Assembly (NCBI RefSeq): GCF_023734775.1
Contig: NZ_AP025732.1
Coordinates: 3,106,501-3,170,500 of the forward strand
Direction of reading: 5' to 3'
From: Nostoc cf. commune SO-36
GTDB lineage: Bacteria > Cyanobacteriota > Cyanobacteriia > Cyanobacteriales > Nostocaceae
Length of the DNA: 64,000 nucleotides
In this document: in pieces, positions 1 through 64,000 of the stretch
Layout of the letters: every line of letters begins with the position of its first letter
Position numbering within the stretch: the first letter of the stretch is position 1
The notes under the pieces: model-generated
Databases searched by the model: none
Seen by the model: only the letters and a program-made list of their open reading frames with translations
Told to the model about the DNA's origin: nothing
Made by a program: the position numbers and the translations under genes

Positions 1-1
1 A

Positions 2-520
2 CCTTGGTTAACCGTGCGAGAGAATATCCGTTTAGCTGTAGATGAAGTGCTAAAAAATGCTAATCGTGCCGAGAAAATTAGCATTGTAAATCAACACTTG
101 GCAATGGTAAACTTGACGGCGGCGGCTGACAAATATCCTGATGAAATCTCTGGAGGTATGAAACAACGAGTAGGTATTGCCAGAGCTTTAGCAATTCGTC
201 CTAAAATGTTGCTGATGGATGAACCTTTTGGGGCACTAGATGCGTTAACTCGTGGCAAATTGCAACGGCAGGTATTGGATATTTGGGAAAATAATCGTCA
301 GGCAGTGATGATGATTACCCACGATGTAGATGAAGCAATCTATATGTCCGATCGCATCGTCTTGATGACCAATGGCCCAGCTGCTAGTATAGGAGAAATT
401 TTAGAAGTTCCTTTTGAGCATCCACGCGATCGCGCCGCAATGCGAAACTCAAAAGAATATTTTGAACTCCGTAACCACGCCCTGAATTTTCTTGATCGAT
501 ATTTTGCCCAAGACGAGTAA
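2..520 (+). CDS. nrtD: Nitrate ABC transporter ATP-binding protein NrtD, 5' truncated by window edge
   Basis: ATPase subunit of a nitrate/nitrite (NrtABCD-type) ABC importer on the cytoplasmic face of the membrane. The frame is open from base 2 (PWLTVRENIRLAV), so the GTG at 14 is internal and the Walker A part lies outside the window. The ABC signature EISGGMKQRVGIARAL, the Walker B LLMDEPFGALD and the H-loop MITHDVDEAIY are all present. The protein ends about 30 residues after the ATPase fold (NHALNFLDRYFAQDE), without the extra NrtA-like solute domain of NrtC. That is why I call NrtD rather than NrtC. A taurine/sulfonate or bicarbonate (CmpD) paralogue is the main alternative. narB does not follow directly. 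Confidence 0.8.
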   Translation, partial: PWLTVRENIRLAVDEVLKNANRAEKISIVNQHLAMVNLTAAADKYPDEISGGMKQRVGIARALAIRPKMLLMDEPFGALDALTRGKLQRQVLDIWENNRQAVMMITHDVDEAIYMSDRIVLMTNGPAASIGEILEVPFEHPRDRAAMRNSKEYFELRNHALNFLDRYFAQDE

Positions 521-557
521 ATTTAGATTATCATTTTTTTTAGTGGGTAGCCTAATT

Positions 558-672
558 TAAATTCATGAAAGCTGAATTTGGAACGGAGGAACCAATGTTT
601 GGGGCTAATCTTATGAGAGACACCTTCCAGTCTTAGCCCGTCAGCTAACTCCGTAGGCAATGGAAGGAACCC
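558..672 (+). promoter_or_regulatory. ydaO/yuaA-type c-di-AMP riboswitch aptamer
   Basis: The stretch carries the conserved boxes of the ydaO class: GGAGGAACC near 585, GGGGCUAAUC at 601-610, and GUCAGCUAACUCCGUAGGC at 640-658. Pairings seen directly are aaattca 559-565 with tgaattt 573-579, acggag 583-588 with ctccgt 649-654, gggctaa 602-608 with ttagccc 632-638, and ccttcca 623-629 with tggaagg 661-667. The ydaO class is known to bind c-di-AMP and usually turns off ion/osmolyte transport and cell-wall genes. Here it sits about 190 nt upstream of a universal-stress-protein gene, with an ion-transporter gene next. The assignment rests on recalled consensus, not on a covariance search. Confidence 0.8.
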
Positions 673-712
673 CCAACACTTTGGCTGTAATACAGTTATT
701 ATTGGGGTTTCC
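666..712 (+). terminator. Putative expression-platform hairpin of the riboswitch
   Basis: ggaacccccaa (666-676) can pair with ttggggtttcc (702-712), with one mismatch, around an inner ctgtaatacag palindrome. Its 5' arm overlaps the last aptamer helix (661-667), so the two folds compete, as expected for a switch. The downstream U content (ttgattgattt) is weak for an intrinsic terminator, so the mode of control is uncertain. Confidence 0.4.
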
Positions 713-858
713 TTGATTGATTTAAGATTTGAACTTTTGGTTATCGTCACTCAATCTAAAATCCAAAATCGTTCGACTGAGCGTAGCCGAAGTCCAAAAT
801 CTCAAATTGATCGCCCTGCTTCTCATTGTTAATTTATTTCATTGGGAGAAGTAAAGCT

Positions 859-1494
859 GTGCAAATAAAGCCAATGTTAGCACGTCTGCAAAGTGCCACA
901 GGTCGAGATGACTTAATTGAACAAATGGTACTGTTGCCAGAACCAAAAAAACCTTTTTCTAAAAAACCTCAAAAAGCAAAAGCAGTTAATTTAATCGTTG
1001 CGTATGACGCATCTCCTAACAGTCATACGGCGCTAGATATTGCTTTCTGGATTGCCCACCAAACGCGTTTAGCCACCAATGCAGAAGTTACAGTTCAAGC
1101 CGTTTATGTGCTAGAAGACAATTCAAAAAGCCAGTATTCAAACATTTTGAGCTTACCAATACAACAACCTCCATTGGAGTGTCAAGTCAGTGAAGTATCA
1201 AAGTCTACTACACAGGTATTAACTCAACCCCAATTGCAAACAGTGGTAACACCCTTGCAAAAAGCAGATATAATTCTTTGGCAAGCCCGAAGTCTGGCTG
1301 AAGAATGGCAAGGTTGCTTCAAATCTCATTTACGGTTTGGCTGCATTTCGACAGAACTTACCAAAGTTGTTGAATCAGAAGCTGCCGATATTCTGTTTAT
1401 GGGTTGCAATTCTGTCAATCATCCGATGATTGAGGCACTAGATTCTAATTTTCCCTGTGCCGTTTTGGGTATTCCCAGTTGTATTGATGAATAA
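859..1494 (+). CDS. Universal stress protein (UspA) family protein
   Basis: Soluble Usp-type protein of about 211 residues, nucleotide-binding fold. After a 40-residue lysine/proline-rich lead the UspA beginning VNLIVAYDASPNSHTALDIA is clear. The C-terminal half holds ADILFMGCNS and the terminal strand CAVLGIPS. I chose the GTG at 859 because ggagaa lies 8-10 nt upstream; a TTG at 826 or ATG at 874 are possible. It is the first gene behind the c-di-AMP-type riboswitch and precedes an ion-transporter gene in the same direction. Usp domains are often paired with Na+/H+ or K+ transport, so a role in ion or osmotic stress is inferred. Confidence 0.75.
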   Translation: MQIKPMLARLQSATGRDDLIEQMVLLPEPKKPFSKKPQKAKAVNLIVAYDASPNSHTALDIAFWIAHQTRLATNAEVTVQAVYVLEDNSKSQYSNILSLPIQQPPLECQVSEVSKSTTQVLTQPQLQTVVTPLQKADIILWQARSLAEEWQGCFKSHLRFGCISTELTKVVESEAADILFMGCNSVNHPMIEALDSNFPCAVLGIPSCIDE

Positions 1495-1542
1495 TCACTG
1501 TTAAGACTTTCAGTAATTTTTACCTAATTGTAATCATAGATA

Positions 1543-1569
1543 AGTCACCTACAACTAGGTGGCTTTTTT
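1543..1569 (+). terminator. Intrinsic terminator after the usp gene
   Basis: agtcacct and aggtggct form an 8-bp stem (one G-T pair) around acaact, followed directly by TTTTTT. It separates the usp gene from the transporter gene 40 bp downstream, so co-transcription would need read-through. Confidence 0.75.
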
Positions 1570-1607
1570 CGCTACTATGCAACCAACTACACTTCGGGAG
1601 TTAAGAT

Positions 1608-2861
1608 GTGGAAAACTGGCAAGCAACCCTCAGCGTTATTACATTTATCAGCGTCATTGTTTTAGTAATGACAGAATGGGTACATCTCACCATTGCAGCA
1701 TTATTGGGAGCATTGTTGTTAGTTTTTACCAACGTCATGTCTTTACAAGAAGCTGTTGGTTACATCGGCAGAAGTCATGGAACACTCGGTTTATTCTTTG
1801 GAGTTATGGTGTTAGTGCGGGCTTTTGAGCCTACCAAGATATTTGATTATTTAGCTACTCAAATAGTAGTCATAGCTAAAGGACAAGGCAAGCGTTTATT
1901 ACTTGGTATTGTGGCTATTGTTACGCCCATCTGTGCAGTATTGCCGAATGCCACAACAGTAATGTTACTAGCACCTTTAATTCCACCAATAGCGCAGGAA
2001 GTTGGGATAAATTTTGTACCCTTGTTGATTTTAATGGTGTTTGTTGCTAATAGTGCCGGACTTCTGACTTTAGTTGGAGATCCAGCGACATTTATTGTTG
2101 GTGATGCTGTGAATATCAGCTTTACAGATTATTTATTAAAGTTGAGTTTAGGAGGAGTAATTGCCATTGTCATAGTGATTGCAACACTACCATTTTTATT
2201 CCGCAAAATTTGGAATACACAGTTAGACAATCTTGAAGAACTGCCACATCCAGAAATAAATCACCCACGAGCTTTAACCCTTGGTGCAGTTATTGTATTT
2301 TTCGTCCTGCTATTTTTTGTTATTGGAGAATCTTTACCAGTTCCTATCTCGCCTGCTGCCGCAGCTTTGTTAGGAGCCGCTTTAGCGTTGCTTTTATCTC
2401 ACCATAGCAAAATTGATTCAGTTAACAACATTTTGCGCGATGTAGACTGGAGTACATTAATATTTTTTATGAGTATTTTTGTGTTAATTGGAGGTCTAGA
2501 AAAAACAGGCGTAATTAATGGTTTATCAGGAGTATTAGCAGCAATTTTAGGAAAAAATATAATCTTGGGTTCCCTAGTTTTGTTATTTTCTGTGGGGATA
2601 TTATCCAGCGTAGTGCCTAATATTCCTTTAGTGGTGGGGATGGTGCCCTTACTCAAACAATACATTGTTACTGTCGGATTAGCGCCCGCAGAAGTTTTAG
2701 CCCAAGACTTTCAAGGACAGTTTCCGCCAGAAGTATTACCACTGTTTTATGCAATGATGTTTGGTGCAACTTTGGGAGGTAATGGCACACTAGTGGGAGC
2801 ATCATCTAACATTGTAGCCGCCGGTATTTCTGAGCAGCATGGACGGGCGTATATCGTTTAA
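1608..2861 (+). CDS. ArsB/NhaD (SLC13-like ion transporter) permease, last helix frameshifted
   Basis: Polytopic inner-membrane permease of the ArsB/NhaD/citrate-transporter superfamily, about 11 hydrophobic segments in two repeats. Each half has the re-entrant signature (VLPNATTVMLLAPL near residue 110; VVPNIPLVVGMVPLL near 335). GTG start at 1608, with gggag about 8 nt before it. The reading frame stops at 2861 after QHGRAYIV. Removing one G from the GGG at 2845-2847 restores QHGRRISFKTFLHYGIPVMV and a final transmembrane helix, ending at TAG 2944-2946 (446 residues). The gene is thus intact except for one inserted base. Substrate (Na+/H+, arsenite or organic anion) cannot be told from sequence. 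Confidence 0.8.
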   Translation: MENWQATLSVITFISVIVLVMTEWVHLTIAALLGALLLVFTNVMSLQEAVGYIGRSHGTLGLFFGVMVLVRAFEPTKIFDYLATQIVVIAKGQGKRLLLGIVAIVTPICAVLPNATTVMLLAPLIPPIAQEVGINFVPLLILMVFVANSAGLLTLVGDPATFIVGDAVNISFTDYLLKLSLGGVIAIVIVIATLPFLFRKIWNTQLDNLEELPHPEINHPRALTLGAVIVFFVLLFFVIGESLPVPISPAAAALLGAALALLLSHHSKIDSVNNILRDVDWSTLIFFMSIFVLIGGLEKTGVINGLSGVLAAILGKNIILGSLVLLFSVGILSSVVPNIPLVVGMVPLLKQYIVTVGLAPAEVLAQDFQGQFPPEVLPLFYAMMFGATLGGNGTLVGASSNIVAAGISEQHGRAYIV

Positions 2862-2995
2862 AACTTTTCTACACTACGGTATCCCAGTTATGGTATTGCA
2901 ACTGGTAGCTTCGGCTTTGTATGTGTTAGTTCGCTTTTTGCTTTAGGTAAGGAAACACCAACCTAATTAAATATAAAATGCTCAGGAGATAAATT

Positions 2996-3023
2996 CCCGA
3001 CTTCTTACAAAAAGTCGGGTTTC
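2996..3023 (+). terminator. Intrinsic terminator between convergent genes
   Basis: cccgactt (2996-3003) pairs perfectly with aagtcggg (3012-3019) around an A-rich loop, followed by tttct. It lies between the transporter gene (plus) and the hlip genes (minus). Confidence 0.7.
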
Positions 3024-3073
3024 TGAGTACTTTCTTTATTTAAACTCAGATACTTATCTATCCTAAGCTATTT

Positions 3074-3286
3074 CTAATATCCAATTAGGTGTAGCACATC
3101 CCGTAAGACGCTATAACCAGCTAAATCCCAAAGTAAATAGGCAAGGAATCCAATTGCTGCCAAGCGACCATTCCAAATTTCCGCTTGGGGAGTCCAGCCA
3201 AACAAAAATGCGTTGCGATCTATGCCGTTGTATTCTGCTGCAATAGGTGGTAAATCTGTAGATGGACGAGTTTCTTGAGTAGCCAT
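3074..3286 (-). CDS. High-light-inducible protein (HLIP/Scp), one-helix CAB-like
   Basis: Seventy-residue thylakoid membrane protein of the Hlip family, which binds chlorophyll/carotenoid and protects photosystem assembly under light stress. The chlorophyll-binding helix shows AEIWNGRLAAIGFLAYLLWD (about residues 35-54), with the E-x-x-N-G-R core. ATG at 3286 is chosen because ggagaa stands 4-9 nt upstream; an earlier TTG overlaps that ribosome site. It is the downstream member of a tandem hlip array on this strand; a damaged copy lies immediately upstream. Confidence 0.9.
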   Translation of the reverse strand: MATQETRPSTDLPPIAAEYNGIDRNAFLFGWTPQAEIWNGRLAAIGFLAYLLWDLAGYSVLRDVLHLIGY

Positions 3287-3338
3287 TTGTTTCTCCAATA
3301 TTTAGTAGTTTTTTCAAGCGTTTTAATGTTCTATTGTT

Positions 3339-3552
3339 TTAGTAGCCAACTATATGTAAAACGTCTCGAACAACGCTATAGCCTGCTAAATCCCAAAGTA
3401 AAATAGGCTAGAAAACCAATTGCTGCCAAGCGACCATTCCAAATCTCGGCTTGAGGTGTCAAGCCAAACAAAAATGCGTTGCGATCTACACCGTTGTATT
3501 CTGCTGCAACAGGTGGTAAATCTGTAGATGGACGAGTTCCTTGAGTTGCCAT
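3339..3552 (-). pseudogene. High-light-inducible protein, second tandem copy, one-base frameshift
   Basis: Near-identical paralogue of the adjacent hlip (MATQGTRPSTDLPPVAAEYN...), with the same upstream ggagaa and ATG. After GFLAY the frame is lost by one extra base in the AAAA at 3400-3403 (plus strand). Correcting it yields LLWDLAGYSVVRDVLHIVGY, ending at the stop at 3339-3341, i.e. a full-length Hlip of 70 residues. Sequence error or a recent mutation are both possible. It was probably co-transcribed with the downstream hlip copy, 53 nt away. Confidence 0.8.
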
Positions 3553-3594
3553 TTGTTTCTCCAATACTTAGTAGTTTTTCAAGTGTTTAATGTT

Positions 3595-3636
3595 CTAGTA
3601 GCCAACTAGGCGCAAAAGGTCACGAACATCAACCAT
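3595..3636 (-). pseudogene. C-terminal remnant of a third hlip copy
   Basis: Upstream of the second hlip the minus strand reads MVDVRDLLRLVGY and stop. This matches the last residues of the two neighbouring Hlips (VRDVLHLIGY type). The rest of the gene, including the chlorophyll-binding helix, is absent. It looks like the scar of a deleted tandem copy. Confidence 0.55.
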
Positions 3637-4105
3637 TGATTTGTTAACTTTAATGTAGCTGTTTATAACTAAACTTATTTCTGTCTGTGGGTACAAACCA
3701 CAGGCACTTCTTATGGACGATTATCACAAAGGTATTTTTTTAGACAAATCCACCTTTAGAGGGTGAGCAAGAGCGAATATGTAAATAAATGTAAAGGCGT
3801 TGCCAGCAAACTATAATTTAAACAGAATCAATCGCTACAAATAAGCAATTAAAAATTAAAAACTACCTATACATAATTAATAGTAGGTGGCAATTTGATT
3901 CAGATTCTCACCGAGCGATAGTAAAAGTTATATCTTTCGCTGGATACAGCTTTCAATCTTTAGAGAGATGCTTTAAACAGCTAAATTCCACGATTCTGAG
4001 CTTAAAGAGTTAGGTATTACCATAAGTACCAATCATAAATACTAAGAGTTGCTTCTCAAGAAATTCTTAATTCCCCAAATTGAAACCCTAGTAGAAGGAA
4101 ATACA
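3637..4105. other. Intergenic region between divergent hlip and repeat-protein genes
   Basis: About 470 bp, AT-rich, holding the divergent promoters of the hlip array and of the large membrane protein. A small hairpin ctgtgg...ccacag lies near 3697-3715. I see no gene or repeat element here. Confidence 0.4.
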
Positions 4106-7100
4106 ATGTTCCAAAGTACGGAAATTATGCTAGGACTCTACAAACCACTATTGTGGTTGGCACAGGTTCCAGTAGAATCCTCAAATGTCACGCCAGCACA
4201 GGCATCGGCTCTCATTTCCGGGCCGCGCTTTTTTGTGGCTTTAATCTCCGGCGTGATTTTAGCCTTTGCTTTCCAATTAGTTCTAACTAATCTTTCCCTT
4301 GCAGCCGGTATTTCCTACCTGGGGCACTCATCTGACTCGGATTCAGATTCAGATAGTGGGGAAGCGGGAAGTTTGGGTGGTAACATTCGCAAAATTGGCA
4401 CCGCAGTGGGTATTTGGACATTAGTCACTGTGACGATCGCCTTATTAATCGCTTCTTTTCTTGCAGTTAAATTAAGCCTGGTAATCTTAGACCCAGTATT
4501 AGGAGCGATTCTCGGCTTGGTGATTTGGGGTGCTTACTTTTTGCTTCTCGTTTGGGTAAGTTCCACCACCGTGGGTTCTTTAATTGGCTCAGTCGTTAAT
4601 TCAGCAACTTCCGGTTTTCAGGCGATTATGGGGACAGCCACCGCCGCACTGGGCGCAAAAGCTGTCAATAACCAAGTTGTAGCGACAGCTGAAGCCGCCG
4701 CAGCCGCTATCCGCCGGGAACTAGGAAGCGCCATCGACCCAGGAAGTATCCGAGAGAATATAGAGGATTACTTAGAAAAGATCCGTCCTCCAGAGCTAGA
4801 TTTGTCAAAGATTCGGGGTGACTTTGAAAATTTGCTCAACGATCCGCAACTAAAAGCGATCGCCGGGACTCCAGATATTCGCAACATCGACCGCCAGAAG
4901 TTTATCGAGTTAGTCAGCAGCCGCACCGACCTTTCCAAAAAAGATGTTACCCGCATTGCTGATACCTTATATAAAGTTTGGCAGCAAGTCGTGAGTCAAC
5001 AATCACCCAGCGAAGACCGTCTGGGTGAGTTGATGGATTATCTGAAATCACTTCCAGCAGGACAAAACAAAACAGATGAACTCAACGCCAAACTGGATCG
5101 GTTATTAGCAGAACAGGGTGGTTCCAAAGAAGCTGACCCAAACCAAAAGGCAGCCCCAGGCCCAATGCAAAGTACAATCCAGCAAGCACTATCTGCTTTA
5201 ACCGCCACTGTGATGGGACGGGCAGATTTGCCTGATTTGGATGTGGAAAAAATCTTTGGGTAGTCTCACCACTGCCAAAGGTAAAGTTACACAGCAAGCA
5301 GATAAGCTAGGGTTGCCAACACCATCACAACCTTATAGCCCAATTCGGGCTGATATCGAAAATTACCTGCATAACACTTATGCTTGGCAACTAAGTCCAG
5401 AAAGAATCGCCCAGGAATTTCGTGATGTCCTCTATGACCCAGCAGCTGACGCTGGAATAGTCCGCAGGGAACTAGAACGATTATCTCGCAACGATTTCGT
5501 TCAATATACTGCAACAACGGGACCTGCTTACCCAAGCCCAAATTCTGCGCATTGCAGATCAGTTAGAAACTGTCCGTAAAGATGTGCTAGTGATAGTTAC
5601 AGGTATTGAAGAAAGACGAGATAGTCCAAGACTTGCAACGGGCAGTGGAAAGTTATCTGCTAGTTACTCCAAAAGCCGATTTGACAGCAGAAGGCATTGA
5701 GCAGAACTTCAAACCACTGTTGCAAGACTCAGATGTAGATTATGAAACCCTGACATTGCGACTAGCCCACCTTGATCGTCAGGAAATTCGGTCGATATTG
5801 CTGCAACGTAATGATGTGCAGCTATATGAAGTAGACAGCATTCTCGAAGAGTTGGAAAAACAACGCGATCGCGCTTTGGTAGAATCCAAAGGATTAGCAG
5901 AACAGGCGCAATATCAAGCAGAAACCCTGTGGCTGAATGTAGAATCATATCTGCGTAACACCGGGAAATCAGAACTGAATCCTGATGCCATCCGCGCCGA
6001 CTTCAAAAAGTTACTGGAAGATCCCCAAGGTGGAATTAGCTCAATTCGGGCGCGGTTGTCTCGCTTTGACCGCGATACCTTGGTGCAATTGTTGAATCAG
6101 CGGCAAGATTTGAGTGAAGATCAAGTTGATCAAATCATCAATTCTGCTGAAGAGTCGTGGCATAGTATTCGCCACACACCCCAAGCTGTAGTGGATAAAG
6201 CCAAAGAGCAATACGACTCTGTTACTTCGACGATCGCAGATTATCTACGGAATACTGGTAAACAAGAATTGAACCCAGAAGGTATCGGGCGAGATTTGAC
6301 CAAATTGTTTGACAATCCCAAAGAGGGAGCCGTCGCACTGCGCCGTCGGTTGTCGCAGGTAGACCGAGATACATTGGTGAAGTTGCTCAGTCAACGTCAA
6401 GATTTGAGCGAACAACAAGTCAATGAAATCATTGATTCTACACAAACTTCGATTCGTAACTTTATACGTGCGCCTCGTCGTTTAGCTACTCGTACACAGC
6501 AACGAGCAGAAACATTCAAAGCTTATCTAGAAGAGTATCTGCGCCAAACGGGTAAAGAAGAACTCAATCCTGAAGGTATCAAACGCGACTTGCAACTACT
6601 CTTGCACGATCCGCGAGTTGGGGTAGAAAGTTTTAGCGATCGCCTTTCCCATTTTGACCGTTCTACGATCATCGCCCTGCTGAAAATTCGGGAAGATATG
6701 TCCGACGAAGAAGCGGCGCGGATTGCCGATAACATGGTATCCGTAAGGGATCAATTTGTCGAACAAGTGCGGAATATCCAACGAGGCATTCAAGATGCGA
6801 TTGATGGGGTTTTCGGCCGCATTCGTAACTATCTCAACTCTCTGGATCGCCCGGAACTTAACTACGATAATATCAAGCACGATGTTCGCACATTTTTTGA
6901 CGATCCCCAGGCAGGGTTTGATGCGCTGCGCGATCGCCTATCTTCTTTTGACCGTGATACCTTAGTGGCAATAATGAGTTCTCGTGAGGACATCTCTGAG
7001 GAAGATGCCAACCGGATCATTGACCAAATTGAGCGGGCACGCAACACAGTATTGCAACGTGCAGAACGCATACAGCATGAAGCCCAACGCCGCCTAGAAC

Positions 7101-7240
7101 AGGTGAAGCATCAAGCACAGAAGCAAGCGGAAGAAACCCGCAAAGCCGCAGCTTCGGCAGCTTGGTGGCTATTTGCCACAGCAACCGTCTCCGCGATTTT
7201 CTCTGCATTAGGAGGAGTGATTGCTGTAGCTACGCAGTAG
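4106..7240 (+). pseudogene. Large membrane protein with tandem ~90-residue helical repeats; three single-base frameshifts
   Basis: Not a family I can name. The start is ATG 4106, behind agaagga. The first ~160 residues carry three or four membrane segments and an acidic SDSDSDSDSGE linker. Then come repeats of about 85-100 residues, each with a pattern like SYLRNTGKSELNPDAIRADF, a DPQ/DPK turn, RLSRFDRDTLVQLL and RQDLSEDQVDQII. At least seven units are visible, ending in a coiled-coil-like KHQAQKQAEETRKAA and a final helix AAWWLFATATVSAIFSALGG. The frame shifts by +1 at about 5258 (GGG), 5505 and 5621. Correcting each restores conserved repeat sequence (VEKIFGSLTTAKGK; FVQILQQRDLL; VVQDLQRAVESYLL). 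The intact product would be about 1,040 residues with both ends membrane-embedded. The architecture suggests a scaffold or envelope-tethering role, which is inference. Confidence 0.65.
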
Positions 7241-7269
7241 TTTAACAAGTTTTCTCCGCTAACTTTTCA

Positions 7270-7292
7270 GCCTCCCACTGTGGGAGGCTTTT
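7270..7292. terminator. Bidirectional intrinsic terminator
   Basis: gcctccca / tgggaggc form a perfect 8-bp stem with a ctg loop, followed by TTTT on the plus strand. It lies between the convergent repeat-protein gene and the dienelactone-hydrolase gene. Confidence 0.8.
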
Positions 7293-7307
7293 CTATGTTC
7301 GGCAGAT

Positions 7308-8141
7308 TTACACGCCATTCTCCTTAAACCATGCCAAAAGCCGTTTCCAACCGTCCTTAGCATCTTCCTCGCGGTAGGAGGGGCGATAATCAGCAAAAAA
7401 TGCATGAGGTGCATCTGGGTAGACGATGATTTCAGATTTGCTGCTGCTTTCCTTTAAGCGATCGCGCATTTGCTCTACTGTATCAAGGGGAATACCCGTA
7501 TCCTTCCCGCCATAAAGTCCGAGGACGGGGGCTTTCAAGGATGATGCAATATCAACGGGATACTTTGGCTGAAGTTCGTTAGCCTCGCCTACGAGTCGCC
7601 CATACCAAGCCACACCTGCCTTCACTTGGGGATTGTGTGCTGCGTATAACCAGGTAATGCGCCCGCCCCAGCAGAATCCTGTAATTGCCAATTTATCAGC
7701 ATTACCCTTAGCTGATTTCACCGCCCAGTCTACCGTGGCATCAAGATCGGATAATACTTGGGCATCTGGTACTTTGGCGACAATTGGACGAATTTCGTCT
7801 ATACTGCTTAACTTCGAGACATCGCCTTGACGCACAAATAATTCCGGTGCGATCGCTAAATACCCTAGTCGAGCAAAACGACGAGCGACATCTTGAATAT
7901 GCTCGTGTACACCAAATATTTCCTGGATTACCAGAACTATAGGGAAATTTTTACCAGTAGCAGGTGCTGCTCTGTAGGCAGGAATTTCGCCACCTTTAAC
8001 GGGAATTTTCACCGCACCAGCTACTAACCCCTCAGTATTGGTGGTGATAACTTGGGCAGAAATGGGTTGCACCGCTAGGGCAAAACCCGTTGCTAAGGTG
8101 GCAGTTGCAATAAATTTGCGGCGTGTTATTTCTTTCATCAT
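7308..8141 (-). CDS. Dienelactone hydrolase family protein, exported
   Basis: Alpha/beta hydrolase of the dienelactone-hydrolase (carboxymethylenebutenolidase-like) family, 277 residues. The N-terminus [19 protein letters not shown] followed by QPISA is a twin-arginine-like signal, so export to the periplasm is likely. The nucleophile elbow is GFCWGG (Cys, about residue 157), typical for the family. The acid lies in the GKDTGIP region and the catalytic His in PDAPHAFF near the C-terminus. Length agrees with other exported cyanobacterial members. It stands alone, with a terminator at its 3' side. The natural substrate is unknown. Confidence 0.85.
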
Positions 8142-8314
8142 CTCTAACTTTAATTGGCGAAAACTTGATTGTTGCTTACTCGTACAGTACTGTAGTACAA
8201 ATACTACGGTTTACCAATCAGTTTACTGCAATACTGGCTGCGTTTGCTACCTCAGTTTTTGCCTGTAGACAAAGAGCGATCGCAATGAAAAAGCGGGGGA
8301 GCTTTCACGACTTT

Positions 8315-9886
8315 TTAAATTTGCAAAAAGTTAGCGATCGCCTGCGGTAATGGCAAAATAATTACAATCAACAAGGCCATTGCCAGTAATCCCCAAACGT
8401 CACGTTTGTTATCTAATTCACTGACATCATTCAGTGCAGGCTCATCAATCAACGGCATAAATAATAAGATAATCGCCCACACTAAAAATTCTTCCCGAAT
8501 TAAAGCTAGTAATAGCAACAACACGCGAGCAATTTGACCAATTACAAGCGCAGTTCGTTGTCCAAACATCGCATGGATAATGTGACCTCCATCTAGTTGT
8601 CCCACAGGCATTAAATTTAATGCTGTAACAATTAATCCGAGAAAACCTGCTACAGCCAACGGGTGCAAGTCAAGGGCTGATTTTGCCGTTAACTCACTTC
8701 CCAAAGCTAACTTTGAAAGTAGCGCCAATAAAATTGAATACTTGGGATCGAGGGCATCAGGATTCAAAGTTCGGGTTTTTTCAGTGATGGAAACCACATC
8801 AGAATGAGCCAAGCCCCATATTAGTAATGGCAAGGTAACAACAAAGCCTGCAATTGGCCCAGCGATACTAATATCAAATAAAGCTTTACGGTTGGGAATA
8901 GGACTACGCATCTGAATAAATGCGCCAAAAGTTCCCAAAAAGAAAGGCACGGGAATAAAGTAAGGCAACGTCGAGCGAATATGGTAAAACTTTGCTGTCA
9001 AATAATGCCCAAGTTCATGAATTCCCAAAATAGTCATCAGTCCTAAAGCATAAGGCAATCCCTTAAATAGAACATCTGGGTCAGATAGAACTTTGAACAA
9101 AGGGCCAATTTTCCAGATAGGTGGTAGAGAAACACCAGCAATTTCCACTCCCACCAAGGTAGTAGTTAGCAAAGTAGCTGCTAGCAGCAGAAGTGCTAAT
9201 CCTGGACGAGTCAAGCGTTCCTGATTGCGTCGTGGTGTATTTGTCTGTTTAGCAGCTTGAGTATTGGGAACCAGCACAAAGAAAGGTTTGCCATTGAAAC
9301 CTTCTTGAAAGATCAGCAGGAAGCGATCGCCAAATTGTGCTTCAATATTAGTTTTAATCTGCTGGTAAGCGTTGCTGGCTTGAGTTCGCAACTGACCACG
9401 GCAAATTACAGATTGGGGTCGATACTCAATATTTTGAACGTAGTAAACAGACCAAGGAAAACAATTTCGTAGTAAGGTTTCTTCTGTTGGCTCAATAGGA
9501 CGCACCATTGGTTCTGGGGTAGGCTGGATAGTCGGTTGTGATTCTGAGGCTTGGGCTTGACCTTCGGTCGGTGTATTTCTTGGTACTTGACGCCCCCAGT
9601 GAAATAACGTCCAGTATAAAAGTGTGCAGAAAAACATCGACCAGATGATCAATCCTGGTGGCGGAGGTTGTTTTGCCCCGTAGATTAGCGTCCATCCACT
9701 CAACAGAAATGCTGGTGTCATTAAAACCAGCCACAACAACCATACTGGTGTTCGGGTGACGTGAGCGACGCTGTGCTGCACCATTAGATAAGTAGCTAGC
9801 CCCAGCAGGAGGATAAACAGAAACCAAAATGCCATGTTATCTTCAGTAATTTTGACAAAACGCCGCACCAGTAGCTTCAGCACCAT
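8315..9886 (-). CDS. Site-2 protease family (EGY-like) zinc metallopeptidase, M50
   Basis: Polytopic intramembrane protease. It has N-terminal helices, a Pro/Gln-rich linker, a soluble domain and then the catalytic membrane part. HELGHYLTAKF (about residues 290-300) is the zinc motif. MPVGQLDGGHIIHAMFG near the C-terminus supplies the third ligand; in this EGY-type subfamily the usual NPDG becomes GQLDGG. Length (~520) fits plant plastid EGY proteins and their cyanobacterial relatives. ATG 9886 is used; ATG 9835 (MAFWFLFILLLG) is an equally good start and an upstream TTG is less likely. No partner gene is next to it. Confidence 0.85.
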   Translation of the reverse strand: MVLKLLVRRFVKITEDNMAFWFLFILLLGLATYLMVQHSVAHVTRTPVWLLWLVLMTPAFLLSGWTLIYGAKQPPPPGLIIWSMFFCTLLYWTLFHWGRQVPRNTPTEGQAQASESQPTIQPTPEPMVRPIEPTEETLLRNCFPWSVYYVQNIEYRPQSVICRGQLRTQASNAYQQIKTNIEAQFGDRFLLIFQEGFNGKPFFVLVPNTQAAKQTNTPRRNQERLTRPGLALLLLAATLLTTTLVGVEIAGVSLPPIWKIGPLFKVLSDPDVLFKGLPYALGLMTILGIHELGHYLTAKFYHIRSTLPYFIPVPFFLGTFGAFIQMRSPIPNRKALFDISIAGPIAGFVVTLPLLIWGLAHSDVVSITEKTRTLNPDALDPKYSILLALLSKLALGSELTAKSALDLHPLAVAGFLGLIVTALNLMPVGQLDGGHIIHAMFGQRTALVIGQIARVLLLLLALIREEFLVWAIILLFMPLIDEPALNDVSELDNKRDVWGLLAMALLIVIILPLPQAIANFLQI

Positions 9887-9995
9887 AGCATTAACTACAA
9901 GGCAGACCTCAAATCCCAATTTTATGTTTCAACTCTTGAGAATTTCCCCACTGTAACCAGATTGTCCACAACTCCTCAGTTTCGGTTCTTTGCTT

Positions 9996-10727
9996 ATGTG
10001 CCCTTTACCTCAACAGCCAAGTCATACAACTAAGCCACCACGGGCTGTCTTTCCTGACGAAGTTTCTCGCGGAGGTTCTCTGCAATCGGACTTCGCACAA
10101 GAGAGAATTTTTGCCTTTCCACCCAATCGGGACACATTAGGGGGAACCTCTTATCTTATTGTAAGAAATGAAGGCAATATCCTCATAGATTGCCCAGCCC
10201 TAGACCAAACAAATCAAGATTTTTTAGGGACGCATGGAGGCGTGCGTTGGTTATTTATCACCCATCGAGGCGCGATTGGCAAGACTGTTGAATTTCAGCA
10301 AACCTTTGGCAGCGAAGTGCTGATTCAAGAGCAAGAAGCTTATTTATTACCAGGCTTAACTGTAACTACCTTTAGGCAAGAATTTAGTCTCGATGCTGCA
10401 ACGCAAGTGATTTGGACACCAGGTCATTCTCCCGGCTCATCTTGTCTCTACTACAGTGAACTTGGAGGAATATTATTTTCTGGTCGTCATTTACTCCCTA
10501 ACCAGCAGGGACAACCAGTACCATTACGGACAGCTAAAACTTTTCACTGGCCAAGGCAAATTCAAAGTTTGCGATTATTGTTAGAACGTTTTACACCAGA
10601 AACTCTTCAGTATATTTGTCCTGGAGCAAATACAGGCTTTCTCAGAGGCAAGCGATGCATCGAGCAAGCTTATCAACACCTCGCCTCTCTGGATTTATCA
10701 GCTTTGCTGCCGATACAGCCTCTTTAA
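9996..10727 (+). CDS. MBL-fold metallo-hydrolase-like protein with degenerate metal site
   Basis: About 243 residues with the metallo-beta-lactamase fold order: TLGGTSYLIVRNEGNILIDC, then WLFITHRGAIGKT where the THxHxDH motif should be, TPGHSPGSSCLYY, and GGILFSGRHLL where GD is expected. Only the first His of the main motif and the PGHSPGS His remain; the second His, the Asp-His pair and the bridging Asp are replaced. I therefore doubt that it binds two zinc ions. It could be a catalytically dead or otherwise repurposed member. It is divergent from the site-2 protease gene and followed by a large palindrome. Confidence 0.75.
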   Translation: MCPLPQQPSHTTKPPRAVFPDEVSRGGSLQSDFAQERIFAFPPNRDTLGGTSYLIVRNEGNILIDCPALDQTNQDFLGTHGGVRWLFITHRGAIGKTVEFQQTFGSEVLIQEQEAYLLPGLTVTTFRQEFSLDAATQVIWTPGHSPGSSCLYYSELGGILFSGRHLLPNQQGQPVPLRTAKTFHWPRQIQSLRLLLERFTPETLQYICPGANTGFLRGKRCIEQAYQHLASLDLSALLPIQPL

Positions 10728-10797
10728 AAGCTGGAGGGTTGGAGGACAAGGTGATTTGAGTGAGAACTTTCAATGAAATTGCTGAAAAAATCACCTC

Positions 10798-10856
10798 TTG
10801 TGGGGTGGGCATCTTGCCCGCCTTGACTGTGGGCGGGCGAGATGCACACCCCACAA
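10798..10856. repeat. Large GC-rich inverted repeat (REP-like)
   Basis: Arms at 10798-10822 and 10831-10856 (starting ttgtggggtgggcatc, ending gatgcacaccccacaa) pair almost perfectly, with an 8-nt loop. Such GC-rich palindromes are dispersed in Nostoc genomes. It may also act as a transcription stop behind the MBL-fold gene. Confidence 0.75.
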
Positions 10857-10897
10857 TAAATAGTTGTATATTTTTTATTTGGGAGTCCCTAATAGTC

Positions 10898-10930
10898 ACA
10901 ACCCCACAGATAAATTCGTGGGGTTGTTCT
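10898..10930 (+). terminator. Terminator-like hairpin
   Basis: acaaccccac (10898-10907) pairs perfectly with gtggggttgt (10918-10927), followed by a short T-containing tail. It stands in the 545-bp gap before the pilus locus. Confidence 0.5.
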
Positions 10931-11008
10931 GTTGAGTTAATTATTTTTTTCTGTATATATAAAGCAATACAGTTCAGTTAAGGGTAAAAACTAAAAATAC
11001 TTGATAAT

Positions 11009-11036
11009 GTTGGGTTGAGCAATAGCGAAACCCAAC
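11009..11036. repeat. Dispersed Nostoc-type palindrome
   Basis: gttgggtt...aacccaac with the inner text gagcaatagcg; this short palindrome is a common dispersed repeat in Nostocaceae. Between 11040 and 11272 I see only AT-rich sequence that must hold the promoter of the pilus locus. Confidence 0.55.
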
Positions 11037-11272
11037 CTACTATTTTTCACAAAGCCTAGCGTATTGATATATAAAGTTGCGATCGCATGAATCGATAATC
11101 GACAGATGTAAAAAACTTAAAATTTATAAACGTCCAACTTTAAGTATTTTAACGCAATTTGATTCTGGGATGGTAATTTCGTATTTTTACGGTAGATAAT
11201 GTAGCTTTTTATCGATTATATATGAACAAGACACTGATACAGAACAAAGCTGAGTAATCAGTTAACTTTTTT

Positions 11273-11746
11273 ATGCTTTACCGTCTAGCGTTAACTTCTA
11301 GCCTAGCGTTAGTATTCGCTCTAGATCAAGCTGTACTAGCTCAAAATGCAAATGTTCCTTTCAGTGGAATAGTTCCAGTTGAAGCTACTTTTAGTTCTCC
11401 TGCCCCTGGCACTGCTGAACCAACTATTTCTAGCGATTCTGGTGGAATTCCGACAAAGTTTGAATCGCAAACTCCTGCCACTATCGCTGTGCAAACCAGC
11501 ACATCCGCCAGCATCTCTGTTTCACCCGCGAGGTTTGTATCTGGGCCTAGTGTTGATCCATCTGGGACAACGCACATTGGGTTTTTAAAATTTGGTTCGA
11601 CCAACCTTCGCAGTGATGTTAGCAGTGGGAGTGGAATTTTGCCACCAGGTAACACCAATTTAGAGGTGGGTTTATTGGTAGAGCGACCAGTAGCCTTTAC
11701 GCCAGGAACTTATACCTACGTTGTTACTTTAACCATTGCACCATAA
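11273..11746 (+). CDS. Secreted pilin-like subunit (spore-coat-U-like), cysteine-free
   Basis: Probable structural subunit of a chaperone-usher type surface fibre. The 157-residue product begins with a signal peptide (LALTSSLALVFALDQAVLAQ, cut near AQN). A Ser/Thr/Pro-rich beta-type domain follows, ending TPGTYTYVVTLTIAP. The C-terminal beta strand is typical of subunits donated to a PapD-like chaperone. Its neighbour 41 bp downstream has the same layout and the same TLTI(V/A)P end. Unlike that neighbour it lacks both cysteines, so there can be no stabilising disulfide. Confidence 0.65.
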   Translation: MLYRLALTSSLALVFALDQAVLAQNANVPFSGIVPVEATFSSPAPGTAEPTISSDSGGIPTKFESQTPATIAVQTSTSASISVSPARFVSGPSVDPSGTTHIGFLKFGSTNLRSDVSSGSGILPPGNTNLEVGLLVERPVAFTPGTYTYVVTLTIAP

Positions 11747-11787
11747 CTGTTTTCTCCAACCCTTATCTATTTTAAAAGGATTTAAAA

Positions 11788-12261
11788 ATGATTCGTCGTT
11801 CTTTATTAACTGCCGCTTTAATCATTGTTGGTTCTGCTATTCTTGCACCCAAAACAATGGCACAAACGGCTGATGTTCCCTTTACAGCAAATGTCGGTGG
11901 TGTCTGCAACTTCGATCAAATTATCCCTGGTAAATTGGGACTCAACCAGCAGACTAACCCAACTTCACTAGCGGGAGGATATACTGGAGGGCAATTTGGT
12001 AAGGTTTTTGTTAGCTGTAACCAAGGTGCCAGAGTAAGTATATCTAAGCCACAGCAGACCGGAGGCCCTGGGTTTACGCCCATGTTTTCTGTTGGAATAA
12101 TCAACTCACCTTTTGGCAGTACAGATTCTCAGAATGCTAATCCTGTGTTCCTGCCAGGAGGTAGCGGTTTGCCTTTGGATATAGACATGATCGTAGATAA
12201 AGGCAGTCCCCTTACTCCTGGAAACTACAGCTATGTAACAACCTTGACTATCGTGCCATAG
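11788..12261 (+). CDS. Secreted pilin-like subunit (spore-coat-U-like)
   Basis: Paralogue of the preceding gene, 157 residues. Signal peptide MIRRSLLTAALIIVGSAILA with likely cleavage after TMA. The mature part starts QTADVPFTANVGGVCNF, with Cys in GVCNF and in VFVSCNQ, the usual disulfide pair of archaic chaperone-usher pilins. It ends PGNYSYVTTLTIVP. It follows gene 11273 closely with aaaagga before the ATG and is followed by a strong terminator, so the two subunits can be made in excess over the chaperone and usher. Confidence 0.7.
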   Translation: MIRRSLLTAALIIVGSAILAPKTMAQTADVPFTANVGGVCNFDQIIPGKLGLNQQTNPTSLAGGYTGGQFGKVFVSCNQGARVSISKPQQTGGPGFTPMFSVGIINSPFGSTDSQNANPVFLPGGSGLPLDIDMIVDKGSPLTPGNYSYVTTLTIVP

Positions 12262-12313
12262 TCTAAAATTTTTCCAGTTTACCTTCAGATCAGTTGAGAA
12301 AAATAGTTGCTGA

Positions 12314-12359
12314 ATATCTTGTCGCTAGAGAGTAAATCTTCAAGCGGCAAGATATTTTT
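12314..12359 (+). terminator. Intrinsic terminator between pilin genes and chaperone gene
   Basis: atatcttgtcgct (12314-12326) and agcggcaagatat (12343-12355) form a 13-bp stem with one mismatch or wobble, followed by TTTTT-type tail. Partial read-through would set a high subunit to chaperone ratio; that is inference. Confidence 0.8.
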
Positions 12360-12442
12360 CTCATTACCCATAGATAAAATAAGTCTGCTTTTGGGAACTA
12401 TAAATCAGGAATTAAATTTACAATCCTGCCACATTTATAAAT

Positions 12443-13270
12443 ATGCTCAATAATAATTGGCGCTCTCTAGCTGCTGTTAGTGCTGGCTTATTTGCACTAG
12501 TTTTGTTTCCTGTTGCTGCTAAAGCACAAATGAGCGTTTCTCCTCTGGTGATTGAAGCTAAGGCGGAACGCGGACAAGCTCAAGGAATGATTACAATTTC
12601 CAATACCAGTAAGACCCCTTCTCGGATTCGGATCTATGCTCAACCTTTCACATATAGCCGCGATTCGGGATTTCAAACCTTATCCTCTAGTCCCAGTGAC
12701 TTGACAAAATATCTGCAATTCTCACCGCGTGAGTTGACTGTCAAACCTGGAGAAGTACGGCGGGTGCGCCTCATTAGTCGCTTGGCTCCTAATTTACCTG
12801 ACGGGGAATATCGAGCGGTAGTGTTTAATGAAACTCTCAATGAATCCAAAGATGCTGCTGGTAATAACGTTACTTTGGTAGCACGAATTGGCGTGACATT
12901 TTATGTGAGGAAAGGCAATCTTTCTCCCCAACTAGCGATTGATAGCGCCAGCTTTAATCGAGAGCAAAAACAAATTCAACTCTTAGTTAAAAATAGCGGT
13001 CAAGCAACTGTTCTTCCTAGTGTAAAATGGACTTTACGCCAAGGAACAACTGTTGTAAAAACTGGACAAATAGATTCCAATGCTGTAGTGGCAAATAGCG
13101 ATCGCAATTTTTTATTAAATTACCCCAACAAAGACCAACCAGCCCTAAAACCCGGTCAATATCAGCTAAGTGGTGAGTTGTTCTGGGGTGAAGACAGTAA
13201 CAAAAGTAAATTGCCTTTCAATCTAAATATTACTATTCCTACACAAACGGCTACATCACAAAATAAATAG
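12443..13270 (+). CDS. Periplasmic pilus chaperone, PapD/Csu-like
   Basis: Periplasmic donor-strand chaperone for pilus subunits, 275 residues. Signal peptide ends at VAAKAQ. Domain 1 starts MSVSPLVIEAKAERGQAQGM and has the conserved KPGEVRRVRLISRL region carrying the basic anchor residue, then PDGEYRAVVFNE. Domain 2 covers about residues 150-265 (LAIDSASFNREQKQIQLLVK). Subunit genes lie upstream and an usher gene downstream, which strongly supports the role. Related to the archaic (sigma/Csu-type) chaperones rather than classical FimC types, by overall feel; a tree would settle it. Confidence 0.75.
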   Translation: MLNNNWRSLAAVSAGLFALVLFPVAAKAQMSVSPLVIEAKAERGQAQGMITISNTSKTPSRIRIYAQPFTYSRDSGFQTLSSSPSDLTKYLQFSPRELTVKPGEVRRVRLISRLAPNLPDGEYRAVVFNETLNESKDAAGNNVTLVARIGVTFYVRKGNLSPQLAIDSASFNREQKQIQLLVKNSGQATVLPSVKWTLRQGTTVVKTGQIDSNAVVANSDRNFLLNYPNKDQPALKPGQYQLSGELFWGEDSNKSKLPFNLNITIPTQTATSQNK

Positions 13271-13572
13271 CTTGTACTATAATTCATAATTCTTAATTAA
13301 GAAATTCAGATTAAATTCTAATCGGGTTAGCTTAAGTTTTTTGATGAAAATTCTAGATCACAAAGACACGATAAATCGCCATTCTTACACTAGAATAATC
13401 AGTTATTTATAGAGACGATGATTTATCACTCTCTTGCGTGAACCGAAGTTTATTAGATTAAATATTGGTTTTCAAGTTCGTATTTATAGACTGATTTTCA
13501 AAAGATTTTATTGCTGCCAAATATAGCAGTAATCTCGATAATTTCGCTTGCTATGTGGGAATTATATGTTTG

Positions 13573-13599
13573 TAGAGACGTTGCATTGCAATGTCTCTA
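13573..13599 (+). repeat. Dispersed palindrome with T-run upstream of the usher gene
   Basis: tagagacgttgcat / tgcaatgtctcta is a palindrome ending in TTTTT just 10 bp before the usher ATG. The same tagagacgt...acgtctcta family occurs at 20365-20391. It could weaken transcription into the usher gene. The rest of 13271-13572 is AT-rich without a gene. Confidence 0.6.
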
Positions 13600-13608
13600 T
13601 TTTTATAA

Positions 13609-16272
13609 ATGAATTTCCTGATAAATGAAAAAATTGTGCAACTTCGGTTAGTAAAGAAAAGTAAATGTCTGCTAGCTGCGATCGCTCTTATCTGTCAAAT
13701 TATTATCACGCCAGCTAAGGCAGATACGGCTACTATTTCCAATCTACAAACGCCCACAAGTACTCAATTAGCTAAGGAATCCGAATTTAAAGTTTTTCCC
13801 GTAGGATTGAATGTAGGCAACCGTAATGTCAATTCTAGCGTTTTAGTGCGTGGTCAAGAAGATGGTTCCGAAGCAATTAATTTTGCAAATTGGCTGTTAC
13901 CTTATGATGCTGTAATTCAAGGGTTGAAATTAAATGTTACCACTTTACCTGATGGGCAATTAGAAGTGCGATCGCCTGGTGTTGTAACTCGTATTGATCC
14001 AACGAAACTTCGCACCGATCCAGAATTAGGATTAGTCTTTACAATTCAAGATTTACAAACTCTCTTTGGCGTAACGGCGAAATTTGATATCAATGAATAT
14101 GCCATTGTTTTGGATGTTCCAGGGCTAGATCAATCTAGTGGCAACCTGGCAGAAATAGAAACTCCGATTCAACTAGAAGGATTACCACACATTTCACCTC
14201 AAAATTTTAGTGTTGCCGCAATTGAACAAAAGGTCAATGCTAGTGGTAGTGCTACCAGATCAACAAATTATAGAGGTGATTTCCTTGCTGTTGGTAGTGC
14301 TTTCGGTGGTTCATGGTTCATTCGCACCGATCAACCAAATTTACAAAATCCGCAAACTTGGAATATTGCCGAAGCGCAGTTTCTTCGACAAACTAATTCA
14401 GCTGATTATTTTGTGGGTTCCCAGCCAACTTTTTGGCAGACTCAAGGAACAGGAGACTATTGGGGTTTTACATCCATTCAACGGCAGGGATTTGTACCAC
14501 CTCAACCCTTTGGTGGTGGTTCTTCTGATCCTCGGCAACGTTTACAAGCAGATGCTATTGGGCGCACAATTTCTGGTAAGACTGAACCAGGTACATTAGC
14601 GCGGTTAGTACAAGGTTTTGGCGATCGCGTCATTGCCGAAATTTTAGTTGATTCTTCTGGCATTTACCGCTTTGAAAATATTAAAAGTCAAAATCAATTT
14701 TTAGGCAACAATTATCGCGTCTTGCTGTATCCCCAAGGGCGACTCACCGCCCAACCAGAAATTCAAGAGGCTACTTTTTCTACAGTCCCAGGGCAATTAC
14801 CAGCAGGTGCTTCAGGATTGATCGTTTCTGGTGGCTTACGACGGAATTCTTTGGGAAATCAAAGTCTGTTGGGCAACTTTTCTGACTTTCGGGGGGGAAT
14901 TGCAGGGCGTTGGGGTTTATCGGAAAATCTAACAGTAGGCTTAGGTGGAGTGTACGACGAATCGCCTAGAGCCTTAGCAGAATTATTTTGGCGTCCGGGA
15001 AAGTTACCTTTGCAGGTAGCAGTTTCAGCACTGACGGGTAATAAGTGGGATGTGAATACAGATATTCGCTACAATCCATCATCCAACTTGAGCGCTGCAT
15101 TTACTAGCGATCGCTTGTCTAGCCGTTTTAATCTAGATTGGCGAGTTTTGCCTCAATTCACCTTATTCACTAGTACTGACACAGCTGATGCGACATCTGG
15201 CGGAATGCAAATTAACTTGAGTGGCAAAGATGCCTTTACCTTTGCCCGTGTCAGCTTAGATACTAAAAACCGCCTGCGCTGGAATTTGCTGCAACGTCTT
15301 GGGAGGTTAGAATTAACGCAACGCGGTAACGAAATTGGCAGTTTGTCGGAACTGACTTACAAATTTTCTAAAAACAGTTTTTCTAGTGGTGGCAGCGCAC
15401 TGCTGTTAAATTATGAAACACAGAATCAAAATCGTAGCGACAGCTTGCTAAGTGTGAGTTGGCGCTATCGTTCACAACAACAGGCGATTGATGGTAATTA
15501 TAGGTGGGAAGCACAGTTGGGTTATGGCATTGGTTCTCAGGGTAGCGGACTACTAGCCACATTATCAACAACAGTTTTACCCGGTTTGCTATTACGGGCG
15601 CGTTATCAAGGTGTATCGCCAAGTTCCGATGAAGCAACTTTCAGCATAGATTTAGCTTCTAGCCTAAATTTACAAGGGGGTGTTAGTCCAGGCGATCGCC
15701 GTTCTAGTTACTTCCGTACACAAGGCGGACTGCTGATTAAGCCATTTTTTGACCGGAACAATAACGGCAAACAGGATGAAGGGGAAGAAGTTTATACAGA
15801 TAACGCTGATTTATTGTTGACTCTGAACAATAAACCACTTAAGTCATTTTCACCACAAATCCAGGGTGGTCGCACTTTAGTACGAATGTATCCTGGCATT
15901 TATCGCCTCGACCTTGATCCAGCAGGTTTACCCCCTGATTGGCAGGCTGCGGTCGAGTCTTCTGCCGTGGATGTGATTGCTGGGAGTTATACCCCTGTGA
16001 TGATTCCCCTAATTCGTTCTTACACGCGATCGGGAGTAGTCACGGATGCTCAAGGTCAAGCGATCGCAGGCGCACGGATAGAAGCTATACAAGCAGATCA
16101 GGGAACTCGGCGTTTTTCTGTTACCAACGGTGCTGGAGTCTATTATTTAGAAGGCTTGCCACAGGGTAAATACACTCTACAAATCAACGGTAAATCTGCT
16201 GGTAGCTTCAAATTGGAAGAGTCTTCTGAAGCATTCCAAGAGCTTAATTTGCAACAGCCGTCAATCCCCTAA
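13609..16272 (+). CDS. Outer-membrane usher-like protein with C-terminal carboxypeptidase-regulatory-like domain
   Basis: Protein of 887 residues. An N-terminal signal region precedes an N-terminal usher-like domain (about 50-190), and a long beta-barrel-like middle (about 200-690) has alternating hydrophobic strands and many aromatic Gly turns (FRGGIAGRWGLSENLTVGLG). A calcium-loop-like FFDRNNNGKQDEGEE lies near 717-731. The end (about 800-880: GVVTDAQGQAIAGARIEA, GVYYLEGLPQGKYTLQ) is a carboxypeptidase-regulatory-like fold, as in the plug/C-terminal domains of ushers. Directly downstream of the chaperone, it would secrete and assemble the pilin subunits. A TonB-like or other outer-membrane porin is the alternative. 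Confidence 0.7.
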   Translation: MNFLINEKIVQLRLVKKSKCLLAAIALICQIIITPAKADTATISNLQTPTSTQLAKESEFKVFPVGLNVGNRNVNSSVLVRGQEDGSEAINFANWLLPYDAVIQGLKLNVTTLPDGQLEVRSPGVVTRIDPTKLRTDPELGLVFTIQDLQTLFGVTAKFDINEYAIVLDVPGLDQSSGNLAEIETPIQLEGLPHISPQNFSVAAIEQKVNASGSATRSTNYRGDFLAVGSAFGGSWFIRTDQPNLQNPQTWNIAEAQFLRQTNSADYFVGSQPTFWQTQGTGDYWGFTSIQRQGFVPPQPFGGGSSDPRQRLQADAIGRTISGKTEPGTLARLVQGFGDRVIAEILVDSSGIYRFENIKSQNQFLGNNYRVLLYPQGRLTAQPEIQEATFSTVPGQLPAGASGLIVSGGLRRNSLGNQSLLGNFSDFRGGIAGRWGLSENLTVGLGGVYDESPRALAELFWRPGKLPLQVAVSALTGNKWDVNTDIRYNPSSNLSAAFTSDRLSSRFNLDWRVLPQFTLFTSTDTADATSGGMQINLSGKDAFTFARVSLDTKNRLRWNLLQRLGRLELTQRGNEIGSLSELTYKFSKNSFSSGGSALLLNYETQNQNRSDSLLSVSWRYRSQQQAIDGNYRWEAQLGYGIGSQGSGLLATLSTTVLPGLLLRARYQGVSPSSDEATFSIDLASSLNLQGGVSPGDRRSSYFRTQGGLLIKPFFDRNNNGKQDEGEEVYTDNADLLLTLNNKPLKSFSPQIQGGRTLVRMYPGIYRLDLDPAGLPPDWQAAVESSAVDVIAGSYTPVMIPLIRSYTRSGVVTDAQGQAIAGARIEAIQADQGTRRFSVTNGAGVYYLEGLPQGKYTLQINGKSAGSFKLEESSEAFQELNLQQPSIP

Positions 16273-16326
16273 CAGGAACACGGTACAATCCAGAGGCACT
16301 TTTATTGTTACCAACGCGGGTTAAGG

Positions 16327-17205
16327 ATGGAAGCAAATTTTCTGACGGCTGTTTTTCTACCCCTAGCTCTATTTATTATCATGTTAGGTATGGGGTTAAC
16401 CTTGACCCTAGAAGACTTTAAGCGAGTTGTAACCTATCCCAAAGCGGTGGTGATTGGCTTGGTGGCGCAGTTAATTGTGTTGCCAATTGTGGGCTTTGGC
16501 ATTGCGTCAGTGTTTCCCCTTGACCCACAATTAGCGGTAGGTGTGATGATTTTAGCAGCCTGTCCCGGTGGCGCTACTTCTAATATGATTACGTTTTTGG
16601 CTGGGGGTGATGTTGCTCTTTCTGTGACGCTAACAGCTATTAGTAGTTTCATTACTGTTTTTACGATTCCTTTGGTAGTAAATTTGTCAATGCAGAGATT
16701 TTTGGGGGAAGGAACAACGCTACAGTTACCTTTCTTAAATACTGTTTTGCAGATTGCGGTGATTACACTTCTACCTGTAGCAATTGGGATGATAGCCAAG
16801 CGGTATGCACCCGGATTGGCAGACAAGGCAGATAAACCTGTGAAGTGGCTGTCTTTATTTTTCCTGGCGGTGGTAATTACTGGAGTGCTGCTGCGAGAAC
16901 GGAATAATTTTATTTCTTATGTAATAGATGTGGGCTGGGCAACTCTGATTTTGAATGTGGTTGCAATGGCTTTAGGTTTTGCGATCGCAACCTTAACCAG
17001 ATTAGGAGAAAAACGCGTTACGGCAATTACCATAGAAGTAGGAATTCAAAATGGGACTCTGGCGATCGCGATCGCTTCTACGCCTACGCTACTAAATAGT
17101 CCTACAATGGCCATTCCTGGGGCAATTTATGGTCTGCTAATGTTTGTAACCGGCGCTGGATTTGCTTGGTGGGCTAGTCGTCGCCAAAGCTTGTTGAAAG
17201 CATAA
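16327..17205 (+). CDS. Bile acid:sodium symporter (BASS) family transporter
   Basis: Inner-membrane Na+-coupled carrier, 292 residues, nine or ten hydrophobic segments. The BASS motifs LAACPGGATSNMITFLAGGD (about 78-97) and EVGIQNGTLAIAIAS (about 238-252) form the two sodium-site crossing helices. Plant and cyanobacterial members carry small organic acids such as pyruvate. It starts at ATG 16327 with aagga in front, 54 bp after the usher gene, but there is no functional link that I can see. Confidence 0.88.
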   Translation: MEANFLTAVFLPLALFIIMLGMGLTLTLEDFKRVVTYPKAVVIGLVAQLIVLPIVGFGIASVFPLDPQLAVGVMILAACPGGATSNMITFLAGGDVALSVTLTAISSFITVFTIPLVVNLSMQRFLGEGTTLQLPFLNTVLQIAVITLLPVAIGMIAKRYAPGLADKADKPVKWLSLFFLAVVITGVLLRERNNFISYVIDVGWATLILNVVAMALGFAIATLTRLGEKRVTAITIEVGIQNGTLAIAIASTPTLLNSPTMAIPGAIYGLLMFVTGAGFAWWASRRQSLLKA

Positions 17206-17333
17206 AAGTAGTTTGCCTGATTGCCAAGTCTGGTTGTCCAGTAATTGAAAGTATCCCCATACAAGCTAGACTTTCATTCCTTTGCGAAGTTGTAAAGTGG
17301 AATAGGAAGTCGAAGAGAGTATCAAGAATATAC

Positions 17334-18011
17334 ATGTACGTACTAATTGGTGGTGCAGGCTTAGTGGGCTTAAATTTGGCGCAAAAACTGGTAGAACTGG
17401 GACATACTGTTGCCGTAATTGACATTGACCCTATCGCTTGCCGCTATGCCCGTGAACAAGTGGGTGCAATGGCTTTTGAAGGCAGTGCTGTAAGTACAGA
17501 AGTATTGTTAGAAGCGGGGATTCGCAAAGCCGGTTCCTTGGCAGCTGTTCTGAGAAGTGATGCCTTAAACTTGGCAATGGTGACTCTTGCAAAACATTAC
17601 GGTGTCACCCATATTTTGAGTCGGATGCGCCACCCCGATTTTGCCGAACCGTTACGTATCGCTGGAGCTAACCATGTTATCAGTACTGTTGAACTATCAG
17701 TTTCAACAATGGTGAATGCCATTGAATATCCACAAGTGGAATCAATGATGCATTTTGAGCAGGGACAGATTGAGGTTCTGAAACTTTCCATCCCCAACAA
17801 TTGTTATGTGGCTGGTCGTAGCGTTGCCGAAATTGCTCAGGATTCCCAATTTCCTAGTGGTTCGCTAATTATTGGCTATCAACCCCATCCCCACGAAGAT
17901 TTGATGATTCCTAACGGTAGTACAATACTGGAACCTCATTCAACTGTGCTGATTGTGACTAAACCAGGATGTTTACATCAAGTCATTGATTTTATTGAAC
18001 AAAAATGTTGA
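17334..18011 (+). CDS. TrkA-like NAD-binding K+ transport regulator (RCK_N + RCK_C)
   Basis: Cytoplasmic regulator of K+ uptake or K+ channels, 225 residues. RCK_N is a Rossmann fold starting YVLIGGAGLVGLNLAQKL with acidic end VIDIDP (residues 2-30). RCK_C (about 145-220) follows, beginning IEVLKLSIPNN. No transmembrane part, so it needs a separate membrane partner; none lies next to it. RCK_C domains are known c-di-AMP receptors in other bacteria, of interest given the riboswitch at 558-672. Confidence 0.85.
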   Translation: MYVLIGGAGLVGLNLAQKLVELGHTVAVIDIDPIACRYAREQVGAMAFEGSAVSTEVLLEAGIRKAGSLAAVLRSDALNLAMVTLAKHYGVTHILSRMRHPDFAEPLRIAGANHVISTVELSVSTMVNAIEYPQVESMMHFEQGQIEVLKLSIPNNCYVAGRSVAEIAQDSQFPSGSLIIGYQPHPHEDLMIPNGSTILEPHSTVLIVTKPGCLHQVIDFIEQKC

Positions 18012-18052
18012 GCGTAGTTAGCTATATATAATAATTGGTGTAGATAGTTTTG

Positions 18053-18616
18053 ATGAAGCTGTATCGATATATTTATTTAGCGATCGCTGTATTCTTCTTG
18101 TATCTTGTCAATCACCTGAAATTCCACCAAAGTCACAACCCGATGCCATTCCAGCAACCCCATTGCAAAAAATCGTGACGCTGGATAAGAATTTTAAGAT
18201 AGCAAGCAGTCAAACTGTTTATGTTCCAGTCTACTCTCATATCTATCATCACAATCGGCAGGAGATTTTCGAGTTAGCAGTTACGCTAAGTATTCGGAAT
18301 ACAGATTTGACCAATGCGATCGTCTATTACTTCTGTGCGCTACTATAACTCAGAAGGGAAACTAGTTAAAGAATATTTAGAGCGTCCTATTCAACTTGAT
18401 GCCCTAGCTTCTACAGACTTTTTTGTAAATAGAAATGACACCACTGGAGGTTTAGGTGCAAACTTTATTGTCGAGTGGGTAGCCCAAACAGAAATATCCG
18501 AACCGATAGTGGAGGCAGTCATGATTGGTACTGACTTTCAACAAGGAATTTCTTTTATCAGTCCTGGTAGAGTAATTAAAACTCAAAATAAGGATAAGCG
18601 ATCGCTTTTAAAATAA
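18053..18616 (+). pseudogene. DUF3124 lipoprotein, two frameshifts
   Basis: Function unknown. The ATG at 18053 starts a hydrophobic lead. After an indel near 18095-18105 the frame gives the lipobox-like SCQSPEIPPKSQ, then TVYVPVYSHIYHHNRQEIFE and LSIRNTDLTN, typical of DUF3124. A second inserted base near 18324 must be removed to give NAIVITSVRYYNSEGKLVKE. The last part ends ISFISPGRVIKTQNK. Both breaks are repaired by single-base changes and the rest is well conserved. The protein would be a small periplasmic lipoprotein of about 185 residues. Confidence 0.75.
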
Positions 18617-18850
18617 TTCGTAATTCGTAATGACGCTCGTGACGCTCGATGACTCGCTCTAAGCGAAGCATCCCGAAGGGTATACGCTGCGCTATCGCCC
18701 TTGGCGTGCCGTAGGCAAGACTCGCTACCCGCTACGCTAACGTAATTCGTAATTAAGTTTTTCCTCGTTTCCTTGTTCCCATGCTCCGCATAAGAATGCA
18801 ATCATTAACTTTCCTCGTTCCCATGCGGAGCATGGGAATGCATTCATTGA
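18617..18850. repeat. Cluster of Nostoc-type short repeats and palindromes
   Basis: Includes attcgta heptamers (18617-18632 and again near 18740), gacgctcgtgacgctcg, and the palindromic pair ttcccatgctccgcat / atgcggagcatgggaa (18776-18840). These are non-coding short repeats typical of Nostocaceae intergenic DNA. Confidence 0.6.
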
Positions 18851-18971
18851 GTCAGAGACTCAATATCTAACTAGGGGTTGCTGAAAAAGTATGAAAAAGC
18901 AATTCTTTTGGGTTGACTAGTTATTCAAGCAAGATTCAGATATAAGCTTTCATTTTATTCCTGTTAGACGC

Positions 18972-19128
18972 TAAGTAGGTAGGCACAAATAAATCTAACT
19001 AGATTACAAAAGGTAAATCGCTTAAAAGCCTTGCGATTGCTTCACTCCGCGTTGCTCCGTACCCTACGGGTTCCGCCCTTGGCGGTACGCAATGACATAG
19101 TGATAAGTTTCCCCGCCCACCTACTTAT
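18972..19128. mobile_element. MITE-like element, AAGTAGGTAGGC family, copy 1
   Basis: Begins taagtaggtaggcacaaa and ends in cgcccacctactta, which is its imperfect reverse complement. Inner palindromic segments (gcgattgcttcactccgcg ... gtacgcaatgac) resemble the cores at 25659 and 56791. No transposase is encoded, so it would be non-autonomous. Confidence 0.55.
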
Positions 19129-19179
19129 ATAGCCGCTTATTACAAACGAATCAATCTGGAAAAATCAATAAAAATTAGC

Positions 19180-20223
19180 TTATCTCATTAATTCTGACAA
19201 CATCTGCTCAAGAATATCTTCCATAATTTCTTCGTCTAAGGAGTGCAAACTTGGTGGCCCACCGAGGAATTCTTTGATAGTAATCTTTTGCTCTCTAAAG
19301 TCCTTGACAAAATCCCGAATCTGAGAAACAACGTTAATTTGATTGTCTATGGTTTCTACCATAATAGCCATAGAGTCAATGCCTTTTTTAGCAGCTTTAC
19401 GAGAATCGGAAACCATCGCTCCTTCTGGAGTATTTTTTGCCAAAGGTAGTTCCCGTTTTAAGTTTTCATATTGAGTGAGGAGAATTTGGTTTTGTTGAGA
19501 AAGAGTTCGACATTTCCGAGTTAAATCATCCTCGCTATTATTGTCAATAACTTCCCCGACTTGCTGAAGTAACTCAATTTCTAAAAGTCTTGCTAAATCA
19601 CCTTCTTGGTAGGCTTGATTGATTGATTTCATGATTTCTGTATAATATCTCTGTGTCTCGTTGTCTTTTACCTTGTCAGGGTGAAAGATTTCAGCTAACC
19701 TCAGAAATGTTTCACGAATTTTTCTTTTATCTTCTGTTCTAGCTACGGACTGAGATTCTACAGATTCTTGTGTTTGCCAATGTTCATAGCCCTCTTCAGC
19801 AGTTTCTCTTGAAAAATCAGATTCGGGATTGTCAGACAATTCGTCTAGCTCTGTATTGAAGTGTTTATGACTCGGTTTCAGACTAATAATTCCTGTCAAC
19901 TGAAGATTAAGATATACTGCCTCTATATTTTTGAGGGTTTGTTTCCCAAACTTTCTAGTAGTAAAAATTTCATCAAATAGAGCATGAATATCGTGGTCTA
20001 ATTCAGCCATCTTTTGGAAACTGGGGCTGGCTTTATGCAATATTTCTGTTGCAAAAATTCGCGTTTGTTCAACAAAATTCTTCAGTTCTGTGCGCTTTCT
20101 CTTAATTTGTTTGAGTAGCGATTGGTGTTCTTTTTCTAGAAACTGTAAGCGGATATGTAATTGGGAAAGAGCTAGTGGAGTTGCTTTAGTTGAGTGGGAT
20201 GGAGGTGGGGTTTTTCGAGGCAT
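19180..20223 (-). CDS. J-domain (DnaJ-like) protein with coiled coils
   Basis: Protein of 347 residues. It begins with a charged, coiled-coil-rich half (residues 20-70: LRLQFLEKEHQSLLKQIKRK region). The J domain lies at about 165-215, with LAEIFHPDKVKD giving the HPD tripeptide at 181-183, followed by YYTEIMKSINQAYQEGD. More coiled coil and an acidic C-terminus follow. It lacks the G/F, zinc-finger and client-binding domains of DnaJ, so it is a type III co-chaperone that should recruit DnaK to a specific partner. It stands between repeat-rich spacers, no operon. Confidence 0.8.
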   Translation of the reverse strand: MPRKTPPPSHSTKATPLALSQLHIRLQFLEKEHQSLLKQIKRKRTELKNFVEQTRIFATEILHKASPSFQKMAELDHDIHALFDEIFTTRKFGKQTLKNIEAVYLNLQLTGIISLKPSHKHFNTELDELSDNPESDFSRETAEEGYEHWQTQESVESQSVARTEDKRKIRETFLRLAEIFHPDKVKDNETQRYYTEIMKSINQAYQEGDLARLLEIELLQQVGEVIDNNSEDDLTRKCRTLSQQNQILLTQYENLKRELPLAKNTPEGAMVSDSRKAAKKGIDSMAIMVETIDNQINVVSQIRDFVKDFREQKITIKEFLGGPPSLHSLDEEIMEDILEQMLSELMR

Positions 20224-20364
20224 ATATATAAAATTGATAATTTATTAAGAAGGATATAGGATATCAGTAGAACTAGAGTAAAGAACTTTACAAGGTGTCA
20301 AGCAAGCATTTTTAAATATAAAAGACATCTTCAGAAATTAAATATGCATTATCCATAACCCTTA

Positions 20365-20391
20365 TAGAGACGTAGCACTGCTACGTCTCTA
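20365..20391. repeat. Palindrome of the tagagacgt family
   Basis: tagagacgtagca pairs with tgctacgtctcta; the same family as the palindrome before the usher gene. It lies downstream of no gene end but between two divergently placed minus-strand units. Confidence 0.6.
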
Positions 20392-20504
20392 TATTCATTT
20401 TTGAAGATGTCTAAAGAAGATTTTACCAGACACGTAGTGCGATCGCCCTACAGCCCTTTGGGAATTCTACGGTGGGGCGTAATCGCGTAAAAACTTAGCG
20501 CTTA

Positions 20505-20684
20505 GGGACTTCCAGTTAAAAAAAATATCTCAGCAGTATTTGCCTAGGAGATACGCAGAGTTTTTGGCGCAGCCTCTGGTAGAAAAGAGGCTACACTATC
20601 CGAGGAAACTGATTTTCAGGAAACTCTTGGCAATACACTGGCCCCCTACAAAAAAATTGGATATTTTTTCTAATTGGAAGTCCC
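20505..20684. mobile_element. MITE-like element with ~25-bp terminal inverted repeats
   Basis: The left end gggacttccagttaaaaaaa and the right end ttttttctaattggaagtccc are inverted repeats of one another. The 180-bp element carries an inner hairpin (agcctctggtagaaaagaggct, 20571-20592) and no open frame. It abuts the stop codon of the minus-strand hydrolase gene at 20685. A solo end of the same family lies at about 10869-10891. Confidence 0.65.
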
Positions 20685-22358
20685 TTATTTGCCAACAAAT
20701 TCTTTCACCACTGCCATAGCATCAGGAGGAATCTGCGTAATTAAGCGGAATGGGAATGCAGTAGTTGAAGCAAACTGGGCATAATCTGATGTCAGAAAGA
20801 CAGTATAGTTTTTAGCTTCTGGAGTCATCTGGAAAGCAAAAGCTAAAGCTATAGCTTTAAGGTACTTGCGAACATCAGCAGCTTGTTCACCCACAATTTC
20901 ACCGCCACTAATGGGGGTATTTGGTTGTCCTATCTGATCCAAAGTTGTACTAGGGTCTTTTACACTCAGATGAGTACCCCCAACTATACCAACTAGCCAC
21001 TTTGGAGATGGGATTTTGTCAAATCCCATAATTTGTTCAGTTAAAGCTGGGGTGGTTTTATCTGCGGAACCTGCTAACACTAGGGTAGGAACTTGCACCT
21101 TAGTTAATCCAGTTTCGCCAAAGATCAGAGATGTTGTAGGATTGAGTGCGATCGCCTGTTTGATTCTAGTATCCCGTAGTTGATAGCTATTTTCTGGCAG
21201 TTGTTGAGCGATACACTGAATATTTTCTCCCAGACTCAAGATAGTTAAGTTCTCTTTACAGCGTTGTTTGAGACGTTCCAGTTGTAACTCGGCTCCAGCA
21301 AGTGCTAAAGCTGTACTACCGCCCAAAGAATAGCCGATAACCATCGCTTTATTGGTTGCAAGTTTCCCTTGCAACGAATTATTAGCTGTTTGGTTGAGCT
21401 TTTCTAATTCGTCGAGGACAAAACTAATATCTTGAGGGCGATACAAAAACTCCTGAGGCTTCATAACTCTGGTTTTGCCTTGTAATGCTGAGTTAGTATT
21501 TGCCTCATTACTACCAGGATGTTCTAAAGCTGCTACTACATAACCGTGGGATGCTAAATGTTCAGCCAGGTAACGCAAGTCTGTGCGGACTGACCCGAAG
21601 CCGTGAGAAAAGACAATTACGGGTTTGTCGGCAGTTGCAGCAGTTGACCAGTAAATATCAACTGGAATTTTACGGTCGCGCTTTTGGTCATTCAGGCTGA
21701 GGTTGAGTATTTTTACTTGAGCTACTCCCGGTTGGCTGGGGTCAAAAGGAAAAGCAATCTGCGGTGTTCTGGGGTCAAGTTGGGAAGCAATGTCTGACGA
21801 CAATCCGTTACGGGTCAACGCTAGCATAAATTGTTGGGTGCGCCAGAAAGCTGTATTCAAACTCCCTACAACAACGAAAGCCTTTGGCAAATCAATTTCT
21901 AAGCGTTTACTGGGATAAGCAGCAATAAAACTCAGTATAGAAAGACCCTGCGGTGCAGTAGAACCTAATACCAATCCTGCTCTCAGTGCTTGTACCCCAG
22001 CTTTATCCTTTCGGGCTAAAGCAGTAGCGAAATCATTGAGAATAGTTGTGCCAATCTGAGTATTAATTAACTTATCAAGTGTGACAACATTCATCGGTAT
22101 ATTCATCCCCAACGCCCCCAAAAAAGAGCGTCGTTGTTCTTCAGATAATCCTTGAGTGTAAGACTGCAAACTTTGAGGCAATTCCCCAGTTTTTGCAGCC
22201 TTTTGCAACTCAGCAAGAGAGATGGATTCTGTAAATAAACCCAGACGCACAACAACTGTGTCAGCCGCAGTGGCGGAAGTATTTGCCCCGAACTGTGTAA
22301 GTATAATTGCGCTAAAGAAACCCGCAACTGCCTTAAGACTTCCCCAACTTATTCTCAT
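20685..22358 (-). CDS. Alpha/beta hydrolase with N-terminal DUF1400, exported
   Basis: Exported hydrolase of 557 residues. A signal peptide (to about residue 32, TSATAA) is followed by DUF1400 (about 35-160), a module found almost only in cyanobacteria. The alpha/beta-hydrolase domain (about 230-555) resembles platelet-activating-factor acetylhydrolase types. It shows VIFSHGFGSVRTDLRYLAEH as oxyanion-hole segment, GYSLGGSTAL as nucleophile elbow, LVLAGSADKTTP around the Asp, and GGTHLSVKD for the His. The stop codon touches a MITE end, so the native 3' flank has been replaced. Substrate unknown; a lipid ester is likely. Confidence 0.85.
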   Translation of the reverse strand: MRISWGSLKAVAGFFSAIILTQFGANTSATAADTVVVRLGLFTESISLAELQKAAKTGELPQSLQSYTQGLSEEQRRSFLGALGMNIPMNVVTLDKLINTQIGTTILNDFATALARKDKAGVQALRAGLVLGSTAPQGLSILSFIAAYPSKRLEIDLPKAFVVVGSLNTAFWRTQQFMLALTRNGLSSDIASQLDPRTPQIAFPFDPSQPGVAQVKILNLSLNDQKRDRKIPVDIYWSTAATADKPVIVFSHGFGSVRTDLRYLAEHLASHGYVVAALEHPGSNEANTNSALQGKTRVMKPQEFLYRPQDISFVLDELEKLNQTANNSLQGKLATNKAMVIGYSLGGSTALALAGAELQLERLKQRCKENLTILSLGENIQCIAQQLPENSYQLRDTRIKQAIALNPTTSLIFGETGLTKVQVPTLVLAGSADKTTPALTEQIMGFDKIPSPKWLVGIVGGTHLSVKDPSTTLDQIGQPNTPISGGEIVGEQAADVRKYLKAIALAFAFQMTPEAKNYTVFLTSDYAQFASTTAFPFRLITQIPPDAMAVVKEFVGK

Positions 22359-22443
22359 AAATATTTATACCAAGTGTTACTTACGGGAATATAACGGATA
22401 TTTGTGTATTTGACTACCCCGTTAATTACCCAGAAATAAAACC

Positions 22444-22590
22444 AATTCGCAATTCGCAATTCGCAATTCGCAATGACGCGACGCTCCTGCGTCGCTAATG
22501 CTTCGCTATCGCGGACTCGCTCTTCCGCCGGCGCTATCCGCCAGTCGTACAAAATTCATTCTGAATTCTGACTCCTGACTCCTGAATTCT
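22444..22590. repeat. Short tandemly repeated heptamers (STRR-like)
   Basis: aattcgc is repeated four times at 22444-22471. It is followed by a tgacgcgacgctcctgcgtcg hairpin segment and, near 22560-22590, ctgactcctgactcctgaattctg repeats. Typical Nostoc non-coding repeats. The rest of the 600-bp gap to 22964 shows no gene. Confidence 0.75.
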
Positions 22591-22964
22591 GTTCGATAAA
22601 GTTACATTAAAAGCGACGAATTGTAGAATTCATCACAGCTAAAAATTTAAGCATAAATTCAGTGTTGACAGCCACAAAAACCCGATTGTTTCTCCGGTAG
22701 GTTTAATACTGTAACAGCAACAATCCAAAATTCTTTATCCAGCGCAACCAGATTTTATGTATGGGATAAATCTAAAATCTAAAATCCTAAATTGAGTGAT
22801 TGTAAGTTTTGATCACAGAAAAGTTTAAGCGATCGCTTCATGTTTTGTCTTTGTCCTTTAGATCGTGTTGCAGAGGTGTTGTCAGTAGATAGTCTTACTG
22901 TTGTAGCTGCACTATCATTACTCATCAAATTCTAGCAGCCGCATCAAAAATCTTCCTTAGCTTT

Positions 22965-23404
22965 ATGCGTCACAGACTCCGCTATATTTTAATTTTGCTT
23001 CTCTCTCTGAGTATTATTACACTGTGGTGGCCTGTGAATGATTCTGATTGTCAATCTCGACGATTTTTTAGCATCAAAAACTACAAAATTCCAAGTATAT
23101 GCTACTAAAGTTGTTGTTCAGCCGTGGCGTGGTCGTCACCATGTATATGGAATCTTTATGATTCCTGATAAATACAAACAATCTCCATTTTTTGTAGTCA
23201 GAGTTAAAGGTGCTGGCAGTTATTGTTCCCAACAGTTCGGTCATAAAAATAATTTTGGATAATATCTTTGCTGAACCAGAAACTTATCTGCTGAGAAAGT
23301 TTATTAGAACTCGAACATCTTTGCGGCTCATTCTCCAAGGTTTGTACTTCCAACTCAATGATAAACATGAACTGGACGTTGACTTTCCCGGAACCAAAAG
23401 TTAG
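22965..23404 (+). pseudogene. Unrecognised small membrane-anchored protein, two frameshifts
   Basis: I do not recognise the family. ATG 22965 opens a typical signal anchor (RYILILLLSLSIITLWWPV). Continuing through one inserted base between 23040 and 23100 gives KFQVYATKVVVQPWRGRHHV and IFMIPDKYKQSPFFVVRVKG. A second break near 23208-23215 leads to LAVIVPNSSVIKIILDNIF and the end at 23404 (LDVDFPGTKS). The three frames join without a gap, and the pieces look protein-like. I infer one gene of about 145 codons, broken like many others here. Confidence 0.45.
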
Positions 23405-23516
23405 TCAACATAATTCGTAGAATTATAGCCTTCTGTCTGTTGTTTAGCCTTAGCCGTGGAGTTGCTTACATATTCCATTTGGTAGACTGAAGGCATTGAT
23501 TGGGCTAAGTTGACTT

Positions 23517-24143
23517 ATGACTATTGCGATCAACCAACCAATACAACAGAAGCCACTGAACTTTGATGAGTTTCTTGCCCGTTATAGTGGCGATAACCGC
23601 TATGAACTAATCGATGGAGAGGTGTTTGACTTGGAACCAACAGGTCTCCATGAAGAGGTTGCAGCCTTCATTACCACAAAGATATGTGTCCAGATCGACC
23701 GAGCAGGCTTACCTTGGTTTGTCCTTCAGCGAGGACTATTGCGCCCTTCTAATATTGGTATGACGGCATTTCGACCTGATGTTGCAGTTGTCGATCCAGA
23801 TGAACTTATCAAAGAACCGCTTTGGTCTGACCAGTCAATTTTGACACTGGGCAGTTCGATTAAATTTGTGGCGGAAGTTGTTAGTAGTAACTGGCAAAAT
23901 GATTATGCCCGTAAGGTTGAAGACTACGCGGTTTTAGGCATTCCCGAATATTGGATTGCAGACTACGCAGCTAATGGTGGTACTCGACACATTGGGAAGC
24001 CCAAACAACCCACCCTCTCTATTTGTACGCTAGTGAATGGGGAGTATGAAATTCAACAGTTTCGAGGCAATCAGACCATCGTCTCTCAAACTTTCCCAGA
24101 TTTAAAACTAACGGCTGAACAGGTGTTAAGGGCTGGTAGATAA
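23517..24143 (+). CDS. Uma2 family (DUF820) PD-(D/E)XK nuclease-like protein
   Basis: Uma2 proteins are a very expanded cyanobacterial family with a restriction-endonuclease-like fold. This 208-residue copy has the usual order: FDEFLARYSGDNRYELIDGE near the start, RPDVAVVDPDE (about 84-94), the catalytic-type KFVAEVVSSNWQNDYARKV (about 113-131) and YAVLGIPEYWIADY (about 134-147). All core acids are present, so it may be active. Function in cells is not established. Single gene, ATG 23517. Confidence 0.88.
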   Translation: MTIAINQPIQQKPLNFDEFLARYSGDNRYELIDGEVFDLEPTGLHEEVAAFITTKICVQIDRAGLPWFVLQRGLLRPSNIGMTAFRPDVAVVDPDELIKEPLWSDQSILTLGSSIKFVAEVVSSNWQNDYARKVEDYAVLGIPEYWIADYAANGGTRHIGKPKQPTLSICTLVNGEYEIQQFRGNQTIVSQTFPDLKLTAEQVLRAGR

Positions 24144-24426
24144 AATCGCCATTATTTCGACTACCGTAGTAGATTAGTCCTGGTTAACCCAAAGTAAAAA
24201 TGCAGCATAACAACTCAAATACAGCAGAAAGTTAAGAAGCATTAGTGGTTTATCGCATTAATTTTGATGGGGTTGAGAAACGAACCGCATTCGCGTTAGC
24301 GTCTCCCCTTGGGAGAAGGACGCAAAGAACGCAAAGTTAAGAGTTAGAGAAGAGGAATTTAAAGCTGATTTACCTATCAAAACTTTTGCGATAGACTACT
24401 AGCTTGATTTATTTTCATCGACTTAT

Positions 24427-25470
24427 TTAGCTTGGTGATTGAGTTTCCAAAACTTCAGTCTTTTCTAACAAGTTAGTAGTAGCATTAATTACAATTTGTG
24501 CTGCACCTATGAAAAACGATCGCTCGATATTCGTCGGCATATCACTAGGTTTATGGTAGTAAGGAGTGCGTAAATTTGCGGTATCTGTCACCAACACAGC
24601 ACCCACCCCCTGATACCAAAACGGTGCATGGTCGCTGCGTAGAGTATCGGGTGTCAGCAAACCTTTAAAAGGAATCGGCAGTGTTAAGACTGCTGGCAAA
24701 TTTGATTCCTGTTTATCCAAGGCGGTTGAGGGGTTTTGAAAGGCATTCAGCAAAGGTAAATGCTCTGTATCACCGACTACTGCCAAAAAGTCGCCCTTGT
24801 CGCTAGGTGGTGTAACAGGCAATCCAGCAGGGTATTTTTGACAGCCAGTAGTGTAACAAGCGTAACCTACCATATCCATAACGATCGCCCCGCCTAAATT
24901 TTGCAAGCGTGGTGTCTTGCTTACAAAAGCCTGACTACCTAAAAGTCCTGTTTCCTCTTGGTCAAAAAAAGCTAGCTGTAACGTCCGTTGCGTGGGACGG
25001 GAACCCAGTAACCGCGCTACTTCCAGAACCACGGCTACACCACTGGCATTATCATCAGCACCAGGAGATAAGGCAACAGTGTCATAATGCGCTCCTACGA
25101 GAATTGCTTTAGCAGCTTTATTAGTTCCTGCACGTTCGGCAAAAATATTCACACCTTCAGAGAACTTTTCTAATTTGGGCTTCCAACCTAATTTTGTGAG
25201 TTCAGTTGTGATATAAGTGCGAGTAAGCGATCGCTCTTTTGTTGTGTAGCGCTGAAAGTTCAGATTTTGGATATGGCTTAATAGCTTCTCAGTAGATACT
25301 CGTGGGGCAATATCAACTTGCTGTAACTCTGGCTGTGGTTGGGGTGCTTCCACTGGAATGCGCTCAACAATTGTCGGTGAAGGACGCTCTTCAAAAAACG
25401 TGCTACCCCTACTACCTACCACGGCAACTGCCATCAACAGCAACAGCATTAGCCAAATCCATTTTCTCAT
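24427..25470 (-). CDS. M28 family zinc aminopeptidase, membrane-anchored or secreted
   Basis: Di-zinc exopeptidase, 347 residues, with an N-terminal hydrophobic anchor (WIWLMLLLLMAVAVVG) and a Pro-rich linker. Metal ligands in order: VGAHYDTV (His), GADDNASG (Asp bridging), DQEETGLLGS (Glu pair), VMDMVGYACY (Asp) and PYYHKPSD (His). The set is complete, so activity is expected outside the cytoplasmic membrane, in protein or peptide turnover. No neighbouring gene is linked. Confidence 0.88.
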   Translation of the reverse strand: MRKWIWLMLLLLMAVAVVGSRGSTFFEERPSPTIVERIPVEAPQPQPELQQVDIAPRVSTEKLLSHIQNLNFQRYTTKERSLTRTYITTELTKLGWKPKLEKFSEGVNIFAERAGTNKAAKAILVGAHYDTVALSPGADDNASGVAVVLEVARLLGSRPTQRTLQLAFFDQEETGLLGSQAFVSKTPRLQNLGGAIVMDMVGYACYTTGCQKYPAGLPVTPPSDKGDFLAVVGDTEHLPLLNAFQNPSTALDKQESNLPAVLTLPIPFKGLLTPDTLRSDHAPFWYQGVGAVLVTDTANLRTPYYHKPSDMPTNIERSFFIGAAQIVINATTNLLEKTEVLETQSPS

Positions 25471-25658
25471 GTCATCTATCCTTGGCTCATCCGAGTTGTA
25501 GTAACTTTAATTATGTATGCTTCAAGTTACTGGATGTCTGCGATGCCTACATACAGCAGATTGCAACAGGTGTGAGGTACAGATAATCGTAGGGAACATG
25601 GCTAGGGTGTTGACTCTGTGCCTTTTTAGAAGTTAACAAATCATGCAAAATATGTGTA

Positions 25659-25723
25659 GTCATTGCGAGCTTTGCGAAGCAATCCCAGAGATTTTGCGAT
25701 TGCTTCGCAAAGCTCGCAATGAC
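25659..25723. repeat. Perfect 26-bp inverted repeat (cattgcgag family)
   Basis: Arms 25659-25684 and 25698-25723 are exact reverse complements (gtcattgcgagctttgcg... / ...cgcaaagctcgcaatgac) with a 13-nt loop. The same core recurs at 56791-56855. The remainder of the 627-bp gap (25471-26097) has no gene. Confidence 0.8.
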
Positions 25724-26097
25724 ACAAAAATAGTATGAGTCAAAAACGCCCAAATTTCATCAAAGTCAACAGCCTAGGCTGTGCCCCTACCCATACACTT
25801 CATTTACCTGAAATACGCTGTAATTAAAGAGTGCATCAAGATATTATTTTTTCTTCAAAAACTGTGATGGGTTTAGGTTACATTAGTTGAGAATATGCTA
25901 TTAGACTACCTCCCAAATTTTCTCCAAAAAATTAAAATATCCAGTATCTTCCTTTTGCAAAACTTAGTTTAATAAGTAAATAGAGCGAACCCGTGATATT
26001 GACCATTAAGTGCTTTTTTTCTCGTGGTCAAAGCTAGTATTATAGTATTTTATTACTTGTATATACATCAATATTTATTTTACAAAAAGCAGGAAAT

Positions 26098-27340
26098 GTG
26101 ACCAATATTTTATCAAGCAAAGAGATAACAGAGAAAGTTAAGATTCTGATTGTTGAGGATGAGTATATCCTGGCTCTGAATTTACAAGAAAGTTTAGAAT
26201 TGCTGGGATACACTGTTTCAGATATTGCCGATTCGGCAGAAACAGCAATTGACAAAGCTGCTGAACTACTCCCCAACTTAGTTTTGATGGATATCAGGTT
26301 GCGGGGTGAAATGGATGGCATTGAGGCGGCGCAGCTAATCTGGAATCGTCTGCAAATCCCTGTCGTCTACATTACCGGACATTCTGACAAAAGCACTGTA
26401 GAGCGGGCTAAAATGACATTTGCTTTTGGTTACATCCTCAAACCTGTCAAAGAGCAACAGCTTTATGTTGCTATTCAAACAGCACTTAACTGCTATCAAC
26501 GTGAGCAATTGTCACAATTACAACGGCTCAACCAGTTGAAAAAGAATTTTTTAGGAACCGCCTCTCATGAAATGCGAATCCCCTTATTGAACATCCAAAT
26601 GACAATTTCTGTGTTAGAAAATCTGATGGAGCGAGAGGGAATTTTAAATTCAGAATTACTTTCTCCATTTGAGTCTGTAGCTGGCTACCTAACTATTCTG
26701 CGTCAACAAAGTGAAGAAGGGTTAGAGTTGGTGAACAATTTGCTGTCTCTACAAATGATTGATACAGATGTCTATCCATTAGAATTAACTTCATTTCAAC
26801 TCCAAGACTGGCTTCCTCAGATAGCCTTATATTTTCGAGAAACGCGCTCGTTCTCAGCAACAGATTTTTCAAATTGATATTCCTGCAAATTTACCACCTA
26901 TAGTTTCAGACTTAGCTGTAGTTAGCAAAATCGTCTCCGAGTTACTCAACAATGCCTGTAAATATTCTCCTCCTGATGAAGAGATTAGATTAAATGTCCA
27001 GATTATCTACCTGCCAAAAAGTGTAATTAATGAAGATACTCAATCTGGTGCGATCGCTAATTCTCAAGTACCATTCTTTGAAATTACAATTAGCAATTCT
27101 GGCGTAATAATTCCTCAAAAAGAACAATCTCGAATTTTTGAGCCATTTCACCGGATTCCTTATAACGATTTCTGGAAAATTGGCGGGACAGGATTGGGCT
27201 TGGCATTAGTTAAAAAGCTTGTAGAATATCTTCAAGGCACGATAGAAGTTACCACTATTGAAAATTCCACAAAATTCATAGTTTTACTACCGTTAATCCT
27301 GCCAAATTTATCAGATCAAGCGAAAATTTTCATTAGTTGA
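26098..27340 (+). pseudogene. Response regulator-histidine kinase hybrid, one-base frameshift
   Basis: Signal-transduction protein with an N-terminal receiver domain (about residues 12-130: ILIVEDE, phospho-acceptor Asp in LVLMDIRLRGEMDG, Lys in YILKPVK). A dimerisation/phospho-transfer helix carries GTASHEMRIPLLN (His about residue 157). The frame stops at 26877. Removing one A from the AAA at 26840-26842 restores YFRERARSQQQIFQ and the complete HATPase: ELLNNACKYSPP (N box), RIFEPFHRIP (F box) and GGTGLGLALVKKL (G box), stop at 27338-27340. Full length about 414 residues. No membrane segment; it is a cytoplasmic kinase reading a phosphorelay input. GTG 26098 follows aggaaat. Confidence 0.8.
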
Positions 27341-27522
27341 ATTGCTAAGTTTGACGGCTTGTCTTTTGACAGCGATCGCAACTTGACTTAAAGTGCCGCA
27401 CTAGGGGAGTGCTGAGTACTGAGTACTGAGCAAAGAGGAAGAGAAAACAATTTCTTGCCAATTCTTCAAAAATCCTTACTTTGACACTCAGGACTCATGA
27501 CTCAGAACTCAGGAATTTTTTT

Positions 27523-28794
27523 ATGGTAGATTTGTTGCTGATCACAACCTTGGGGTTCCTGGGGAGTTTTGGGCATTGCTTTGGGATGTGTGGCCCCCTA
27601 ACAGTGGCTTTTTCTCTGTCTCATCAGCCAAAAAGACCACACACAGCTTCATTAGGACGGACATCAACCTTAGAAAAGCCCGACACTTGGCAACAGCAAT
27701 TAAAATTTCATATCCTGCTCAATCTAGGGCGGATGTTGAGCTATGCTCTAGTCGGTATTGGTATTGGGGCGATAGGTTCGGTATTGCTGCAAGGTGGACA
27801 GCTAGCGGGTGTTGGTAGCGACTTCCGGCGCTGGATGGCAATTGTAACTGGCGTGATGCTGATTTGGTTTGGCTTAGGACAAGTAAAACCCGATTTGCTG
27901 CCGCGCATTCCCGTGTTACACCCATTATTACAAGGTAGCCTACACGATCGCCTCAGCACAGGAATGGTTAAGCTTTCCTTAAAACCCAAATGGTGGACAC
28001 CAATGCTTTTAGGGATGACTTGGGGTTTAATGCCTTGTGGTTTCCTGTATGCTGCCCAAATTAAAGCTGCTGAAACAGGCAATTTATGGATGGGTGGGGC
28101 AACTATGCTGGCTTTTGGTTTGGGAACTCTGCCGACTATGCTAGGTGTAGGCGTTTCCACATCATTGGTAACTAAAGACAGGCGCAGTCAGTTGTTTCGA
28201 TTAGGTGGTTGGGTAACGCTCACCATTGGCATTATCACTTTGCTGCGGACTGGTGACACAATGGTAGATTACACCGGACACGCGGCGTTAATCTGCTTAA
28301 TCTTGGCACTTATTGCGCGTCCCATTAGTGGCTTGTGGGCTTCACCATTGCGTTACCGTCGCGGCTTGGGGGTGGGATCTTTTGTGCTTTCTGTGGTTCA
28401 TACCGTCCACATGATAGAACACTCATTGCAATGGAATTTTGCCGCCTTTTCTTTTCTGCCACCAGAATTTCAGTGGGGTATGGCTGCGGGTGCTGTAGCA
28501 TTGATATTAATGTCCCCCGCCGCTTTAACGAGTTGGGAATCGTTGCAGAAATCTTTGGGCAAGCGTTGGCGACAGATTCATCTATTGGGTGTGCCAGCCT
28601 TGCTCTTGAGTGCCATTCATACTGTGTTGATTGGTTCCCATTACCTGGGTTCCTTGCAATCAACTTGGGGAAATAAATTAGCGGCAGTACTAATGGTAAT
28701 TATTACCCTCTGTGTCTTGCTAGTACGTTCGCGCTTCTTTTGGTCAAAGTTAGCCTTAGAAAAGTTTTATGTTCCCCCAACAAAATCGCGGTAA
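27523..28794 (+). CDS. SafE/DsbD-like membrane protein fused to a ferric-reductase-like membrane domain
   Basis: Polytopic membrane protein of 423 residues. The first ~240 residues match the sulfite exporter TauE/SafE - DsbD_2 type (LGFLGSFGHCFGMCGPLTVAF with GHCFGMCGP, then WGLMPCGFLYAAQIKA), i.e. conserved Cys in helices 1 and 4 as in UreH/DsbD-like transporters of metals or electrons. The last ~170 residues add helices with His (VVHTVHMIEHSLQW; IHLLGVPALLLSAIHTVL), a ferric-reductase-like layout able to bind heme. ATG 27523 with caggaa in front is better than an upstream TTG. The next gene overlaps by 26 nt, so they are translated together. Confidence 0.75.
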   Translation: MVDLLLITTLGFLGSFGHCFGMCGPLTVAFSLSHQPKRPHTASLGRTSTLEKPDTWQQQLKFHILLNLGRMLSYALVGIGIGAIGSVLLQGGQLAGVGSDFRRWMAIVTGVMLIWFGLGQVKPDLLPRIPVLHPLLQGSLHDRLSTGMVKLSLKPKWWTPMLLGMTWGLMPCGFLYAAQIKAAETGNLWMGGATMLAFGLGTLPTMLGVGVSTSLVTKDRRSQLFRLGGWVTLTIGIITLLRTGDTMVDYTGHAALICLILALIARPISGLWASPLRYRRGLGVGSFVLSVVHTVHMIEHSLQWNFAAFSFLPPEFQWGMAAGAVALILMSPAALTSWESLQKSLGKRWRQIHLLGVPALLLSAIHTVLIGSHYLGSLQSTWGNKLAAVLMVIITLCVLLVRSRFFWSKLALEKFYVPPTKSR

Positions 28795-29464
28795 ATCATC
28801 TTTAATTTCTGGCTCTATGTCAAAGAGTCAAAAACAGAGGCGTTACCCCCTCAAAGGCATTTTCTGGCATCAAGGATCAATCAAGTATTTATTATTCCTG
28901 AGTTGCTTAGTTATATCAATAACTAATCTTTACCCTGCATCTGCTCATAAGGTAGAGATATCTGGAGATGTGGGCGGTACCCTCCACATTGAACCAAATG
29001 ATAATCCCCGTGCTGGAGAACCAAGCCAAGCTTGGTTTGCTCTCACCCGCAGAGGTGGAAGGGTGATTCCCCTGTCACAGTGTAATTGTCAGTTGGCTGT
29101 TTATGCCCAACCTTATGCAGCTGGAGAGCCACCACTCTTAGAACCAGAGTTAGAACCTGTGGCAGCTGAACGTTATCAAGGCATCCCAGGTGCAGAAGTT
29201 GTCTTTCCCAAAGCAGGTATTTATGAGTTGCAACTAAATGGTAAACCAGTCTCTGGGGCAAGATTCAAACCCTTTGAGTTCAAATTTGAAGTGACTGTAG
29301 CAGGTGGTTCTAACCAAAATTCACGAAACTTGCGGGATGTCAATGGTGATTTAGTAGAGGGTCAATCTCAACAATTACCAATTTGGGCGATCGCACTGCC
29401 AATCCTCGCATTTATCGGCATCTTAGTTGTCGTACTGCAAAATATGAGGAGAAGTGGGGAGTAG
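28769..29464 (+). CDS. Secreted, membrane-anchored protein of unknown function, YtkA-like
   Basis: Partner of the preceding membrane protein, overlapping its 3' end by 26 nt. The 231-residue product has a basic lead, a hydrophobic signal (YLLFLSCLVISITNLYPASA), an extracytoplasmic beta-type domain (about 60-175; HKVEISGDVGGTLHIEPND, then QAWFALTRRGG, SQCNCQL, GIYELQLNGKPV) and a C-terminal anchor (PIWAIALPILAFIGILVVVL). The layout resembles YtkA/CopC-like domains used with copper or redox membrane proteins. I infer that the pair moves a metal ion or electrons across the membrane. Confidence 0.55.
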   Translation: MFPQQNRGKSSLISGSMSKSQKQRRYPLKGIFWHQGSIKYLLFLSCLVISITNLYPASAHKVEISGDVGGTLHIEPNDNPRAGEPSQAWFALTRRGGRVIPLSQCNCQLAVYAQPYAAGEPPLLEPELEPVAAERYQGIPGAEVVFPKAGIYELQLNGKPVSGARFKPFEFKFEVTVAGGSNQNSRNLRDVNGDLVEGQSQQLPIWAIALPILAFIGILVVVLQNMRRSGE

Positions 29465-29471
29465 GGAAGAA

Positions 29472-29576
29472 GCAGAGGGGCAGGGGAAGCAGGGGAAGCA
29501 GGGGAGCAGGGGAAGAACTAATGCCCAATGCCCCATGCCCAATGCCCCATGCCCAATGCCCAATGCCCCATGCCCT
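29472..29576. repeat. Two adjacent short tandem repeat arrays
   Basis: 29472-29515 repeats caggggaag/gcagggg units. 29521-29576 repeats atgccc(c)a units (atgcccaatgccccatgccc and so on). Typical Nostoc STRRs between convergent genes. Confidence 0.8.
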
Positions 29577-30575
29577 TATTTATGTCGCTTCTGATGCCAC
29601 TCCCACGCATGGGCAACAATATCTTGGATGGATGGATATTGAGGTTGCCAGCCTAAAATTGTTCTCGCTTTCTCACCACTGCCAATGAGAATTGGGGGAT
29701 CGCCAGGACGGCGTGAGCGTTCTTCTATTGGGATTGAAGCTCCTGTCACCTGTTCGGCAGCGGCAATTACTTCTCTAACAGAAAAACCGTTGCCATTACC
29801 CAAATTGAAAACTTCGCTATCGCCACCTTTTAATAAATATTCCAATCCCAGAATATGGGCATCTGCTAAATCGTTAACATGAATATAATCACGAACACAA
29901 GTACCATCGGGCGTCGGGTAATCGGTGCCGAAAATTGAGATGGATTCTCGCTTGCCTAAAGCTGTCATCAGCACCAAGGGAATTAAATGGGTTTCTGGGT
30001 TGTGATCCTCGCCAAGTAAGCTATTGGGATTAGCACCAGCAGCATTAAAATAGCGGAAACGCACTGATTGGAAACCGTAAGCAACATCAAAATCAGAGAG
30101 AATCCGCTCTACCATTAGCTTTGTTGCGCCATAAGGATTAATCGGATTTTGGGGATGGTTTTCGGGAATGGGGACAAATTCCGGCACTTCCGTAGGTGGC
30201 ACAGGTAGAAGAAAAGACAAATTTCTTCACAGATGCCGCCAGCATCGCTTCTAACAGAGTCAAAGTACCAACAACGTTATTGCGGTAATATTTAGCCGGG
30301 TCAGTCACTGACTCTCCTACGTAGGCATAAGCAGAAAAGTGCATTACAGCAGCAATATCACGGGTTTTAAATAGGTGATCTAGCAAGGCGCGATCGTTTG
30401 TATCCCCGACTATCAGTTCTACTTGTAAAACCTTTTCTACTAAGTCACGATGACCATAGACTAGATTATCAAGTATGACAACGTTGTAACCCGCTTGCTT
30501 CAAAGCAAGCACTGTATGGGAACCAATATATCCAGCTCCCCCCGTGACCAAAATGGTAGGCTTTTCAGACGACAT
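29576..30575 (-). pseudogene. galE: UDP-glucose 4-epimerase GalE, one-base frameshift
   Basis: Interconverts UDP-glucose and UDP-galactose for polysaccharide synthesis; cytoplasmic SDR-type NAD enzyme. The N-terminal part gives LVTGGAGYIGSHTVLALKQA (NAD motif, residues 9-28), then FSAYAYVGES and SSTCATYG. One extra A in the GGAAG at about 30187-30191 breaks the frame after TYG. With it removed, VPEFVPIPENHPQNPINPYG follows, which contains the YxxxK tail (PYGATK). Then FRYFNAAGANP and the C-terminal half to WHQKRHK complete a normal ~332-residue GalE. Apart from this base, all is conserved. Confidence 0.88.
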
Positions 30576-30769
30576 AATTTTTCCTTTTAAGTGGATTACT
30601 CAATTAATTTAGTTTATCGGTGTCAGATTACTCTTTTGGAAAATTATAAATAATAGACGCAGTGGCAAAAAATTGCACTAAAATCACTACGACGGTAGTC
30701 TTTGGGTGTGAGGTTTGAGATATCTTAAGTCAAACGGTGCGATTACAATTTGACAATAAAATAAATCTA

Positions 30770-30985
30770 TTTCCCGCAACCTCTAGGTTGACCCTTACGG
30801 GTGACGCTTCTTGTGTCGCTACAGCTAAGAAGTCACCAGTGGTTTCATGCAGGGAAATCATGGATGGCGTTTCCTTCTGGGGAGCCAATGCCTTCGTTAC
30901 CGGGGTTCTCTCGGTTGAAGAAGTGGCATGGCAACCCCGATTAAAGGGGGCTGCCTCACCACCACACTGGCTCACCGCACCAGAA
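30770..30985 (-). other. Structured, GC-rich non-coding region upstream of galE; unidentified
   Basis: The block contains strong pairings: ggtgacgcttctt (30800-30812) with aagaagtcacc (30827-30837), gcaacccc (30931-30938) with ggggctgc (30947-30954), and a caacctctaggttg palindrome. The second helix has an A-C mismatch as plus-strand RNA but a G-U pair as minus-strand RNA, which favours a minus-strand transcript leading to galE. I do not recognise the class; a dispersed repeat is the alternative. Short open frames on both strands lack ribosome sites. Confidence 0.35.
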
Positions 30986-31002
30986 AATTTGAGAGTTAAT
31001 GT

Positions 31003-31656
31003 ATGTTTCTATTGTTAAGCCGGGTACTGCTGTGGCTGCTGATTGGCACTATCGTATATTCTCTGTTCCAGCGATTTTATCCCTCTGGAAGTTTTGTAGG
31101 GCGATTAATCTTAGTCGTTATGTTGGTAATCGTAGCCCTATCATTTATTAACCCCACTGAACCAGCTGTGGCCTCGTTGTGGAGAATGATGTCTTTTCCA
31201 CTCAAGCCTCTGGGAGCTTCTATTTTAATGATGATTTTTGCAGCTCAGAGAATCAAAGGAGGCGGGATAGACAAACCAGGAGGATACTTGATAGGTTGGG
31301 CACTGACGATTTTACTGTTGGCAAGTACGCCAGCAGTCGCCTATTTCCTTTATAGAGCACCTCTAGCAATGGTAAGTGAAACCTATGTAGCAACTGCTAT
31401 ACCAATATCTGGGACACTGGTGGCATCAGGGCAACAAACCATCGCAGCGAACATCTCAGATGTGACGGGAGATAGCATTCTTTCTTATAATTTGAGAGTG
31501 CCTCCCTATCTATTACAAGGAAATCCTCAAGATATTCGCACACGCGGTTTAAGACTTGAAGACTTTGTACCGAATGCCGAAACGTTGCTATTGACAACAA
31601 GAACTTGGGAAAGTTATCTCGCCGAAGTTTACAGGTTCTTACGTGTTCAGCGGTAA
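31003..31656 (+). CDS. Membrane protein resembling the N-terminus of cyanobacterial YdcF proteins
   Basis: Product of 217 residues with four hydrophobic segments in the first ~125 (RVLLWLLIGTIVYSLFQRFY, LILVVMLVIVALSFI, MMSFPLKPLGASILMMIF, ALTILLLASTPAVAYFLY). The FPLKPLG and GGYLIGWALTILLLASTP pattern recalls the membrane leader of cyanobacterial YdcF/DUF218 proteins. The remaining ~90 residues do not show a convincing DUF218 core, although GDSILSYNLRV and ETLLLTTRTWE could be relics. It may be a shortened YdcF relative. Function unknown. Confidence 0.5.
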   Translation: MFLLLSRVLLWLLIGTIVYSLFQRFYPSGSFVGRLILVVMLVIVALSFINPTEPAVASLWRMMSFPLKPLGASILMMIFAAQRIKGGGIDKPGGYLIGWALTILLLASTPAVAYFLYRAPLAMVSETYVATAIPISGTLVASGQQTIAANISDVTGDSILSYNLRVPPYLLQGNPQDIRTRGLRLEDFVPNAETLLLTTRTWESYLAEVYRFLRVQR

Positions 31657-31890
31657 TAAAGTAAAAAAAATACTAAAAAGACCGCGATGCACGTTTTGAG
31701 AACACTGCGCGAAATTCAAAATTACGAATTTGCAAGGGTTTCATTGAACTAAAAACTGGAGATTGGGAAAATTTAAACAGGGATTCAGCACCCAATCCTT
31801 AATTCCCAATCCCCAATCCTCATTCCCCTAAATAGCTGCCTTCTTGGACTAGCAGTTAATCTATGATGATAAAGTTGCAAAATTGCTTTA

Positions 31891-33643
31891 ATGGCAAAAT
31901 CTCGACGAATCGCTAAACTCAGTGCCTACTTACGACCCCATTGGCGGGAAGCGTCTTTAGGCATTCTCGCTTTGTTTTCTGTCAATGCACTGGGCGTTTA
32001 TATCCCCTTGTTGATTCGTGCTAGTGTTGACAAACTCTCCACAACCTTCATCTTAAACCAAATAATACATGACGTAGTGATCATCGTATTACTAAGTTCG
32101 GCGATGTGGCTAATGCGGATGGCATCCCGTATTTGGCTATTTGGGGTGGGACGGCAGGTGGAATTTGACCTGAAACAACGGATTTTTGAACACTTACTCA
32201 AGCTTGAGCCGGCTTATTTTGCTAGTAATACTGCTGGCGATTTGATTAATCGAGCTACCAGTGATGTGGATAATATCAATGCGGTTGTTGGGTTTTGCAA
32301 TTTGAGTTTGGCAAATACCTTCTTTGCTTACGTCTTGACACTGCCAGTCATGCTGACGATTAGTGTGGAACTCACACTATCTTCTCTGGCAGTTTACCCT
32401 TTTATGCTCTTGTTAGTAAGTATGTTTAGCGATCGCTTACGCAAACAACAAGCAGAAGTCCAAGAGCAACTCTCTGACATCAGCGAACTTATTCAGGAGG
32501 ATATTAGTGGCATTGCCTTAATAAAAATCTACGCTCAAGAAGCAAACGAGCGTCGAGCCTTCTCCAAGAAAAATCAGCAGCTATTGACTGCTAACCTGGA
32601 ATTGGCAAAAATCCGCAATACACTTTTTTCGCTTATTGGCGGACTAGCTAACGTCAGTTCACTGGTAATCATCTGGCTAGGGGCGGCGCGGATATCTGCT
32701 GGGACGCTTCAGGTTGGCGACTTTTTAGTATTGCTAATTTATGTAGAGCGTTTAGTTTTTCCCACAGCCTTTTTAGGATTCACAATTACTGCCTATCAAC
32801 GGGGTGAAGTTAGTATTGATCGCCTTGAATCTATTCTCTCTGTCACACCGAAAATTAAAGATGCAGCCGATGCAATTCATTTGCCTGTGGCTGAACTTAA
32901 AGGAGAACTGACAGCTAAAAATCTCACTTACAATTACCCTGGTTCCACGACTCCAGCTTTAGCAAATATTAACTTTACCATTGCTCCGGGAGAAACCGTG
33001 GCCATTGTTGGGGCGATTGGTTCAGGGAAATCTACTTTGGCCAATGCTTTGCCGCGCTTGTTGGGATATTGAGTCAGGACAATTGTTTTTAGATGGGGTG
33101 GATATTACCAAGATAGCTTTGACAGATTTACGAGGTGCGATCGCCTACGTTCCTCAAGATAGCTTTTTATTTAGCACCACCATCAAAAATAATATCAGCT
33201 ACGGCGATCCTGTGAGCGAACAAGAGCAGATAGAATCTGTTGCTAAACTTGCTCAAATTGAATCAGAAATTCACAATTTCCCCCAACAATATGAAACTCT
33301 TGTTGGTGAACGCGGTATTACTCTTTCTGGCGGTCAACGGCAACGTACTGCTTTGGCTAGAGCAATGCTGGTAAATGCTCCAGTGTTAATTTTGGATGAT
33401 GCTCTTTCTAGTGTAGATAATCAAACAGCTACGCAAATCCTCAAAAATCTCTCTGGTGGTACTGGACGAAAAACAGTAGTTTTTATTACGCACCAATTAT
33501 CGGCGGCGGCGGCTACTGACCGAATTTTTGTGATGGAAAAGGGAAAAATTGTCCAGGTAGGCAATCACTTGGAACTTTTGCAACAACAGGGTTTATACAG
33601 AACTTTATGGAGCCAACATCAAGTTGAGGAATTACTACGGTGA
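31891..33643 (+). pseudogene. ABC exporter (half transporter, MsbA/LmrA-like), one-base frameshift
   Basis: Six-helix exporter domain (about 1-310: GVGRQVEFDLKQRIFEHLLK, then NRATSDVDNINAV as coupling region) followed by an ATPase. Walker A is AIVGAIGSGKSTLANALPRL. One extra G in the GGG at 33063-33065 stops the frame at 33072; removing it gives RLLDIESGQLFLDGVDITK. The Q loop YVPQDSFLFS, signature LSGGQRQRTALARAML, Walker B LILDDALSSVD and H-loop FITHQLS then follow to WSQHQVEELLR. The repaired product is about 584 residues and complete. Homodimeric lipid or drug export is the family norm; the substrate is not shown. Confidence 0.85.
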
Positions 33644-33684
33644 AGTTCTGACCTATAAGTATATCTTCTCTACCACAAGTAGAA

Positions 33685-33718
33685 ACCCTAAGCTGGCTTT
33701 GCCTCAGCTTGGGGTAAT
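33685..33718. terminator. Terminator between convergent genes
   Basis: accctaagctg (33685-33695) pairs with cagcttggggt (33705-33715), with one mismatch, and a TTT-containing tail follows. It separates the ABC exporter gene (plus) from the methyltransferase gene (minus). Confidence 0.6.
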
Positions 33719-33728
33719 TTATTTGGGA

Positions 33729-34391
33729 TTACTTCTTCAGCGCCAGAGTTAAGCCATCTGCGATCGCTATTAAACTAAGATTAACTCGCTCGTCTTGATG
33801 CAGCTTTTGATTAAAAGCACGAATTCTTTTAGTTCTATTATCTTGCACTTGGGGATCAGCAACCCTGCCTGACCAGAGAACATTATCGATCGCAATCAAT
33901 CCTCCCGGACGCACTAATTGCAGCGATCGCTCATAATAGCCATCATAGTTGCTCTTATCTGCATCGATGAAGGCGAAATCAAATGTTTCCGCTTCTCCTG
34001 TTGCCAATAGCCCATCCAAAGTCTCTAAAGCTGGGGCAATGTGTAATTGAATTTTCTCTGCCACTCCTGCTTGCTGCCAATAGCGCCGAGCGATCGTTGT
34101 AAATTCTTCACTCACATCACAGGCTACCACCTTACCGTCACTTGGTAACGCCAATGCCACCACCAAGGAACTATAACCTGTAAATACCCCAATATCCAAA
34201 GTTTTCTTAGCTCCCAACAACTGCACCAGCAACGCTATAAACTGCCCCTGTTCGGGAGCAATCTGCATTCTACCTATTGGATACTGGGCTGTTTCTTGTC
34301 TTAGTTGGGTTAAAATCTCTGGTTCTCGTAGAGAAACTGACAGTAAATAGTCATAGAGGTTTTGTTCGAGTCCTAGTGTTTGAGTTGTCAT
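33729..34391 (-). CDS. Class I cation-dependent O-methyltransferase (caffeoyl-CoA OMT-like)
   Basis: SAM-dependent O-methyltransferase of 220 residues, family of SynOMT / caffeoyl-CoA and catechol OMTs. It shows LDIGVFTGYSSLVVALALP (SAM motif I, about 62-80), FDFAFIDADKSNYDGYYE (metal-binding Asp, about 134-151) and GGLIAIDNVLWSGRVADP (second metal ligands Asp-Asn, about 158-175). Start ATG 34391 (MTTQTLGLEQNLYDYL); longer readings upstream lie in low-quality Arg/Trp-rich sequence. Such enzymes methylate plant-like phenolics or flavonoids in vitro. Single gene. Confidence 0.88.
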   Translation of the reverse strand: MTTQTLGLEQNLYDYLLSVSLREPEILTQLRQETAQYPIGRMQIAPEQGQFIALLVQLLGAKKTLDIGVFTGYSSLVVALALPSDGKVVACDVSEEFTTIARRYWQQAGVAEKIQLHIAPALETLDGLLATGEAETFDFAFIDADKSNYDGYYERSLQLVRPGGLIAIDNVLWSGRVADPQVQDNRTKRIRAFNQKLHQDERVNLSLIAIADGLTLALKK

Positions 34392-34657
34392 ACCGTGCGT
34401 TCCTCTTTTGTCTAAACCCCATAGACGAATGGCATTAAAATAAGCCCAAAGTCTTGTGTTGCCTTGTTCCCTCCAGCCTCCTGCCCTCTGCCTCCTGCCT
34501 TCCTCGATAAACCAGCACAGAGACATTCTATATGTAGAGATATGTAGAGATATTGCATACCAAGCCTTTGCTTGAGTTACTTGCCTAAACCCTTCTAGAA
34601 TAAAAACTATTGTAGGGAAATTTTATTACTAAACTTGCTTTTATTCTGGGAGGTATA

Positions 34658-35597
34658 ATGAGCCGTCCAATAATTCTTGTATTGTAGGCGACAGCGCTGC
34701 TGGGAAAACAACACTAACGCGAGGAATCGCTCAGGTACTCGGCCCAGAAAATGTTACGCTCATTTGCACAGATGATTATCACCGTTACGATCGCCAGCAA
34801 CGTGCAGATATTGGCATCACCGCTCTCCACCCGGACTGCAACCACTTAGATATTATGCAGCAACATTTATCGTTGCTACGCACAGGACAGCCAATTCTCA
34901 CAACCAGTTTACAGCCATAAAACCGGCACATTTGAAGCACCGCAGTATATCAACGCCGAATAAATTCGTAATTATTGAGGGATTACTCGGTTATTCTACC
35001 CGTGTTGCCCGTGACTCTTACGATGTGAAAGTTTACCTTGCGCCTCCAGAAGAACTACGCACTAAGTGGAAAGTCAAGCGGGATACCCAAAAGCGGGGTT
35101 ACAGTGCTGAACAGGTAATAGCAGAACTAGAAAAACGCGAACCAGACTCAGCACAATTTATTCGTCCGCAACGGCAATGGTCTGATATAGTCATTAGTTT
35201 TTATCCACCTACTGGGGAAGATGATGAAACCAATGGACATTTAAATGTGCGTTTGGTACTACGTCCGTCAATTCCCCACCCAGATTTTACCCAGATTATA
35301 AACCCTGGTTATGGTAATTCTGACTCAGCGATTCGCCTGGGACTAGACAGAGATATGAGTAAACCTGTGGATGTCTTAGAAGTTGATGGACACGCCACCT
35401 TAGAACAGGTGAATAAGCTAGAGCATATTATTTGTTCTGATATGCCCCATTTACGAAGTATTTGCGATCGCGAAAGTAATCCCGAACTGGGTAAAATTGC
35501 TGGTACAACTGGAGAAACACTGCAAAGTTATCCTCTCGCTTTGACTCAGTTAATTATTACCTACCACATGCTGAAAGCAACGCAAATTTATCAATAA
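34658..35597 (+). pseudogene. Phosphoribulokinase/uridine kinase-like P-loop kinase, three indels
   Basis: P-loop kinase of the phosphoribulokinase family, about 312 residues when repaired. The ATG 34658 follows gggagg. A deleted base at 34680 interrupts IILV-IVGDSAAGKTTLTRG (Walker A). The next part reads ICTDDYHRYDRQQRAD, with the catalytic DDYH. One extra base near 34901 breaks GQPILKPVYSHKTG and one extra T at 34961 breaks NAEKFVIIEGLLGY (Walker B). The last frame, from 34932 to 35597, gives LAPPEELRTKWKVKRDTQKR and a long C-terminal domain not needed for phosphoribulokinase activity. It is probably a second, non-Calvin-cycle PRK homologue. Three breaks in one gene favour real decay here, but each is a single base. 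Confidence 0.75.
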
Positions 35598-36023
35598 TCA
35601 ACGAAGATGGAGGGGTTTAACGAGTTTGCGATCGCTTGCAGTGTTGTGCTGTTATACTATGCGATGTTTACAGTGGTCACTGAGCTTCGTTACCGACTTA
35701 TTGAATTTTAGAGTCAATAAAAACTTTGAGATTGTTGAATAAATCATCGAACATAGCGATCGCCCTAAATCATCTTTTTAGTATTCCCTTTAAAAGTTGC
35801 AAATGAAATTACCTATAAAGCGGTTCCCATTCAGATGCGGTACAAAATTATATCGCAAGGTGTAGGGAATATGCCGTGCCCCTATGGATGTACCTTACGT
35901 AAGCGAGAAACGCTATAGAAACTTACCAAGGTTAAAGATTTTCTCAAATAAAGATGATTTTGAAAGCAAACAAGGGATAAATAAAGATAGTTACATCTTT
36001 GATGACGATTCTCTTAGTTTTCT

Positions 36024-36755
36024 ATGACCTATTGCCTCAGAATTGCCGACCTTCCTACAAATGAGCGTCCGCGTGAGCGATTAATGACGCATGGTGCCAA
36101 AATTTTAGCCACAGCAGAGTTAATCGCAATTCTTCTAGGCACTGGTCAAGGGCCAGGAAAATTATCTGCTGTAGGTTTGGGACAATATATTTTGAGCGAA
36201 TTAGGCAAACACCAACGCGATCCTTTGGTAGTTCTGCGAGAAGTTAGCTCTGCTGAGTTGATGCAAATTTCTGGTGTTGGCCCAGCGAAGGCGACAAGTA
36301 TCTTAGCAGCAATAGAATTGGGCAAACGCGCTTTTCAATCTCGTCCCAATGATGGCACATTAATTGATAGCCCCCTTGCTGCTGCTGCTACCCTCAGCCA
36401 AGATTTAATGTGGCAGATACAAGAACGTTTTGCAGTGGTGCTGTTAGATGTCAAGAATCGCTTATTGGGTACGCAGGTAATTACTATTGGCACCGCAACC
36501 GAAACCCTAGCCTCTCCCCGTGATATTTTTCGAGAAGTTATTCGTCAAGGTGCAACGCGGGTAATAGTTGCCCACAACCACCCTTCTGGGAACCTTGAAC
36601 CCAGCCAGGAAGATATAGAATTGACGCGTCAGTTGTTAGCAGGGGCGCAGCTTTTGGGCATTCCCGTACTAGATCATCTGATTTTGGGCAATGGCAATCA
36701 TCAGAGTTTACGGGAAGTGACAACCTTGTGGGATGAACATCCACAGGGGGATTAA
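36024..36755 (+). CDS. radC: RadC family protein (UPF0758), JAB/MPN metalloprotein
   Basis: Protein of 243 residues. Helix-hairpin-helix part about 70-90 ([20 protein letters not shown]), then a JAMM metal site: [14 protein letters not shown] (about 188-201), preceded by the Glu in [10 protein letters not shown]. The domain order and length are those of bacterial RadC. Despite the name, a DNA-repair role is not proven in the family. ATG 36024. A strong terminator-like hairpin follows. Confidence 0.9.
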
Positions 36756-36802
36756 AATAATTCGTAATTCGTAATTAAAGACTCGTGAGAATTGCAACCC
36801 GC

Positions 36803-36840
36803 AGATCCCGGACTTCTTAAAGAAGTCTGGGATCTTGTTT
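36803..36840. terminator. Strong intrinsic terminator after radC
   Basis: agatcccggacttctt (36803-36818) and agaagtctgggatct (36820-36835; one G-T type mismatch) form a 15-bp stem followed by tgttt. It can serve both convergent genes. Confidence 0.75.
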
Positions 36841-36872
36841 CTGCGCGTTTGATTTAGGATTGCTATGGTAAA

Positions 36873-37665
36873 TTATTTGCTTTCCTGCATATTTCTCACT
36901 AGTTTAGTCACTAGCTTTCTAGGAGTAAATCTTACAGATTCCGCAAGGAGCTTATTTTTAATTCCAGGAACAACAACAGTTTTGTTTTCTAATAGACCAC
37001 GATAGCCGATTTGGGCTACTGTATCCGCAGTCATAATTTTTTGACCGCTTACTAGCTTTGAGTCTTCCATTGCGGCTCTTTGTTGAAAACCTGATTCTGT
37101 AGGCCCTGGACAAAGCGCTGTCACCGAGACACCAGTACCTTCTAATTCATTAGCGATCGCTTCCGTAAATGATAAAACATAAGCTTTACTAGCGTAGTAA
37201 ACTGCCATCAGTGGCCCCTGGTTGAAAAGCAGCAGTCGAAGCCACATTTAATATTTTTCCAGACCCCCGCTTAACCATATCCTTGAGGAATAACTTGGTT
37301 AAATGTGTCAGACATAAGATATTGACCTGTAGCAATTGCAGTTCAGAATTAAGGTCAATTTCGTGAAATAATCCGTAGGTAGCAAACCCAGCATTATTTA
37401 TCAGCACATCAACTATGATAGATGTTTGTTCTAGCTCAGTGAAAATTTCTTGTGGTGCTGATGGGTTAGATAAATCCTTAGAAATAACTTTGACAGCAAT
37501 GCCAAATTTACTTTTAAATTCATCAGCAATTTTATTCAGCTTGTCCACGCTTCTAGCTACCAACACAAGATTGTAACCATCCTGAGCAAATAACTTAGCA
37601 AATTCATAACCGATGCCGCCAGATGCACCAGTAATAAGAGCCGTTTGTTTGCGATTACTCTGCAT
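36873..37665 (-). pseudogene. Short-chain dehydrogenase/reductase (DltE/YqjQ-like), one-base frameshift
   Basis: NAD(P)-dependent oxidoreductase with cofactor motif ALITGASGGIGYEFAKLF (residues 9-26), DVLINNAGFATYG (NNAG, about 84-96) and SGKILNVASTAAFQPG with the catalytic Ser. One extra C in the CCCC run at 37214-37217 (plus strand) breaks the frame. Repair gives FQPGPLMAVYYASKAYVLSF with the catalytic YxxxK, then CPGPTESGF and the C-terminus NMQESK. Length about 263 residues. Substrate not shown; relatives act on diverse carbonyls. Confidence 0.82.
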
Positions 37666-37834
37666 AATTTTTCCTCTCTTACGGAGATGTTTTATGAATC
37701 ATTAGTCATTAGTAACCTAACGCTATTTAACCTTACTTATTCTCTCTTCAGAATAAGTAAAAAGCACTAATTAACTATAACTAATCACTGACTACACTAT
37801 AACAAGCACTCTCCACAGTACTTAACAATCACAT

Positions 37835-39307
37835 TTATTGCCAGCGCGAAATTTCCAAGCGAACTGACGCATTTGTTCCTAAAACTTTTTGCCCACGTTC
37901 AGGTAAAGGAACATACGCAACATATACATCAGAACTGGATTCTCGATTGGGATTTAACTTGATTAATGGTTCTTTTGCATCGGAATTCCAACTGTATATA
38001 GCTTCATAAGTGCTATTTGATTCGGCAACATCAGTAATTAGATAGTCAGACCACAGTGGTACTTGGTCGAGATGACTATCACGCAACCAATTCGTCTCTT
38101 GTTTTGTGAAAGAATGTAGTGCTAAACGTAGAGCATATCTACAGACATTATTATCACTGGCTGAGTTTCTTGGTATTAAAAAAGCTGTAAATAGAGGAAC
38201 AGGTTTATCTGTTCTAGTTAACTCTTGTGTGATTGGACAATAATGAGCGATCGCTTGCTCATATATAGGAACAGGAAGACCACGCAAAGCAATTCTAGTT
38301 TCCAATTGATAAAAATTCTTGTCCCGGTCTTTCAACTGGACATTGCTCAAAGATAGTTTCACTTGGATATCACCAAACAAAAAGCGTTGCAGGTTTTGAT
38401 AACCTTCTTCGGAATTCAATATGCCATAACGTCCACCATGACTACGATGAACATAAGCACGATGAGATCCCGCAACGTAAGCTCTATCTATCTGAACTAG
38501 ACCATCACTTTTTACCCCCACAGTCTTGCGTGCAAGACCAAAAGCATCTTCATAATCATGTGCATTAGTGCCGATTAAAGAAAAAACGCGGTTTGGCGAA
38601 AATGCACTATCTAAGCTTTGTAGTTTTTCTAGCTGAAATTTATCGGGTAACTTATCGTTTCGTTGGACACGAGGTGTTAAGTACTGGTACATCCGTTGAG
38701 GCCCAAAGTCATCAGAATTATTCAATTGGAACCTGTCTCTGAGTTCTTCAAGCATCCCACTTCCAACCTCAAAATAAATACCACCATGAGGTGTGGCGTA
38801 GGTAAATAATTTGTCAATGTGATCGACGGCTTTCTCACCTTTTTCTGGATAAATCTTTTGAATCAAGCTGCGGCAAACAAGTCCTCCCATTGAGTGCGCC
38901 ACAAGGTAAACTTTGGCTGCACCCGTCGTTTGTTTCACATTCTGAATCAGTTTTCTTAAACCACTCGCTATCTCCTCCATCTCTTGCCGGACTACACTTG
39001 AAGAACCAAAACTAGGTGTAGTTACATCATAAAATCGGTAGATCCAAATAGTTTTATGAAGTTGGCTAGACAATCTTTTAATTTGATTGCTCACATTTTG
39101 ATTGTCAACAATCGGTTGATAACCATGATCGGTCATTAACCGCAGCAATGGACTCTCGAAAAAAAACTTCTGGGGATTTTCCTTCTCATCCACTCGAATA
39201 TGGGTTGAACCATTATTGAATCCATAAAATGGATCATTAACTGTTTGCTCAACGTCTTTTTGTGTACCTGCATATCCACGAACAAAGATGATTGGTAAAT
39301 ACTGCAT
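37835..39307 (-). CDS. Lipase-like alpha/beta hydrolase (PGAP1/LCAT-like)
   Basis: Protein of 490 residues starting at ATG 39307, with gagga 8 nt before it. The hydrolase core covers about 1-310: PIIFVRGYAGTQKDVEQT as oxyanion segment, VYLVAHSMGGLVCRSL with the nucleophile Ser (about residue 140), YATPHGGIYFE as lid/GG motif, and SHRAYVHRSHGGRYGI with the probable catalytic His. A C-terminal beta-type domain (about 320-490) is of unknown type. There is no signal peptide. It is convergent in direction with the adjacent di-heme cytochrome gene (same strand, 187 bp downstream of it), at the edge of the oxidative cluster; a role in freeing the substrate from an ester is inference. Confidence 0.75.
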   Translation of the reverse strand: MQYLPIIFVRGYAGTQKDVEQTVNDPFYGFNNGSTHIRVDEKENPQKFFFESPLLRLMTDHGYQPIVDNQNVSNQIKRLSSQLHKTIWIYRFYDVTTPSFGSSSVVRQEMEEIASGLRKLIQNVKQTTGAAKVYLVAHSMGGLVCRSLIQKIYPEKGEKAVDHIDKLFTYATPHGGIYFEVGSGMLEELRDRFQLNNSDDFGPQRMYQYLTPRVQRNDKLPDKFQLEKLQSLDSAFSPNRVFSLIGTNAHDYEDAFGLARKTVGVKSDGLVQIDRAYVAGSHRAYVHRSHGGRYGILNSEEGYQNLQRFLFGDIQVKLSLSNVQLKDRDKNFYQLETRIALRGLPVPIYEQAIAHYCPITQELTRTDKPVPLFTAFLIPRNSASDNNVCRYALRLALHSFTKQETNWLRDSHLDQVPLWSDYLITDVAESNSTYEAIYSWNSDAKEPLIKLNPNRESSSDVYVAYVPLPERGQKVLGTNASVRLEISRWQ

Positions 39308-39494
39308 ATATATCCTCACTATTTAATAAATATTTTTGCTCGTTCCCAGATTTAACTGAGAACGAGTGCAGAGTATGAAGAAAATTTGTCTTAGATAGAA
39401 ATTGTGTGTACACCGTAGCTTTTGAAGTCAAGCAAGTGGCATAGCTTGGAGGGATATTCCGGGGTCAAATATTATGAACCCCGACATATTAGTA

Positions 39495-41504
39495 TTAGAA
39501 AGTTTTCACAAACTCAATTAAGGCTTTCTTATCTTCATCTGGTAGATTCGAGCCAAAATAATGACCTTCATCTTCAACGAAGTCAGGAGACTTATTAGCT
39601 CTTAAAAGCACGCGTGCCAACTTACCTTTAATTCCACCACCTGGTTTCAAGTCTTGGAAAAGGTTACTCAGATTGAGAGATGTAATCGCCTCTCTGATAT
39701 TGATGCTTGCCAGCAAATTCACAGGCGTACCTTTAGGAACAGGAAGTCTAAATCTCGGATTCGGATCTCCTGGGGGAAGCTCTAATTTGGTATCTCGATC
39801 TGTCCTGCTGATAATTCCTTCACGCTTTTCAGGCCACAATAGCTTCTCCATCGCATCCGTATAGGCTGCTACACGCCCTTTCACTGAAGGATCTTCGTTG
39901 TAAAGTCCTAGTGTGTTGTTGTGAAGAAGTGGTGCTGTTGCCCAAATACTTATTAGTGAAGGTGTACGGTAATATCCCAAACCACCGTTTGGTATCTTAA
40001 ATTCGATGGGTTTTTTCTCATCGAAGGGGTTATACAGGGTCAAATTACCTGGTGATGGTAGTTCTTTGTAGGTCTTCGAGGAGAACTGATCCCAAATATG
40101 CCCCTTGGTTGCATTTGTCCCTAGCGATCGCGCCGCATTAGTACCAATTAGTGTTACCGGATAACGCTGGTCATCAGACAAGAAGTTGTGGTCTAAGAAA
40201 TTACTGCTAAGTACAGACTCTTCGTACCATTTTTGAGCCTGTTCGGGGTCAGCAGCAATCTCAGCAGTTGGCTTTTTGCTGGAATGGCAACCAGCACAAG
40301 TACTGGCAAAAACAAGTTTGCCACGTTTGAGAACTTCTTGGTCTTTAGTCAAGAACTCTTCACCACCTGGCGCATCTTTCAAGTGCATCGGCTCGATGGT
40401 TTTCAGAAATGACTCTGCATCAGCCATACGTGCTTCTGTCTCTCTCCAGTCTTTGCACTCCTTCCGCGCTTTTTCGATATCAAAAGGTTTTTGGGGAGTT
40501 CTGCCTAATAAAGGCTCGTGGAGACTTGTCCAGTAATCGCCGCACATCCCAATGTTGACGTAGACGCGTAGTGAGGCTGTTGCTACTCCTGTAGAGTCTG
40601 CACCATCCTTGAGAATATGATTAACATCCTTGGTTGAACCATCGTTCATCACCTCTGGATATGTGGGGCGATCGCCTAAATTAAAAATGGCGTTAATTGC
40701 ATTCGGATTGTTGATGTGATCGGTGGCAATCCGCGAAGTATCAGAAGTACCCGGTTTCTGAGATTTTAGTACTTGCTTAACAAAACTATTGTCAGCGATA
40801 CTTCTTCCAAAGAATTCGCTTTCTTTGATGTACTGATTACCCAATGCTGGTACTAGGTTTTCCCATTTTGGGTGTTCCTTGTCTTTGGGTGGGTTTAGAG
40901 GATCTAACGCTACGTGACAGATGGCACAAGATTGCCCGATCAAGTAAGGAGGCTCAACTTGTGAGGTTTTGAAATACTCATCAGGGTTCCACTTTGCCTG
41001 TTCGAAATTGGGGTTAGGGAACTTACGCAACCCAATAACGCCAGTTGAAAGCGGGTCTTTACATTTATCTAGCCGCAATCCGTATTCATCTTTTTCTGTG
41101 GATTTTTCACATCCAGGATCGTTAATTGCGCCATATAACTTGAATCGCTCGTCATGATCTTTTGAGTCAATCAGCTTTAACAGGTCAGCACTGCCATGCG
41201 TTCGCTTTGCTAAATCACGATAGTACTTAGCATTACCGCCAGTCCATAAGTACCAAGTGCAACGGCCCCGTTTCTCGGCATCTGTCAAATTCTCCTTTGT
41301 GTACTCTGGGAGATAACCGATACCCTCGCAATTATCCGGGTATTCATTTACATCAGTACTGGAGTATTGACTACTTATGGGCGCAGGTGTCTCACTATAC
41401 TCATCAGCTAGAGCTGTAGCCGTTCCATAAAAGCCGCAGACTATAAACATAGTCACGAACAGCAGGAGCAGACAGCCTTTAAAAATGAGACTTGTCTTTT
41501 TCAT
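39495..41504 (-). CDS. Exported di-heme cytochrome c of the peroxidase/MauG/RoxA-like superfamily
   Basis: Exported protein of 669 residues with a signal peptide (KGCLLLLFVTMFIVCGFYG, cleavage near ALA). Two heme-attachment motifs are seen: CAICH at 193-197 and CAGCH at 403-407. The C-terminal part has YRTPSLISIWATAPLLHNNT (about 530-550), the conserved fragment before the distal site of di-heme peroxidases. It is longer than bacterial cytochrome c peroxidases (~330) and nearer in size to rubber-oxygenase (RoxA) types. Divergent from the operon starting at 42174, which encodes two further di-heme proteins with related C-termini, so a common process is likely. Substrate unknown. Confidence 0.75.
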   Translation of the reverse strand: MKKTSLIFKGCLLLLFVTMFIVCGFYGTATALADEYSETPAPISSQYSSTDVNEYPDNCEGIGYLPEYTKENLTDAEKRGRCTWYLWTGGNAKYYRDLAKRTHGSADLLKLIDSKDHDERFKLYGAINDPGCEKSTEKDEYGLRLDKCKDPLSTGVIGLRKFPNPNFEQAKWNPDEYFKTSQVEPPYLIGQSCAICHVALDPLNPPKDKEHPKWENLVPALGNQYIKESEFFGRSIADNSFVKQVLKSQKPGTSDTSRIATDHINNPNAINAIFNLGDRPTYPEVMNDGSTKDVNHILKDGADSTGVATASLRVYVNIGMCGDYWTSLHEPLLGRTPQKPFDIEKARKECKDWRETEARMADAESFLKTIEPMHLKDAPGGEEFLTKDQEVLKRGKLVFASTCAGCHSSKKPTAEIAADPEQAQKWYEESVLSSNFLDHNFLSDDQRYPVTLIGTNAARSLGTNATKGHIWDQFSSKTYKELPSPGNLTLYNPFDEKKPIEFKIPNGGLGYYRTPSLISIWATAPLLHNNTLGLYNEDPSVKGRVAAYTDAMEKLLWPEKREGIISRTDRDTKLELPPGDPNPRFRLPVPKGTPVNLLASINIREAITSLNLSNLFQDLKPGGGIKGKLARVLLRANKSPDFVEDEGHYFGSNLPDEDKKALIEFVKTF

Positions 41505-42173
41505 AAAACTCTCTAGTTGTAAGACCTAAACCTTATCCACTGCACCTCGCGTTTGCAGAGGCACACTAATAATCCATCAATAATTTCCCATTTTCCAGAT
41601 TTAGTCTTGGGATATTTTGATGATTTAAAATGTACCTTACTGAGGCTCGTTATATATGAACTTACTACACAAATTCGCAAAACGTCATCAATAAACTTTT
41701 ATACATTTATAAACCAAAAAATTAAAAAATTGTAAATTTACAATGGTGTTCAATAACCAATTTGCTATTGTTATATCCGTTACCTACGTATTTGGTGATC
41801 TTTGTAACAGATTGTTAAGTGCTTCTTTTAAGCTTGCCTTAACCTTTAAAAGAGATAAAAAAACGAAAATCCCCATCTTTTTTAAGAATTTCTGTGTAAA
41901 TACCGTAGCTTTACAAATTGCAAAAGTCTTTATATAACTGTAAAAACCAATAAGGGTAAATATCAATGTTGAAGCTTGGTAAGTAAAACTAAGTAACAAA
42001 AACTTAATACTTAGCGTTTGATCCGAAAACCTTCACTGGGGATTTGTAGACATAAAAAACTTCCCTCCCAGAGACTATAAAAATATCAGTCTCTGGCGAG
42101 GCAATTAGTGCTACAAAAAATTCTGCCACCTAATTTTATTACTGAAAATAACAAGTTAAAGACAGAGGAACAC
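41505..42173. other. Divergent promoter region of the oxidative cluster
   Basis: About 670 bp, AT-rich, between the minus-strand di-heme cytochrome gene and the plus-strand flavin oxidoreductase gene. Short open frames here have no homologue-like features or ribosome sites. A hairpin lies at 42068-42096. No repeat element is seen. Confidence 0.45.
42068..42096 (+). promoter_or_regulatory. Leader hairpin before the flavin oxidoreductase gene
   Basis: ccagagact (42068-42076) pairs perfectly with agtctctgg (42088-42096) around an AT loop, about 78 nt before the ATG at 42174. It has no T-run, so it is more likely a 5' leader structure or protein site than a terminator. Confidence 0.4.
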
Positions 42174-43568
42174 ATGGAAAACGATATTATCTTTGAACCA
42201 TTGAGGTTTCGTAATCTCACAGTAAAAAATCGGGTATTTCGCTCTAGTATTTCCGGCAGGTGGGATAACTACGATGGTTCAGGTACTCAAGCCCGAATCA
42301 ACTGGGAATAAAAATTTGCTCGTGGTGGTGTAGGGGCTATTATTACTTCCTTTGTCCCAGTTGCTATCCGGGGAAGAATTATGCCCAATTACGCCACAAT
42401 TCACAGCGATGAAACCGTTCCTTTTTGGCGAAAAGTAGGAGAAAAAGTCCACGAATACGACTGTAAATTTATCTTGCAGTTAAGCCATTCTGGGCGACAG
42501 CAGGATATTGCTGGTATCGAAAACTCAGGAAAAAAAGCGTTAAGTTCTACCAGCCAAACTGAGCCATTCCACGGCTCTTTGTGTCAAGCGATGACACTAG
42601 CAGAAATTAAAGAAACAATCCAATACTTTGCCGATGGTGCTAGACGTGTCCGTGAAGCAGGGCTAGATGGAATAGAATTACATAGTGCTAATGGATATCT
42701 TTTTAATCAATTCCTCAGTTCTGGAATTAATGACCGCCAAGATGAATATGGTGGTTCATTAGAGAATCGAGCGCGGTTTTTGCTAGATGTCATTAGAGCA
42801 ATCCGCAAAGAAGTAGGCAACGACTTTCACCTACAATTCAAAATTAGTGCTGTTGACTATAATAACGCCGTCACCTTTTGGGAAAAGCCAGGTAACACCA
42901 TAGAAGATTCTATCCAAATTTGTAAATGGGCAGAAGAAGCTGGGGCTGATGGCGTACATGTGTCAACTGGTAGCTTATTCCCTCACCCACTCAATCCCAT
43001 TGGTGATTTTAATTTTGATGTCATTAGTAAAACGTATGACACCATGTTGTCGAGTGGGGTAGAGACGACACGCAACTATATTATATTTCGTAAGTCATTT
43101 TTACATCCCCTTTTCAATATTTTCTGGAACCGCGTGAAAAAGCAATTGCCTCCTCAAGCATTTAGTGGTGATGATGTAAAAGACCCCAAAATTAAGAAAT
43201 TACTAGAAGAAAACCAAGGCAGAAACTTGCTCGATGCCAAAGAAATTAAAAAGCACGTTAATATTCCCGTACTATGTACTGGTGGTTTGCAACAGGCTTC
43301 TTATATTCGTCAGGCAATTAATGATAAGTATTGTGATGGTGTCACAATGGCTCGTACCCTAATTGCTAATAATGACTTAGTTAAATCTTTTCAAGCAGGT
43401 AAAGACCTGGCAGATAAACCCTGTACTTATTGCAATAAATGCCTATTAAATGTAACTGAGAATCCTTTAGGTTGTTATGAGCAAGATCGCTTTAATAGCT
43501 ATGAAGAGATGATGAAAGAAGTAATGTCAGTCTTTCATCCAACTCAGTTTGAACATTCATCTAAATAA
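42174..43568 (+). pseudogene. NADH:flavin oxidoreductase (old yellow enzyme family), in-frame stop
   Basis: FMN-dependent TIM-barrel enzyme, which usually reduces alpha,beta-unsaturated carbonyls. ATG 42174 follows gacagagga. The order is IIFEPLRFRNLTVKNRVFRS, then SFVPVAIRGR, KFILQLSHSGRQ (catalytic-type His region), GLDGIELHSANGYLFNQFLS, DRQDEYGGSLENRARFLLD, and the C-terminal CTYCNKCLLN segment with paired cysteines. Codon 46 is TAA (42309-42311), directly followed by KFARGGVGAIITSF in the same frame. A TTA/CTA Leu codon is expected, so one base change kills it. A re-start at ATG 42381 would lack the first strand. First gene of the oxidative operon; next gene 66 bp on. Confidence 0.8.
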
Positions 43569-43634
43569 AAAAGCGATGGGCATCACATTGGCAATTTCGC
43601 TTACAGATAATCTCGACAATATAGGGAGTGTTTT

Positions 43635-45101
43635 ATGACTGAACAAACAAACCCTACCGTACTACCGACCTCAATCAAGGGAGTCTTCCGACGGATTTGG
43701 GTCGTGATTGTAGGTGTTGTAGCAGTAGCAGCATTTTTTCTTTGGCCTGTTTTTTCTAACTCCCCTGTGGATTATGCTGATATTGAAAACCACTTTAAAT
43801 ATGGTTCAATCGGCAGCGAACCCATCAATGGCATCCCTTACTGGATTTGGAAAGTTTTACCAGAACTATTCCCAGATAAATTACCTGCTAAAGGTTATAC
43901 TTCTTTGGGATTTATCAAAGAACCTGATAAAGATTTGCCTGTAGGTTTTTCGCAACGGAGAGTTCTTATTGATCGCATTGGGTTGAATTGTGCTGTATGT
44001 CATACAGGAACGCTGAGAGATACCCCGAATAGCGAACATCAAGTCATTACAGCAATGCCTGCTAATGTGCTTAATTTACAGGGATATATCAAGTTTTTAT
44101 CAGCAGTTGGTGTGGATGAGCGCTTTACTGCTAACCGGATGTTACCAGAAATTGAAAAAATCAGTGGTGGTTTGAATCCCATTGAAAAATTACTTTATCG
44201 TTTTATTGCAATTCCCCAAACTAGAGATGCGCTAATTAATCAGGCATATCGACTTAAGTTTGTTGAAACACAACCAGATTGGGGGCCAGGTAGAGTAGAT
44301 ACTTTTAATCCTTATAAAGCAATTCAATTCCATTTCCCAATGGATAAATTGCGTGAGGATGAACTGATTGGTACTTCTGATTTCCCCTCAGTTTGGAATC
44401 AAAAACCCCGCGAAGGATTGCAGTTACATTGGGATGGTAATAATAGTTCTGTTGATGAACGCAATAAGAGTGCAGCTTTGGGGACTGGAGTCACACCGAC
44501 AACGATTGATTTGCCTCGGATTGATCGAATTGCCGATTGGCTTTGGGAACTACCAGCACCAAAATATCCCTATGAAGTTAAGGAAACTTTAGCAGCTACA
44601 GGAAAACCACTTTTTGAAAGTAATTGCGCTAGCTGTCACGCTTTTGGTGGTGCTTATACAGGCAAAGTTGTTCCGATTCAAGAAATTGGAACAGACAGGC
44701 ATCGCCTAGATTCATTTACTTATGAAACCATCTCTAACCAAAATACCCTGTACGCGGGTTATCCGTGGCGCTTTAAGAATTTCCGCAAGACTAATGGCTA
44801 TGCAAATATGCCCCTTGATGGTGTTTGGTTACGCGGCCCTTATTTGCATAATGGTTCAGTCCCCACCCTGCGGGATTTGTTAGAAAAACCAGAGAATAGA
44901 CCACAAGAATTCTATCGGGGCTATGACGTTATTGATAGAGCAAAAGTTGGCTTTGTCTCTGATGTTGCCGAAGAAAATGGTAAAAAATACTTCAAGTTTG
45001 ATACAAAACTTGCAGGTAATAGCAATAACGGTCATTTGTACGGCGTTGATCTTTCCCCAGAAGAGAAAGATGCAATTGTTGAGTACATGAAAAAACTTTG
45101 A
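43635..45101 (+). CDS. Membrane-anchored di-heme cytochrome c, RoxA/peroxidase-like, copy A
   Basis: Protein of 488 residues with an uncleaved-type N-terminal anchor (IWVVIVGVVAVAAFFLWPVF, 21-40) and two heme motifs, CAVCH (119-123) and CASCH (331-335). Between them lie WGPGRVDTFNPYKA and LQLHWDGNNSSVDERNKSAA, and after the second heme TNGYANMPLDGVWLRGPYLH followed by NGS. These are hallmarks of large di-heme oxygenases/peroxidases of the MauG/RoxA group. ATG 43635 has atagggag in front. The next gene, 31 bp later, is a tandem paralogue. Likely works on the periplasmic or lumenal face with the operon's other redox proteins. Confidence 0.75.
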   Translation: MTEQTNPTVLPTSIKGVFRRIWVVIVGVVAVAAFFLWPVFSNSPVDYADIENHFKYGSIGSEPINGIPYWIWKVLPELFPDKLPAKGYTSLGFIKEPDKDLPVGFSQRRVLIDRIGLNCAVCHTGTLRDTPNSEHQVITAMPANVLNLQGYIKFLSAVGVDERFTANRMLPEIEKISGGLNPIEKLLYRFIAIPQTRDALINQAYRLKFVETQPDWGPGRVDTFNPYKAIQFHFPMDKLREDELIGTSDFPSVWNQKPREGLQLHWDGNNSSVDERNKSAALGTGVTPTTIDLPRIDRIADWLWELPAPKYPYEVKETLAATGKPLFESNCASCHAFGGAYTGKVVPIQEIGTDRHRLDSFTYETISNQNTLYAGYPWRFKNFRKTNGYANMPLDGVWLRGPYLHNGSVPTLRDLLEKPENRPQEFYRGYDVIDRAKVGFVSDVAEENGKKYFKFDTKLAGNSNNGHLYGVDLSPEEKDAIVEYMKKL

Positions 45102-45132
45102 AGGACACTTTAGCAAGGAGAAACCTAAGTTT

Positions 45133-46569
45133 ATGGCAATACTTAAGTCAAAATTAGGGAAAATAATCACCTCAATTGCTGTAGTTATTGTCCTTCTTTT
45201 TGGGGTTGTAGGTTATGCGGGATGGTACAACCTTTTCCGCGAAGTGCCTAGCGAAGTTTATAAGTCACCAGAGGATCATTTTAAATATGGTTCTATTGGT
45301 ACAGAACAGGCGCAAGGTGTGCCGTATTGGATTTGGTTAGTATTACCGCGTATATTTCCCGATAAGTTACCAGGGCCAGGCGGTTATACTTCTTTAGGGA
45401 TTACATGGGAAGAAGGTAAAGAGCTACCAGTGGGTTTTTCTAAAAAAACCATTGGGTTTCCGAGAGTTGGCATAACTTGTGCTGTTTGTCATAATGCTAC
45501 TTATCGAGAAAACCTCAAAGATAAGCCAACAATCATTGCAGCTGGGCCTTCAAATAAATTTGATTCGCAAGGCTATATTCGTTTTCTTGGTAACGCTGCT
45601 AGCGACCCCAGATTTCAAGCTGACTATATCCTTGATGAAATTAAATATAGCCATGAGTTTCCCTGGTGGGAAAACCTGCTTTATCGTTTTGTAATTATTC
45701 CCCAAACAAAGAAAGGACTGCTACAACAAAAAGCTGACTTTGCTTGGACTGATTCTCGCCCCAATTGGGGGCCGGGTAGAATTGACCCGTTTAACCCTGT
45801 GAAGTTCACTACTTTAAGGTTGCCTAAAGATGACACCATTGGTAACTCAGATATGATGCCTTTGTGGAATCAGAAGCAACACCAAAACTTTGCCCTGCAT
45901 TGGGATGGTTTAGAAACTTCGCTGCGAGAAACAGTGCAGACTGGCGCTATTGGTGACGGTGCAACTAAAGAGTCTCTACCAGTAAAGGATCTCCAACGGG
46001 TAGAAGATTATATTTCGGAATTACCACCTCCTAAATATCCGTTTGCAGTTGATGAGCAACTAGCTACACAAGGGAAAGGAATTTTTAGCAGCACTTGTGC
46101 ATCTTGTCACGCATTTGGCGGCGAAAGAACTGGTAAGGTGATTCCTGTTGAAGAAGTGGGAACTGACCGCCACCGTCTAGATATGTGGACGCAGCAAGCA
46201 GCAGATACTTACAACAAATTTGGTGATGGTTATCCTTGGGACTTCAGCGAGTTGCGGAAGACTAATGGTTATGTATCTGTCTCACTTGATGGTCTTTGGT
46301 TAAGAGCGCCTTATCTCCATAACGGTTCGGTGCCATCCTTGCAAGACTTGTTAGAAAAACCAGAGAATCGTCCTCAATCTTTTTACCGAGGATTTGATGT
46401 CTACGACCAGAAAAAAGTTGGCTTTATTTCCGAAGGAGAAGAAGCGCAACGTGTAGGTTTTAAATACGACATTAGTGTTCCCGGCAATAGTAATCAAGGA
46501 CATCTCTATGGCACTGATTTACCCGCCAAAGAGAAACAAGCATTAGTCGAATATCTGAAAACTTTATAA
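45133..46569 (+). CDS. Membrane-anchored di-heme cytochrome c, RoxA/peroxidase-like, copy B
   Basis: Tandem paralogue of copy A, 478 residues. N-terminal anchor (IITSIAVVIVLLFGVVGYAG, 11-30), heme motifs CAVCH (116-120) and CASCH (322-326). It shares WGPGRIDPFNPVKF, FALHWDGLETSLRE, TGKVIPVEEVGTDRHRLD and LDGLWLRAPYLHNGSVPSLQ with copy A. The region around HWDG differs most (DGNNSSVDERN against DGLETSLRETV), so the two could differ in substrate or heme environment. Its stop is 7 bp before the next gene, which means translational coupling. Confidence 0.75.
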   Translation: MAILKSKLGKIITSIAVVIVLLFGVVGYAGWYNLFREVPSEVYKSPEDHFKYGSIGTEQAQGVPYWIWLVLPRIFPDKLPGPGGYTSLGITWEEGKELPVGFSKKTIGFPRVGITCAVCHNATYRENLKDKPTIIAAGPSNKFDSQGYIRFLGNAASDPRFQADYILDEIKYSHEFPWWENLLYRFVIIPQTKKGLLQQKADFAWTDSRPNWGPGRIDPFNPVKFTTLRLPKDDTIGNSDMMPLWNQKQHQNFALHWDGLETSLRETVQTGAIGDGATKESLPVKDLQRVEDYISELPPPKYPFAVDEQLATQGKGIFSSTCASCHAFGGERTGKVIPVEEVGTDRHRLDMWTQQAADTYNKFGDGYPWDFSELRKTNGYVSVSLDGLWLRAPYLHNGSVPSLQDLLEKPENRPQSFYRGFDVYDQKKVGFISEGEEAQRVGFKYDISVPGNSNQGHLYGTDLPAKEKQALVEYLKTL

Positions 46570-46576
46570 CCAAGCT

Positions 46577-47857
46577 ATGAATAAATATGCTGTTTGGTTT
46601 TGCCGCATCGTCTGGCTAGGTATTATCCAAGATTGGGCGATTGGCTTGCCGGCGATCTTTGCACCGAATTGGTTGCTGGAATTACTTCACCAAAGACCTA
46701 GCCAAGACCCGGTATGGACTTCGTTTGCTGGGTTGTTAGTGGTTCTGCTGTCGTTGTTCTACATTCCTGGAGCAAATGACCCCTACCGTTACACTCCCAA
46801 CGCCGTATTAGCGACCCTCGCCCGCCCGCCTGGAGTTCTCTTCTTTTTCTTTCTTTACCCCAATATTTATCCTGCCTTCGGGATTATTGACTTAGTTTTG
46901 TGCTTATTCCAAATCCCATTGTTGATACTGACTATGCTCAACAAACCTCAAGTTTCCACACCGGATAAAGATGTTTTCGAGTATGACGGGTCTACCCACA
47001 ACGAAGTTAAAGAAGTTGGTTTTAGTAGCCCTTATGGTGAACCACTGCCTTATCACGAGGGTCTGGGACTAACAAAATTTTTGCAGTTTCTCAACGATTC
47101 GGCGCGGAATATGTTCGATAAACGGGATATCCGCCCTTATTACGACAAGTTAATTCACGCTAATGGTATTTGTTGCTCAGGTGTTTGGCGAATTACTGAG
47201 GATTCCCCTTATACAGGCTACTTTGCTAAGGGTTCAGAAGGTTTAGTGTTTGCCCGCCTTTCGGTTGCTGGTGCTGGAATTAAACGGGGCGATCGCCGCG
47301 CCTTTGGGATTGCGGGTAAGGTTTATCCTACTCTCAACCCGAATGAGAAGGTAAAACCAGGCAATTTTGTTACCGTCGATTATCTAACAGGTATTAAGAC
47401 GAAGCATATTACTGATACTGAGTTAACTAACTTTCCTTCTGTCGGTTTAGATATTGGAGCTAACTTAGTTAACCGGATCATTTTCCGACTGATGGACAAA
47501 AGACCCGGTTTTCGTCAGCTATTCCCAATCTCAACCCTTGGTGTCGCACCAGGAAGCAAAGTTGTCACCCCAGACCAATTTATGCTGAGGGTGGCACAAG
47601 GTACAGCCAAGATAGATGCAGAAGACTTCCGCGATGAACTGCGGTTAGAAAAGTATCCTGACCACAAATTGGTTTATACCATCAACGTTAAAAACTTCAA
47701 CGAAAAAGAGTGGACGAAGTTGGGTGTGATTGAATTCAATGACTATTCCATCTGTGAAGGTTGCGATAAACGGATACATTTTTGGATTCCCCGCGACATC
47801 CCAGTACCGGAAAGAGATAACCTTGCCCGTCCAGCAGATCCCGTAGTGATTAAGTAA
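46577..47857 (+). CDS. Membrane protein with C-terminal catalase-like heme domain
   Basis: Protein of 426 residues in two parts. Residues 1-130 hold about four membrane segments (WAIGLPAIFAPNWLLELL, FAGLLVVLLSLFYIPGA, GVLFFFFLYPNIYPAFGI, IIDLVLCLFQIPLLILTM). From about 150 on there is a soluble domain whose landmarks recall the catalase superfamily: KLIHANGICCSGVWRIT, FAKGSEGLVFARLSVAG, RAFGIAGKVYP, and near the end WTKLGVIEFNDYSICEGC and IHFWIPRDIPVPERDN. The catalytic His/Asn pair cannot be assigned with certainty. Fusion of a membrane part to this fold is unusual. In its operon it stands between two di-heme cytochromes and a flavin oxidase, so peroxide or hydroperoxide handling is the plausible role. 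Confidence 0.55.
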   Translation: MNKYAVWFCRIVWLGIIQDWAIGLPAIFAPNWLLELLHQRPSQDPVWTSFAGLLVVLLSLFYIPGANDPYRYTPNAVLATLARPPGVLFFFFLYPNIYPAFGIIDLVLCLFQIPLLILTMLNKPQVSTPDKDVFEYDGSTHNEVKEVGFSSPYGEPLPYHEGLGLTKFLQFLNDSARNMFDKRDIRPYYDKLIHANGICCSGVWRITEDSPYTGYFAKGSEGLVFARLSVAGAGIKRGDRRAFGIAGKVYPTLNPNEKVKPGNFVTVDYLTGIKTKHITDTELTNFPSVGLDIGANLVNRIIFRLMDKRPGFRQLFPISTLGVAPGSKVVTPDQFMLRVAQGTAKIDAEDFRDELRLEKYPDHKLVYTINVKNFNEKEWTKLGVIEFNDYSICEGCDKRIHFWIPRDIPVPERDNLARPADPVVIK

Positions 47858-47862
47858 ATTAT

Positions 47863-49450
47863 ATGAGCCAGCAATTTGATGTCATCGTTATTGGCAGCGG
47901 CTTTGGTGGGTCAGTAGTTACCTGCCGTTTGGCTGAATCAGGAGCGCGGGTTTTGGTGTTAGAACGCGGACGGCGTTGGACTAAAGACCAATACCCACGT
48001 CAAGCCAAAGATGCCTGGATTTATGAACACACCCAGCCGCAAAAATATAATGGCTGGCTCGATTTACGTTTCTTTAAGGGGATGGCCGTAGCTCAGGGGG
48101 CGGGGGTTGGTGGTGGTTCTCTGTGCTATTCCAGCGTGGTTTTAGAAGCAAATCCGACGCGATTTGAGCAAGGCTGGCCACGGGAAATTACTTACAGTGA
48201 ATTGCTGCCTTACTACGATCGCGTGCGAAAAATGATGGGTGTGCGTCCTATACCTCCAGGACAGCATACCCAACGGGCAAAATTGATGCAACAAGCGGCG
48301 CAAAAGGTGGGGTATAGCGATCGCTTCCAAAGTATGCCTTTAGCCATCTCCTTCGATTCAGACTGGAACTACCAACTGGAAGACCCTTTGAATGAAAAGC
48401 ACTCGCGGCAATTTGTCAATGCCCAAGGGCAAAAACAAGGCACTTGTATCCATCTGGGTAATTGTGATTTAGGGTGTGATGTTCACGCCAAGAACACCCT
48501 TGATTTGAACTATATCCCGGCTGGAGAAAACAAAGGTGCAGAAGTGCGATCGCTCCACTTGGTACGCTATATTCAACCAGATGAAGGCGGCTATCGCGTC
48601 ATCTTCGACCGCATCGAAGACGGCAAACTAATTCGTGGTGAAGAGAGGGCCAAAATAGTTGTCATCGCCGCAGGTTCCCTTGGTTCTAGTGAGTTGCTAT
48701 TAAATAGCCGCGATAAGTACGGCACTTTACCTAAAATTAGTCAGCAACTCGGTAAAAAATTGGAGTGCTAATGCCAACGTTCTGACCCCCGACTTTTACG
48801 GTAAAGATGTTGAGGTTAAGCAGTCTATTGGCCCAACTATTACCGCAGGTATGGACTTTACCGACGGTAGCTTTGAAGGTGAGAGTTTTATTATTGAAGA
48901 TGATGGTTTTCCCAATATGTTGCTGAATGCCATTAGCAGCAAAGTTAATTCTGGCAAATTCAGCCTATTCGCCTTAGCTTTACGCAACCATTTGCAACGT
49001 GGACTGGACGAAAAAAATCCCTTAAGCAATGTTATGGTTTGGCTAGGTGCGGGTGTTGATGCTGCCGACGGAAAACTTTCTCTCGGTCGCAACTGGCTCA
49101 AACCTTGGGAAACAGACTTAAAACTTGACTGGAATATCCAGCGCTCAAAGTCTGCAATTGATGCCATCCTGAATCTGCAAAAGCAACTTTCCCAAGCTAA
49201 CGGGGGTAAACTTTACATTCCTTTGTACTGGTCGGTTCTTCGTAGTTTGTTGACAGTGCATCCTCTGGGGGGTTGCAAAATGGGCACAACTGCTGAAGAT
49301 GGCGTTGTCGATCATAAAGGCGAAGTCTTTGGCTACAAAAATCTTTACGTCGCGGATGGGGCAATTTTACCTCAAGCTGTTGGACGCAACCCTTCTATGA
49401 CTATCGCTGCCTTAGCAGAACGGGTGGCTCACTTAATGGTGAGCAACTAA
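47863..49450 (+). pseudogene. GMC oxidoreductase (cholesterol-oxidase-like), one-base frameshift
   Basis: FAD-dependent alcohol oxidase/dehydrogenase. The N-terminus FDVIVIGSGFGGSVVTCRLA (residues 4-23) and VLVLERGRRW are the FAD motif; GAGVGGGSLCYSSV follows at about 77-90. The first frame ends at 48771 with LGKKLEC. Removing one A from the A-run 48754-48759 gives LGKNWSANANVLTPDFYGKD and the rest: VHPLGGCKMGTTAEDGVVDH with the active-site His, and VADGAILPQAVGRNPSMTIA closing the FAD site. Repaired length about 528. It is closest in style to cholesterol oxidase type GMC enzymes. Five bp after the catalase-like gene, last gene of the operon. Confidence 0.82.
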
Positions 49451-49531
49451 TCGCAGGAAGGCAGAGTAGCAACCATTCAGTGAGCTACCCTGCCTTAGAT
49501 TTTGTGATTTACCGAAAAATTGGGTTTAAAG

Positions 49532-49962
49532 CCCCGTCCTTCTAGGACGGCTTTCAATTAATTAGTGTACCAGTACACTATGCTAATAATAGTGGAAAGG
49601 TAATCAACCACTTAAAAAACCTAGCTGTCAAAAGACAAAGCACTAAACCTTGATAATTGAACGGCAGTTGCTCTACTTGGGGAAACCCCAAGACCGCACT
49701 GCCTCATCTATGCGGTTCTACTGCATTTTTCTAGTTTCCTCCTAGCAGTAGGTAAAAGATTCATAGGGGCTAGACGACTCAGAATTTTGGAACAAATTGT
49801 TTCAAGTAAAACAGGACTTGCAGAAATGCAACTACCGAGGGGCACTCGGAAAGTTAACGCTTGGGGAGAATCCCACCTATGGTCTAGATGACGCAAGGAC
49901 TCTAGATTAAGTGGTTTCGTTGAACCAAGAATCCCGGTCGATTTATCGCGGGGAGTGTCAAG
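49532..49962 (+). mobile_element. IS200/IS605-family remnant with tnpB 3' end
   Basis: The left side has the typical end hairpin ccgtccttctaggacgg (49533-49549) and a agtgtaccagtacact palindrome (49563-49580). The right side encodes the C-terminus of TnpB from about 49760 (RLRILEQIVSSKTGLAEMQL, then GTRKVNAWGESHLWSR). An in-frame TGA (49887-49889) follows, then RKDSRLSGFVEPRIP. The right end shows gaaccaagaatcc plus a cgcggggagtgtcaa tail. All of tnpA and most of tnpB are missing. The remnant overlaps the 3' end of the neighbouring FAD oxidoreductase gene. Confidence 0.7.
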
Positions 49963-51467
49963 GTTTGCAAAATACTTAAAGCCACCGCTTCCGCTACCTT
50001 AATCCCATCGATACCAGCTGAGAGAATTCCCCCGGCGTATCCCGCGCCTTCACCAGCCGGATAAAGACCGACTGTATTTAAACTCTGATAATACTCATTG
50101 CGTTTAATCCGAATCGGTGATGATGTGCGGGTTTCTACCCCAGTTAACACAGCATCATTCATCGCAAATCCTTTAATTTGTTTCTCAAAAGCCGGAAGGG
50201 CTTCGCGGATAGCTGCGATCGCATAATCTGGTAAACTCTCACTCAAATCACCCAAATGTACCCCAGGTGTATAAGACGGTTTAACAGTGCCCAATGCAGT
50301 TGAGGCGCGATGGTTGAGAAAGTCACCTACCAACTGCCCCGGAGCTTCATAAGTTCCGCCGCCTAATTCAAAAGCTCGTTCTTCCAAGCGCCGTTGAAAG
50401 TCAATTCCTGCCAAGGCATTTCCCGGATAATCTTCGGGGGTGATGCCCACAACGATCGCACTATTGGCATTGCGTTCATTGCGAGAGTATTGGCTCATCC
50501 CATTGGTAACAAGTCGCCCCGGTTCTGATGCGGCTGCAACCACTAAACCCCCAGGACACATACAGAAACTATAAACAGAACGACCATTTTGGCAGTGGTG
50601 AACCAGTTTGTAATCGGCAGCACCTAAAAGCTTATGACCAGCTTGAGTGCCGAAACGACATTTATCGATGAGAGTCTGCGGATGTTCGACCCGAAAGCCG
50701 ATGGAAAAAGGTTTAGGCTCTATGTAAACCCCACGTTCAAATAGCATTTGGAAGGTATCGCGGGCGCTGTGCCCCACTGCCAAAACTACATGATTGCTAG
50801 CGATATATTCCCCACTGGCGAGGGTGACTCCTTGCACCTGTCCATTTTCGATGTTGATATCTTCCACCCGGCTTTGAAAGCGAATTTCGCCGCCGAGAGA
50901 TTCAATTTTGGCACGCATACTTTGGACAATTCCCACCAGTTTAAAAGTACCGATATGCGGTTTGTTAATATAAAGAATTTCTGGTGAGGCTCCCGCGTTG
51001 ACGAGTTCGGTTAGTACCTTACGCCCATAATGCTGAGGATCTTTGACTTGACTGTAGAGTTTGCCATCAGAGAATGTACCCGCCCCACCTTCGCCAAACT
51101 GGGCATTTGATTCGGGGTTGAAGTCTGATTTTTTCTTCCAAAAGCCAAAAGTATCAGCAGTGCGATCGCGGACTTGTTTCCCACGTTCTAAAATGATTGG
51201 GCAAAAACCCATTTGCGCCAGCATCAAACCCGCAAACAATCCACAAGGCCCAGTACCAATCACGATGGGGCGAATCGCCAAATTGCTTGGTGCTTGTGCC
51301 ACTGGGCAATAACTCATGTCTGGCGTAACCATTATATGAGGATCTTTTTTCAGGCGCTTGAGTAGATGAGTTTCCTGAGTCGTTTCTACATCCAGAATAT
51401 AAACAAGAGCGATCTCTCCTTTCTTACGGGCATCATAGCTACGCTTGAAGATGGAATAGCTGATCAA
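49902..51467 (-). CDS. FAD-dependent oxidoreductase (COG2509 type)
   Basis: Flavoprotein of 521 residues as read from TTG 51467. IRPIVIGTGPCGLFAGLMLA (FAD motif), NAQFGEGGAGTFSDGKLYSQ, HVVLAVGHSARDTFQMLFER and GLYPAGEGAGYAGGILSAGI are clear hallmarks. Upstream, one base lost at about 51543 hides the true N-terminus; with it, KLPLDHAEDEIKTAILKKLQ joins an ATG at 51562. The last residues (GFLVQRNHLI) lie inside the IS200/IS605 right end, so the C-terminus has been rewritten by insertion of the element. Reaction unknown in the family. Confidence 0.85.
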   Translation of the reverse strand: MISYSIFKRSYDARKKGEIALVYILDVETTQETHLLKRLKKDPHIMVTPDMSYCPVAQAPSNLAIRPIVIGTGPCGLFAGLMLAQMGFCPIILERGKQVRDRTADTFGFWKKKSDFNPESNAQFGEGGAGTFSDGKLYSQVKDPQHYGRKVLTELVNAGASPEILYINKPHIGTFKLVGIVQSMRAKIESLGGEIRFQSRVEDINIENGQVQGVTLASGEYIASNHVVLAVGHSARDTFQMLFERGVYIEPKPFSIGFRVEHPQTLIDKCRFGTQAGHKLLGAADYKLVHHCQNGRSVYSFCMCPGGLVVAAASEPGRLVTNGMSQYSRNERNANSAIVVGITPEDYPGNALAGIDFQRRLEERAFELGGGTYEAPGQLVGDFLNHRASTALGTVKPSYTPGVHLGDLSESLPDYAIAAIREALPAFEKQIKGFAMNDAVLTGVETRTSSPIRIKRNEYYQSLNTVGLYPAGEGAGYAGGILSAGIDGIKVAEAVALSILQTLTLPAINRPGFLVQRNHLI

Positions 51468-51881
51468 TTCTTCGTCCGTGATTTGCAGCTTTTTGAGGAT
51501 GGCGGTCTTGATCTCATCTTCAGCATGATCAAGCGGGAGCTTACTTCTGTTAGTCGTAACATAGCGAGGAGAAATGCGTACTATCTATCAAGATATTAGC
51601 AAGGGGGGCAAGAGGCAGGGAGAATCTGCCTTCTGCCGAAACTTTACTTGAACAATGACTTTTTTACGTCATGGAAAAAGCTAACCCCCTTCCCAACGCA
51701 GTTGCAACGAGTAATAATATCTTTTTAATTGGGTAGTTGAGTGTTCCAGAGATTTTTCATCAAGAGCAACATTAGTTTCCTTTTGATTTGGATTATGGGA
51801 AATGTTAATTCCCATAACCTGGTGAATATAGATGTAGAAGTTGACTATATCACCATACTTTAATTAGCTTAAAGTCTGTGA

Positions 51882-52319
51882 TTATTCTCTGCCTAAAGTT
51901 TGTTTGTTAAGCAAGCGAATTTCTGCTGCTAATTCTTGCCGAGTGGAATCTTTGAGCAAATAGCGGAAAATAAACCAAATTGTGTAACCAAGTCCAATTA
52001 ATTCGAGAAATGGAGAAAGTAGGGGAATATCATTTATGGCGTTGAGTACCGCTAGAAAAATCCTTAGTGCAGTCACTGTTATCACAAGCAACGCAAAGCT
52101 GACAATCAGCGATTTGTATTCTTGGTAAAATCTACCTGTGTACTCAGGTATTTTTGCCAAAAATATAGAAATCTGCTTACCAATTTTTTGCCATTGTTCT
52201 TCATTTTTCGAGGCGGGTGGCAACATTGCCAAGTTTCCAGACTCTGAACCTTTAAGTGCTTCTATCTGGTTTGGGGAAGCAGTATTGACATACTGATCTT
52301 GCTGTAATTCGGTATCCAT
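51882..52319 (-). CDS. CAAD-domain thylakoid protein
   Basis: Protein of 145 residues. A polar N-terminal half (about 1-65) precedes the CAAD domain (about 65-145): two membrane helices (SLIVSFALLVITVTALRIFL and PFLELIGLGYTIWFIFRYLL) and an amphipathic tail RQELAAEIRLLNKQTLG. CAAD was found appended to aminoacyl-tRNA synthetases in cyanobacteria; stand-alone forms are related to CURT1, which curves thylakoids. No synthetase lies next to it. The 414 bp upstream (52320-52733) are AT-rich and hold its promoter. Confidence 0.85.
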   Translation of the reverse strand: MDTELQQDQYVNTASPNQIEALKGSESGNLAMLPPASKNEEQWQKIGKQISIFLAKIPEYTGRFYQEYKSLIVSFALLVITVTALRIFLAVLNAINDIPLLSPFLELIGLGYTIWFIFRYLLKDSTRQELAAEIRLLNKQTLGRE

Positions 52320-52733
52320 AATTATCTCCTGATTTTCTGCAATGAGAGCGGTTTTAAAGTTTACACTTTGTTATGATAAATTTTGGCAACACTTGCTTTA
52401 CAACTAGATTTATTACTCCTTAGCGGCACAGCTAAATATTTATTTGCAAATTTATTAAGACTTTAATAATATTTAGGCATTTTTAAATTTCCTTCTCATC
52501 AATCTTTTGGCATAGATTTTGTCTTCTATAAGTGTGATAGAGCAAGTATTACAACTTAAGCAAATAAACCTTTAACAATGTGAGGATATTTGATTTAAGT
52601 GTAAGGTGTTAATAAGCATATCAAACTAGCTAGATTTGATTGTATGTATTGATTTAGCTAGTTTTAGCTTTTTGACATTTACTGCTTAGATAAAATGTGA
52701 GCCACTATTTTTTATTCCAACCTCCCGCCTCAT
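52320..52733. other. AT-rich intergenic region upstream of the CAAD gene
   Basis: I see no gene, repeat or clear hairpin. The short palindromic text agctagattt...agctagtttt near 52629-52668 might be a stop signal for the LD-carboxypeptidase gene. Confidence 0.3.
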
Positions 52734-53761
52734 TTACACAAGACTAACACCCGCTTCTAACATTCGTATTGTCCCAAGTTCGGCATTTATTTCCACTTCT
52801 ACACCGATTGGTAAAGTAAATTTATCCTTAATATGACCAATCATTGAACCGTACCAAGCAGGAATACCTAAAGGAAGTATGTGTTGTTGCAATACTTGCA
52901 TTAATGTGAATGACGGTTCATCTCCAAGACTACATTTAGTGCATTGCCCAAAGATAAAGCCAGCAATTTGATTAAGTATCCCAGAAGTTTTTAACTGCGT
53001 CAGCATCCTATCTTATACGATAAACATCCTCGCCAACTTCTTCTACAAACAGGATGCTTTTGTTCCAAGAAGGTAGGTAAGGTGAACCTACCATCGCTGA
53101 TAGGAACTGATAAGTTTCCACCTACAAGTTTACCTCTCGCCTTTCCCGGTGCTATTGTCTCCACCCGCACTTCGCTAGGGTTGAGATTTTGCATAGTCAC
53201 AGCTTCAGCATTAAATAGGATGCGCTTGAAGTAATCGACTGTAAATTGATTCCAGGTAGATGTAGCAACTGGCCCATGAAAAGTAATCACCTGAGTACGG
53301 GCATTAATTGCCAACAACAGCGTTGTAATATCGCTGTAACCGATGATAATTTTCGGATGGGAGCGGATTAGCGTGTATTTGAGTAGGGGTAGAATGCGAT
53401 TACAACCCCAACCGCCACGCATGGGGATAATTGCTTTGATGGTGCGATCGCTAAACATCAAGTTTACATCATCGGCGCGATCGCTGTCTTTACCCGCTAA
53501 ATAGCCGTAACGATCTAAAATATGCTTCCCCAGCTTGACTTTTAACCCTAACTGTGAAACTGCTTTCTGTGCTGCTTCAATGTCTTTAGCGTCAACAATA
53601 CCCGCAGGGGCTATCAATCCTACGGTATCGCCTGCTTGCAGGTGGGGTGGCTTACGGATGGTGTTTAGAGATGGCTTCCCTTGGGCGGTAAGTGTTGGTA
53701 TTTGAGTGGCTAAGGTAGCCAGCCCACACGTTGCAAGAAATTGCCGACGCTTGATATTCAT
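52734..53761 (-). pseudogene. LD-carboxypeptidase (S66 family), two one-base frameshifts
   Basis: Murein recycling enzyme that removes the terminal D-Ala of the tetrapeptide stem. Twin-arginine-like start NIKRRQFLATCGLATLA, so an exported form is possible. Landmarks: AGDTVGLIAPAGIVDAKDIE, IIPMRGGWGCNRILPLL and IIGYSDITTLLLAI with the nucleophile Ser. Extra bases at about 53103 and 53013 must both be removed to pass through SVLSAMVGSPYLPSWNKSIL and EDVYRIDRMLTQLK. The last frame gives GFIFGQCTKC and the His region LGIPAWYGSMIGHIKDKFTL. Repaired length about 341, as in the family. Confidence 0.82.
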
Positions 53762-53798
53762 AACTATTCAGTTGGGGATTAGTATTCTCAAAAGTTAT

Positions 53799-53828
53799 AT
53801 CCCCGACAACTTTTACGAAGTCGGGGAT
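53799..53828. terminator. Terminator-like hairpin
   Basis: atccccgac (53799-53807) and gtcggggat (53820-53828) pair perfectly. It lies downstream of the dynamin-like gene (minus strand), before the LD-carboxypeptidase start. Confidence 0.6.
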
Positions 53829-53873
53829 GTGGATACCGCGAATTTTCGCAAAAGAGGATTGCGATATATAAAA

Positions 53874-56324
53874 TTAAACCTTTTGTACCATATCTGAAAT
53901 CACAAATCCATTATTAGCAAACTTATCATCAGTGTCCAACGAATCACCAATTACAGGCAAAAGATGGTCATATAAATGCATAGACTGTAAACAACTATTA
54001 ATACTCAAAGCGGCTGAATTATATGCTGCAATATTTTCTTCAACAACACTTAATAGTCGGCGATTAGTTGCAATTTTTTCTTCAGCTTCTTGTTGCAGTG
54101 TTTTCTCTAAATAAGCCCGCGCCTGTGGGTATTGCTGCAAAATCTCATCTGCTTGCTGTTCTGCCATTGGTAACAAAAGAGTTTTCAGTGTTTGATTAAT
54201 GGTTTGACGGAACGATTTCCGAATAGTTTGGGAAACTTTTGGTTCAAAATCTAGCTTCAATAATTGCCTAATTGCTGGTTCTGCTTCTACGATACTTTCA
54301 GCGTCATAACCTTGAGAAGTTTGTGATAAAGTTTGGCGAAATTGATATATAGAAAAAGTGCCTTCATCGTAAAATCTGGGGCTTTCTCTTACGAAGCGAT
54401 CGCACTCTACACTAGCTGCACTAAATAATGCTTTAGCAACTCCTTTTTCTAACATTCTGATCTCTTGTTCAATCCCACCATCATTATCTAACAGCCGATA
54501 CAACTGGCGATAATATTCTGACTTGCGAATCTTTTCAATCAACCTCTGAAAATAATTTGTAACAACTTGGTGAGAAGATTCAACCAAAATATCTTCTAAT
54601 TGATTTGCTAAGTAATAAAATGCCTCTACTAAAATCGCAATTAAAGGTGCGGTAGCGTTACGGGGATGGCTGATGGTTGCACGTTGATAAGCAGAAGCTA
54701 CAGAAAAAGTATCTAGCAATTCATCTAAACGGCGAATCATTCTTGATTGCAATTGCTTAAAATCTGCTTCAAAAGCATCACAAGAATTATTAATTATTTG
54801 GTTAACTTCTTCTGTGATATGCTCATTAAAGTCTCTACCAATTTGCTGAAGTTGCTGATTGAGACGTTGCAACTCTTGCACCTTCATCGTCTCAATTTCT
54901 TGGGGTTGACTATCTAAATTGCGTTGGACACTCTGATAATGTTTCTTCAGGTTAATACAAACATCTTCCAAATCATCAGCAAGATTTTTAAATAATTGGG
55001 GACGCTTTTCTTCCGTAAGATAGCGAGTAATTGCGGTGCGAAATTCTTCAGTGCCACTATCGTGAATTAGCTTTTCTATAAGTTCATTTCCCCAATCTCC
55101 CAAAATCCTTACATAATTTTGATTTGGAGTTTCAAAGCCGTTAACAGAGACACGGAATTTAGTAGAAGACAGTTTTCCTGAATTTACACAGTAGTTGTTA
55201 AACGCATAGACAAATTGTGGTGTTTCTTCTTTTCCATCTAAACCTTTAATACTTTCTGCGAAAACAGAATCTAAACCAAATCTATCTCGTTGGTTTGTCT
55301 GTTTAATTTGACTGCCGTAAAATCCTAATAATCCACTGGTTTTATAAACCTTGCTTGAATTGGCAAATTGCCCACTAATTAAATCCTCTAATCGTTGCCG
55401 TAGCTGAGTATTATACCAAGTTTCATCGATGCGATTGAAGACATAGAAAACGCGATCGCGTACTCCCCCATTCTCCCGCATTAGTTCCAAAAGTTGTGTT
55501 TCTTCTTTCGTCATGTCACCCGCCGAGGCAGGTTTTAGCACACACACTACCGCCGAAGTATCAAGATGTTGAATTTTGGTATAAGTTAGTTGTGCATCTT
55601 TCTCTACTGGTGCATCTATACCCGGCGTGTCAATAATTACATTACCATCTTGTAACAAAGGATGATTACAGTAATATTCTATTCGCTTCAAGACTGCACT
55701 ATTGCTACCACGACGCGCATATCCAGCCGCTTCTTTGAGATTAGAAAAGTTAAATTGCTCCATTGAATATGTAGCATTATTAACCGTGTTGATGCGATCG
55801 CGGTTTGCTATATATCCCTCTAGCAACAACATTAACGCCTTCGCCTGTTTTGCACGTTCTGATTTATTCTCACCACCCTCCTGCTGAATAATAGTTTCAG
55901 AACCTTGACGTAGCAAGTTAATTAAATCAGGTTGGTTAATATTAGGTACTGTCTTAAATCCTAGTTGTTGGCATAAAGAAACTGCTTGTTCTCGAATCTC
56001 TACTTCACTTAAAAACGTTAAAACAACACGTTCTTTATCTATATCTGCATACTCGATTTTACATTCTGTACCTGTAGCGTGTCCCTCTGCACTGTAGAGT
56101 AATTCTCTTTCTAATAGTGCATTGATTAGCATTGATTTACCAGCGCTAAATGCCCCCGCAAAGACAATCTCAAACTTCGGAGAAATTGCCTTGCTTAAAG
56201 AAGTTTGTACGAGTGTAATATCTTGAGAACGTAGCGTTGGTTCTTGTTGTAAAAGTTGTAATATGGACTCAACTTGCTCTCGCAAATTTTGGCACTGAAG
56301 CGATAAATCTGACATATTCAGCAT
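53874..56324 (-). CDS. Bacterial dynamin-like GTPase
   Basis: Large GTPase of 816 residues. GTPase domain: G1 FAGAFSAGKSMLINALL (about 55-71), the switch Thr in ATGTECKIEYAD, G3 VIIDTPGIDAP (about 222-232) and G4 VFYVFNRIDETWY (about 281-293). Long helical stalk segments follow (KMKVQELQRLNQQLQQIGRD region). A hydrophobic paddle-like stretch ATAPLIAILVEAFYYLANQL lies at about 555-575. The C-terminal helices include EKTLQQEAEEKIATNRRLLS. This is a membrane-remodelling family; it is longer than the well-known Nostoc punctiforme BDLP (about 690). Single gene, no second dynamin next to it. Confidence 0.85.
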   Translation of the reverse strand: MLNMSDLSLQCQNLREQVESILQLLQQEPTLRSQDITLVQTSLSKAISPKFEIVFAGAFSAGKSMLINALLERELLYSAEGHATGTECKIEYADIDKERVVLTFLSEVEIREQAVSLCQQLGFKTVPNINQPDLINLLRQGSETIIQQEGGENKSERAKQAKALMLLLEGYIANRDRINTVNNATYSMEQFNFSNLKEAAGYARRGSNSAVLKRIEYYCNHPLLQDGNVIIDTPGIDAPVEKDAQLTYTKIQHLDTSAVVCVLKPASAGDMTKEETQLLELMRENGGVRDRVFYVFNRIDETWYNTQLRQRLEDLISGQFANSSKVYKTSGLLGFYGSQIKQTNQRDRFGLDSVFAESIKGLDGKEETPQFVYAFNNYCVNSGKLSSTKFRVSVNGFETPNQNYVRILGDWGNELIEKLIHDSGTEEFRTAITRYLTEEKRPQLFKNLADDLEDVCINLKKHYQSVQRNLDSQPQEIETMKVQELQRLNQQLQQIGRDFNEHITEEVNQIINNSCDAFEADFKQLQSRMIRRLDELLDTFSVASAYQRATISHPRNATAPLIAILVEAFYYLANQLEDILVESSHQVVTNYFQRLIEKIRKSEYYRQLYRLLDNDGGIEQEIRMLEKGVAKALFSAASVECDRFVRESPRFYDEGTFSIYQFRQTLSQTSQGYDAESIVEAEPAIRQLLKLDFEPKVSQTIRKSFRQTINQTLKTLLLPMAEQQADEILQQYPQARAYLEKTLQQEAEEKIATNRRLLSVVEENIAAYNSAALSINSCLQSMHLYDHLLPVIGDSLDTDDKFANNGFVISDMVQKV

Positions 56325-56640
56325 CCTGACAATATTTATCTATATATTAGTAATATTAATTGTCTTGACGGTTCAGTAAAATTCCTGATAATTTTTATCT
56401 AAACAGAATTCAGGAATCAGAAGTCAGAATTCAGTATGAATTCTGTACGAGTGGTGGATGAATAAACGGGTTTAAAACCCCCACTAAATTTTCAATTTGG
56501 TGGTCTTAAAGACGCTCGACGATTTGCTAACGCTACGCTATCAGTGGTGGGTCTGAATCCCCCACTGATTTATTCTGACTCCTGAATTCTGACTTCTGAA
56601 TTCTTCTTCATGCAATTTAATTGCTGGATATTACTTAAAC
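56325..56640. repeat. Repeat-rich spacer with gaattctg and cccccact motifs
   Basis: Contains repeated gaattctg/tcagaattc units (56410-56445, 56570-56610) and two related blocks with aacccccac / gtgg pairs (56455-56500 and 56540-56570). No protein gene. Confidence 0.5.
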
Positions 56641-56759
56641 AACTCACTAATAACTATTGCCTAACGAAAATTTTTGCAATCAGATTGAAACCCCAAGGCA
56701 TTTAAGACAAAGCTTAAAAAATTTTGTCAAGGTTATCAATAATTAGAAATTATCCCTGA

Positions 56760-56890
56760 CTAAGTAGGTAGGCATGATTAAATATAAGATGTCATTGCGA
56801 GTGAAGCGAAGCAATCGCAAAGTCTCTGGGATTGCTTCGCTTCACTCGCAATGACGGAAAATATTATATTTATTTACGCCCATTTACTTA
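56760..56890. mobile_element. MITE-like element, AAGTAGGTAGGC family, copy 2
   Basis: Starts ctaagtaggtaggcatg and ends cgcccatttactta, imperfect inverted ends. Inside is a perfect 26-bp inverted repeat (56791-56816 and 56830-56855) of the cattgcgag family, nearly the same as that at 25659-25723. Confidence 0.65.
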
Positions 56891-56948
56891 TTTATAAATA
56901 TGGTTAATATCAAAATACAGTTAGGATAAAATTCAGGGCTATTTCATT

Positions 56949-57150
56949 AAGTAGGTGCATCTAAATAAATATAAGATAGTTCGTCATTGCGTTGGCGTTA
57001 GTCTTCCCGCAGGGTACGAAGTGTTTGCGGAGCGTCTCTAAAAGTTGCAATCGCAAAGACTGGGATTGCCACGTTTCACTTCTCTATGAGGCGCTACCGC
57101 GAACGTTGCGATCGCAATGACATCTTATATTTAATTGCGTCTACTTACTT
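56949..57150. mobile_element. MITE-like element, AAGTAGGTAGGC family, copy 3
   Basis: aagtaggtgcatctaaat...ataagat at the left and atcttatatttaattgcg...ctacttactt at the right form inverted ends of about 29 bp. Inside are tcgtcattgcg and gcgatcgcaatgaca arms with a GC-rich centre. About 60 bp from copy 2, so the spacer has taken two insertions. 57151-57355 is AT-rich promoter-type DNA. Confidence 0.6.
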
Positions 57151-57355
57151 ATCTATCTTTTAAATTCTCAAACACTTTCTCAAACACTATACAAATGTTA
57201 ACATTATATAATGTATGATAGAGATAATATATAAAATAGTTGAAAGTTATTGTTAGCTACAAGATTGTTGGGTTTAGACCTAAAGTAAAATGAAACCTTT
57301 CAGTATTTTATATTTTACGTCGGCATTGTTGTTAGACAAGATAGTGTAATTTGTT

Positions 57356-57760
57356 ATGCAACCTCTTCTGCCTCTTGCTGGCTTAAATATTCTTGTAGTT
57401 GAAGATGATGATGATATTCGCTTTTTTATTACTACAGTGTTAGAAGCAGATGGAGCGACCATTGTAGCTGTTCCATCTGCACCGGCAGCACGGGAAGTTT
57501 TACCGCAATTGCAACCTGATGTCTTAATTTGTGATATAGGTATGCCTGGGGAAGATGGCTACACTTTTATCCGAAAAATACGAGCGCTTAAGCCAGATAT
57601 GGGTGGACAAGTTCCAGCTATTGCCTTAACTGCTTATAACGATAGCGAGGATCGTATTCGCGCTTTGGAAGCTGGCTTTCATACTCATGTATCTAAACCA
57701 GTATCTCCAGGAGAACTAGTTGAGATTGTCGCTAATTTGTTTGCTTCTTGTAATTGGTAA
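57356..57760 (+). CDS. Single-domain response regulator (CheY-like)
   Basis: Receiver domain alone, 134 residues. ILVVEDDDDIRFF gives the acid pocket, LICDIGMPGEDGYTF the phospho-acceptor Asp (about residue 62), ALTAYND the Thr/Ser switch and HVSKPVSPGELV the Lys. No output domain, so it acts by protein contact or in a phosphorelay. No kinase is adjacent; the REC-kinase at 26098 is far away. Confidence 0.88.
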   Translation: MQPLLPLAGLNILVVEDDDDIRFFITTVLEADGATIVAVPSAPAAREVLPQLQPDVLICDIGMPGEDGYTFIRKIRALKPDMGGQVPAIALTAYNDSEDRIRALEAGFHTHVSKPVSPGELVEIVANLFASCNW

Positions 57761-57772
57761 TAAATGATATTT

Positions 57773-58757
57773 TTACCTTTTTTGAGGTATTAATACAGGC
57801 AGTTCACGGATGCCGCCTACGAATTTGGCGTGTTGTCCAACAGTCAAAACATTAAACTGACTGGATATAAGTTCTAAACTTTTGTTGACTATTGCCAGCT
57901 TTTTGTAAGTAGGGACACTCATACCAGGAAAGAATGATAGTTCTGGCACATCTTCTTGACTTACAAAGTCTGTAGGATGCAGTAGCAAAGAAGGCTGGAC
58001 GCGTGTAAGTTTACACAGCCAGAGGGCAATTCGCAGATAGAGTAACGCCAATTCTGAAGAAAATGTACTTATATACATTATGTAACTGAAGTGAATTGGC
58101 ACCTTGAAAATTGGCATGGTAGTAACGGGAATCTCAGTCAGTTTATCTTTCCCCATCTTCCATTGGTAAGGCTTTAAAGGTTGTAAACCCTCTTTAAAAC
58201 CGCCAAACAGGGCTTCCCGTTTTTTACGTTCTTCCTTGCTCAATTTACAGGTCATTAAATAATAAGCTCGTGCTAGAGGCCCCCAAAAATGTGGGGAAAG
58301 TCGAAGCATCATATTCGTATCCGCGTCGTGCTAAAACTTTCAATACTGCTGGAGAAAAACTGTATCCTGGCCCCCGGAAGCCCATAGGATGTTGATGAGT
58401 GACACGCTTGATATGTTTTTCGGCAAGAGCTACCTCTTCTTCAATTTCATTCTCTGAATACAGATGTAGCCAAGGATCATGATAGAATGAATGATTGCCA
58501 ATTTCGTGACCGGCGTTAGCGATCGCTTGTATTGCCTTAGTATTCTTTTCTAGGGCTGCATCCTGACCCACAATGAATACTGTGATTGTCAAATCCCATT
58601 GTTGGAGAATATCTAGGAAGCGAGGTACTGCGATATCGAGGTAAGAGGGAAAAGTCTCCCAACCTGGAGCGCCCTGATTTTTTAAATAAGACCAAATATT
58701 ATCCAAGTCTAAAGAAAGACTGGCGATTGGTCTGTTTCCTTTTTGCTTGGTTTTCAT
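57773..58757 (-). pseudogene. Polysaccharide deacetylase family protein, one-base frameshift
   Basis: Carbohydrate esterase-4 type enzyme, which removes acetyl groups from a glycan. Landmarks: ASLSLDLDNIWSYLK with the catalytic/metal Asp, TVFIVGQDAALEKN, EIGNHSFYHDPWLHLYS with the metal HxxxH, and MGFRGPGYSFSPAV. One extra G in the G run at 58280-58284 (C run on the plus strand) breaks the frame after FPTFLG. Repair gives GPLARAYYLMTCKLSKEERK and the C-terminal half to VLIPQKR, about 328 residues. No signal peptide. Cell-envelope or exopolysaccharide work is likely. Confidence 0.82.
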
Positions 58758-59233
58758 TATGAGTTTAAGTATTTGGACAATTTTAAAAGGAAATTATAGT
58801 GTTAGATTTGGGTTTTATCGGTCAAGTTTCATCGTTCGACTGATAGGAAAAACCTTAAGCCAGAAGGTTTACTGTTCCTCATGTTCAAAATCAAGACTTA
58901 GTTTAAAAGCAGCACCCGTAAGCGTAGCCTGTCTTAGGCATCGCCCAGATTAATGTCCCATGTTTGTAAAAAATGTTCCCGGCAAATAAGGTAATGGGTT
59001 TTCAGCGCTCCTTTAATCTTGACTTAATCAGTTTTTTAGACAACTTTTTACCTTGATACTTAATTATTGGTAATCAATATATCATAACTAAGGCATATTT
59101 AAACTTATACAAGTAAGTTTTAACGTAGGTCTAGCCCGTCGCAGACATTGCACTAAATATAGTTATTAATGATTTGGATGCTAAATTCTTATCATTATCT
59201 ACCATAAAAAGTGGTTATACAAAAAATTTTTCT
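58758..59233. other. Intergenic region without recognised gene
   Basis: 476 bp, AT-rich. Short open frames have no features of a protein. No palindrome longer than a few bases is evident. Confidence 0.35.
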
Positions 59234-60125
59234 TTATACTATATAATTTATTTGCTGCCTCTGAGTCAAACACATGGCAATTCCCTTTTCGTAGTAAGCT
59301 GCCTCATTAATAAAAATAGGCCAAACGGTAGATGCACCATCATAAATAATTGTTTTATCATCAAAGGTTATAAAAATTGGATCTCCTGGATTTAAGGCTT
59401 GATAATCCTTGTCTTGAAGTTCTGGATGAATCATCCCAAAGATTGTCCCATCCGGTTTTGTTGGGTAGTCCACAACTGATAAATGGTCATAAAGAATCAA
59501 CGTTTCTTTATTTGACGATATTTCACCCTGGTTAAACTTTTCTAGGTAGTCCAGAACCGTATGAACAAGTTCTTCAGTTTGTTGGAACAGCATCGCTTTT
59601 AAGATACCTTGGGCAATCGGGCCAACCTCGATCGCAAAGCCTAATTCGCACAGAGAATTTACAAATGGGTTTTCTGCAACTGATTTAAAAGAGCAGCGAT
59701 AAATCTTCACTAAAGGATTAACTTGGCTCAGATAAGCAGCCAATTTCAAGTTTAAGGGATGGCTGTTTACCAAAATAATTGTCAGGACCCATATTAGCTG
59801 TGCTGCTATGCAAGTCTAAAATCAAATCTGCTTGTTTATCCCCATTTGAGGCTAGGGTATTCTGAATTAACTTAGCTTGCAATTCTTCGTAAGTTTTTAG
59901 AGCCGGATCTTGTAAATCTTGCTTGAGAAAACAGCGATTTAAGTCTTTCTCTACATATCGCCTGCCGGCAGCAAAAGCATCAGGATTTGCTAATAGGGTG
60001 ACTGTCTCAAAACTTGATCTTGTAATTAAATTAGGAAACTGGGCAAATTTTTGGATTAGGTAGGCTCCTGTAAACTCATTGCCATGAGTTCCACCGACAA
60101 TTGCAACTCGATTAATCTGGTTCAT
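59234..60125 (-). pseudogene. Aspartoacylase/succinylglutamate desuccinylase-like amidohydrolase, one-base frameshift
   Basis: Zinc carboxypeptidase-fold amidohydrolase (AspA/AstE group). ATG 60125 gives MNQINRVAIVGGTHGNEFTG, the same start as the intact paralogue at 63661. Zinc and active-site motifs: GGTHGNEFTG (HxxE), KDLNRCF (Arg) and LILDLHSSTANMG (His). One extra base in GG at 59785-59786 breaks the frame after ANMG. Repair yields LTIILVNSHPLNLKLAAYLS and the second half, with GFAIEVGPIAQG (catalytic Glu) and [16 protein letters not shown]. As read, it is joined in frame to the upstream GST gene. Confidence 0.8.
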
Positions 60126-61178
60126 GAAGCATTGAACCTTGCCGATGTGATCGCGATCGTGTGGTTGATTAAGATAAGACATATCTGGCCCATTGGGGAT
60201 AATTCCGCCGGGATTGAGTGGGAATAGATTCCCGTAGTAATCCCGCTTCACCGTTTCTACATCGCAAGTATCAGCCACACCTGGAAGCTGATACAAGTCA
60301 CGCAGATAAGCTCCGAGATTCTGATAGTCTCGAATTCGCTGCCGATTGCATTTAAACAGCCCATAGTAGGCACTATCAAACCGAAATAATGTCGTGAATA
60401 ACCGCACATCTGCGAGTGTCAGATTTTCTCCGCAGAGATAACGGTTAGTCTGCAATGCAAGCTCAATTTCATCAAGAGTTGCGAACAGTTCATTACAAGC
60501 TTGATTGTATGCTTCTTGAGTTTGGGCAAAGCCGCAACGATACACACCGTTATTTACCGCGTGATAAATCTTTTCATTCCACCAGTCAATTTTCTCTTTA
60601 AGTTCTTCTGGGTAAAGATTTAGCGTCGGATTGTTGGCGAACTCGTTAAACTCAGAGTTCAGCATGACGATAATCTCTGAACTCTCATTATTGACGATCG
60701 CTTTTGTTTGGTTATCCCATAGTACTGGCACTGTAGAGCGTCCACTGTAGCCGGGTTCTGCCTTCTGATAAAATTCAGCCAGTGTGCGACAACCTTCTTC
60801 TTCTTGGTTAAATATCCAACCGCCTTCAATAGGAGAAGGAGAGACGATACCCACTGATATTACCGCTTCGAGTTTTTTGAGCGATCGCACAACCAAAGTT
60901 CGATGTGCCCAAGGACAGCCCAGCCCAACATAGAGTTTGTAGCGCCCCGTTGCTGGTGGGTGTGGATTCCCTGATTCTGTGCCGATAAACTTGCGAAACT
61001 GGCTATTAGGACGAATATATGCTCCCGACTGATTGCGAGGAGCAAGGTTTGACATCATTATCTGCCACATACTCGTCCAGATAAACTTTCCTAGCCAGAT
61101 AATCAGCTTGGGAGGAAGCGACTTGCCTTTCTTCTTGGGGAGCTTTTTCTCGTCATCCATTGGAGTTGAGTTAGTCAT
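60126..61178 (-). CDS. Glutathionyl-hydroquinone reductase-like glutathione S-transferase (ECM4/YqjG type)
   Basis: Xi-class GST of 351 residues up to the aspartoacylase start. LYVGLGCPWAHRTLVVRSLK has the active-site Cys88. The glutathione-binding GRSTVPVLWDNQTKAIVNNE follows, and the helical C-terminal domain (NRYLCGENLTLADVRLFTTL) covers about 180-330. Such enzymes reduce glutathionyl-hydroquinones. The frame has no stop before the next gene's ATG. In the +1 frame a TGA overlaps that ATG (ATGA), so the native gene most likely stops there, and an indel near 60140-60170 created the apparent fusion. Confidence 0.82.
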
Positions 61179-61287
61179 AAATTTGTACTACAGCACCACG
61201 GATAAACATCTATATTCAGCGTAGACGAAGCAAAGACAAAATGAACCAGTAATATATCTTTTTGAAGAGATAAAAGGTTCAATAATT

Positions 61288-61676
61288 ATGCTTCAAGCTA
61301 AAGTTTTCGTTACTCGTCGCTTACCCATCGAATTAGAGCAACTGCGATCGCTCACCACTGTGGAAGTTTGGCCAGAACGCCAACCCCCTCCCTACGAAAT
61401 TTTACTAGAAAAAGTTAAGGAAATAGATGGTTTACTATGTCTGCTGACTGACCAAATTGATCGGCAACTCATCGACTCAGGGAAACTCAAGAACCAGAAC
61501 CGATTCCCAGCGATAGCCTGTTGTTGACCTTAAACAATCTAATTATTGCACCTCATATCGGCAGTGCCAGCAGTCAAACGCGTTCAAAAATGGCAGCAAT
61601 GGCGATAGCAAACTTAATTGCGGGATTGAGGGGCGATCGCTTGCCTAATTGTGTCAACCCTGAAGTTTATAATTAG
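61288..61676 (+). pseudogene. D-2-hydroxyacid (D-glycerate) dehydrogenase, large internal deletion
   Basis: The N-terminal ~70 residues (AKVFVTRRLPIELEQLRSL, DGLLCLLTDQIDRQLIDSGK) and the C-terminal ~60 (EPEPIPSDSLLLTLNNLIIA, PHIGSASSQTR, then LPNCVNPEVYN and stop 61674-61676) match the two ends of a D-isomer-specific hydroxyacid dehydrogenase. The NAD-binding Rossmann domain with GxGxxG and catalytic Arg/Glu is missing, about 190 residues. The two parts are in different frames around 61490. This is true gene decay, not a single-base error. Confidence 0.75.
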
Positions 61677-61785
61677 GACTTACGCAAAAACCCTCCCAAA
61701 CTCTTATTTCTCCGTGTCCTCTGCGTCCTCTGTGGTTCGTTTTCCATTACCCGTGCTGTAAGTTCTAATAATTCATAATTCATCA

Positions 61786-62613
61786 ATGTCCTTTGATAAC
61801 CTGTGCAAACTACTTTCTGAAAAACATCCCGTTACCTTTGCAAGTTGGGTTTTGGGTACACCGCAAACAAGTGTGAAAGTCCTCAAAACTGAATTGAGTA
61901 TTGAGCCGATTCGTGCTGATTATGTCACATTTTTACAGCTACAAGGACGCATTTTACACCTGGAATTTCAAACTAAACTAGAATCCACACCACCCTCTAC
62001 CCCTGCGGATGCTCGAGTTACTGGGTAAGGTTATATCGGTTGTATCGTCTCCCAATAACGCAAGTTGTTGTATTATTGCTTCCCCCTGCACTAAATACAG
62101 TAATTGAAACTGTCTTCAGTGTCGAAACCACCCGTCACGAATATCTGTGTGATTTCCTTATGGGAAGAAAATCCCGAACTATTTCTCAATGATCCAGCTT
62201 TGTTACCGTTAGCACCACTGGCAGCAACCACGCAACCCCAAACCTTGTTGCAACGAGTTGTGGAACAAGTTAATCAACTTGAGCCAGGAGTACGACCAGA
62301 AATTTCTGCTTACACGCAAATCTTAGCGGGGTTAAAATACAAAAAGGACTTAATTCGACAATTATTTCGGGAGGGTATGATGCGCGAGTCAGTAATTTAT
62401 CAAGAAATTCTTGCAGAAGGCGAACAACGAGGAGAACAACGAGAACGATCGCTCATTCTCCGACTGCTAACTCGCCGTGTAGGAGAATTACCCCAAGAGG
62501 TGCGATCGCGCATTGAAACCCTCTCTCTAGAAAAATTAGAAAATCTCGGTGAAGCTTTGTTAGATTTTCAGGCGATCGCAGATTTAGAAACCTGGTTCAG
62601 TACATTGCAGTAG
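61786..62613 (+). pseudogene. Rpn family recombination-promoting nuclease/putative transposase (DUF4351), several frameshifts
   Basis: PD-(D/E)XK family gene common in Nostoc. First part: FDNLCKLLSEKHPVTFASWV and LHLEFQTKLESTPP (catalytic E-x-Q). Frame changes near 61990-62025 and about 62145-62165 are needed to follow YRLYRLPITQVVVLLLPPAL and TVFSVETTRHEY into WEENPELFLNDPALLPLAPL. The C-terminus carries the DUF4351-like GELPQEVRSRIETLSLEKLE. At least three indels in 830 bp; probably a genuine pseudogene. Confidence 0.7.
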
Positions 62614-62761
62614 CACCAGGTTAATCTTAAGCTCAAAAAGCTGTGTTTTAGTCTTTAATTTTCAGTTAGATAATGAGAACTATATTTCGAGCAAAATTGA
62701 TAAATATGCACTCAAAGGTTGCATCATAAATATGATTTACTTTTTTTTATTTAGCAATAAA

Positions 62762-63661
62762 TTAAACTACTTGTTGCTGCTTTTTGCTTAGATACATCGC
62801 AATTCCTTTCTCGTAATAAGCTGCTTCATTAATAAAAATAGGATAAACAGTAGACTCTCCCTCATATAAAATATCTTTTCCTTCAAAAGTCAGAAACATT
62901 GGATCGCCTGGATTCAAAGGTTCATAATCCTTAAACTGAAGGTGGGGGTGAATCATAGCTTGAATCTCCCCGCGTAAGTGCAACCCCCCGTAGACATCGC
63001 TTCTAGGATAATCGATCGTCTCAATGTATTCATAGAGTGTAAGCGTGCTATTTTTTTGCGGAATATTACCTTTGTTGTACCCTTCAAAATAATCTAAAAC
63101 TGCATAAATAAGCTGTTCTGTTTGCTGAAATAATTCGGCGTTTAAGGTATTCTGAGCCACAGCGCCAACTTCTATAACAAAACCCAATTCGCATAGAGAA
63201 CGGAGAAAACCACCTTCTCTAGATTGTTGATTGACAAAAACCTTTACCATCGGATTGATAGAACTTAAATAAGCGCCTAACCGAAGTAATAAAGGATGCA
63301 TATCACAAAAAATCAGACTTAACCCCATGTTGGCAGTTGTGCTATGCAAATCAACAATTACATCTACAAAAGGCTGATTTTGCGGTTGCAGTATTTGTTG
63401 GATTGCTTTCGCCCGCTTATCTTCGTAACTTGAGAGTTGGGAATTTTGTAAACCTTGATTAGTGAAGCAACGATTTAAATCTTTGTCAATGTATCGTTTG
63501 CCTTCTTCAATAGCTTTGAGATTGCCAAGTAATGCCAGAGTTTCAAAACTTGATCTATCAATTAAATTTGGATACTGCTGAAACTTTTTGACAAGATGTA
63601 CTCCTGTTAACTCATTACCGTGGTTTCCTCCAACGATCGCAACTCGTTCAATCTGACTCAT
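62762..63661 (-). CDS. Aspartoacylase-like amidohydrolase, intact paralogue
   Basis: Zinc-dependent amidohydrolase of 299 residues, AspA/AstE family, which cleaves N-acyl amino acids. [10 protein letters not shown] (zinc His and Glu), IDKDLNRCF (substrate Arg), [14 protein letters not shown] (zinc His) and [13 protein letters not shown] (catalytic Glu) are all present. The C-terminal barrel ends [18 protein letters not shown]. It is a close paralogue of the frameshifted gene at 59234-60125, 2.6 kb away on the same strand. ATG 63661 is certain from the paralogue alignment. Confidence 0.88.
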
Positions 63662-63802
63662 AACAACCTCATATCTAAAAAACTACCCTACAGTTATTGA
63701 GAATGGTGCAAGATACAAGATAGAAGTATACCTGCTGCTGACAAAATCTTGTATAAAACTGACGCGATGTCTACGACGGGCTACGCCTACGCTCCATGTT
63801 AG

Positions 63803-64000
<198 letters not shown>

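Follow-up and report, generated by a model that had tools for sequence, protein, structure and literature searches.

A candidate modular oxylipin cassette built on RoxA-related di-heme proteins, interrupted in Nostoc cf. commune SO-36

Introduction

To our knowledge, few bacterial oxylipin pathways are described beyond the diol synthase of Pseudomonas aeruginosa and single lipoxygenases or oxygenase fusions. The P. aeruginosa oleate diol synthase is encoded by a two-gene operon for RoxA-related tandem di-heme proteins of the FadCcp family that act in oleate oxygenation, PA2077 (10S-DOX) and PA2078 (7,10-DS) (PMC4496055). The same report describes periplasmic proteins of 634 and 624 amino acids with heme motifs 235 to 245 residues apart; both keep Phe at the position of RoxA Phe317 (F269 and F260) and carry the motif PYFHNGSVP (PMC4496055). 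Further reports describe catalase-lipoxygenase and catalase-heme-dioxygenase fusions in cyanobacteria (PMC11719350), cyanobacterial fatty-acid alpha-dioxygenases (PMC8720084), and a coral allene oxide synthase with Thr (Thr66) before the distal His (PMC5617202). We group the Mycobacterium avium 33 kDa catalase-related protein with the coral enzyme as a nearby known system. The terms operon, gene cluster, neighbor and cytochrome do not occur in the text of the alpha-dioxygenase paper (PMC8720084).

Here we describe a locus in a 64,000-nucleotide stretch of the Nostoc cf. commune SO-36 chromosome (the window; NZ_AP025732.1, positions 3,106,501 to 3,170,500). By analogy, its cassette appears comparable to, but distinct from, the P. 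aeruginosa oleate diol synthase. We suggest, with a probability of roughly 0.55, that a modular cassette for fatty-acid oxidation (oxylipins or lipid hydroperoxides), built on RoxA-related di-heme proteins, is present here in damaged form.

Results

The locus comprises a plus-strand operon (OYE, DHA, DHB, CATm and GMC, with recomputed gaps of 66, 31, 7 and 5 bp) and, on the minus strand and divergent from it, DH3 and a lipase gene (LIP). The operon order, coordinates, gaps and divergent DH3 and lipase genes given in a first-pass annotation of this DNA all proved correct when rechecked. The features, in window coordinates, are as follows.

36873..37665, minus strand: SDR, short-chain dehydrogenase, in two frames (37189-37665 and 36873-37247) split by a frameshift
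37835..39319, minus strand: LIP, alpha/beta-hydrolase, PGAP1/DUF676/palmitoyl-thioesterase-like (Pfam), probable lipase
39495..41504, minus strand: DH3, di-heme c-type protein, 669 amino acids, CxxCH at 193 and 403 (motifs, hydropathy, tree clade)
42174..43568, plus strand: OYE, FMN ene-reductase-like NADH:flavin oxidoreductase, with an in-frame TAA at 42309-42311
43635..45101, plus strand: DHA, di-heme protein, 488 amino acids, CxxCH at 119 and 331, PYLHNGSVP (NF040606, RoxA-like PF21419, N-terminal membrane anchor)
45133..46569, plus strand: DHB, di-heme protein, 478 amino acids, CxxCH at 116 and 322, PYLHNGSVP (NF040606, N-terminal membrane anchor)
46577..47857, plus strand: CATm, membrane domain plus catalase-fold domain (hydropathy, predicted model, conserved residues)
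47863..49450, plus strand: GMC, cholesterol-oxidase-like GMC oxidoreductase, in frames 47863-48771 and 48851-49450
49534..49550, plus strand: terminator-like hairpin 3' of GMC (pattern match only)

A promoter and terminator scan found sites at the locus no more common than in shuffled sequence.

Gene-neighbourhood comparison, a check set beforehand, finds the genes syntenic in cyanobacteria, Myxococcaceae, Thiocystis and Rhizobium plasmids. This recurrence in other phyla bears out the earlier proposal that lipase-like and di-heme genes belong to a conserved oxidative gene set, one that appears to be undescribed. The gene set is real and more than a chance association, since its order recurs across phyla and dN/dS is low for DHA, DHB and CATm (0.04 to 0.13 between Nostoc genomes). 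The cassette is not specific to cyanobacteria and probably moves between lineages; full-length matches made up 2/32 in the phylum of the Myxococcaceae bacterium and 4/7 of the proteobacterial ones.

Four genes make up the conserved core (OYE, DHA, one for a small four-helix membrane protein, and DHB), and DH3 frequently lies divergent from them; OYE was not found in 6 of 24 order-level loci. The variable partner is a lipoxygenase, an alpha-dioxygenase relative, or the pair of membrane-catalase and GMC. Among Nostoc loci we call those with CATm-GMC after DHB type I (the SO-36 type) and those with a lipoxygenase after DHB type II. This typing covers 23 genomes; di-heme matches below 160 bits (including G029) and a fragment at a contig end (G049) were left out, and G005 and G050 were counted although DHB in these two is either broken or spread over more than one contig. 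LIP accompanies DH3 in 11/11 loci of type I, from 9 distinct genomes, and in 5/7 of type II. None of the partner families was found in L056, L057, L058, L086, L094 and L096, several of which lie on short contigs. Ten generic di-heme peroxidase loci, hand-picked as controls among the better-scoring of the weaker matches in the Myxococcaceae-phylum and proteobacterial samples, contain none of the listed partner families; one of them (L067) has a distant alpha/beta-hydrolase.

DHA, DHB and DH3 each carry two CxxCH motifs; in one alignment of 12 rows the sites are invariant. DHA and DHB, at 187 and 180 bits, are both members of the di-heme cytochrome C peroxidase family NF040606 (cut-off, 150 bits); DH3 scores 43 bits and therefore falls outside it. 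DH3 has an N-terminal hydrophobic segment, indicating an exported or anchored protein. In a tree, the three proteins form three clades (DH3: 24 rows, support 100) separate from 9 of the 10 generic di-heme peroxidases, none of which is characterised, and the tenth occupies a long branch by itself. Outside the four main tree groups are L070, the L060/L097 pair and the control L067. Neither of the two outcomes that the first-pass annotation named as refuting it, a lack of synteny in any other genome and a grouping of the di-heme proteins with simple H2O2-reducing peroxidases only, was observed.

The closest solved relative of DHA and DHB is the rubber oxygenase RoxA (4b2n; sequence profile E value of 2e-21). 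Profile alignment with 4b2n gives both proteins equivalents of the heme ligands His195 and His641 and of the inter-heme Trp302. They differ from the RoxA/RoxB/RoxC group at Phe301, which is replaced, and at Phe317, whose position is occupied by Ile273 in DHB and Leu in DHA in a weakly scoring alignment block (13.7 bits). The AlphaFold model of DHB is too poor for fold comparison (mean pLDDT of 65; a structure search with it returned nothing at an E value of 0.001 or better), so this residue mapping rests on profile alignment of short blocks. Scores against the three Rox families fall far below their cut-offs of 900 to 1000 bits: DHA and DHB reach 53 to 55 bits against RoxA (cut-off, 1000), and the best score is 83 bits (RoxC, DHA).

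Compared with the FadCcp proteins by the numbers in PMC4496055, DHA and DHB are likewise a tandem pair of RoxA-related di-heme c-type paralogues that share the PY(F/L)HNGSVP motif. Their membrane anchors and c-type hemes suggest that they face outward, like periplasmic FadCcp. They differ in length (488 and 478 amino acids), in the distance between heme motifs (206 to 212 residues), in the Leu or Ile at the Phe317 equivalent, and in their neighbours, which include OYE, a membrane protein, DH3 and an oxygenase that varies. Because of this Leu or Ile, DHA and DHB need not share the chemistry of RoxA or of PA2077/PA2078.

CATm has a four-helix membrane domain (residues ~1-125) fused to a catalase-fold domain (~140-410), and its predicted model matches catalases. 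Four residues of the catalase-superfamily heme site, His194, Asn263, Arg356 and Tyr360, are invariant in 23/23 CATm rows; from the motifs, we take the first two to be the catalase distal His and Asn and the last two the proximal Arg and Tyr. The residue preceding the distal His is Ile in all 23 rows, in contrast to the Thr of coral allene oxide synthase (PMC5617202). Since Ile rather than Thr precedes the distal His, CATm may be a plain H2O2 catalase. Like the cyanobacterial fusions described in PMC11719350, CATm would associate a catalase-fold hemoprotein with fatty-acid oxygenation; it differs in being fused to a membrane domain and encoded beside GMC. CATm matches no Pfam, NCBIfam or PHROGs family, and its sequence gives only chance matches to solved structures. 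A plasmid search found no full-length CATm, and outside the genus none was seen when up to five candidates per genome were scored for 339 sampled cyanobacterial genomes.

GMC is most like cholesterol oxidase, which is also the closest solved relative of a GMC from the same cassette; the two frameshift halves of the SO-36 protein score 183 and 73 bits against the cholesterol oxidase family NF058674 (cut-off, 850). It is plausible that peroxide made by GMC is removed or used by CATm. Hydropathy revealed no hydrophobic signal segment in LIP.

A lipoxygenase gene directly follows DHB in 13/13 type II sister Nostoc genomes versus 0/10 of type I (by coordinates; for one, also by its sequence and Pfam match). 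All 13 exceed the PF00305 cut-off of 23.6 bits, with L038 at 210 bits, and the nearest solved relative of the one type II sequence compared is arachidonate 15-lipoxygenase (5mef; E value of 6e-131). Lipoxygenase is absent genome-wide from 6/10 type I genomes versus 3/43 other genomes of the genus, counting the broken fragment matched in G046 as present.

Relatives of fatty-acid alpha-dioxygenases, enzymes known from cyanobacteria (PMC8720084), lie near the core in 8 loci, five cyanobacterial and three proteobacterial. Their distance from OYE or DHA is at most ~4 kb in 5/24 other genomes of the order and 3/11 further loci. The Qingshengfaniella gene (L047), the only one matched against solved structures, gave a fatty-acid alpha-dioxygenase (4kvj) at an E value of 4e-109 and lactoperoxidase at only 1e-28; the other seven genes are 46 to 57% identical to it. 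Five of the seven strong alpha-dioxygenase matches in the 24 order genomes lie by the core, a count that leaves out weaker matches at about 1e-21 (one in G1193, two in G1262). Presence in 7/24 genomes with the core versus 1/18 without it is not a significant difference (Fisher, 0.11), and the two groups of genomes belong to different families.

In the Rhizobium/Sinorhizobium plasmid cassettes examined, a patatin-like phospholipase gene directly follows GMC (3/3, the Sinorhizobium match scoring below its Pfam cut-off), and a gene for a Tle1-like phospholipase lies just 5' of the Sinorhizobium cassette. As judged from these family relationships, the lipoxygenase, alpha-dioxygenase and patatin-like partners point to fatty acids. 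The first-pass annotation had envisaged a sterol-, terpenoid- or carotenoid-like substrate, which the comparison does not support.

Discussion

The flavin and di-heme enzymes are kept while the partner is swapped, often for relatives of fatty-acid oxidisers, so the cassette probably makes or processes oxylipins by a route not yet described. In the route we propose, LIP (a phospholipase in Rhizobium) would free a fatty acid, and a dioxygenase would convert it to a hydroperoxide: the lipoxygenase or alpha-dioxygenase where present, and in type I perhaps a di-heme protein, as with P. aeruginosa 10S-DOX. Anchored DHA, DHB and DH3 could then convert the hydroperoxide on the outer (periplasmic or lumenal) membrane face. 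GMC and SDR would oxidise or reduce the hydroxyl group, and the enone so formed would be reduced by OYE in the manner of oxophytodienoate reductases. CATm would consume the H2O2 made by GMC or act on the hydroperoxide. Observations against an oxylipin route include the lack of a lipoxygenase or alpha-dioxygenase in the type I operon itself and the resemblance of its GMC to cholesterol oxidase. A more specific version, which we regard as quite improbable, makes type I a peroxide-driven lipid oxygenase. GMC would produce H2O2 from a lipid alcohol and pass it to CATm, a membrane-tethered mini-catalase that would serve as a fatty-acid peroxygenase and replace the lipoxygenase in the same slot, and the RoxA-related di-heme proteins would form a new hydroperoxide-converting class.

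The likeness of DHA and DHB to RoxA and of GMC to cholesterol oxidase would also suit an isoprenoid route, in which the di-heme proteins cleave a carotenoid, terpenoid, sterol or hopanoid, GMC oxidises a 3-hydroxyl and OYE reduces the enone. We consider this unlikely, given the distance of DHA and DHB from the RoxA cut-off, their lack of RoxA Phe317, and the fatty-acid enzyme relatives that are the oxygenases beside related cassettes. Membership of DHA and DHB in a di-heme peroxidase family, together with the complete catalase heme site of CATm and its Ile before the distal His, could instead indicate peroxide defence, with membrane reductases of H2O2 or organic peroxides, a membrane catalase, and GMC and OYE in redox housekeeping. 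That, too, is doubtful: three di-heme paralogue clades accompanied by peroxide-making enzymes and a lipase exceed the needs of defence, and the generic di-heme peroxidases have other neighbours. Removal of lipid hydroperoxides is compatible with both the oxylipin and the defence readings. MauG-like maturation of a protein or peptide by the di-heme proteins seems very improbable with known partners that are lipid-enzyme relatives, even though the PYLHNGSV motif has been described for MauG (noted in PMC4496055); in passing, no conserved small gene for such a substrate was noticed among the loci.

If the oxylipin reading is correct, cyanobacterial lipoxygenases would gain a pathway, encoded by a cassette with exchangeable oxygenases that cyanobacteria have in common with myxobacteria, a purple sulfur bacterium and rhizobia. 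The membrane di-heme proteins would then be recognised as a family of lipid enzymes. The copies on Rhizobium plasmids raise the question of whether bacteria that live with plants synthesise or degrade jasmonate-like signals.

With OYE, GMC and SDR all interrupted, the SO-36 locus is probably a damaged copy that encodes an incomplete route. The OYE frame, which begins at 42174, is stopped by a substitution rather than an indel; a frameshift near 48770 divides GMC, and another divides SDR, which adjoins the lipase gene. The relatives that were examined carry all three genes unbroken: OYE in 18/18 Nostoc loci covering the whole gene (16 distinct genomes), GMC in 8/8 type I loci that hold it, and SDR in all 18 loci where a match was found, several of these running up to the end of the contig or locus. 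As L099 and L100 are, judged by length, the same contigs as L004 and L005, respectively, the eight full type I rows represent six distinct genomes besides the SO-36 window. These intact copies, the frameshift nature of two of the three breaks, and the purifying selection on DHA, DHB and CATm between genomes fit sequencing errors in a pathway that functions in SO-36, a reading to which we give slightly less than even odds. Against it stand the substitution in OYE and the decay of the same locus in other Nostoc genomes: GMC and the catalase domain are gone from two of them, and in a third CATm is broken where the contig ends.

The operon and its state in the window

The plus-strand operon described in the first-pass annotation is borne out in the window. 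It encodes OYE (NADH:flavin ene-reductase-like), the anchored di-heme c-type proteins DHA and DHB, CATm (a four-helix membrane domain fused to a catalase-fold domain), and GMC (a cholesterol-oxidase-like oxidoreductase) in that order, with gaps of 66, 31, 7, and 5 bases. The genes for a third di-heme protein (DH3) and a lipase-like alpha/beta-hydrolase (LIP) are divergent from it, as also proposed, and a short-chain dehydrogenase (SDR) gene lies on the same opposite strand. The host genome measures 7.4 Mb, and its nearest relatives among those found are Nostoc. In the window, OYE is broken by an in-frame stop, and GMC and SDR are each frameshifted; all three are unbroken in the relatives examined. 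Between Nostoc genomes, DHA, DHB, and CATm are under purifying selection (dN/dS of 0.04 to 0.13), with values up to 0.15 for DH3 and 0.25 for LIP. The window also carries a regulatory feature:

560 to 674: c-di-AMP riboswitch (ydaO/yuaA leader), 63.5 bits

Distribution of the cassette

The proposal of a common pathway had turned on synteny in other genomes, and the gene set is indeed found in order outside Nostoc. DHA-DHB-CATm-GMC occurs with DH3 in a Myxococcaceae bacterium (L006, where a contig end cuts DHA) and in Thiocystis violacea (L007), both with a second GMC alongside DH3, and on a short contig of an uncultured bacterium (L008) with no DH3 visible on that contig. CATm homologues at these three loci, and some from metagenomes, have two tandem copies of the four-helix membrane domain. 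DHA and DHB occur in 18 plasmid records (~46 to 50% identity); the three opened, from Rhizobium and Sinorhizobium, show the order OYE-DHA-membrane protein-DHB-DH3-GMC-patatin-like phospholipase, where the membrane protein is a small four-helix protein. An order-level search matched 26 of 291 genomes, including two in the genus of the window. At the 24 loci from other genomes, several on contigs that end early, the di-heme genes are adjoined by OYE (18/24), the membrane protein (14/24), and DH3 (10/24). At L060 (G800), GMC is fused to an alpha/beta-hydrolase, and the next genes are those for the membrane protein and DHB. A Mesorhizobium plasmid (L046, 7950 to 9023) encodes a catalase-domain relative of CATm (31% identity, membrane part unmatched); a GMC gene with an annotated length of 4689 bases lies ~3.7 kb away.

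In a quick tree of 106 proteins, with some long branches and four rows outside the main groups, DHA (39 rows, support 89), DHB (30, support 99), and DH3 (24, support 100) form separate groups, each spanning phyla, suggesting that the paralogues travelled together between lineages. Nine of ten generic di-heme peroxidases fall in their own group, apart from these three.

Two forms within Nostoc

DHA and DHB are present in 23 of 53 genomes of the genus. Ten carry the window type, with CATm-GMC after DHB (seven with whole CATm, three decayed); in the other 13, OYE-DHA-membrane protein-DHB is followed by a lipoxygenase (seven loci opened at 18 kb). The lipoxygenase form is also found in a more distant cyanobacterium (L077), which the tree places outside the two Nostoc types as their outgroup. 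In Nostoc, the CATm-GMC form is therefore probably derived and acquired from outside. Lipoxygenase is absent genome-wide from 6/10 window-type versus 3/43 other genomes (Fisher test, 6e-4, kinship ignored).

Among decaying Nostoc cassettes, L035 and L036 have lost GMC and retain only the membrane part of CATm; in L037, CATm is broken and lies near a contig end, beyond which any GMC would fall. The window CATm (46577 to 47857) is ~95% identical to those of L032 to L034 versus 88% to those of L003 to L005, whereas L004 gives the closest match to the window DHB, DH3, and LIP; this CATm thus looks recombinant.

Fatty acids as the probable substrate

Five further loci from cyanobacteria (L079, L081, L084, L087, and L091) and three from proteobacteria (L047, L059, and L061) have an animal-peroxidase-family gene within ~4 kb of OYE or DHA. 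The one tested of these eight, from L047, matches fatty-acid alpha-dioxygenase (4e-109). The 24 genomes bearing the core (the di-heme genes, mostly with OYE and the membrane protein) have seven alpha-dioxygenase-like genes, five adjoining the core and two on other contigs; in G1082, the source of one of these two, the core stops 138 bases short of a contig end. None of these partner families was found at ten generic di-heme peroxidase loci, apart from one distant alpha/beta-hydrolase at L067, or at six core loci, several on short contigs (L056, L057, L058, L086, L094, and L096).

The lipoxygenase, alpha-dioxygenase, and phospholipase partners indicate that the cassette probably acts on fatty acids. 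In the proposed modular route, built on the observed gene linkage, a fatty acid would be released and dioxygenated, the anchored di-heme proteins would convert the resulting hydroperoxide, and GMC, SDR, and OYE would carry out redox trimming, while CATm may keep peroxide under control. In Pseudomonas aeruginosa, one of two RoxA-like di-heme proteins makes oleate hydroperoxide and the other converts it (PMC4496055), the nearest worked example for the cassette. However, DHA and DHB depart from that family, as characterized there, in length and spacing and at the Phe317 equivalent; we therefore keep them outside it, with a resemblance in working at most. In CATm, the distal His is preceded by Ile, a difference from coral allene oxide synthase that favors H2O2 as the CATm substrate. 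Catalase-oxygenase fusions of cyanobacteria are already known (PMC11719350); no description of the cassette was found in titles and abstract openings of open-licence literature, among the matches listed. At L070 (G029), a highly divergent di-heme protein is found next to an alpha-dioxygenase-like protein (962-aa frame); these two families may have been paired independently there.
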